A DNA stretch of 29,892 nt from a virus: positions 1-29,892 of the IMG/VR virus record IMGVR_UViG_3300035211_000068. The stretch is one strand, 5' to 3'. Each line of letters starts with the position of its first letter. The stretch's first letter is position 1. Under the pieces are notes generated by a model. The model searched no databases. It saw only the letters and a list, made by a program, of their open reading frames with translations, and had not been told where the DNA came from. Positions 1-29,892 of the stretch are shown piece after piece. The position numbers and the translations under genes are program-made.

Positions 1-168
1 GCCTAGTGTGGATATTATGGTATCTATTATAGTAGTTAAAAACATAAAAAAGCTTATTCCTAATATTGCTCCAGCGTAAAAATCAGGTAGTGTACCTTTT
101 ATAAAAAGTACTAAATTTAATAGCATCCATAATATCCAGAAAATAATTTTTATTATATTACTTTTCAT
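1..168 (-). CDS. Small membrane protein, 3' end outside window
   Basis: This is an open frame of 56 codons that runs off the left edge. It starts at ATG 168, nine bases after an AGGAGG ribosome site (178-183). The visible protein is mostly two hydrophobic segments, about residues 5-24 and 32-54, joined by a short polar loop with KGTLPDFY. That is the shape of a small double-spanning membrane protein. It follows the primase-helicase gene by 17 bases and is probably on the same transcript. I do not recognise the family. Holin, superinfection-exclusion protein and other accessory membrane proteins are all possible, and nothing visible separates them. Confidence 0.65.
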   Translation of the reverse strand, partial: MKSNIIKIIFWILWMLLNLVLFIKGTLPDFYAGAILGISFFMFLTTIIDTIISTLG

Positions 169-185
169 AACTTAGGACCTCCTCT

Positions 186-2504
186 TTATATTTTCTTATA
201 GGCTTTTTGCCTACCCCACAGGGTATCTATTTTTTTGTTCTCTTCCAGGTCATAATTCATACTTAACAGCATGGCTCTAATGTTCCTGGAGTCTACTAGT
301 TTTTTATCCTCTATTTCTTTTTTAAATAGTTCTCCCCAGATTTCCGCGATTGTTATATACTTTCTAACTGTATATTCTTTAAGCATGTCTTTATTTACAG
401 AACCAGCCATGTAGGACTTTATGTAAGCCCGCCTCTGGTGAAGCTCATACTTATACCAATCTCCGGGAACAGGCATTTCAAGATAATTAGCAACATAATC
501 TACGTTGTCATCCACGGCTATTAATGAATTTTGTATTCTAATAGATTCTTTTATAGAATCATAGTCGGTTAAATATAGTTCCTCTCCCCCGGTGTCGTAT
601 ATCTGCTTTGCCTCTGCCCAAACCTGGTTGCGAATGCTATACAGCCATTCATGGTCTACCTTGCATTTAGTCAAAAACGGCCACCATCTTCTATTTCCAG
701 TTAAGTCTTTTAAAAACCCGGTGTCACTTTCATTTGTAGTTGCAGCTATAACAGAAGTTCTGTCCATATCTTCAAGCACTCTAGCATATGGTGGCCTGTA
801 ATAGTCAGATTCCCTTGTTAAAAAACTTTTCACTACTTCATTATCTGTTCTGTACATTCCCGCAATTTCTGCAAGCTCTATACACCATTTTCCGGGTAAT
901 TTTTCAGCACCAGTCTTGTCTTTCATTTCATTTAGTGATAGACTATCGGTAAAATAGCTTTTACCGAAAAGTATTTTGAAAAAGCTACTCTTACCATAAC
1001 CAGTTTTGCCAACTGGCGTTAGCACATGGTCAAATTTTATAGGTGAGTCATATATCCTATAAATTGCAGCCAGTAAAAATTTTCTTATAATGTCTCTATG
1101 GTAGCTGTCATTCGGTGTACCAAAGCTGTTAGTCAGCAGCGAATCTACCCTACGCGTACCATCCCAGGTTAAACCATCGAGATACCTTTTTATAGGATGG
1201 TACGTATTAAGATTAGCAACAATATCTACTGAATCTTCTACCAGTTGTTTTGATGTATGCACATTATATTTCGTCTGAAGTGCTCTGTGCATCATTGTGA
1301 TGTCTATATTCTGTAATAATCCTCTCTTAGAACTTTTGTACCACTGGCCCTTATTCTGGATATATATTTTTTTATCAAACTCATTAAATTTAATATTAAA
1401 TTCATTCTTTAATATAAGCTCAATGTTTTTGTAAGTCTTATAAATATTTCCATTCCTATCCCTGGCTAATTCTTTATGCCAGGGCTGGGCTTCTGAAAAA
1501 TCCTCTTTTGACAGCTCTTCCCTGACTTCAGGAAGGCTTACTATATATTTAAGGGCTTTATTCTCGCTGCCTTCAAACATGTGCAGCCTTACAAGGTCAA
1601 AAGCATTACTCAGCCTTTCGCTGGCCGGGTCAGTTCCATGCCAGCTGTATAGAAAATGGGTATCATATATAACAGCACCACAGCTGGTAGACCCCAGCGT
1701 ATATGTATATCTACCTTCTACATTAGACTCTTCATAAAGAGGATTTTTATCCTTATCCAGAAGAATTTCAGTAAATAATCTTTCTAAAGGGTATGTCCTG
1801 CAAAATGCTCCAATAGGCCCACTTTTAGTAGTAGGGTCCTGCTGTTTTCTACCTACTATTTTTTTTATATCTTTTTCTAAAGGATGAAGGGGCCACTTGC
1901 TCCTATCCGTCCAGCCATCGCGCAGGAACATACCTTTTTGTAAGAGCATGCCCTCCCAGCTTTTAAAAACCCACTCGCCATCCCGGCTTTTACTCGGCCA
2001 AAACATTACTCTTGTAGCCTGGAAGGTAGTTCTACATACATTTTCTATGCCTATTAGGCAGGCTACCTTTCTGGCTATATACTCATACTCATCATTTGAT
2101 ATTGGCTCAAAACCTGTTTCAAACGGTAAGATAAGCCTTAAGTGCGGATCATTTTTAGCATGGCTGTGCGAGCTGTGTAATAGGCCGCAAAAACCATAAG
2201 TGCTCATCATCCTATCTATTATACTAAATATACTTAAATCACAATCTTCTATGTCTAGCGTGACTAAACTTCTTAATTTTATCTTATTACCTCTCCTGGC
2301 AGTGGATTGTACTTGCAGCAATCCGCCTATAAACCAACCTCTATCTTTAATTTGTAACTTTTTATCTTTATTAGATTTTACATATTCAGCAAATGTCTCT
2401 ATTGTTACTATTGGGTCTGAGAACTTCTTGACCAGCTGTTCCCAGGAATATTTTTCCTGGGAGGGTCTTTTACTGAATCTGTCTCTACCAGTAGAAATTA
2501 TCAT
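186..2504 (-). CDS. Phage primase-helicase, VapE-like (AEP primase + superfamily 3-type ATPase)
   Basis: The 772-residue protein probably primes and unwinds phage DNA. Its N-terminal part looks like an archaeo-eukaryotic primase: acidic pair in LDIEDCD (D84, E86), then HSSHSHAKNDPHLRLILP (110-127) and TRVMFWPSK (164-172). The C-terminal part matches virulence-associated E / phage P4-type helicases: Walker A GKTGYGKSS (499-507), an acidic strand KWCIELAEIAG (539-549), then SVIAATTNESD and GNRRWWPF near 584-610, which fit sensor and arginine-finger positions. The start at 2504 has a GGGAGG site. Primase-helicases of this kind usually travel with a DUF2800/DUF2815/PolA set, as here. The domain call is by motif; activity is inferred. 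Confidence 0.88.
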   Translation of the reverse strand: MIISTGRDRFSKRPSQEKYSWEQLVKKFSDPIVTIETFAEYVKSNKDKKLQIKDRGWFIGGLLQVQSTARRGNKIKLRSLVTLDIEDCDLSIFSIIDRMMSTYGFCGLLHSSHSHAKNDPHLRLILPFETGFEPISNDEYEYIARKVACLIGIENVCRTTFQATRVMFWPSKSRDGEWVFKSWEGMLLQKGMFLRDGWTDRSKWPLHPLEKDIKKIVGRKQQDPTTKSGPIGAFCRTYPLERLFTEILLDKDKNPLYEESNVEGRYTYTLGSTSCGAVIYDTHFLYSWHGTDPASERLSNAFDLVRLHMFEGSENKALKYIVSLPEVREELSKEDFSEAQPWHKELARDRNGNIYKTYKNIELILKNEFNIKFNEFDKKIYIQNKGQWYKSSKRGLLQNIDITMMHRALQTKYNVHTSKQLVEDSVDIVANLNTYHPIKRYLDGLTWDGTRRVDSLLTNSFGTPNDSYHRDIIRKFLLAAIYRIYDSPIKFDHVLTPVGKTGYGKSSFFKILFGKSYFTDSLSLNEMKDKTGAEKLPGKWCIELAEIAGMYRTDNEVVKSFLTRESDYYRPPYARVLEDMDRTSVIAATTNESDTGFLKDLTGNRRWWPFLTKCKVDHEWLYSIRNQVWAEAKQIYDTGGEELYLTDYDSIKESIRIQNSLIAVDDNVDYVANYLEMPVPGDWYKYELHQRRAYIKSYMAGSVNKDMLKEYTVRKYITIAEIWGELFKKEIEDKKLVDSRNIRAMLLSMNYDLEENKKIDTLWGRQKAYKKI

Positions 2505-2544
2505 ATTATCCTCCCTTCTTTATATAGAGGCAAGGTGTGTGATA

Positions 2545-2973
2545 TTATTTTTTATTTCTATTTTCTACTATATCTTTTAGTTCTCTAAAGTCTGTTAAGT
2601 CTTTAAATTTAAAAAATAGAAGTACACTTCTAATTAAAAGCAGGACCATAAGTATTGCATAAAAAATATAATGATAAAGTGAAACTGCTGATATCAAACC
2701 GCATACGCATAAAAATAGCAGCAATCCTCCTGCAAATATTGTATAATTAAAGCAGCTATCATTAAATTTATATTCCTTTTCTGGCTGCTCTTTTTTCATT
2801 TTAAGTTCTAGTAGATAATTCATCGTGGTGTATATTAGAAAAGATTCTTCATCCGTCTCAGAATTTTTTTTCATACAATGAAGGATACAATCATCAAGAG
2901 TTGGTTCTGTAAAGTTAAGATCTTCAAATTGCTTTTTAAGTATATCCATGTCTCTTAGTCTATTTATCTTCAT
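2545..2973 (-). CDS. Two-pass membrane protein of unknown function
   Basis: The 142-residue protein has a charged N-terminal half (1-74) with four cysteines (C29, C33 and C74 among them), then two long hydrophobic stretches at about 77-97 and 100-121, and a charged C-terminal tail. The pattern suggests a membrane-anchored protein with a sizeable cytoplasmic N-terminal domain. Its ATG overlaps the TGA of the preceding gene (ATGA), so translation is probably coupled. A second Met at residue 9 is an alternative start. I do not recognise the family. Membrane proteins placed among phage replication genes may anchor replication or exclude other phages, but no motif supports either here. Confidence 0.7.
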   Translation of the reverse strand: MKINRLRDMDILKKQFEDLNFTEPTLDDCILHCMKKNSETDEESFLIYTTMNYLLELKMKKEQPEKEYKFNDSCFNYTIFAGGLLLFLCVCGLISAVSLYHYIFYAILMVLLLIRSVLLFFKFKDLTDFRELKDIVENRNKK

Positions 2974-3260
2974 ATAATTTTTCCTTTCATTATATCATCA
3001 AATAACTTACCTGCATCATTAGTGTTAAACCTTTGTTTTTCGCATACATTCTGTAGTATATGTTTCATTAATTTGCGGCCCTCCTTTTCTATGAGGGTGT
3101 TTACATCTTTTTTGCCTAGGTTATCTGTCATTGTACTCTTACACATAGCTGATATCATATCTAATCTAGCCATAAATTTAGCTAGCTCTTCTGGTTTAAA
3201 ACCAGATAAAAAATCTCTTATCTGCTCAAAATTTAAGTTGTCATCTGAACTTATTTGCAT
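2970..3260 (-). CDS. Hypothetical protein, helical
   Basis: This 96-residue predicted helical protein has no signal or membrane segment. It shows FEQIRDFLSGFKPEELAKF near the N-terminus and an amphipathic C-terminal half. The start at 3260 lies just after the stop of the Xre-type gene. The nearest good ribosome site (GGAGG) is about 15 bases upstream, which is long, so the start is less certain than for its neighbours. It is cotranscribed with the regulator upstream and the membrane protein downstream. I do not recognise it. Confidence 0.6.
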   Translation of the reverse strand: MQISSDDNLNFEQIRDFLSGFKPEELAKFMARLDMISAMCKSTMTDNLGKKDVNTLIEKEGRKLMKHILQNVCEKQRFNTNDAGKLFDDIMKGKII

Positions 3261-3267
3261 TAAATAA

Positions 3268-3534
3268 TTATATTTCCTCCTCTTCTATTGTTGGCCATAT
3301 TTGTTTTTCGCTAAATTGTAATTTAGCACAGATTTTATCTCTGATATCTTTTGGTGGGATTTTTTTACAGGCACGCTCGTATTGTACTCTGTAAGCATCA
3401 CAACTGATGCCTAAAACTTCTCCCATTTCTCTTTGTGTTATTTTCCTAAATTGTCTTAGCTGCTTTAAATGTGATGTGATATTTCTTTTAATTCTAAAAA
3501 GTTTTGTATTAGTTAGTTTCCGCTTTTGACTCAT
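3268..3534 (-). CDS. Xre-type helix-turn-helix DNA-binding protein
   Basis: This 88-residue protein has one HTH domain at about residues 20-75. LKQLRQFRKITQREMGEVLG followed by ISCDAYRVQYERACKKIPP is the five-helix Xre/Cro layout, with recognition helix around CDAYRVQYER. A basic N-terminal arm precedes it. ATG 3534 follows an AGGAG site by nine bases. No dimerisation or LexA-like peptidase domain is present, so this is a minimal Cro-like regulator rather than a CI-type repressor. It lies inside the replication operon and not opposite a divergent promoter, which argues against a classic lysogeny switch. The dyads at 9710-9738 and 26684-26703 are candidate targets by inference only. Confidence 0.75.
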   Translation of the reverse strand: MSQKRKLTNTKLFRIKRNITSHLKQLRQFRKITQREMGEVLGISCDAYRVQYERACKKIPPKDIRDKICAKLQFSEKQIWPTIEEEEI

Positions 3535-3814
3535 TCTTTCTATCTCCTATCAATCTTTTTACATATTCATATATATCATTTTCAACTGAGGCAAATGACT
3601 CAGCTACTTTTTCTAAATCATTCTTTTCATCCTCTGTGAGTGATTTATCGACTATATTATTTATTATTTCCGCAGACTTAATATTTATAGACCCCAAAGC
3701 AGCAATCATTTCATGATAAACTAGTCCTTGATAAAAAGCTTTAGACTCAAATTTCTGTATATCTTCCCTGTAAACTAGGCTGTAATTAAAAATTTTTTCA
3801 TTCTCCTTCTTCAT
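3509..3814 (-). CDS. Hypothetical protein
   Basis: This 101-residue soluble protein has no cysteines and is probably all-helical. Its sequence is acidic and lysine-rich, with a helix around residues 62-90 (SLTEDEKNDLEKVAESFASV). The start at 3814 has GGAGG six bases upstream. Its 3' end overlaps the start of the Xre-type gene by 26 bases, suggesting coupled expression. No recognised domain. Confidence 0.65.
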   Translation of the reverse strand: MKKENEKIFNYSLVYREDIQKFESKAFYQGLVYHEMIAALGSINIKSAEIINNIVDKSLTEDEKNDLEKVAESFASVENDIYEYVKRLIGDRKNESKAETN

Positions 3815-4067
3815 TTTTTACCTCCATGATTAAGTTATGTATTTTTTTAAGTTTTTCCCATCTATCTGATGGTCCTCGCAGCAGCATTTCAGTATCGGCT
3901 ACTGTTTCTAGCAGCATGTCTATACCTACTAAAATAGTATCATCTGGTATTTTATGGTCTATTAAATAGTCTTTTAATTTCATAAATTTTACTCTTGCTA
4001 GTCTGGCTTGTTCATTAAGTAAACTTTCATGTAGAAAATCAAGTTCTTCTTTTCCATAGCCATCCAT
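3798..4067 (-). CDS. Hypothetical helical protein
   Basis: I chose ATG 4067 (MDGYGKEELDFLHESLL) over an upstream ATG at 4106, because a GAGGAG site lies eight bases before 4067 and the upstream start would overlap the previous gene. The 89-residue product is predicted helical, with a long amphipathic stretch around LNEQARLARVKFMKLKDYL. Its leader, GGAGTGATACTATGG, is almost identical to that of the next gene upstream. No recognised family. Confidence 0.6.
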   Translation of the reverse strand: MDGYGKEELDFLHESLLNEQARLARVKFMKLKDYLIDHKIPDDTILVGIDMLLETVADTEMLLRGPSDRWEKLKKIHNLIMEVKNEEGE

Positions 4068-4071
4068 AGTA

Positions 4072-4404
4072 TCACTCCTCTTTGAAATATTTACTAACAA
4101 CTTCAATTAGTCTTCTACCATTTAAATCGGATTCATTCCAGAGCACAACTCTAATTTCACTTTTTCTAAAATGCTGAGCCAGCGCTATATCTTTTAAAGT
4201 GATACCAAGTTCATTTGGAGTATCACTCAGTTTAAAAGGTTTTGATTTTTTATAATCAAACTGCATTCTTTCAATCTGCTTTTCTGAAAATATCCCGGCT
4301 TTACCCAGGCAGTTTGTATAACCATGACTATTTGGATTCCAGAACATTAAAAATCCTTCACACATACTTCTTCTATAATTTAATATTATGTACTTATCAC
4401 CCAT
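4072..4404 (-). CDS. Hypothetical phage protein
   Basis: This 110-residue protein of mixed alpha/beta character begins at ATG 4404 after AAGGA. Features are FLMFWNPNSHGYTNCLGKAG (20-39) and a basic middle. The N-terminal pattern (a hydrophobic strand, then W-x-P-x-x-x-G-Y-T-x-x-L-x-x-A-G) reminds me of small conserved phage proteins of unknown role, but I cannot name the family. It sits between the DNA polymerase and smaller unknowns in the replication operon. Confidence 0.6.
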   Translation of the reverse strand: MGDKYIILNYRRSMCEGFLMFWNPNSHGYTNCLGKAGIFSEKQIERMQFDYKKSKPFKLSDTPNELGITLKDIALAQHFRKSEIRVVLWNESDLNGRRLIEVVSKYFKEE

Positions 4405-4408
4405 AGTA

Positions 4409-6283
4409 TCAGTCCTTTTTAAAATATTTGCTCACATACCCCGCTGCTTTAAGTACTAATCCGTCAGCCCAGCTTATAGGCTGTTCCATTATGCCTATAA
4501 GTTTTTCGAGTTCAATGTCTTCCATGATTATTTCATCATGGACATGGAAAATAATTTTTCCATGGTCTTTAACTCTCCATAGTGCTATAGCTAATATATC
4601 CCTGGCTATAGCCTGGACTATGTTTTCTGTTAGTCTACCACCAAAAGTGGTGATAGATGCCCAAATTTTAGGTTTCTTAGGGTCATTTAAATATCCCCAG
4701 TAAGCAGGGGTATCTTTGCCCCAGTCATTTTGCCTTATATGAGGCTTGTAATACCTCAAGGTTCGCTTATTAGGTAGCTGGATTTTAAGGAAATTATTAT
4801 CTCTGGATATAATAAGTCTATAACCTGAAATAAATCCACCTTCTTTAATAACTTTTATAACACTATTATTAAGCCAGTACCAGAACTTAACTATATTTTT
4901 GTTTGCTTCCCGGTACCTTACTTTTATATCCTCCGCCTCTTCTTCAGTGCCATCAAACCCCATATTAAATAGAGCTTGTGTACCGCCCTGGTAGCCTAGG
5001 CTTAATGTAGCCCTTTTACCTTTTTGCCTTAAATCATCGTCCACCTCTTCAATTTCTACATAGTACATACTGGCCGCCTGGGCTTCATAAATTTTACCAT
5101 GAGTAGCAAAAACTTTATTTGCCCACTCTTCACCAGCAAGCCAGCATAAAACTCTAGCCTCAATTGCTGAAAAGTCAGCTACTACAAATTCACTATCAGA
5201 GAGTATAGCTGGCCGAATCATCTGCTTTAAAATATTATTGTCATAAAATAACCTGGGGTCTATACCTTTATAGACTAAGGACTTTACAATTTCAATAGTC
5301 CTATCATCTATATACATCCTGGGCAGGTTATGGACCTGTATAGCATTAGAGCTCCACCGTCCTGTGTGAGCGCCGTAGAACTTCATAAGTCCATATATAC
5401 AGCCTCCTATTTCATGATTTAGCATAGCAGAAAATTTAGCTGTGGAAGTATGCCCTGTTTTTTGTCTAATTCTAAGTACTTCCTTAACTTCATCCGGTAC
5501 ACTGGAATTATTTAAAAGCTCTTCCACACTTTCAGCATTCAAGCTGTCTGTTACAACAGCCTTTGAAGCCATCCAACCTTTTAACTGCACGAGTGAGTTA
5601 GGATTGTCAAGGCCAGTTAATAGTCTGGCTTTCTGCATCTGTTCTTGTTTATGATTATTTTCTATGTTTGTTATGCTTATACAGAATTTTTTATCAATCT
5701 TTACTCCAGTCTGGTTAATCTTATGGTCTAAATGCCAGAGCTTCCAATTAACCTGGCAGCCATTTTCATCCATCCAGCTGTCTACATATCTTTCAGCCTC
5801 AACATCTACCATATTGTATTTTTTATATTCTGCCCACTTTTCCGGATGAGTAGATGGTCCTCGTATTTTTCCAGCACTAGTAGGCTTTGAAAAAAAGTGA
5901 ACTCCTTTATTGTCCAGCTTTTTTATAGGGGCATCTATGATTTCTAACAGCTTTTCAAGTTTACCTGGTAATCCCAGGCTATAAGATTTAACCATAGTAC
6001 AGTTCCATTGTTTATAAAAAATGGGGAAGTATTTTTGAAGGCATACTATTTCAAAATTAGCATTATGAGCTAACTTTAAAACTTCAGGACTAATTAAACC
6101 CTCAATAACTTCTCCGGGTACTTCTTCTCCTTGCTCTAAATCTATGCATTTAACTTTATCATCATTGAATGCATAGCCCAGAAGCTGTATTTTAAAATCA
6201 GGACTGGAGGCATACTTATGTACGCCTACAGTCTTTATTGGAAGAGAACTAAAAGTCTCTATATCAATATGTAATTTATCCAC
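4409..6283 (-). CDS. Family A (PolA-type) phage DNA polymerase with 3'-5' exonuclease domain
   Basis: This is the replicative DNA polymerase. I place the start at GTG 6283, giving 624 residues: GGAG lies eight bases upstream, the GTG overlaps the stop of the DUF2815 gene (GTGGATAA), and the protein then begins just before the exonuclease motif, as is usual in this family. Any ATG further up would overlap that gene by up to 100 bases. Exo I is HIDIET (D7, E9), Exo II LAHNANFE (71-78) and Exo III YNMVD (156-160). Polymerase motif A is VVADFSAIEARVL (D370), motif B QKGKRATLSLGYQGG (420-434) and motif C HVHDE (580-584). All catalytic residues appear intact. There is no 5'-3' exonuclease domain, as in T7-type enzymes. 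Confidence 0.93.
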   Translation of the reverse strand: MDKLHIDIETFSSLPIKTVGVHKYASSPDFKIQLLGYAFNDDKVKCIDLEQGEEVPGEVIEGLISPEVLKLAHNANFEIVCLQKYFPIFYKQWNCTMVKSYSLGLPGKLEKLLEIIDAPIKKLDNKGVHFFSKPTSAGKIRGPSTHPEKWAEYKKYNMVDVEAERYVDSWMDENGCQVNWKLWHLDHKINQTGVKIDKKFCISITNIENNHKQEQMQKARLLTGLDNPNSLVQLKGWMASKAVVTDSLNAESVEELLNNSSVPDEVKEVLRIRQKTGHTSTAKFSAMLNHEIGGCIYGLMKFYGAHTGRWSSNAIQVHNLPRMYIDDRTIEIVKSLVYKGIDPRLFYDNNILKQMIRPAILSDSEFVVADFSAIEARVLCWLAGEEWANKVFATHGKIYEAQAASMYYVEIEEVDDDLRQKGKRATLSLGYQGGTQALFNMGFDGTEEEAEDIKVRYREANKNIVKFWYWLNNSVIKVIKEGGFISGYRLIISRDNNFLKIQLPNKRTLRYYKPHIRQNDWGKDTPAYWGYLNDPKKPKIWASITTFGGRLTENIVQAIARDILAIALWRVKDHGKIIFHVHDEIIMEDIELEKLIGIMEQPISWADGLVLKAAGYVSKYFKKD

Positions 6284-6866
6284 GTCTTCTTCTCCGTTTT
6301 TTACCTTCAGATTCTTTTTCAGCATCAGCTGTATTATTTTCTTCAAATTCGTCCTCAAAATCTTTAGTAATATCATAGGTAAGTTCTACCTGGTCACCGC
6401 CAGGTACTATTTTGATACCGTTCAACTGTATACCTATGCCTTTTCCTCCGGACTCGTGCTTGTATGGGTACAATCCCATGCTTACACGAGCATTCATGCC
6501 ATCGTAGCAGCCCTTTGTATCAAAAGTTTCATTATCCGGGCCTATGATTTTAACATCATAATCTGTCTTTGGTACTGCTACTAATACATTTTCCCAGATT
6601 TCTTGTTCTGATTCTTCCGACCGGTCTTTAAGAAAGTTTTCAAACTTTAACGTTGCTGGAGCTTTATTTCCCCATAACTTTTCCCTTCCCTCTCTTTTTG
6701 CATCATTAAAAGCTTTTTCCATCTGATCTAATGTAAATTTATCATCTTTATTAATTAATACATTTACATTAAATCTTAATCGTTCAGATCCTGGAGGGGC
6801 TGATTTTTCCCTCAAACCGTTTACGTATGCCAGTCTTACAATTCCTGTAACTACTTTATGATTCAT
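6276..6866 (-). CDS. DUF2815-family single-stranded-DNA-binding-like protein
   Basis: The 196-residue protein opens with VTGIVRLAYVNG and contains CYDGMNARVSMGLYPYKHES and GKGIGIQLNGIKIV, which I recognise as DUF2815. That family sits beside PolA in many Firmicutes phages and is thought to be an OB-fold ssDNA-binding protein. The C-terminus is unusual: an acidic stretch (about 168-187) followed by a KKRRRRRG tail, whereas many SSBs end in acid residues. ATG 6866 follows AGGAGG by eight bases, and that ribosome site abuts a perfect hairpin. The gene overlaps the polymerase GTG by eight bases, implying coupled translation. Confidence 0.8.
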   Translation of the reverse strand: MNHKVVTGIVRLAYVNGLREKSAPPGSERLRFNVNVLINKDDKFTLDQMEKAFNDAKREGREKLWGNKAPATLKFENFLKDRSEESEQEIWENVLVAVPKTDYDVKIIGPDNETFDTKGCYDGMNARVSMGLYPYKHESGGKGIGIQLNGIKIVPGGDQVELTYDITKDFEDEFEENNTADAEKESEGKKRRRRRG

Positions 6867-6877
6867 CTAACATGCCT

Positions 6878-6898
6878 CCTGCAAAATAATTTTGCAGG
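6878..6898 (-). promoter_or_regulatory. Hairpin touching the ribosome site of the DUF2815 gene
   Basis: A perfect 9-bp inverted repeat (CCTGCAAAA / TTTTGCAGG) with a 3-base loop lies in the 48-base gap between the DUF2800 and DUF2815 genes. On the minus strand the 3' arm ends in GCAGG and runs directly into the AGGAGG site, so folding would hide part of it. There is no U-tract after it, so it is unlikely to be a terminator. Translational control is inferred. Confidence 0.55.
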
Positions 6899-6914
6899 TG
6901 TGATTTCTATTTAT

Positions 6915-7583
6915 CTATTCAAAATCTTTGGCTATTAGATGTGTACAATTAGTCTTTCCGGGGCAGAAAAAACACCAATTTCCAGTTTTAAATATGCCGC
7001 TGCCAGTTAAAGCTGTTTTAGCTTTAACACTAACAGTATATTCAACCCACTCTATTAGAGTTTTCACATCTTGTTTATATGATGTAAAGTTGCCATTTTT
7101 ATTAAGCCTGGGCTGCATTATATGTAGATATATAGTTTCTATATTTACAAAAGGTTCTAATAACTTATAGGCCCCATATGCATATAATTTAAGTTGCGAG
7201 TTGTTCTCTGCCACTACTCTTGATGTACCATATTTTAAATCAATAATATGAAGGGTACCAGCCTTCAGTATTAAGTAATCTATAGAACCAAACCCATCTA
7301 TTGGTTCTATAGTAACCTCTTTCTCTATTAAAAATAAGTCACAACCATTTTTGAGTTTATTGATATAATCTCTGCAAGGATAAAGGTACAACTTCATTTC
7401 ATTAGAAATATATTCTAAAAAGTTACCATATGCCATTAAGTTTTCTAATAATTTGTGCGCTAATGTACCTTCCTTAGCATACTTGCTTTCCTCAGCGATT
7501 ATATCTTTAGTAAACTCGTAACTTGCTGTGCAATTTAGCCATCTAGCCGCCGAACTTGGCGGCAATTTAGCATGTTTACGCAT
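6915..7583 (-). CDS. DUF2800-family PD-(D/E)XK nuclease-like protein (Cas4/RecB-like), short form
   Basis: The 222-residue protein begins HAKLPPSSAARWLNCTAS, the usual DUF2800 opening, and has GTLAHKLLE (39-47), GFGSIDYLIL and LHIIDLKYG (PD-(D/E)XK core, D and E/K positions), then NSQLKLYAYGAY (helical QxxxY-type motif). C18 and a C-terminal CFFCPGKTNC cluster would supply Fe-S or zinc ligands, as in Cas4. The protein ends just after this cluster; relatives I remember are longer, so this is a compact version. Its likely role is DNA end processing or recombination next to the ssDNA-binding protein and polymerase. It overlaps the upstream gene by eight bases. Confidence 0.78.
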   Translation of the reverse strand: MRKHAKLPPSSAARWLNCTASYEFTKDIIAEESKYAKEGTLAHKLLENLMAYGNFLEYISNEMKLYLYPCRDYINKLKNGCDLFLIEKEVTIEPIDGFGSIDYLILKAGTLHIIDLKYGTSRVVAENNSQLKLYAYGAYKLLEPFVNIETIYLHIMQPRLNKNGNFTSYKQDVKTLIEWVEYTVSVKAKTALTGSGIFKTGNWCFFCPGKTNCTHLIAKDFE

Positions 7584-8097
7584 TTAATTCTTTGTCAAAA
7601 AGCTCTATTGCTAGTGCGCAAGTCGCAGACTTAGTTAAGTCTTCCAGAGCTTCTACTTTAAGCTTTTTACATATTTCATCAATTATTGCATCTGCATCTT
7701 TTTCTGAAAATTCGTCAATTACTTCCTGCTGCTTTAAAATCATTAAAAGGTAGTTGTAACAAAAATCGCATTTTTCAGGGTACTCTTTAATCTCATTAAT
7801 TTTTTTTATACCTACTAATTTGCAGCAATCTTCAACTATTTCAACAGCATCTTTGCTATTAAATTTTTCTGTGATGGCTATAACTAGTTCCATCACATCA
7901 GATAGAGTTTTTACTTTTTTTTCAGTTTCTTTTTTAGTTTCCTTCTTAGTTTCTTTTTTAGCTGCTAAGGGATTGTCTGATCTTGGAGTAATTGTTTCTT
8001 TTAAAGTATTTCCTGCTAATTCGTCTAAAAGTTTTTTAGCTTTTTCTAACTGCTCAACAGATATGCTTTCAAATTCTAAAGTTATTTTCAAGTTCAT
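7576..8097 (-). CDS. Hypothetical protein with charged linker
   Basis: The 173-residue protein has three parts: an N-terminal region starting MNLKITLEFESISVEQLEKA, a low-complexity linker with tandem KKET units (about 47-60), and a helical C-terminal domain (about 63-173) with scattered cysteines, including CDFC. No domain is recognised. It lies immediately upstream of the DUF2800 gene and overlaps it. The N-terminus overlaps the preceding gene by 29 bases and is preceded by AAGGA. A DNA-metabolism accessory role is suggested only by position. Confidence 0.65.
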   Translation of the reverse strand: MNLKITLEFESISVEQLEKAKKLLDELAGNTLKETITPRSDNPLAAKKETKKETKKETEKKVKTLSDVMELVIAITEKFNSKDAVEIVEDCCKLVGIKKINEIKEYPEKCDFCYNYLLMILKQQEVIDEFSEKDADAIIDEICKKLKVEALEDLTKSATCALAIELFDKELNA

Positions 8098-8338
8098 CTT
8101 TTAATTCCTTTCTTGTTAATTTTCCGGTGTATATCTTAGTCTTTGGGAAATACAAAGAAAATTTTCTTTGTATTTCAGAAAATGGCACTCTGGTAGTGAA
8201 ATATATGACCCCTTTTTGCTTAAATACTTCTATATTAGAATAAGTAATTTTAATAACAAAAATAATTAAGCTTTCAAAAAAATCTATAGTTTCTATAGGG
8301 TCATATATTATTGTACAATATTTATTTCTATTATACAT
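8069..8338 (-). CDS. Hypothetical protein
   Basis: This 89-residue alpha/beta protein starts MYNRNKYCTIIYDP with GAGG eight bases upstream. It contains a hydrophobic strand or helix FFESLIIFVIKITYSNIEVF and a basic C-terminal half ending KELKDELENNF. The hydrophobic part is interrupted and is more likely a buried strand than a membrane segment. No family recognised. Confidence 0.6.
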   Translation of the reverse strand: MYNRNKYCTIIYDPIETIDFFESLIIFVIKITYSNIEVFKQKGVIYFTTRVPFSEIQRKFSLYFPKTKIYTGKLTRKELKDELENNFRI

Positions 8339-8341
8339 CCA

Positions 8342-8557
8342 TCAGTCCTCAATTCTTGCTACAGCCATAAAGGTTTCACCTTCGCGATTAGTCTGAATAA
8401 AAAAGCCTAGTTCATCTTTATTATCAGGACCTGGTTCGGATAGCCCAAATTTATCTCTGAGTGTCTGAGGTAAGTTAAGACCCCAAGAATTTCCCCTTTT
8501 TGTAACTGGAATGCTAATTATAAGCGTGTCATGTGCTCTTCCTACGGTAGTTTTCAT
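8342..8557 (-). CDS. AbrB/MazE-like small DNA-binding protein
   Basis: The 71-residue protein contains VTKRGNSWGLNLPQTLRDKF (18-37), which fits the SpoVT/AbrB swapped-hairpin fold found in AbrB regulators and MazE antitoxins. Such proteins bind DNA as dimers. The gene stands between the amidase and a hypothetical protein in the replication unit. No toxin-like partner is seen beside it, so a phage regulator seems likelier than an antitoxin. The ribosome site is weak: AAAGG is rather far upstream, so translation may depend on coupling to the amidase gene, which ends six bases before. Confidence 0.65.
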   Translation of the reverse strand: MKTTVGRAHDTLIISIPVTKRGNSWGLNLPQTLRDKFGLSEPGPDNKDELGFFIQTNREGETFMAVARIED

Positions 8558-8562
8558 TTTAG

Positions 8563-9240
8563 TTAGTCACATCCTTTCATTATAAATGAATCAAATCCAT
8601 CTTTCTTAAGTCTTTTTACCTGGTTTTCTGCATTTTCTCTATTTACATATGAACCAGCAACAACTCTGTAATACTCAGGTTTTTTTTCTGTCTGTTCATG
8701 AAATTTTAATCCAAAATAGTTTAATATGCCTTTTACTAAAGCTATGCCTATTTTTTCAATGTTGGCTATAAACCACTTGGCATCGTCAGGATTATCATGA
8801 AAAATAATTTCTATTAAAGCTGCCGGAGCTGTAGTATAACAAGTTTCATACATAGGCTTTCCATGATAAAACTTGTAGCCTTCCTTAACACCTCTATCAC
8901 TAGTTGGTGTTATAGCTGATATTTCTTTATATACAGCCCTTGCTAACTTTTCCCCCTCGCCACCATAGCGGTGACAATACACTTCACATCCTCTTGTTTT
9001 CTTATCAAAAGCATTGGTATGTACAGCAAAATGTACATCAGGTTTCTTGCTATTACTGTCATTAACTATCTGTGTTAAAGACATAGTAGGCTTATTTCTG
9101 TAAACAATGAAGCCGTATCTTTTTAGTATTGGTTCTACTACATCTACTACTGCATTACATCTTCTTTCTTCAGTACCATAATTTCCTGCGCCAATATTTC
9201 TTTCTTGACTTGATGGACTTAGATATATTGATCTCTCCAT
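8563..9240 (-). CDS. Endolysin: N-acetylmuramoyl-L-alanine amidase (Amidase_3) with C-terminal SPOR-type tail
   Basis: The enzyme is expected to cut the amide bond between muramic acid and the stem peptide at lysis. Residues 3-178 are Amidase_3: YLSPSSQERNIGAGNYGTEE supplies glutamate E24/E25, HTNAF gives H74, and ALIEIIFHDN gives the catalytic-position E144. The first zinc histidine of the classical PGHGG motif is replaced by PSSQ, a variant I associate with phage and clostridial members. Residues 190-222 (YYRVVAGSYVNRENAENQVK and following) match the first half of a SPOR peptidoglycan-binding domain. There is no signal peptide, so release needs a holin. ATG 9240 follows GGGAGG. Confidence 0.88.
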   Translation of the reverse strand: MERSIYLSPSSQERNIGAGNYGTEERRCNAVVDVVEPILKRYGFIVYRNKPTMSLTQIVNDSNSKKPDVHFAVHTNAFDKKTRGCEVYCHRYGGEGEKLARAVYKEISAITPTSDRGVKEGYKFYHGKPMYETCYTTAPAALIEIIFHDNPDDAKWFIANIEKIGIALVKGILNYFGLKFHEQTEKKPEYYRVVAGSYVNRENAENQVKRLKKDGFDSFIMKGCD

Positions 9241-9259
9241 CTAATCCCCTCCCTGAATA

Positions 9260-9685
9260 TTATTGGCTGGTGTGATTTTTTAATAGGCTTCGTAAAACAT
9301 TTTTAGCTGATTCTTGCGCTAAATTTTCATACTCAGCTTTTGTCTCTTTTGGCTCTTTTCTTTCTAAACTTTTGTAAATTTCTTCGGCTACTTTATTACT
9401 ATCACTAACTATACTAGCTAAAATGTTGTCACATATTTCTGGCGGTAAATTACTATTAATTATAGCGGATTTTACAGCTATTTGAATCTTTTTTTCTAGT
9501 ATTTCCATGTGTTGTATAGTAAGTAATGTTAACCTTGACCACTCTTTTAAACGGTCTTCTATGGTGTATACATCTGAGTGCACATTTATAGCTTTTTTCT
9601 GCTGAAAATAATGAGTTAATACGTGGTAGATACCTATTGATAATAGTATAAGTAGATTCATACCAGTTTCAAATGAAATACCCAT
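9260..9685 (-). CDS. Membrane-anchored coiled-coil protein next to the amidase (holin-like candidate)
   Basis: I chose ATG 9685 (MGISFETGMNLLILLSIG) because AAGGAGG stands five bases upstream and the promoter start point would fall at about 9711. An upstream ATG at 9727 lies at or before transcription start. The 141-residue product has one N-terminal hydrophobic span (about 5-24), then a long helical, charged body ending in NHTSQ. It is the first gene of the leftward unit and directly precedes the endolysin, the usual place for a holin or holin-accessory protein. The family is not recognised. Confidence 0.7.
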   Translation of the reverse strand: MGISFETGMNLLILLSIGIYHVLTHYFQQKKAINVHSDVYTIEDRLKEWSRLTLLTIQHMEILEKKIQIAVKSAIINSNLPPEICDNILASIVSDSNKVAEEIYKSLERKEPKETKAEYENLAQESAKNVLRSLLKNHTSQ

Positions 9686-9709
9686 CTTTTCCTCCTTATT
9701 GATAATCCT

Positions 9710-9738
9710 GTGTATACATCGTATCACTACATATACAC
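9710..9738. promoter_or_regulatory. Inverted repeat overlapping the replication-unit promoter (putative operator)
   Basis: GTGTATA at 9710-9716 is exactly repeated in inverse as TATACAC at 9732-9738, with 15 bases between. The repeat brackets the -10 box and much of the spacer of the promoter at 9718-9746, so a protein bound here would block polymerase. About two helical turns separate the half-sites, centre to centre. The phage Xre-type protein (3268-3534) or AbrB-like protein (8342-8557) could be the ligand; this is inference. Confidence 0.5.
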
Positions 9739-9746
9739 TAAGTCAA
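9718..9746 (-). promoter_or_regulatory. Sigma-A-type promoter of the replication/lysis unit
   Basis: On the minus strand TTGACT (9746-9741) is followed after 17 bases by TACGAT (9723-9718). The region upstream is extremely A/T-rich (9747-9790), as expected for an UP element. Transcription would start near 9711, leaving a leader of about 25 bases containing the AAGGAGG site for the gene at 9685. A strong terminator just upstream isolates it from the late operon. Confidence 0.8.
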
Positions 9747-9834
9747 TAAAAAAATATTGTAAAAATATACAAAATATATTATAATATAAGAGGATTTATT
9801 TTGTTTCTTTTCAATGTTGGATATCAGAAAGCAC

Positions 9835-9873
9835 AAAAAAAGTTCTGTCTAATAATGGCAGAACTTTTTTTTT
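9835..9873. terminator. Bidirectional Rho-independent terminator
   Basis: GTTCTG (9842-9847) pairs with CAGAAC (9859-9864), extended by the flanking A and T runs. The loop can be shortened by an inner C-G pair and a U-G wobble. The A run (9835-9841) and T run (9865-9873) provide a U-tract in both directions. It ends the long late transcript after the XhlA-like gene at 9953 and separates it from the promoter at 9718-9746. Confidence 0.88.
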
Positions 9874-9952
9874 GCTACCTACTAACAAATTATAATAAAG
9901 GACCTAACAATAAATGATATAATGATTGAATATAATTATATTATACTATAAT

Positions 9953-9980
9953 TTATAATTTTACAATAATAAAATTATAA
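9953..9980. repeat. Perfect A/T-only inverted repeat over a stop codon
   Basis: TTATAATTTTA (9953-9963) is repeated exactly in inverse at 9970-9980, with 6 bases between. The repeat spans the last codons and the TAA of the XhlA-like gene. In RNA this is a weak, A-U-only hairpin. It could protect the 3' end of the message or simply reflect base composition. The rest of the gap to the terminator (9874-9952) is very A/T-rich with no gene visible. Confidence 0.45.
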
Positions 9981-10225
9981 ATTAATACTCCAAGAGCTGT
10001 AAGCAAAATACTTATTATAGCAAGCATAGCCCGGAATACTATATTTGATATTCTATTAAAACCTTTTTCCATTTGAGTTTTAACTTCATCTATACTGTCT
10101 GTAAGCGCTGTTATTTCAGATTTAACCTGGTTTATATCAGCTTGCATCCGGATATCAGCTTTTTCAAGTTCAACTATTCTATTTTTTAGAGTAGTTAATT
10201 CAATTAACTGGCTACACTCATTCAA
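9953..10225 (-). CDS. XhlA-like coiled-coil protein with C-terminal membrane anchor
   Basis: The 90-residue protein has a heptad-like helix over about residues 8-62 (TTLKNRIVELEKADIRMQAD, then KSEITALTDSIDEVKTQMEK) followed by one hydrophobic span (about 66-87) and a short tail VKL. This is the architecture of haemolysin XhlA/holin-accessory proteins of Firmicutes phages, which help lysis from the membrane. It is the last gene of the late transcript, just before the terminator, and its ATG overlaps the end of the polyvalent protein gene by eight bases. Naming rests on architecture more than on residue identity. Confidence 0.68.
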   Translation of the reverse strand: MNECSQLIELTTLKNRIVELEKADIRMQADINQVKSEITALTDSIDEVKTQMEKGFNRISNIVFRAMLAIISILLTALGVLIYNFIIVKL

Positions 10226-13200
10226 TTTTATTCAACTCCTTTTTCTTTTCTTTAAGTGCTTGGTATTCAGACCATAAACTATTACCAAGCTGCTCCATAA
10301 TTCTATGATTTATTAGCTTAGTCGATTTTATTCCCTCTGCTTTAGCATCAGCTTTTATTTTAGCTATGCCATTTTCTTCTTCAAAGTCTGCTACTGCCTG
10401 AGCTGCTTTATCTTTATCCCCATAAATTTTAGACTGTGCCTTCCCGCCATACCTTGTATCATGGAATAAATGGCTACCACGCTTAGCCTTATTAATCCAC
10501 GAATCTTCCGAGTCATTTACAGCTAAAACAAAGTCTGCTATGATACCAGCATAGGATTGTATTAAATAATCTGCTTGTGCTGGTGACCAGCCTATTTTTT
10601 CTAATAGAGGCGCTAAAGCTTTACTAGCTTTAGAGGTACTTTCTTTAGTAATATATCTCTTGCTCTTTTTAGATAGCCTGGCAGATAGCGGCTCAATATC
10701 TCTTCCAAAGTAATCCTTGTTATTACCACTAGTTATAGTAATAATCGGTCCAAAAAAGCCGCCTTTTGCAACCTGAGTAACAGGGTCTAAATATGTTTTT
10801 AAAAATGTATCACCCAATCCCTTAAATGCATCTGGGTCCTTCTGTATAAAGTGCCTTTCAAGCCTTTCAAAAAGTGTTGAAAACAAAAAACCATTTTCTC
10901 TTGTTTTTGGTATTCTCCAATAGTGACCATCCCAGGCTGGAACTAAATAATAAGTATCTTTAGCATAATCTGGTATATCATTATAGGCTTCTTTACCCCA
11001 GATATAATTATTTAAAAAGTAAAATACTATTGTAGGTACAGTAGTAACACCTAATGCTTTAGCTACAGGCTTAAAATTCCCTTTTCCTATGCCTTCTATA
11101 AATAAACTTCTTACCCATTTATCAATACCCTGTGTTCCAGCATTGATGTAAGGGAATATAGCATCAAGGCTTTTAGTTACATCACCGCCTCTAGAAAAAT
11201 TAATAGTAACTTCACCAGACATATAAAGAGCTTCTTTTGCTGCTTGTGCTTCAGCCATGCCGGACCTTAAACTTTTCTTGTACACATGCTTAAATTCTGC
11301 AAGCCTTGGTACAGTTTCTGAAACATCACCAAAGAAATTTAAAAACTTAAATATTGGCTCTACTATTTTCTTTATTGCTCCTTTTTCTCTAAGAGCATCT
11401 TCAACATTAGTTATATTTGAACTGGTACCTCCAAGAGCTTTAAATTTTTGGTACATTTCATTCTTTAAAAGCCTATCTTTAAGTGCCCCTATAATATTAG
11501 CCCCAAAAGTAAATGGATTAGATACACTTCCTTGAATATATGCAGTAGGTATATCTCTGGCTATATTCCTTACAGCAAAAAAAGGATTATACACAGTTAC
11601 AACACTTTTAAATTTATTTGTTACATGTTTATTAATAAGTTTTGTTATTTCTACTTTATTGGCTGTATTTGCATTTTGTATAGTAGCCAAGGCATCCCAT
11701 AAACCCTTATCATTAATTTTTAAAGTTATAGGCTTTCCACCTTCCATAACTATCATAAAGTTACCTTTAATTTTATTACCTGTAATAAGCATTTCATCAA
11801 ATTTCTTGGATAATTCTCCAATAGAAAATTCTTTATTTGAAAATTCATTTATCTTAGATAATAATTCAGCTTTATGCTTACCTAATTTTTCAGTATTAAC
11901 TACCTGGGCAAATGGTGCCATGGCTTCTTTATCATATAATATAGCCGTTATAAGTTCCTGGCCTATCTGGTTACGACGTTCCGCTCTTACTATTTTCTGT
12001 ATCTGGAAAGGTAAACTCTCCATAAGAGGCAATATCGGGTCATCCCCTCCTGTAGCTTCTTTAAGTGCTTTAACCTTTATTACTTTAGTTTTTGCATCCA
12101 GCCCCATACTTTCGATATCTCTAAAAGTTGGAACATAATCAGGATATAAATATCTCATCTTCTGATATTCTCTTTCAGTTAGAAGCCCACCATCTACAGC
12201 CCACTCTCTCATGAAGTCATCTATGAATTGATACAGGTCTTCAGCATGTTTTTTAAGCTGTGGAAACTGCTCTTCATACATTTTAACTATTTCTTTAGCT
12301 TCAGCTATAGGTATAGCTTCTTCTTTTCCTTCAGCATTTGTCTTAAAAAGTACAGGCTTTTTGTTTGCCATTCTTCCTATATGGTGCCTGTGTAACAAGT
12401 AACTCTCATACTCAGCCTGGAAACCCTTTGGCGCAACCAATACATCCTTAAGACTTTTATCACCTATCTTATCGCCAGTCCGGCTAACCAGATTCTCAGT
12501 ATTTATATAGTTAGAGGTAGCATGATGCTTGACATAGTTCTGGCTTGTCATCTTAACACGTTTTCCAGTTTTATCTATTCCCTGCTGCCTGTTGAACACA
12601 TGTGTATAGAACTTGTCCCACATCCGGCTTATTTTAGATTTAGCTTTTTCTCTTGGCTTAATATACACAGGCAGGTTAGAAGCCTCTGTTATCTGCCTGT
12701 TTCTAGCCTGCAATTTTTCATTAGCAAGACTTGAACCTTCAGGAACTATATCTAAACCCATTCTTTCTCTTTCCCGCTGTTTTATAGCTTTAAACTCCTG
12801 TACTAATTGTTTCTGCTTTTCTCCAGTCGTATTTTTTATTTTTTCTCTTAACTGAATTTTTCTGGCTGTATCTACAGCTTTTTCTTTAACCTCATTTTTA
12901 TAAATATTTTCTAAATAATCTATTTCAAAATTTTTATACTCTTTATGATGCATACCTTTTTCCATATATTCCCTTAATGTTTTTGGCTTTTCTATTAATA
13001 CATCCCTCATAGGCTTTTTATAGCCTTTTTGCTTATCAATAATGTGTTCTATTTCATGTCTTATGCCAGCTACTATTTCATTTTCAGACTTACTTTTATT
13101 TATCCTTATTTCAATTTCTTTTACTACACCATCTTCTTTTTTAAATTCAACCCTTGCAAATTTACTTTCTCCTCTTAGTGTTTTATCAACAATAATTTTA

Positions 13201-15020
13201 GTATCCTTGGATGCTAATTTATATTTATCTATATAATACTCCATAATTTTTTTGGGCTCGCTGGAGCCAATTTTGGCTTTAATTTTGCTGCCTATTGTAT
13301 CTAGTAACTTTTTAGATGTATTATAAGCCATACTTTTTCGTACCTTATTATTAACACCTTTAAGACTGGTATCAAGCTTAAATTCTTTTTCAAAAGCAGT
13401 GGCTTCTTTTGTAATAGTAGAAGCCTTTGGTTTTATTTTCTTAAAACCTCTCTGTAATCCTTCACCGCCTACTTCAAAACCGATTCCAGATGCTATCATC
13501 ATTGCTATATTTTCAGGAGTTCTTTCTTCTTTAGTCATAAAAGGTAGCGCAGCTATTGTACCTGCTGTACCAAAACCAGCACCACGAGTAGCTTTTTTAC
13601 CAAGGGTACCTAATAAAGACCTTGTAGGCCCAATACCTTTTTCAACTCCTTTTACTGCACCTTCACCAGCGATAAAGAAAGCTGCTTCTTTAGCTGCATT
13701 CCTTATATAATCTTTAGCTTCTGCATCTCTTTTCTTAAGAGTCTCTAGTATTCCATATGAGCCCCCTGTTATAGCATTTTTGATAATATGTGCAGCTATT
13801 TTTGATTTAGTTACACCAGTCGCAGCTGCACCTACTTTATCCAAGACTATAAATTCCATAACTATAGCTGCAAGTTCTCCTAAAGTCATGCCTATTTTTT
13901 CTTTTAAATCCATTTCGTAATTTTTACCCTTACCCATTAATGCCTTGATAGTATCTTCTTTATCTTCTTCTCTTGCTGCTGATATTTCAGCTTTAGAAGC
14001 CCCCGCTGCCATAGCATCTGTTTCTTTACTATACCCTTTCGGCCATGGATGTTTTTCCATTTCATCAGCCATTTTATTAAAGTCTGCTAATTTTTTTTCA
14101 CTGTCCTTAGTTAATTTTCCATCTTTAAGTTGTAATTTTAAGTCCTTATAGTATTCAGGATCATGAATATAGCCCTTATTCTTTTCTAGGCCACCCCAGG
14201 GATTAGTAACCGGGTCTGGTACAATTCCAGTAGGGTCAATCTCTTCAAGCAGTGTTTGGAAAGCAGTCCTTAACATCTGTGGGCTCTCCTTATTAGTTAA
14301 AAAATCACCAGCAGCTCTAAAAGGTGCAGTAGCCTCGTATCCAAAGCCACCAATAAAAGATGAAGCTGTATCCTTAACTTCACCAAAAAAATTTCCTACT
14401 TTTTCGCCGAATGATTCTTTTCTTTGTGAAATAGAGCCATCATTGCCTAGTCTTGCTATTTTTTTAGCCTGGTCATTCATTTGCTGCATAAATTTAAGTC
14501 TTAAAGTATTTGGGTCAAGGGGGACATCTGATACTTCTTGCTTGGATACAGACTTAATACCATCTTTAGTTACATAGTAATAATTGTGCTCATTTTCCCC
14601 GAACACTTCTATCTCTTTTTGCTGAGTAATAACACTTGCTCCTGAGTCATAATCTATAGTTTTAAATTTATAGACTTTTTTAGCTTTCAATAGTGGCCTT
14701 GCATTAAATTTAGCCAAATAAGAGCCAAAGCTTTTACCAGGTTTAATAGTATTTTCTTTTAATGTAGTTTTAAAATCGGGCTCTTTTAAATCTTTAAAAA
14801 CTGTTACTCTATTAAAAGCATATTGCTGCTCAATAGTCTGCGGGCTATATTCATTTCTAGAAGGTGTATATGCTTTTTTAGTAGGAGCTGAAAGATTAGG
14901 CTTATACAACATAGACTTTTGTCCAGCTTTTTCTATCTGGTATTTATGCTCTAATTCTTTTTCTCTATTTATATATTTATCTGCCTCATTTTCATACTCA
15001 AATACGTCATACCATGCCAT
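10218..15020 (-). CDS. Giant polyvalent internal/ejected virion protein with HExxH zincin site and LPD38-like region
   Basis: This 1600-residue protein is probably packed in the head and ejected with the DNA. A charged N-terminal region (1-370) precedes small hydrophobic, Gly/Ala-rich helices (about 375-530). A zincin-like domain follows, with GIRHEIEHIID (H655, E656, H659) and a likely third ligand in NIYKNEVKEKAVD (about 705-717). Residues 795-980 and 1125-1345 resemble phage polyvalent-protein modules; VYNPFFAVRNIARD (1143-1156) is what I recall of LPD38. The Gly/Ala-rich helices and a hydrophobic patch near 1325-1340 could insert in a membrane. No lysozyme or transglycosylase motif is seen. 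ATG 15020 follows GGGAGGTGCTATAA. It is cotranscribed with the NlpC/P60 protein and the sulfur enzyme. Confidence 0.8.
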   Translation of the reverse strand: MAWYDVFEYENEADKYINREKELEHKYQIEKAGQKSMLYKPNLSAPTKKAYTPSRNEYSPQTIEQQYAFNRVTVFKDLKEPDFKTTLKENTIKPGKSFGSYLAKFNARPLLKAKKVYKFKTIDYDSGASVITQQKEIEVFGENEHNYYYVTKDGIKSVSKQEVSDVPLDPNTLRLKFMQQMNDQAKKIARLGNDGSISQRKESFGEKVGNFFGEVKDTASSFIGGFGYEATAPFRAAGDFLTNKESPQMLRTAFQTLLEEIDPTGIVPDPVTNPWGGLEKNKGYIHDPEYYKDLKLQLKDGKLTKDSEKKLADFNKMADEMEKHPWPKGYSKETDAMAAGASKAEISAAREEDKEDTIKALMGKGKNYEMDLKEKIGMTLGELAAIVMEFIVLDKVGAAATGVTKSKIAAHIIKNAITGGSYGILETLKKRDAEAKDYIRNAAKEAAFFIAGEGAVKGVEKGIGPTRSLLGTLGKKATRGAGFGTAGTIAALPFMTKEERTPENIAMMIASGIGFEVGGEGLQRGFKKIKPKASTITKEATAFEKEFKLDTSLKGVNNKVRKSMAYNTSKKLLDTIGSKIKAKIGSSEPKKIMEYYIDKYKLASKDTKIIVDKTLRGESKFARVEFKKEDGVVKEIEIRINKSKSENEIVAGIRHEIEHIIDKQKGYKKPMRDVLIEKPKTLREYMEKGMHHKEYKNFEIDYLENIYKNEVKEKAVDTARKIQLREKIKNTTGEKQKQLVQEFKAIKQRERERMGLDIVPEGSSLANEKLQARNRQITEASNLPVYIKPREKAKSKISRMWDKFYTHVFNRQQGIDKTGKRVKMTSQNYVKHHATSNYINTENLVSRTGDKIGDKSLKDVLVAPKGFQAEYESYLLHRHHIGRMANKKPVLFKTNAEGKEEAIPIAEAKEIVKMYEEQFPQLKKHAEDLYQFIDDFMREWAVDGGLLTEREYQKMRYLYPDYVPTFRDIESMGLDAKTKVIKVKALKEATGGDDPILPLMESLPFQIQKIVRAERRNQIGQELITAILYDKEAMAPFAQVVNTEKLGKHKAELLSKINEFSNKEFSIGELSKKFDEMLITGNKIKGNFMIVMEGGKPITLKINDKGLWDALATIQNANTANKVEITKLINKHVTNKFKSVVTVYNPFFAVRNIARDIPTAYIQGSVSNPFTFGANIIGALKDRLLKNEMYQKFKALGGTSSNITNVEDALREKGAIKKIVEPIFKFLNFFGDVSETVPRLAEFKHVYKKSLRSGMAEAQAAKEALYMSGEVTINFSRGGDVTKSLDAIFPYINAGTQGIDKWVRSLFIEGIGKGNFKPVAKALGVTTVPTIVFYFLNNYIWGKEAYNDIPDYAKDTYYLVPAWDGHYWRIPKTRENGFLFSTLFERLERHFIQKDPDAFKGLGDTFLKTYLDPVTQVAKGGFFGPIITITSGNNKDYFGRDIEPLSARLSKKSKRYITKESTSKASKALAPLLEKIGWSPAQADYLIQSYAGIIADFVLAVNDSEDSWINKAKRGSHLFHDTRYGGKAQSKIYGDKDKAAQAVADFEEENGIAKIKADAKAEGIKSTKLINHRIMEQLGNSLWSEYQALKEKKKELNKIE

Positions 15021-15831
15021 TTATAGCACCTCCCTTGACTATATTTCGTACTCTGACTAAACCAATTTTTTTAGCAAAAGTATAAGAAGCTGGTTCTATA
15101 ATTTTTAAGCGGTCTATTCTATCTGGATTTTTTTCTAAATGTATGCCATATAGACAAAATTTACATCCAGTACTTCTCTCATATTTATAAATATCACATA
15201 TATTAATATTATTTTTTCTTATAAATTTATCTATTAACTCGTCTGACCATAACCGTAAAGGTACACATTTATTAGGTAAAATACATGTGTGATACCTCTG
15301 CTTTCTTAAATTGCTTTCAACTATTCTTTCACCAGTAATATATTTAAATTTTAATTTTTTAAGAGGTGCTTTCTTTAAATGATAGCAACAATAGCTAGAT
15401 ATTTTAATATTAGTATCTAATAGAAATCTCCATTTATTAGATAATCTAAAATTACCTTTTTTAGCTAGTCTTATATTTTTAGTTTTTTCGCAACAATTGG
15501 GATTTCTAATATCATAAATATATTGAGATTGTTCTTTACTTATAACTGGATATCCATATTTTTTAATAACCTGGGTAAAACTCATAATTGGCTTTACCCA
15601 GGTTATGTCTTTGAAAGTTTTAACAAAATCAATAATACTATTAAACTCAACTCCTGTATTACAGAAAACACAAGGTATATTAAGTCCCATCATATTTCTA
15701 ATTATATACAGTAAAACAGTACTATCTTTACCACCTGAAAAACTTAAAGCTGTATTATCGTGAATTTCTAAATATTTTTTTATAGTTAAAATAGTTTTGT
15801 TTATAAGCATAGTTTCATAATCAGTAAACAT
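15007..15831 (-). CDS. APS/PAPS-reductase-like (phosphoadenosine phosphosulfate reductase family) enzyme with Fe-S ligands
   Basis: I start at ATG 15831, six bases after GGGAGG; an upstream ATG would overlap the previous gene. The 274-residue protein has a PP-loop SFSGGKDSTVLL (30-41), FCNTGVEF (56-63), ITGERIVESNLRKQRY (165-180) and PLRLWSDELIDKFI (191-204), the classic order of PAPS-reductase/ATP-sulfurtransferase enzymes. CCYHLKKAPLKK (C148, C149) plus TGCKFC (C223, C226) match the CC...CxxC ligands of [4Fe-4S] APS reductases and DndC-like proteins. Candidate roles are sulfate reduction, DNA or nucleotide thio-modification, or RNA thiolation. It sits between two virion-protein genes, looks more A/T-rich than either, and is flanked by a 15-base direct repeat, suggesting inserted cargo. 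Confidence 0.82.
   Translation of the reverse strand: MFTDYETMLINKTILTIKKYLEIHDNTALSFSGGKDSTVLLYIIRNMMGLNIPCVFCNTGVEFNSIIDFVKTFKDITWVKPIMSFTQVIKKYGYPVISKEQSQYIYDIRNPNCCEKTKNIRLAKKGNFRLSNKWRFLLDTNIKISSYCCYHLKKAPLKKLKFKYITGERIVESNLRKQRYHTCILPNKCVPLRLWSDELIDKFIRKNNINICDIYKYERSTGCKFCLYGIHLEKNPDRIDRLKIIEPASYTFAKKIGLVRVRNIVKGGAINGMV
15022..15036 (-). repeat. 15-base direct repeat, copy 2 (ribosome site of the 1600-residue protein)
   Basis: AAGGGAGGTGCTATA on the minus strand is identical to 15831-15845. It holds the ribosome site of the gene starting at 15020. The two copies lie 809 bases apart and bracket the PAPS-reductase-like gene. Confidence 0.85.
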
Positions 15832-15845
15832 ATAGCACCTCCCTT
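15831..15845 (-). repeat. 15-base direct repeat, copy 1 (ribosome site of the PAPS-reductase-like gene)
   Basis: AAGGGAGGTGCTATA on the minus strand, with the last A being the first base of the ATG at 15831. Identity over the whole leader, beyond the GGGAGG core, is more than ribosome binding needs and suggests a duplication made when the gene between the copies was inserted. Confidence 0.85.
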
Positions 15846-17803
15846 TACCCATACCTCGCGTCATAGTAATTTTTTGATGTAAGGCCTGTATTTTTTTTCA
15901 TATAGGCTTTTAAAGCTTTCTCAGTTTCTGGACCAAACCAACCATCACTTGTTATTCCTAATTTTTTCTGTAACTTAGCTACTGCACTTGAAGTTAGAGG
16001 GCCATAAGCACCATCAACATCTAGTTTCTTACCATTAGCATCTTTAATACCTAAATCATTTAAAGCCCTCTGTATTTCGGATGTGCCCATACCTGACCAG
16101 TTTTTACCTGTAGAACCTGGCTTATAAGTCGAACTGTACGGAGATACTACATTTCCGCTGCCGCTGCTTGTACTCTTAGAACTGCTAGACGACCCGCTGA
16201 TTATGCGCCTTGCCTGCGAGTACTGGCCTATTGAGTTCATATCATTGATTACTACTTTTCCGTAATAGCTGCTTGCATGCATAACCTGACCATTACCAAC
16301 ATATATTCCTACGTGGCCGTTAGCCTTGGTAGTATTGAAGAATACTAAGTCTCCTGGCTGTAAGTCACTCTTAGATACATATGTTCCCTCTTTAACCTGT
16401 GTTTGAGTTGTCCGGGATATATCTATTCCATGCTGCTTAAATGCCCACTGAGTAAAAGCAGAACAATCCATGCCGCTTGTAGTACTTTCACCGCCGTATA
16501 CATACTTAAGGCCAAGCAGACTCTTACCTGTAGCTATTATTCCAGCTGCTGAAGCTGTAAGCCCTTTACCTGTAGCTATATCTTTATTTAAAGTATGTTC
16601 ATAGTCAGCAAGTTTTTTATCATATTCATACTGCTCTTGCATAAGTTTCTTTTGTGCAGCTGTATCAAGTTCATTTTTATATTTTATTAAGTCTTTTTCT
16701 ATTTTTGCCTGGTCTTTTTGAAGTTTAACACTGTTTTCATGTTCTTTTTTTATTCTTTCAAGTTCCTGTTGTTGTGCTAATTCTAATTCCTTAACCCACT
16801 GTGCAGGAGTTCCAACAGGCATACCAAGAACTATAGCCGTATTATTATCGACATATCCTATAGCCTCAACTCTTTTATAAGCTGCATCAATTTCCTGTAT
16901 CTGCCTTTGTAATTGCAAGGATTGCTGCTCTAACTGATACTCCCGGTCAAAGTTTCTCTGTTCTAACATTACTTGAAATTTTTGAAAATTTTGTGCATCA
17001 AGTTTCATAATATAGTCAAATTTTGTTTTAACTAAGTCTAACTGGTCCTGGTATCTATCAGCCTGCATAGCATCCCACTGCATAAGCGTAGATACCATGC
17101 TAAGTTCTCTATTTTTCTGGTCAGCAAACCTCTGATACTGTGCAGCCTCATATTGTGGTATTAAGGCTGCCTGCTGCAATGCAGTTTGTCCTATAGTACC
17201 CGAAGAATATAAAGTACCTTTGCTGCTAGCAGCTTCCTGTACTTTTTGTGCTGCTAATTTTTGTGCTTGAATAAGTGCTTGATCTTGAGTAGGGTCATAA
17301 GTAAATGGCTGGTTAGCTGACTGCAATAAATTGTATAAATACTGCTGTAATTCTTCAGGTGTTTGATAAGGAGTAATATTTTTAAGTTCTTCTAATATCT
17401 GATTTATTTCCTGCTCATATGGACTTTTATACTCTCCTGTTTCAGTAGTACCAGTAGGCTGCATCTGTTGCTGTTGCTGATTTGATAACTCTTGGTATGA
17501 AGTTAATAAATTTTCGTACACACTTTCTGAAGCATATCCATTTTGAAGTGTATTTGTTAGTTGTCCTGGGAGTTCTATCCCATTTATAGTATAGCTGTTA
17601 TTATTAGAATCATATGAATAATCATAGCCCTTAGCAGTAAGCCAATCATTAAACTTATATGGACTCTGTGAAACTGCACTCTCCGCTGAAAAAGCAGCAA
17701 CATTACTCTGCGTAGGTTGTAATTGATAATCCTGTAAAGATTTCATAACACTATCAAGCCCTACATTACTCATACTAGCTAAAATATCACTCATAGATGT
17801 CAT
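15845..17803 (-). CDS. Virion coiled-coil protein with NlpC/P60 endopeptidase and peptidoglycan-binding domain
   Basis: The 652-residue protein has a Gln-rich N-terminal body (1-345) homologous to the next protein upstream, a charged coiled coil (about 340-405), an NlpC/P60 domain (about 425-537) and a PG_binding_1 domain (about 570-637). The catalytic triad is visible: MDCSAF (C447), NGHVGIY (H497), VMHASS (H509). The Ser-rich linker 537-550 joins the last two domains. It probably sits in the virion or tail tip and opens the peptidoglycan for DNA entry, cutting D-gamma-glutamyl-diaminopimelate-type bonds, rather than acting at lysis, because it is fused to a structural body within the virion operon. 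ATG 17803 overlaps the upstream stop (ATGA). Confidence 0.88.
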   Translation of the reverse strand: MTSMSDILASMSNVGLDSVMKSLQDYQLQPTQSNVAAFSAESAVSQSPYKFNDWLTAKGYDYSYDSNNNSYTINGIELPGQLTNTLQNGYASESVYENLLTSYQELSNQQQQQMQPTGTTETGEYKSPYEQEINQILEELKNITPYQTPEELQQYLYNLLQSANQPFTYDPTQDQALIQAQKLAAQKVQEAASSKGTLYSSGTIGQTALQQAALIPQYEAAQYQRFADQKNRELSMVSTLMQWDAMQADRYQDQLDLVKTKFDYIMKLDAQNFQKFQVMLEQRNFDREYQLEQQSLQLQRQIQEIDAAYKRVEAIGYVDNNTAIVLGMPVGTPAQWVKELELAQQQELERIKKEHENSVKLQKDQAKIEKDLIKYKNELDTAAQKKLMQEQYEYDKKLADYEHTLNKDIATGKGLTASAAGIIATGKSLLGLKYVYGGESTTSGMDCSAFTQWAFKQHGIDISRTTQTQVKEGTYVSKSDLQPGDLVFFNTTKANGHVGIYVGNGQVMHASSYYGKVVINDMNSIGQYSQARRIISGSSSSSKSTSSGSGNVVSPYSSTYKPGSTGKNWSGMGTSEIQRALNDLGIKDANGKKLDVDGAYGPLTSSAVAKLQKKLGITSDGWFGPETEKALKAYMKKNTGLTSKNYYDARYG

Positions 17804-19290
17804 AGGCTAAACCCCCTATTAGCTAGATTTACTTTACTTATACGGCCAAGTGTAGATAACGATTCCGCTTCAACATCAGACATATAGCCACCCTGACTTT
17901 CAATATATTTTTTTAGCTCATAAGCATCCTGGCTGCTCAAACTTGAAAAATATGCTGGTATACGATAGAGTGCCATAAGTCTATTATAAGTTGGATTACT
18001 AATCTGCCCAGATGAATACAACTCGTATAAATAATTACTCGCGGGTACTAACATTTGCTCTGGAATAATGCCATCTTGAACATATCTATATTTAAGTTGA
18101 CTATGTGCCCAGGCATATTCAGTATCAAGATTTGTTTTCTTGATTTCTTCTTGTGCTGCTTGTCTCGCTTTTTCCTGTGCTTCTAGTTCAGCTTGCCTTT
18201 GTGCTTCTTTTCTTTTAGCATCTTCAATAGCTTTTATTTCGGCCCGTCTTTGTGCTGCCTGTTTAGTTTTAGCCATATTTAAACCATACTCAGTTTCCAT
18301 AAGTTGTAACTGACTTTGAAGCTGTACTTTTTCCCGCTCTTTAATAAGTTCCATTTCTATTTGTTTATTTACCTGGAGCATTTCCAGGTCGTATTCATGT
18401 TTCTGAGCCATTATACTCATTTGGTACTGGTGCTGGGCTATCATCTGTTTTACCCAGCCTGCTTCAGTTCCAGGGTCAATTCCTAAAATAATAGCAGTTT
18501 CATTATCAGCATATCCAAGCTCATTAACTTTTCTCCAGGCTATTTCCATTTCCTGCTCTTTTTTCTGCATTTCAAGCCTCTGCTCATCCAAGGCTATTTC
18601 CATATTAAACCTTCTTTGGTCCAGCATTACTTTAAACATATCAAGCTCTCTAGCATCAAGTGCTAAGATAAATTCCGATTTCATCTTAAATAATTCCCGC
18701 TCATTTTTAGCATTATTAGCTTGTAGTTGGTCCCACTGCATTACTACATTAGCTAATTGCAGCTGCCTATTTAAAAAATCCTGGTGCTGCTGGTAGGCTT
18801 GTTCTTCAAAAGCAGGAGCTACTTTTTCAAACTGCTGCGCTACAATATCCTGCTGCTGTGAACCATACAAAAAGCCTCGCTTACCTGCCATTTCGGCCAT
18901 AGATTTTTCAAGCTGCGCTTTTGCTGCTATAGCAGCCGGGTCTTCGGCTATATTATATTGATACGGAGCTAACTGCTGAGCTACCATATCATTAATAAAC
19001 TGCTTCAAGTAATCAGGAGTAGTGTAAGGCTTCAAGTCTAAAAGTCCCTGAGTCTGCTCAACGAAAGGTTGCATCAATCGTTGATAGTTTTGTTCTGTTC
19101 CAATTAATTGGCCGTCCTGAAGTTTAAGCCCTGACTTACCAAGGTCTACAGGTACATTATTTATAGTCAGCCTATTAAGTTCTGGATTATAATTAACAGC
19201 TAAACCTTGATTAGCAGCATATGCAGGAAAATTCTGATTAGAGAATCCCTGATTCATATTAGATAAAAGTTGGTCATAATTTATAGCCAT
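17800..19290 (-). CDS. Virion coiled-coil protein, paralogue without wall hydrolase
   Basis: The 496-residue protein matches the N-terminal 345 residues of the next protein. Pairs include VVMQWDQLQANN/TLMQWDAMQADR, FKVMLDQRRFNMEI/FQVMLEQRNFDREY and ELGYADNETAIILGIDPGT/AIGYVDNNTAIVLGMPVGT. After the shared body, a long charged coiled coil (about 285-390, with KEAQRQAELEAQEKARQAAQ) leads to a short globular end (391-496) where its paralogue carries the hydrolase. It is probably an internal or tail-lumen protein that assembles with its paralogue. No enzyme motif is seen. The gene ends in an ATGA overlap with the next. Confidence 0.78.
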   Translation of the reverse strand: MAINYDQLLSNMNQGFSNQNFPAYAANQGLAVNYNPELNRLTINNVPVDLGKSGLKLQDGQLIGTEQNYQRLMQPFVEQTQGLLDLKPYTTPDYLKQFINDMVAQQLAPYQYNIAEDPAAIAAKAQLEKSMAEMAGKRGFLYGSQQQDIVAQQFEKVAPAFEEQAYQQHQDFLNRQLQLANVVMQWDQLQANNAKNERELFKMKSEFILALDARELDMFKVMLDQRRFNMEIALDEQRLEMQKKEQEMEIAWRKVNELGYADNETAIILGIDPGTEAGWVKQMIAQHQYQMSIMAQKHEYDLEMLQVNKQIEMELIKEREKVQLQSQLQLMETEYGLNMAKTKQAAQRRAEIKAIEDAKRKEAQRQAELEAQEKARQAAQEEIKKTNLDTEYAWAHSQLKYRYVQDGIIPEQMLVPASNYLYELYSSGQISNPTYNRLMALYRIPAYFSSLSSQDAYELKKYIESQGGYMSDVEAESLSTLGRISKVNLANRGFSL

Positions 19291-19292
19291 CT

Positions 19293-21239
19293 TTACACCT
19301 CCAATTCATCCGTGTAGCTTTTAATATTTAGTCTATGTATCTGCATCCCTGCATCTTCACGAGCTGTGCCTAAGTATATATCCATAAACGCCAAATAAGT
19401 TGACACGGTACCCTGATAGTTTGCTATTTCTCTATAGCTGTCATTATCGGCAACATTTCTGTACCATCCTATATATACATTATTGTACCTTCTAAGCCCC
19501 AATTCTATGTAAGAACCAACCGTATATGCAGGACAATTTATATAATCCCCAAAGGTAGTACCGTTAACCTCCCCTGATAATCTTAAAGCACCAGAAGATA
19601 CACGAACTTGAATATTATAATCAGTATCACCAGCAAATATAATGGGTGACTCATTACTCATTAGAGAATAGATACCTAGCTCTACATCAAAATCTTGCAT
19701 TGTTCTAAGATACATGTCCATTCCATTAACACTATGTCCAATCTGCTGTATAGAAGGATTGTAAGTTCCATATAGTATGTCACCATTTTGACTTTGTAAT
19801 ATGTTTTTGTGAGAAGAGTTTATTTCTTTTTGAAATGCTGAATAATTAGTACCATTAACTGGATCAGCTCTTATAACTCCAATATAGTCAAAATAAGAAA
19901 CATATGTATTAGCAGGCCTTGAAAATGAACTGGATAGTCTTGTATAAACTTGTACATAAGAAATATTGTTAAATGATGGACTACCAGTAATACTATCATA
20001 ATCACCTAATTTTATTTTTTGTATATTCCAACCTGGTTCAAACCCGTAAAAAGAATAAGTATAATAGTCCGTACTACCTGATCCTAGTCTAATAGCATCA
20101 TATATAATCCATCCCGTTGTACCTGGATGCCATATTAAGGCTACTAAATAATCATCGCTAGTAAGAGCAGTCCCGTCATGAAATTGTGTTAAATCGACAC
20201 TAGCTATAGTAGCATTGCCCCCATAGAATATACCCGAAGCACTATTTGAAGTTTCGGCCAATAATGAACACCCTCTAGTACTTGTAATTGCCCTAGTAGT
20301 ACCAACCAAACTTGAATCAGTTGAATTTGGTGTCCAGTTAGTAGTAAGTCTGGTTATATATTTAGTATTATGAACATGATAATACCTAAAAGTATCTGAG
20401 AAACTAACTTCTAAATCTCTAAGTGAAGCTACTTTATTTTGCCAAACATGATTCACACAACCTATATACACATCTCTTAAAGTAGCAGATCCTAAGCTTA
20501 CACCTGCTTCGGTAGAAAGTTCAGATAGTTGTCTGTCTGTTTCATCGCCACCAATACATATTTTTCTGTTAGGTGTCCATAAATACAGGCCGTCTGTACT
20601 ATTAGTACCCACTCCCATACTAGAAAGATTTTCACAATAAGGTTCTATAGCTATATAATACTTAGATGATATACGTAATCCTCCTGACGAATGTAAAGTT
20701 ACTTCATATTCAGAATTAGGTCCAGTTCCACCCGAAGTGTCTTTAGGTATAGAAGTAGTGTAAAGATGTCCTGCATACATAGTTGTAAAATAATCCTGTA
20801 TAAAAATACCTCTAGTAAAAGGATTATGTACAGCAGTAGAAGTAGTACCTTGCCATCCTACAAATACCCTATTGCCCAAATATACATCATCTGCTGTATT
20901 AATACTTCCTTTAAATACAGCATCACCCGTAGAATCAAGCTCAACACTAGGCGTACCGTCCTGTCCGTATATATTAAATACAAATTCACTACTAGCTTTA
21001 TCCCAACCCATTTTTATTCTTATTGTAGTACTATTTGTTGTTCCAGGGTCGCCTCTCATTACAATTAAAGGGCCGTCTATTTCAGTTTCTCCCTCTTTTG
21101 ATTTAATTTCACAATACTCTGTATAAAGTCTCCTTACATTTTTTTCATCAAGATGATAAAACATATAGTTAAGGTCTTTCTGGAGCCTTAAAATACCATC
21201 CTCATCGAAGCTGTAAAATTGATTGCTAAGGTCTGCCAT
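19293..21239 (-). CDS. Tail fibre / receptor-binding protein candidate
   Basis: This 648-residue protein is rich in Gly, Ser, Thr, Tyr and Asn, with the alternating pattern of beta structure. The N-terminal part (about 1-60) is helical and charged and could dock on the tail hub. VFKGSINTADDVYLGNRVFV (about 108-128) resembles the repeated beta strands of fibre shafts. The C-terminal part (about 500-640) looks like one or two lectin-type jelly rolls, including NNVYIGWYRNV and YLGTAREDAGMQIHRLNI. It follows the tail-hub gene and precedes the ejection proteins, the usual fibre slot in short-tailed phages. No depolymerase motif is recognised. The receptor is unknown. Confidence 0.65.
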   Translation of the reverse strand: MADLSNQFYSFDEDGILRLQKDLNYMFYHLDEKNVRRLYTEYCEIKSKEGETEIDGPLIVMRGDPGTTNSTTIRIKMGWDKASSEFVFNIYGQDGTPSVELDSTGDAVFKGSINTADDVYLGNRVFVGWQGTTSTAVHNPFTRGIFIQDYFTTMYAGHLYTTSIPKDTSGGTGPNSEYEVTLHSSGGLRISSKYYIAIEPYCENLSSMGVGTNSTDGLYLWTPNRKICIGGDETDRQLSELSTEAGVSLGSATLRDVYIGCVNHVWQNKVASLRDLEVSFSDTFRYYHVHNTKYITRLTTNWTPNSTDSSLVGTTRAITSTRGCSLLAETSNSASGIFYGGNATIASVDLTQFHDGTALTSDDYLVALIWHPGTTGWIIYDAIRLGSGSTDYYTYSFYGFEPGWNIQKIKLGDYDSITGSPSFNNISYVQVYTRLSSSFSRPANTYVSYFDYIGVIRADPVNGTNYSAFQKEINSSHKNILQSQNGDILYGTYNPSIQQIGHSVNGMDMYLRTMQDFDVELGIYSLMSNESPIIFAGDTDYNIQVRVSSGALRLSGEVNGTTFGDYINCPAYTVGSYIELGLRRYNNVYIGWYRNVADNDSYREIANYQGTVSTYLAFMDIYLGTAREDAGMQIHRLNIKSYTDELEV

Positions 21240-21241
21240 AC

Positions 21242-22675
21242 TCAGCCCTCCCCGTAACTTATAATATTAAATAGAGTGCGAGAAATTTTTTTATGCCCAG
21301 TACCTGCATACTTAAATTTCATAAAATGCATACCTTGCAGCTGTGTAGAAGTTGGTAGCACCTGTTTTTTAGTATTATAAGTCATATGCCTAAAATCTGA
21401 AGAAGCAGCCATCTGAGTATAAGTAGTTGAATTATCTTCAGTTGTAAAGCTAAAAGTCATAGTAGCTTTAGTTGTACCAGAGTGCTGTATCCATATGTCT
21501 TTGACTGCACTCTCTTTATTTATTTCATCAGTTATTGGCCTGGTTTCCATAGACCAGGATATAGCTGTAGAATTATCTTCACCTGTTTTTTCTGTGCTGT
21601 GCATGTCATAAATATAACCATCAGACCGGAGCCCATAGAGTTTTTCATTATTTTGTACAAGGTTTCTCCATACACCATCTTCTTTATGTATAGCATATGT
21701 ACTTCTCTTACTATCTTCTACCATATCAATAACAAGCAAAATATTTGTAGAACCATAAGGTACAGAAAAATATATTTTATTATCAATTCCTCCAGCTCTT
21801 ATTTCATCTTTGCTTACTGCAAAAGGTATCTCATTAAGTATTCCATCAGCCTTATCCGCAATTTTTCTAGGTAAACCACCAGTATACATATATATTCCAG
21901 AATAATCCATCCAGAACAATTTTCCACCTACCTCAGTATAAGCAAACCTGGAAGCACAACCCACTTTATGAGATACATTTACAAGCTCAAAATTACCTGG
22001 AAAAGTACCATATAACTCATGCATTGAATTATCTGTCCACAGTATTACATGGTCGGCAAAAGTTGTAATTGCTGTAATTTTTCCTTTAGCCTCAGTTATA
22101 TCTATATAACCCGCATCATCTGCTGTAGTCCAGTCTGTAAATGCTCCTAGAGCTGAATATTTAAGCGTTCTGCCGTCTTTACCAACACCATATAATCGGT
22201 TTCTATGAGCTGTAAATAAATTTGATTTAGGGCAATTAGCATCTGTAAAGGTGGAAAAAGTAGCACCATCCCAGTAATTATTGAATACAACTCCTGTACT
22301 ATAAGCCATAATAGTATATTTAGCAGTTTGCGTATTAAATTCAATAAAACTTGGTACATTTGGCGAAGCTACGGCCGTACTTATATTTGTCCATGCAGCA
22401 TCCGAGGCCGCACCATATGCCCAAGTGTTAGATGATAAAACATGCAGCTGGTTATTAGCCCTTTGACCCAGTCCATGTAAAGTGCCTACTTGTGGCAGCG
22501 ATGAAAGAACCCTATCATTTCTAGTGCGAATGATAGGGTAATCATCACTGCACATATTCATATCATCTGTTAGTTCATCATCTTTAAGGTCTAAAGGATC
22601 ATTATCGGAATTAATACCTTTAGCAAAATCCATAACTACTAATTTTTTAGGATACCTTATATTACGCCAGAGCAT
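21242..22675 (-). CDS. Podoviral tail hub/nozzle-like protein (P22 gp10-like)
   Basis: I start at ATG 22675, which overlaps the upstream stop (TAATG) and gives MLWRNIRYPKKL; an ATG at 22696 would be inside that gene. The 477-residue protein begins DFAKGINSDNDPLDLKDDEL...NMCSDDYPIIRTR, then has propeller-like repeats: LTAHRNRLYGVGKDGRTLKY, DHVILWTDNSMHELYG and GGKLFWMDYSGIYMYTGGLP. Small-residue strands with an 'open the value list, check the display' pattern like this are typical of the packaged-DNA stabilisation or hub proteins of P22-like podoviruses. It would plug the connector and hold fibres. The family assignment is moderate. Confidence 0.65.
   Translation of the reverse strand: MLWRNIRYPKKLVVMDFAKGINSDNDPLDLKDDELTDDMNMCSDDYPIIRTRNDRVLSSLPQVGTLHGLGQRANNQLHVLSSNTWAYGAASDAAWTNISTAVASPNVPSFIEFNTQTAKYTIMAYSTGVVFNNYWDGATFSTFTDANCPKSNLFTAHRNRLYGVGKDGRTLKYSALGAFTDWTTADDAGYIDITEAKGKITAITTFADHVILWTDNSMHELYGTFPGNFELVNVSHKVGCASRFAYTEVGGKLFWMDYSGIYMYTGGLPRKIADKADGILNEIPFAVSKDEIRAGGIDNKIYFSVPYGSTNILLVIDMVEDSKRSTYAIHKEDGVWRNLVQNNEKLYGLRSDGYIYDMHSTEKTGEDNSTAISWSMETRPITDEINKESAVKDIWIQHSGTTKATMTFSFTTEDNSTTYTQMAASSDFRHMTYNTKKQVLPTSTQLQGMHFMKFKYAGTGHKKISRTLFNIISYGEG
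22509..22539. repeat. Perfect 11-bp inverted repeat within the hub gene
   Basis: ACCCTATCATT (22509-22519) is repeated exactly in inverse at 22529-22539, with a 9-base loop. It lies in the codons for YPIIRTRND, about 140 bases into the hub gene. A hairpin this stable inside a coding region is unusual for such A/T-rich DNA, but no U-tract follows. Confidence 0.5.
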
Positions 22676-23334
22676 TAACTCCACCACCTTTTCCATGAAA
22701 TATTTCGCTTTGACTGCTTAACATGCTTAATCTTATAGTACTGCATTCTTGCAGTAGCTAATTTAGATTCAGCTTCCATTTCATAGTTATTTCCAAGGTC
22801 TATTCGAGGAAAGCTTCCAGACTTACATACACGTGCAGCCAATTTATTCTGAAGGTATTCAATTAAAGGATTATCTAAATTTAAAATTGTAGTACTATCT
22901 GAAGAAGCCACTCCAAGTGCAGCATAACTTGGTCTATAAATTATTCTCATGTGGTATGCATCATCAGGAGTAGGAGTAATAGAAAGCTGGGATGTAAAGT
23001 TAGTATACCTGCACCCTTGAATTTCATCTTCCAGACCATAGTATTTATACTCATTGAAAGGTGTAGTTGTACCTAAAACATCAGTAGAATTATAAGTTGT
23101 ATTAGAAACTCCCAGCCATTCGATATCTTCTACTCTAACACCTGAAGGCAGGTCATACTCATTCTGATTAGCTACTGTTTTAGTGCTATTTAAAGTAAGT
23201 TCAGTATTAAATTTATATACCTCAGAGCCAACACCTAAAAGTTCTTTTAAAAATACCTGCATGGTTGTTGAATTAACCTTATTAGGTACAACTTCATTTA
23301 CCCACCCGATTATTTCAGAAATTGCTTTTCCCAT
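22675..23334 (-). CDS. Head-to-tail adaptor-like protein
   Basis: I use ATG 23334, which overlaps the upstream TGA; a GTG at 23337 in the same frame is an equal alternative. The 219-residue protein has a helical N-terminus, then NQNEYDLPSGVRVEDIEWLG, a beta region with SQLSITPTPDDAYHMRIIYR (about 115-135), and a helical C-terminus ending in a basic KRWWS tail. The order (LP-x-G-V strand, 'P-x-P-D-x-A' strand, IxYRPS, then DNPLIEYLQNKLAARV) is that of adaptor proteins such as T7 gp11/P22 gp4, which dock on the portal and receive the tail hub. Position before the hub gene agrees. Confidence 0.65.
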   Translation of the reverse strand: MGKAISEIIGWVNEVVPNKVNSTTMQVFLKELLGVGSEVYKFNTELTLNSTKTVANQNEYDLPSGVRVEDIEWLGVSNTTYNSTDVLGTTTPFNEYKYYGLEDEIQGCRYTNFTSQLSITPTPDDAYHMRIIYRPSYAALGVASSDSTTILNLDNPLIEYLQNKLAARVCKSGSFPRIDLGNNYEMEAESKLATARMQYYKIKHVKQSKRNISWKRWWS

Positions 23335-23678
23335 CACACATCACTCCAGATTAGCGCCTGAAATTTAGCTGTAGTTGAATTACCAGCAATAGCGGCTAAA
23401 TTTTTAACCTTAATATCTAAGTTTCCGCCTTCAGAAATTTTAAAGCTATCTGTAGCTACTGGTACTGCTGTTGATTCCGGACGCACATAAATAGCACCTG
23501 TGGTACACACAATAGTACACATGAAATTTTGACCCAGTATTTGAGTTGAATAGCCTGGTATAATACATACGGTTGTAGAATTTAAAGAACTTGAATTATA
23601 ATTTGTTGTAGTTCCAACACAAGCTACAGTTTCTGGTATTATATGCCTTACACCTTTAAATACATCTCTGTTATACAT
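23334..23678 (-). CDS. Small beta-rich structural protein
   Basis: The 114-residue Ser/Thr/Asn-rich protein shows alternating hydrophobic strands (TVCIIPGYSTQI, FMCTIVCTTGAIYVRP, LDIKVKNLAAIAG) and no charged helices, as in head-decoration or tail-knob proteins. It begins after the capsid-module terminator and overlaps the adaptor gene by one base. GGGAG lies 11 bases before the ATG. I cannot name the family; placement suggests a minor virion component. Confidence 0.6.
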   Translation of the reverse strand: MYNRDVFKGVRHIIPETVACVGTTTNYNSSSLNSTTVCIIPGYSTQILGQNFMCTIVCTTGAIYVRPESTAVPVATDSFKISEGGNLDIKVKNLAAIAGNSTTAKFQALIWSDV

Positions 23679-23796
23679 AAACTAAATCGCTCCCTTCTTT
23701 ATTTAATATAAATATCAGAAATATTAAAAACTCTGGTTATAGCCCCTACTTTTATACTTTTTATAAGCATACATAAAAATTCTCCTATACAAACAA

Positions 23797-23815
23797 AGCC
23801 TCCAGTGAGGAGGCT
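23797..23815 (-). terminator. Terminator between head and tail modules
   Basis: On the minus strand GCCTCC-TCACT-GGAGGC (23814-23798), extended by one A-U pair, is followed by TTTGTTTG. This is a compact G/C-rich stem in A/T-rich DNA, 15 bases after the stop of the decoration-like gene. The U-tract is interrupted, so partial termination is likely. No promoter is visible before the next gene at 23678; tail genes would be read by leakage. The remainder of the gap (23679-23796) holds no convincing gene. Confidence 0.75.
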
Positions 23816-23830
23816 CTGCAATATTATATG

Positions 23831-24334
23831 TTAAGATGTCCTTGCAGCCGTTGTAGCTCTTATACCTGTAGCTGCACCAAATCCGCCCAGCGTAGAATCC
23901 ACTGATTTAACACCCCATTTAGCTGTAGAAAGGCCAATTAGAGTGATACTCTGATGGTCTCCAGCCAGAGATGAAAAAGCTATGTATCTGCCGTCAGACG
24001 TACCTTGTACCCTTACATTAGCCCCAAGGTCTATATCAATAGTGTTAACATAAGCAGCCGTAGTTTCCTGGATAATAGTTTTTTCACAACCAACTATAGG
24101 GGCTGCCAATGTAACTGTAGCAGGTGAAGTAGATGGCCCATCACTAGCAGTAGATGTTACTATCCTTGCTATACCATAGGCACCCATTGTAGAAACATCA
24201 AGACCACTACTTGACCAGGTTAATGTTTCAAACTTATGCCTTAAATAAAAACTGCCATCCGTACCAAAAAGCTTATAGTCTGAACTACCATGATAGGTAG
24301 TAGACAAAGTTGTTCCTAAAATATTTTTAGGCAT
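23831..24334 (-). CDS. Capsid decoration/head fibre-like structural protein
   Basis: The 167-residue protein is made of short Thr/Ser/Gly/Ala-rich strands (GIARIVTSTASDGPSTSPAT, VTLAAPIVGCEKTI) and has very few charges after residue 40. Such proteins decorate phage heads. It follows the major capsid gene directly, with AAGGAG before ATG 24334, and is the last gene before the terminator at 23797-23815, so it should be made in similar amounts to the capsid protein. Family unknown. Confidence 0.6.
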   Translation of the reverse strand: MPKNILGTTLSTTYHGSSDYKLFGTDGSFYLRHKFETLTWSSSGLDVSTMGAYGIARIVTSTASDGPSTSPATVTLAAPIVGCEKTIIQETTAAYVNTIDIDLGANVRVQGTSDGRYIAFSSLAGDHQSITLIGLSTAKWGVKSVDSTLGGFGAATGIRATTAARTS

Positions 24335-24396
24335 GCTATCTCTCCTTTCTTAAAAAATATGAAAAGGAGGTCTGGCCTCTCTATATTCAAATATAC

Positions 24397-25293
24397 TTAA
24401 ACTCCCGCATTATATACTATACCTATATTAGGCAAACACCCAGTCTGATACATTGCTATAGAGTTAAAATACATGTTTTTAGTGTATCTCTTGTCATAAT
24501 CATTATCAAAGCTGGTCTTCATGAACCATTGAAATAGTATGTGCTCATAACTAGGGTCCCACATAGCCCACGCAGTTTGACTAGACAAATATGTTGAATA
24601 ACTCCACGAAATATTAGGTAAAATATTTTTAGTATTACTCATTTCATTTGCTTTATTTATGGATTTAAATACTTCTTCAATAGTAAGCTGATTAACAAAA
24701 TGCGTAAGCCCTCTACCTGGTCTTGCTTTCATTGGACCACCTGCATGATTTTTAAAAGCATAAAACATATTTATCATAGTTTTATGATTGTCAGGGTCTG
24801 CCAATGATGATGCAGTAGCTAATGTATCATTAACATCAGCTGAATCTCGCAGTGGCTTAGAATTGCTTGCTAACGGCACACCATCAGCTAAGTTTACTGT
24901 TAAAGCATTATCAAACCAATAAATAGCTCTTTGTTCTTCAAGCTCCCTCATTGTCCTGGCAAGTTCTTTAGCCCTAGCTGAATTTATACAACCATAAAGG
25001 TCATATTTCATAGCCTCCATAGTAAATTCATAGCCATTTGCCCAGGTCTTATTAGTAATTCTGGTCTGGTAAGCCTGCCTTATCTTACCATATTCTATTG
25101 CACCACCTTCGATTTTCTGTGATGCAGCTTTCAAGTTACCCATGCTATCATAAGTCTCAGTTTCTTTGGTAGATGTCTTTGGTGTAGTAAACTTAGGATG
25201 CTCCAAAGGGTAACTATCAAAATTCCTTGTATAAATCTCTTTCTGTCCTGCTAAAAGCATTCTAGAAATATCATCACTTAATGTATATGCCAT
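24397..25293 (-). CDS. Major capsid protein (HK97-fold, gpT-like)
   Basis: I chose ATG 25293 (MAYTLSDDISRMLLAGQKEI) because AAAGGAGG is six bases upstream; a frame start at 25317 lies ahead of that site. The 298-residue protein has an N-terminal arm, YDSMGNLKAASQKIEGGAIE (an E-loop-like region, about 48-67), the helix AKELARTMRELEEQRAIYWF (spine helix, about 113-132), then YAFKNHAGGPMKARPGRGLTHF and the C-terminal beta part. Size, helix-then-sheet order and placement after scaffold and head accessory protein fit a HK97-type shell protein of the Mu gpT-like group. No protease gene is seen in the window. Confidence 0.8.
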   Translation of the reverse strand: MAYTLSDDISRMLLAGQKEIYTRNFDSYPLEHPKFTTPKTSTKETETYDSMGNLKAASQKIEGGAIEYGKIRQAYQTRITNKTWANGYEFTMEAMKYDLYGCINSARAKELARTMRELEEQRAIYWFDNALTVNLADGVPLASNSKPLRDSADVNDTLATASSLADPDNHKTMINMFYAFKNHAGGPMKARPGRGLTHFVNQLTIEEVFKSINKANEMSNTKNILPNISWSYSTYLSSQTAWAMWDPSYEHILFQWFMKTSFDNDYDKRYTKNMYFNSIAMYQTGCLPNIGIVYNAGV

Positions 25294-25306
25294 ACTTACC
25301 CCTCCT

Positions 25307-25813
25307 TTACCAAGCAATCACTGAGCTATTACGCACAGGAAAACCTATTATTTTTCTTCTACTAGTACTAAAAGCAGATATCTGCAAGAACCTTGCATCT
25401 GAAGTACCTGGCTCAGTACCTACATTACCCATAGAAAGCACTGCACCTGCGACTGTAGCAGCCGTAGACAAACCTATATATTTTCCAATATCAGTTGTCG
25501 CAGGGTGAGTAGCAGAATATAGAGTAGAATAATCCATTTCTATTTTCTCAGTAGGGTCAAACTTTCTATAATAAATTGGTATAGTACTTCCAGCTGTGCT
25601 ACCACCAGTAGTATCTACTTTTGCTACATACCCCGCAAAAAAGGACGTAGAAAAACTAGACCCACCTGTGCCAAGGTCAACCGTATTACCAGTTTTGAAA
25701 AGCAAACGGCCAACATCAGTACTCATAATAGCCTGAGCAGCTGAAGCGTATACCAACCCTGGTACCAAACTTGTAATTTTAGTATTAATAGGATTAATTA
25801 TATTAGCTGGCAT
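25307..25813 (-). CDS. Small head protein between scaffold and capsid genes (decoration-type candidate)
   Basis: The frame opens at ATG 25825, but AAGGAG touches that codon with no spacing, so I prefer ATG 25813 (MPANIINPINTKITSL), six bases after GAGG. The 168-residue product is a Gly/Ser/Thr-rich beta protein with VGRLLFKTGNTVDLGTGG, FFAGYVAKVDT and GKYIGLSTAATVAGAVLSMG, resembling DUF2190-like head decoration proteins in look and position. Its start and GAGG lie in the arm of a 20-bp hairpin (25804-25860), so translation is probably regulated. The stop is 13 bases before the capsid ATG. Confidence 0.65.
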   Translation of the reverse strand: MPANIINPINTKITSLVPGLVYASAAQAIMSTDVGRLLFKTGNTVDLGTGGSSFSTSFFAGYVAKVDTTGGSTAGSTIPIYYRKFDPTEKIEMDYSTLYSATHPATTDIGKYIGLSTAATVAGAVLSMGNVGTEPGTSDARFLQISAFSTSRRKIIGFPVRNSSVIAW

Positions 25814-25860
25814 TTGTTGCCTCATCTCCTTTTTAGCTAGGAGGCAACAAATGCCAACTA
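25804..25860 (-). promoter_or_regulatory. Long hairpin sequestering the start of the head accessory gene
   Basis: Arms 25804-25823 and 25841-25860 pair over 20 positions with one mismatch (25807/25857); the loop is 17 bases (25824-25840). On the minus strand the AAGGAG site sits in the loop, while the chosen ATG (25813) and its GAGG are in the stem. No U-tract follows, so it is not a simple terminator. It fills almost all of the gap after the scaffold gene. Possible roles are translational control of scaffold-to-accessory ratio, or RNase III processing. Confidence 0.7.
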
Positions 25861-25861
25861 G

Positions 25862-26629
25862 CTAAGATTTAATACTCTTAAGATATTTTTCAGCCGTCCA
25901 TTTAAAATCAGGCTGAAGTTTTTGAAGTGTTCTTAAATTTTTTGCATCTTCAGGACTCAATTTGGTACTACTTGTAGCAGTACCAGAACTTGTCGCAACA
26001 TTTGATTTCTTACTTACTGTACCTTTATTAGCTGAAGCTGCTTTTTTAACTTCCTGGTCAATCTTTGCCTCTTTCATTTTAGTAGTAGGGCCGACGACCA
26101 TTAAATAAGCTTCTTCAACACCTAATGTCTCTCCAGCTCTGGAAAAACTTTTAATTTTATTTTTAATTTGTTCCTTATAATCCTTAATATCTGCATAGAA
26201 ACTATCCGTCGATAAATCATCTATCTGAGTATCAAGAATCATATCCTTCTTTGACTGCCTGAGTGTACCAAAATCACTATATATAGTAGCAGCCATTTCA
26301 GCCGCAGCTGTAGCCGTAGGTTCATCAAATCCATTATCAAGCCACTGCTTTTTGATAATAGCTTTTTTGGCCTTAATACTATTATCAAACTCAGCATCTT
26401 CCTTCTCAGCTAATTTAGCCTCTAAAGCTTTTCGCTTCTTTTTTTCAGACAAAAATGTAGCCAAGGGTACACTTTCTTCCTTGGCCTCTTTGGGCTCTTC
26501 ACTTTCATCTACTTCTTCATTATCATCGACCTCTTCGGGCTCTTCATTTTCAGTAGAATCAAGGTTTTCGTTTTCTTCGGGCTCATTGGCCTCTAAATTT
26601 TCTTCACTTTTCTTTTTTTCATCGTCCAT
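25862..26629 (-). CDS. Capsid scaffolding protein
   Basis: The 255-residue protein has an extremely acidic N-terminus (1-55, almost all E, D and N), then helical charged segments (LATFLSEKKKRKALEAKLAE), a middle region, a Ser/Thr/Ala/Lys linker (about 205-225) and a short basic C-terminal segment ending KWTAEKYLKSIKS. Acidic coil plus basic capsid-binding tail is typical of phage scaffolds, as is its place just upstream of head genes. GGGAGG is ten bases before ATG 26629, and the gene is the first one after the promoter at 26708-26736. Confidence 0.8.
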   Translation of the reverse strand: MDDEKKKSEENLEANEPEENENLDSTENEEPEEVDDNEEVDESEEPKEAKEESVPLATFLSEKKKRKALEAKLAEKEDAEFDNSIKAKKAIIKKQWLDNGFDEPTATAAAEMAATIYSDFGTLRQSKKDMILDTQIDDLSTDSFYADIKDYKEQIKNKIKSFSRAGETLGVEEAYLMVVGPTTKMKEAKIDQEVKKAASANKGTVSKKSNVATSSGTATSSTKLSPEDAKNLRTLQKLQPDFKWTAEKYLKSIKS

Positions 26630-26683
26630 GAATTTTTAACCTCCCATGAATTAGGAGTAGCACCTTTAACTTAAGGCAGAAGA

Positions 26684-26703
26684 GTAGTAGTAAATACTAC
26701 TAC
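26684..26703 (-). promoter_or_regulatory. Perfect dyad at the transcript start (5' hairpin or operator)
   Basis: GTAGTAGTA-TT-TACTACTAC is a perfect 9+9 inverted repeat that begins five bases after the -10 box, so transcription from the head promoter would start inside or at its edge. As RNA it would form a hairpin at the extreme 5' end, which is known to stabilise bacterial messages. As DNA it could be a repressor or activator site. The sequence cannot tell which. Confidence 0.65.
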
Positions 26704-26707
26704 CTTG

Positions 26708-26736
26708 ATTATATGCAAAAAAAATTATTTTGTCAA
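26708..26736 (-). promoter_or_regulatory. Consensus sigma-A promoter of the head module
   Basis: TTGACA (26736-26731), 17-base spacer, TATAAT (26713-26708) on the minus strand: a full consensus match in all twelve positions with ideal spacing. The -35 box is made of the last codons (LLTK) of the preceding gene. The A/T-rich leader is about 72 bases to the scaffold ATG. This predicts strong transcription of the head genes by unmodified host polymerase, with no phage sigma needed. Confidence 0.9.
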
Positions 26737-27138
26737 TAATTCTATCAACTGCGCTTTAGTGGTATCAGCTTTATACTCCTTCTTAAATCTATCACATAAA
26801 TCTTTTAATTCTTGAAGCTTTAGCTTTTCTAAATTCTCATCAGGGATATATATTCCTATTGTCTTTAAGTCAGCATCAACCAATAAAATATAAGGCTCTC
26901 CGACTACTATACAACAGCTGTCTATGTTGCCACCATAATAAAGGTCAGTAAAACCATACTCTAAAGGCTTTATTTTACCTCTTAATTTAGTAGTAGCATA
27001 CGGGTACCTGTCAAGCCATTCATTATCCGTTATTATAATTTTTCTCTTTACATTAGCATCATATATCTGAGCCATATCAGCTGTTTTATTTATTAAATTA
27101 TTAAATTTATACTGCACTTCTCCTGGATCACTTCTCAT
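26725..27138 (-). CDS. Hypothetical protein with C-terminal SAP/HeH-like helix pair
   Basis: The 137-residue protein has an N-terminal alpha/beta region (1-98) including YPYATTKLRGKIKPLEYG and SCCIVVGEPYILLVDADLK, followed by LEKLKLQELKDLCDRFKKEY (about 101-120) and KAQLIELLTK, the pattern of SAP or Rho-N/HeH domains that bind nucleic acid. Its ATG overlaps the previous stop (TAATG). The 3' end contains the -35 box of the head promoter. Family not named. Confidence 0.6.
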   Translation of the reverse strand: MRSDPGEVQYKFNNLINKTADMAQIYDANVKRKIIITDNEWLDRYPYATTKLRGKIKPLEYGFTDLYYGGNIDSCCIVVGEPYILLVDADLKTIGIYIPDENLEKLKLQELKDLCDRFKKEYKADTTKAQLIELLTK

Positions 27139-27431
27139 TAAATATCATCCTCCTCTTCTTCGGCTACTTGTAACATACTAAAAAACATAGAGCCCTCTCC
27201 GTCATTTACCTTTCTATAAGCCCTAAACGCCTCATCAGGTGACCAGCTTACATACTTGTCTGCATATTTAACCGCCCATCCAGACTCATTTTCTGTATCA
27301 ATAGTGTTTACTCCAGCTCTGTACTCCTTTAAAAAAGTATGCCTGTCCATAGGCTTAGCTAAAATTAACTTAGCACCAATATATAACTCAAAACCATCAT
27401 CTTTTTTCTTAAATTTATATTTTTTACTCAT
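27138..27431 (-). CDS. Small hypothetical phage protein (SWSPxE...YR motif)
   Basis: The 97-residue protein starts with a basic stretch MSKKYKFKKK and has WAVKYADKYVSWSPDEAFRA (52-71) followed by YRKVND; I have seen this 'Y-x-D-x-Y-x-S-W-S-P-x-x-x-F-x-x-A-Y-R' ending in many small phage proteins of unknown function. It ends in an acidic tail EEEEDDI. The start overlaps the upstream gene by four bases (ATGA) and the stop overlaps the next (TAATG). Confidence 0.65.
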   Translation of the reverse strand: MSKKYKFKKKDDGFELYIGAKLILAKPMDRHTFLKEYRAGVNTIDTENESGWAVKYADKYVSWSPDEAFRAYRKVNDGEGSMFFSMLQVAEEEEDDI

Positions 27432-27706
27432 TCTATAACACCCCTTATATATTCACTTTCATCATTATAGTTATTAACATCAGTAAGCCTCGATAAACTC
27501 ATTACAATCACTGAATCCAGCTCTATACCTTTTTCTTTTGCTACATGCTCCTGGATTCTATGAATTAACCTCGTACCTTCTAGTGCTAAATTAGCTCTTA
27601 AATTAATATAATGCACAATCACACCACTTGCTTTGTGACACTCATACTCACCATAAACTTTATTAAAAAACCTATATTCAACTGCCCAGAAAAATAAATC
27701 CTTCAC
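27428..27706 (-). CDS. Hypothetical protein with GTG start
   Basis: The 92-residue protein starts at GTG 27706, eight bases after GGAG and overlapping the upstream stop as GTGA. It has an N-terminal strand (DLFFWAVEYRFF), a YHKAS-like turn, a helix around LRANLALEGTRLIHRIQEHV and an end VIVMSLSRLTDVN. No membrane segment and no recognised motif. It is coupled on both sides to small phage genes. Confidence 0.6.
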   Translation of the reverse strand: MKDLFFWAVEYRFFNKVYGEYECHKASGVIVHYINLRANLALEGTRLIHRIQEHVAKEKGIELDSVIVMSLSRLTDVNNYNDESEYIRGVIE

Positions 27707-28095
27707 TTACATTGCTCCTCCAAATTCTTAAAGTCTGGCAAATATACCATCCTTTTATAATCTTCGCACTTTTTATCTACTTCTGTCATCTGCCGAAATG
27801 ATGCACCAGTAGGGTCTATATCCTGCTTCTGGGCAAGATAAGTAGCATAAGTAACAGGCTGCCTTGTAATACTTCCACAAGACTTGCAGTACCCACATGG
27901 CTTTCCAGTAAGAAAATCCTTGGTCCACAGCCCTAGTTTTTCGCAATGGGCACAAACAGGCAGCTTAGTTAAAGGAAAACGCTCCTCTATTAAAGTCATA
28001 TCCTTGATTTCTTTACTGGAAAGCACATGCTTTAAGTGCTTATTTCCGCTAAAATGATAACCTATTATTTTATTATGATCCCCTATAGTAGCCAT
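27703..28095 (-). CDS. Zinc-ribbon protein
   Basis: The 130-residue protein has CAHC (C48, C51) and CGYCKSC (C67, C70, C73), giving a CxxC-15-CxxC knuckle with an extra cysteine, so one zinc ion is likely. The rest is charged, with His in GYHFSGNKHLKHV. Zinc ribbons of this size bind nucleic acid or proteins, for instance in transcription. ATG 28095 has AGGAG seven bases upstream. It overlaps the next gene by four bases. Family not recognised. Confidence 0.7.
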   Translation of the reverse strand: MATIGDHNKIIGYHFSGNKHLKHVLSSKEIKDMTLIEERFPLTKLPVCAHCEKLGLWTKDFLTGKPCGYCKSCGSITRQPVTYATYLAQKQDIDPTGASFRQMTEVDKKCEDYKRMVYLPDFKNLEEQCK

Positions 28096-28097
28096 AC

Positions 28098-28391
28098 TTA
28101 TTCTCCTATATACTTTAATAACCAGGCATTTTCTTTGTTTTTAAATATTTCAAATAGTGCTGAATCCAAAACTGATAACTTCTCATGCTCTAATTTTAAT
28201 TCATACTCATAATTTATAGCCTCTAATATTTCATGCAATAATACCTTTTGCTTTACAATATCTCTTAAACCTGCATCTACCTTTATAGTAGCAGAATTTC
28301 CGCAGTGTAGTCCTAAAGCAATGTCTCTAGCAATATCTTTTTCTAGCATTATCTCATAGTCAAGCCCTGCTATTTTTAATTTATTTTTCAT
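28098..28391 (-). CDS. Small phage zincin (ImmA/IrrE-like or related)
   Basis: The 97-residue protein contains LLHEILEAINYEYELKLEHE: H53 and E54 of an HExxx helix, with a later H69 as possible zinc ligand. In the short phage family I recall, the third position of HExxH is often E (HEILEA), so this is normal for it. The N-terminal strand part (LKIAGLDYEIML) and the 'IKVDAGLRDIVKQKVLLHE' run fit too. Substrate unknown; cleavage of a host repressor or virion protein is possible. AAAGGA precedes ATG 28391. Confidence 0.68.
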   Translation of the reverse strand: MKNKLKIAGLDYEIMLEKDIARDIALGLHCGNSATIKVDAGLRDIVKQKVLLHEILEAINYEYELKLEHEKLSVLDSALFEIFKNKENAWLLKYIGE

Positions 28392-28392
28392 G

Positions 28393-28572
28393 CTATATGT
28401 CCTTTTCTGATATATATTTTTCTATTGGAGTATCGCCACAGATATCATCCATATCTTCGTTCCTAAACCTTTTATAAATTTTTGTAGCAACTTTTTTCTT
28501 ATCCTTTTCAGGAACATATTTATTTACTATTTCCCAGACATCATTGCAAAAATCTATTGCACACCAACCCAT
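28393..28572 (-). CDS. Short hypothetical phage protein
   Basis: This 59-residue frame opens at ATG 28572 nine bases after GGAGG, which lies in the end of the previous gene, and its stop is two bases from the next ATG. The protein reads MGWCAIDFCNDVWEIVNKYV, then a lysine-rich helix (KDKKKVATKIYKRF) and an acidic end (RNEDMDDICGD). The DVW...P...K...F...D order reminds me of short phage proteins with no known role. Tight spacing and a good ribosome site make it very likely real. Confidence 0.75.
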   Translation of the reverse strand: MGWCAIDFCNDVWEIVNKYVPEKDKKKVATKIYKRFRNEDMDDICGDTPIEKYISEKDI

Positions 28573-28575
28573 TAT

Positions 28576-28794
28576 TCATCCTCCCCCCTCTATATATCTA
28601 TATAACAAAAGCTGCTTATCTGAAGAATATAACTCATCATTTTCTTGATAAAAAAGTTTTTTTATTCCTTTAAGCCTTTTTAGTAATTCTTCATAATAGG
28701 CATTTTCTTTAGGCTCACAATTAGCAAGACACTCCCACACACTTAAGCTTTTTAAATATTCTTCTGGTACATGTGTTGAAACCATTAAATCCAT
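28576..28794 (-). CDS. Hypothetical protein
   Basis: The 72-residue acidic, helical protein begins MDLMVSTHVPEEYLKSLSVW and ends in a Gly run whose codons supply the GGAGG ribosome site of the next gene. GAGG stands eight bases before its own ATG. It has no recognised motif. It follows the 24-residue membrane peptide gene by one base step and is probably coupled to it. Confidence 0.65.
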   Translation of the reverse strand: MDLMVSTHVPEEYLKSLSVWECLANCEPKENAYYEELLKRLKGIKKLFYQENDELYSSDKQLLLYRYIEGGG

Positions 28795-28869
28795 CTAATC
28801 TACCTCATCTTTACATTCTACCGCTACAAGTATTAAAATAATTATAATTATTATAGCTTCTGCATACAT
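28795..28869 (-). CDS. 24-residue single-span membrane peptide
   Basis: ATG 28869 directly follows the TAA of the holin-like gene (28870-28872). The peptide is MYAEAIIIIIILILVAVECK plus DEVD. Residues 5-17 are almost all Ile, Leu, Val and Ala, enough for a short membrane helix, with an acidic C-terminus. GGAG lies five bases upstream and the stop is immediately followed by the next ATG. Tight packing with both neighbours supports a real gene, perhaps an accessory to the holin. I know no family. Confidence 0.5.
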   Translation of the reverse strand: MYAEAIIIIIILILVAVECKDEVD

Positions 28870-29067
28870 TTAAACTCCACTCCCATTAGTAGGGTCATTT
28901 ATAATTCCAAACCCTACAAGTATTGATAATATACCTATTCCAATAGCCTCAGCAGTACTACTGGACATACCTATCTTATCAAATACGCCATAATTATTCA
29001 ATACTAGTAAAATAAGGCTTAAAACTGAAAGCCAAACAACTTTAGACCTAAATCTATTTTGCTGCAT
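28870..29067 (-). CDS. Holin, phiLC3-like (phage_holin_1 type)
   Basis: The frame opens at GTG 29073, but ATG 29067 has GAGG seven bases upstream, giving 65 residues: MQQNRFRSKVVWLSVLSLIL and so on. There are two membrane segments (about 10-29 and 40-57) separated by a polar stretch, and an end GIINDPTNGSGV. The FRSKVVW opening and the 'G-I-x-N/T-D-P-T' ending are typical of phiLC3-family holins, which make pores to release the amidase. Unusually, the matching endolysin lies about 20 kb away in another unit. Confidence 0.72.
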   Translation of the reverse strand: MQQNRFRSKVVWLSVLSLILLVLNNYGVFDKIGMSSSTAEAIGIGILSILVGFGIINDPTNGSGV

Positions 29068-29069
29068 AA

Positions 29070-29438
29070 TCACACCTCATATAATCCTTGTACTTTTCTT
29101 CTAATTCTATTAGCAGTCCTTTTTCTCAAATACATCATAGCCTCTTCTATTTTCTCTATAGCTTTTTGATTCTCTTGACAATTGAGCACACTATTTTGAA
29201 AATACTTAAGCTGGCTAACACATATAGCTAATAAGTCCTCCATAAATACTCCATTAACCCCTTGGCATTTTATAGGCCCTTTTTGAAAAGGAATTTCTAC
29301 TAACAGCTTACCATCTTTTTTAGTAATTATATATTTTACTGGAGAATTAAACTCAATGCTTTCTTTATCTATTAGTATATCTGTAAAATTATCAGTAAGT
29401 AAATCATGCTCGAACTTTTCATATTTTTCATTCATCAT
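29070..29438 (-). CDS. Acb2/Tad1-like protein (candidate anti-CBASS/anti-Thoeris nucleotide sponge)
   Basis: The 122-residue protein has an N-terminal beta part (about 26-50: [20 protein letters not shown]) and a helical hairpin C-terminus. [20 protein letters not shown] (51-70), then [20 protein letters not shown] and [13 protein letters not shown] match a widespread phage family I remember as Acb2/Tad1 hairpin proteins: 'GPIxxxGVNG...EDLL...Q...CxEN...A...LEEA...L..RT..R..R.VEG'. Acb2 and Tad1 bind cyclic nucleotides or gcADPR and switch off CBASS and Thoeris defences. I am confident of the family pattern, less of its name or ligand. It lies among small accessory genes; ATG 29438 overlaps the previous stop. 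Confidence 0.6.
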
Positions 29439-29575
29439 TTTTTACCCTTTCTTTTAGCTTTACCCGCTTTACTAAGAGCTATAGCAATCGCCTGTTTTCG
29501 AGGTCTTCCAGAACCTACAAGCTCAGAAATATTAGAGCTTATAACTTTTTTTGACTTTCCTTTTTTAAGTGGCAT
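29435..29575 (-). CDS. Small Lys/Arg-rich MPLKKGK-type phage protein
   Basis: This 46-residue frame begins [20 protein letters not shown] and continues [20 protein letters not shown], ending in lysines. I recognise the family: short basic proteins with '[16 protein letters not shown]...G.PxKQAxAIALSKA' common in phages, often near head-packaging genes; function unknown, DNA or RNA binding likely from charge. ATG 29575 overlaps the upstream gene by 11 bases and has only a weak ribosome site, so coupling is likely; the stop overlaps the next ATG (ATGA). Confidence 0.82.
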
Positions 29576-29864
29576 AAGTTTTACGCTCATTTTCTACAAG
29601 TTTTATACAGGTATCAGCTATATTCTCAGCTAGCGGACTAAACCAAACATAAACCCTGCCAGATTCCATAAATATTTCAACTAAATCATCTACCTGATTA
29701 CAGATAGCCCTCTCTATCCTATCATCTTCCAGATATTCCCATTCCTGGCCTGCAGGTTTTTCAGGACTTGGCCTTAGCTCAATTACTACATTTCGTACCT
29801 TTAGTGTTTTATTTCTAAACCATATATCATCATTTGTTAAAGGCTTATTGTCAGTTGTTTTCAT
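29565..29864 (-). CDS. Hypothetical phage protein
   Basis: I chose ATG 29864 ([20 protein letters not shown]) because AAGGAGG is seven bases upstream; the open frame runs to 29882 but that start lacks a site. The 99-residue protein is acidic in the middle ([20 protein letters not shown]) and ends with [20 protein letters not shown]. No family recognised. Confidence 0.65.
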
Positions 29865-29865
29865 A

Positions 29866-29892
29866 TTAATCCTCCTTATCATCTTTACGACT
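29866..29892 (-). CDS. Possible end of an upstream gene (partial)
   Basis: Eight codons reading SRKDDKED then TAA (29868-29866) enter from the right edge and stop one base before the next gene's ATG, matching the tight spacing seen elsewhere. This may be the charged C-terminus of a portal or another head gene. Too short to identify, and the frame could be chance. Confidence 0.3.
   Translation of the reverse strand, partial: SRKDDKED

Follow-up and report, generated by a model that had tools for sequence, protein, structure and literature searches.

A conserved pair of competing RNA hairpins between putative scaffold and accessory head genes of a phage: a candidate translational switch

Introduction

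From a single mRNA, phages have to produce their scaffold, capsid and accessory head proteins at defined ratios. Upstream translation is usually described as aiding expression of the next gene. In the leaders of the resistance genes ermC and cat, which are regulated by translational attenuation, a drug-stalled ribosome on a short leader peptide turns the gene on. In the transcription attenuation of amino-acid operons, exemplified by the trp leader, the off structure is a transcription terminator. Translational coupling by RNA unfolding operates in the pairs f1 VII/IX, MS2 coat/lysis and rpmI-rplT (PMC12548453), and the lambda cIII leader adopts two mRNA conformations, with the involvement of RNase III (PMC2777011). 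Bistable leaders, attenuation and coupling are all known kinds of control (PMC12548453, PMC2777011).

Here we analyse the gap between the putative scaffold gene and the accessory head gene of a 29.9-kb virus record, IMGVR_UViG_3300035211_000068; this whole stretch of DNA is called the window below. Like ermC and cat, the gap holds mutually exclusive hairpins, and a ribosome on the upstream frame would decide whether the downstream Shine-Dalgarno is free; the difference is that a full structural gene serves as the upstream frame, the ribosome would be terminating and the predicted effect is to turn the next gene off. As in the trp leader, a ribosome at a stop codon would mask one segment and let the downstream segment pair form the off structure, which here hides a ribosome site instead. 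The gap shares with the coupled pairs an upstream stop, a structured spacer and a hidden downstream ribosome site, but it also has a second, competing hairpin, and its anti-Shine-Dalgarno is out of the terminating ribosome's reach. In common with lambda cIII, the conformation of a phage mRNA would open or close the ribosome site, although for cIII the trigger is RNase III binding and no stop codon is built in.

Results

The head genes of the window lie on the minus strand in the order putative scaffold, accessory head gene, major capsid gene. The major capsid gene (24397-25293, 298 aa) matches PHROG 371, major head protein, at 5e-8, and weakly Phage_capsid_4. The putative scaffold gene (25862-26629), which precedes the capsid gene region, encodes an acidic protein of 255 aa with 34-86% identity among relatives and without a match in Pfam and PHROG searches. 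The accessory gene, also of putative function (25307-25813, 168 aa, 38-92% identity in relatives), has no family match in Pfam and PHROG and no match in the PDB, and its AlphaFold model is weak (pLDDT 65). Since neither protein matches any family, both names are taken from gene position. A predicted promoter (TTGACA-17-TATAAT, 26708-26736 on the minus strand, 12/12 consensus) would start a transcript of scaffold, accessory and capsid genes. Such a promoter stands before the scaffold gene in the window and eight relatives (L004, L005, L007-L011, L092), with 11-12/12 consensus positions and a spacer of 17 or 18, and in most of them overlaps the 3' part of the upstream gene. A terminator-like GC-rich hairpin directly follows the stop of the gene 3' of the capsid gene (about 23775-23830, minus strand); it has the same position in L004, L005, L007, L009 and L010, is followed in several by a U-rich stretch, and is likely the end of the head transcript.

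The inverted repeat at 25804-25823 and 25841-25860 has 20-nt arms complementary at 19 of 20 positions (95%) and a 17-nt loop. Folded as minus-strand RNA it forms a hairpin, B, of -37.9 kcal/mol against a mean of -16.4 for 200 dinucleotide shuffles, none of which was as low (z = -7.36); the 20-bp hairpin of the preliminary description is therefore real. The CCUC at 25844-25841 in its 5' arm (25841-25860) pairs with the Shine-Dalgarno GAGG (25820-25823), recognised by its spacing 6 nt 5' of the conserved accessory start. The 3' arm (25804-25823), segment 3 in what follows, contains this GAGG and, in its middle, the start codon ATG (25813-25811). The program-listed accessory frame begins at ATG 25825; relatives conserve the N-terminus MPAN..., which begins at 25813-25811. 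The loop motif AAGGAG, considered as a ribosome site for ATG 25825, abuts that ATG and is too close to serve. The start codon does lie in the stem, as had been described, and the ribosome site sits not in the loop but at the loop-proximal end of the stem. The scaffold stop, TAG at 25864-25862, is found just before the hairpin as claimed, one base 5' of the 5' arm. Opening the ribosome site at the accessory start costs 18.4 kcal/mol, the highest value for 32 gene starts in the window (the next is 15.4), and by folding, hairpin B gives the downstream gene a hidden ribosome site of the kind seen in coupling by RNA unfolding. An Rfam search returned only chance microRNA-precursor matches, far under threshold (23.8 vs 95 bits).

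When the part of the leader 5' of the Shine-Dalgarno was folded, a second hairpin, A, appeared, with 12 pairs and -17.7 kcal/mol (UUAGCUAG-UU-GGCA/UGCC-UC-CUAGCUAA) and the scaffold stop UAG within its 5' arm. This arm, segment 1 (25852-25865, minus strand), comprises UUAGCUAG at 25865-25858 and GGCA at 25855-25852; the 3' arm, segment 2 (25833-25846), comprises UGCC at 25846-25843 and CUAGCUAA at 25840-25833. Hairpins A and B use the middle segment in common and are mutually exclusive, and A leaves the ribosome site free: opening it in the window takes 6.3 kcal/mol with A formed, against 20.8 at equilibrium, where B dominates. The hairpin first described is accordingly half of the element, its competitor having been missed.

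Relatives were collected by protein searches of viral contigs; their capsid proteins are 51-91% identical, with one distant at 35%. Eight distinct leaders carry both hairpins: those of the window, L003 (identical to L004), L005 (identical to L006), L007, L008, L009 (identical to the L103 leader), L010 and L092. The seven relatives have capsid proteins 69-91% identical to that of the window, and the gaps in the set measure 37-55 nt. By folding, all eight leaders have the layout of a translational attenuator, with exclusive hairpins, a common segment and one fold that hides the Shine-Dalgarno, L007 being the weakest case; the scaffold frame overlaps the first segment, and its stop lies inside segment 1 or adjoins it. 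For each leader, the fraction of shuffles reaching both the A and the B energies was 0-0.005. The leaders fall into sub-groups (window/L003; L005; L007/L008/L010; L009; L092) that are mostly without convincing alignment to one another, some pairs scoring above shuffles. The preliminary description had named conservation of the arms in relatives as a check: the start-hiding hairpin is kept, with its pairing conserved and its sequence not. Because the 3' arm of A complements the Shine-Dalgarno whenever its 5' arm resembles one, we also held the paired bases of A fixed and permuted the rest. B was still better than in the permutations in six leaders (p 0.001-0.013), with p of 0.058 in L008 and 0.099 in L007; these values are not to be multiplied, since the eight leaders are related and amount to no more than four or five independent sequence types.

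The hairpin pair is absent by folding from L091, L093, L095-L098, L100, L109 and L112, with gaps of 5-32 nt, and L126, L128, L138, L141, L143 and L145 have short gaps and plain ribosome sites. In L011, which also lacks the pair, the stop and the Shine-Dalgarno occupy the 5' and the 3' arm of one small hairpin, and a terminating ribosome could reach the anti-Shine-Dalgarno, the usual layout for coupling. Other junctions of the phages that carry the pair show partial features at some places; only the scaffold-accessory junction is strong in every phage, in a scan whose automatic start choice is crude and for L007 took a start further downstream. On the capsid tree the eight leaders require two label changes, and the relatives without the pair form one group (90/92 support), the distant L144 excepted, a topology compatible with a single origin without proving one. 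No relatives were found in cellular genomes. Named phages match the capsid protein only distantly (24-32%) and do not match the accessory protein, and in two that have gene tables only short gaps separate the genes 5' of the capsid gene.

At equilibrium the best fold is B in the window, L003, L005, L008 and L092, and A in L007, L009 and L010. On a growing RNA, A comes first in all eight leaders: it is the best fold from start-22/-29 onward, well ahead of completion of the ribosome site. In L007, L009 and L010 B never takes over stably; in the other leaders it does so only once the RNA has grown close to the start codon or past it. If a ribosome is placed at the scaffold stop, B is already the better fold at start-11 to -4, when the start codon has yet to be transcribed. 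For the change from A to B, a direct path gives a barrier of 17-29 kcal/mol, which is an upper bound, so that A should last unless something, for example a ribosome, opens it.

When a stop codon occupies its A site, a ribosome shields roughly 9 nt 3' of the stop (toeprints at +15 to +17). Counted from the last base of the stop, the 5' arm of A starts 3-9 nt upstream in all eight leaders, and for 9-16 of the A pairs the 5' partner lies no further than stop+9. The 3' end of A falls at start-16 to -22, a figure limited by the cutting of the fold at start-14. In every leader the pairing partners of the Shine-Dalgarno are located between stop+10 and stop+29. A terminating ribosome should thus remove most of A and spare the closing part of B, and, the anti-Shine-Dalgarno being at +10 or beyond, the Shine-Dalgarno half of B should stay closed. 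In modelled energies, which ignore proteins, S1 and the ribosome's helicase, opening costs 6.3-8.7 kcal/mol with A formed. Placing a ribosome at the stop (+9) gives 12.5-19.0, a higher cost in 8/8 leaders; relative to free RNA, the cost with the ribosome is higher in 6/8. L007 shows little contrast, and so does L008 if the footprint reaches +12 (8.6 vs 7.1).

Discussion

Both folds, their mutual exclusion, their conserved arrangement and their placement relative to stop and start are shown by computation, and the two-fold structure of the leader is well supported. Leaving aside the direction of control, we consider it highly probable that the gap forms a conserved, bistable piece of RNA that affects accessory translation. 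What we infer from the computed folds is their formation in cells, the role of the ribosome as trigger and the sign of the effect. The reading we tentatively favour, though we put it somewhat short of an even chance, is that this gap works as a bistable translational switch of three segments whose closed form is favoured by the terminating scaffold ribosome, as in an attenuator. Segment 1 overlaps the scaffold stop, segment 2 lies in the middle, and segment 3 holds the Shine-Dalgarno and the accessory start. Segments 1 and 2 would pair first on nascent RNA, as hairpin A, which ends some 20 nt 5' of the start and would leave the ribosome site open, and pairing of 2 with 3 (hairpin B) would hide it. 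A ribosome terminating at the scaffold stop would mask segment 1 and not segment 2, so that A would be lost, B would be free to form and accessory translation would fall. Where scaffold translation is low, or where the RNA has yet to be reached by a scaffold ribosome, A would keep the site open. Such attenuator-like control is predicted to be opposite in sign to the simple coupling of the preliminary description. The sign could be wrong if closely trailing ribosomes prevent A, if helicase action opens RNA beyond the footprint, or if the choice of fold is made by a protein.

Ordinary coupling by RNA unfolding, in which B shuts the accessory gene and ribosomes finishing scaffold open it, was the reading first offered for this hairpin; we judge it unlikely. 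Coupling is well documented elsewhere, including phage f1 VII/IX and MS2 coat/lysis (PMC12548453), the window folds best as B and would have the start-codon half of that stem freed, and a ribosome at the stop modestly lowers the modelled opening cost in the window (20.8 to 17.3 kcal/mol) and in L003 (19.6 to 13.6). The Shine-Dalgarno half nevertheless stays paired in all eight leaders and the cost rises in six, the conserved hairpin A and the placement of the anti-Shine-Dalgarno are left unexplained, and gaps of 37-55 nt are long for coupling, those of relatives without the pair being 5-32 nt. That A comes first everywhere and that B is the end state in five leaders would also suit a co-transcriptional timer, in which new mRNA allows a brief period of accessory translation before B closes regardless of scaffold ribosomes. 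The barriers, which are upper bounds, look too high for unaided refolding during infection, and L007, L009 and L010 do not end up in B, which makes a timer improbable. Scarcely better placed is a trans-acting factor (the scaffold, the accessory protein or a host RNA-binding protein) that binds one fold and sets the state, with ribosomes playing a minor part. Autogenous control of scaffold is known in P22, and a similar switchable scaffold leader in L005 and L007-L010 means that one factor could serve both sites; against this, the sequence of the element mostly differs between sub-groups, and for that reason no common binding site is visible. Nothing in the analysis indicates binding of the leader by the accessory protein or cleavage by RNase III, both raised in the preliminary description.

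Two further explanations would make the start codon or the hairpin itself incidental, and we regard both as very improbable. A stem of 20 pairs is a plausible RNase III substrate, and U residues follow hairpin A in L009, as they would at an intrinsic terminator, with the start codon there by accident. The stems of L010 have only 8-9 pairs, however, leaders other than that of L009 lack a U tract (in the window none follows A or B) and a terminator scan was negative here. The inverted repeat could also be a functionless by-product of template switching during replication: the window and L003 differ reciprocally in both arms (GUU/AAC vs AA/UU), for which one event could suffice. Such an event gives no reason to expect a second, overlapping hairpin at a constant position with respect to stop and start across eight leaders. 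Readthrough of the UAG to fuse scaffold and accessory proteins was rejected as well; the gap is open and in frame only in the window (25862-25813 on the minus strand, gap 48) and L009 (gap 54), and the arrangement is not conserved, being out of frame in the other six leaders.

A related layout is seen one gene upstream. In the scaffold leader of the window (26630-26705, minus strand) and of L005, L007, L008, L009, L010 and L092, a CUCC segment can pair with the scaffold Shine-Dalgarno. A GGAG-like segment close to the predicted 5' end of the mRNA can pair with the same CUCC in L005 and L007-L010, a three-segment layout, although in L005 the predicted promoter may start transcription 3' of segment 1; the window and L004 show only the Shine-Dalgarno hairpin clearly. 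These upstream layouts mostly have no stop codon in segment 1, and a trigger other than a terminating ribosome is therefore possible. They suggest a general style of these phages, or a common factor, and it is mainly this likeness that keeps our confidence in the three-segment switch on the low side of even.

The constituent kinds of control are already known; a terminating ribosome that shuts the next structural gene we have not found described. A literature search, which covered few subscription journals, returned no paper on negative coupling or on such an intergenic switch in phage head genes. The full proposal, that ribosomes finishing the putative scaffold shut the accessory gene by negative coupling, with the stop codon as sensor and a topology selected while the sequence turns over, is one we hold more loosely still, as a reasonable possibility. 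If true, it would provide a simple RNA means of tying two proteins inversely, less scaffold translation giving more accessory protein, and a conserved case opposite to the usual one would add a rule for reading polycistronic mRNAs.

Other features were noted along the way. A sequence-motif scan of viral contigs for GGCATTTGTTGCCTC returned 73 contigs, none of them among the relatives from the protein searches. In the gap between the capsid gene and the next gene (24335-24396 on the minus strand, and 5898-5955 in L004), CUCCUUUU can pair with the AAAGGAG of the ribosome site, and a small upstream GAGG/CCUC hairpin could compete with this pairing. A protein with a PAPS-reductase domain (15007-15864, minus strand, 2.4e-13) is flanked by large virion-type genes, and an intergenic region at 9817-9889 contains a long imperfect inverted repeat with 31-nt arms matching at 77%.
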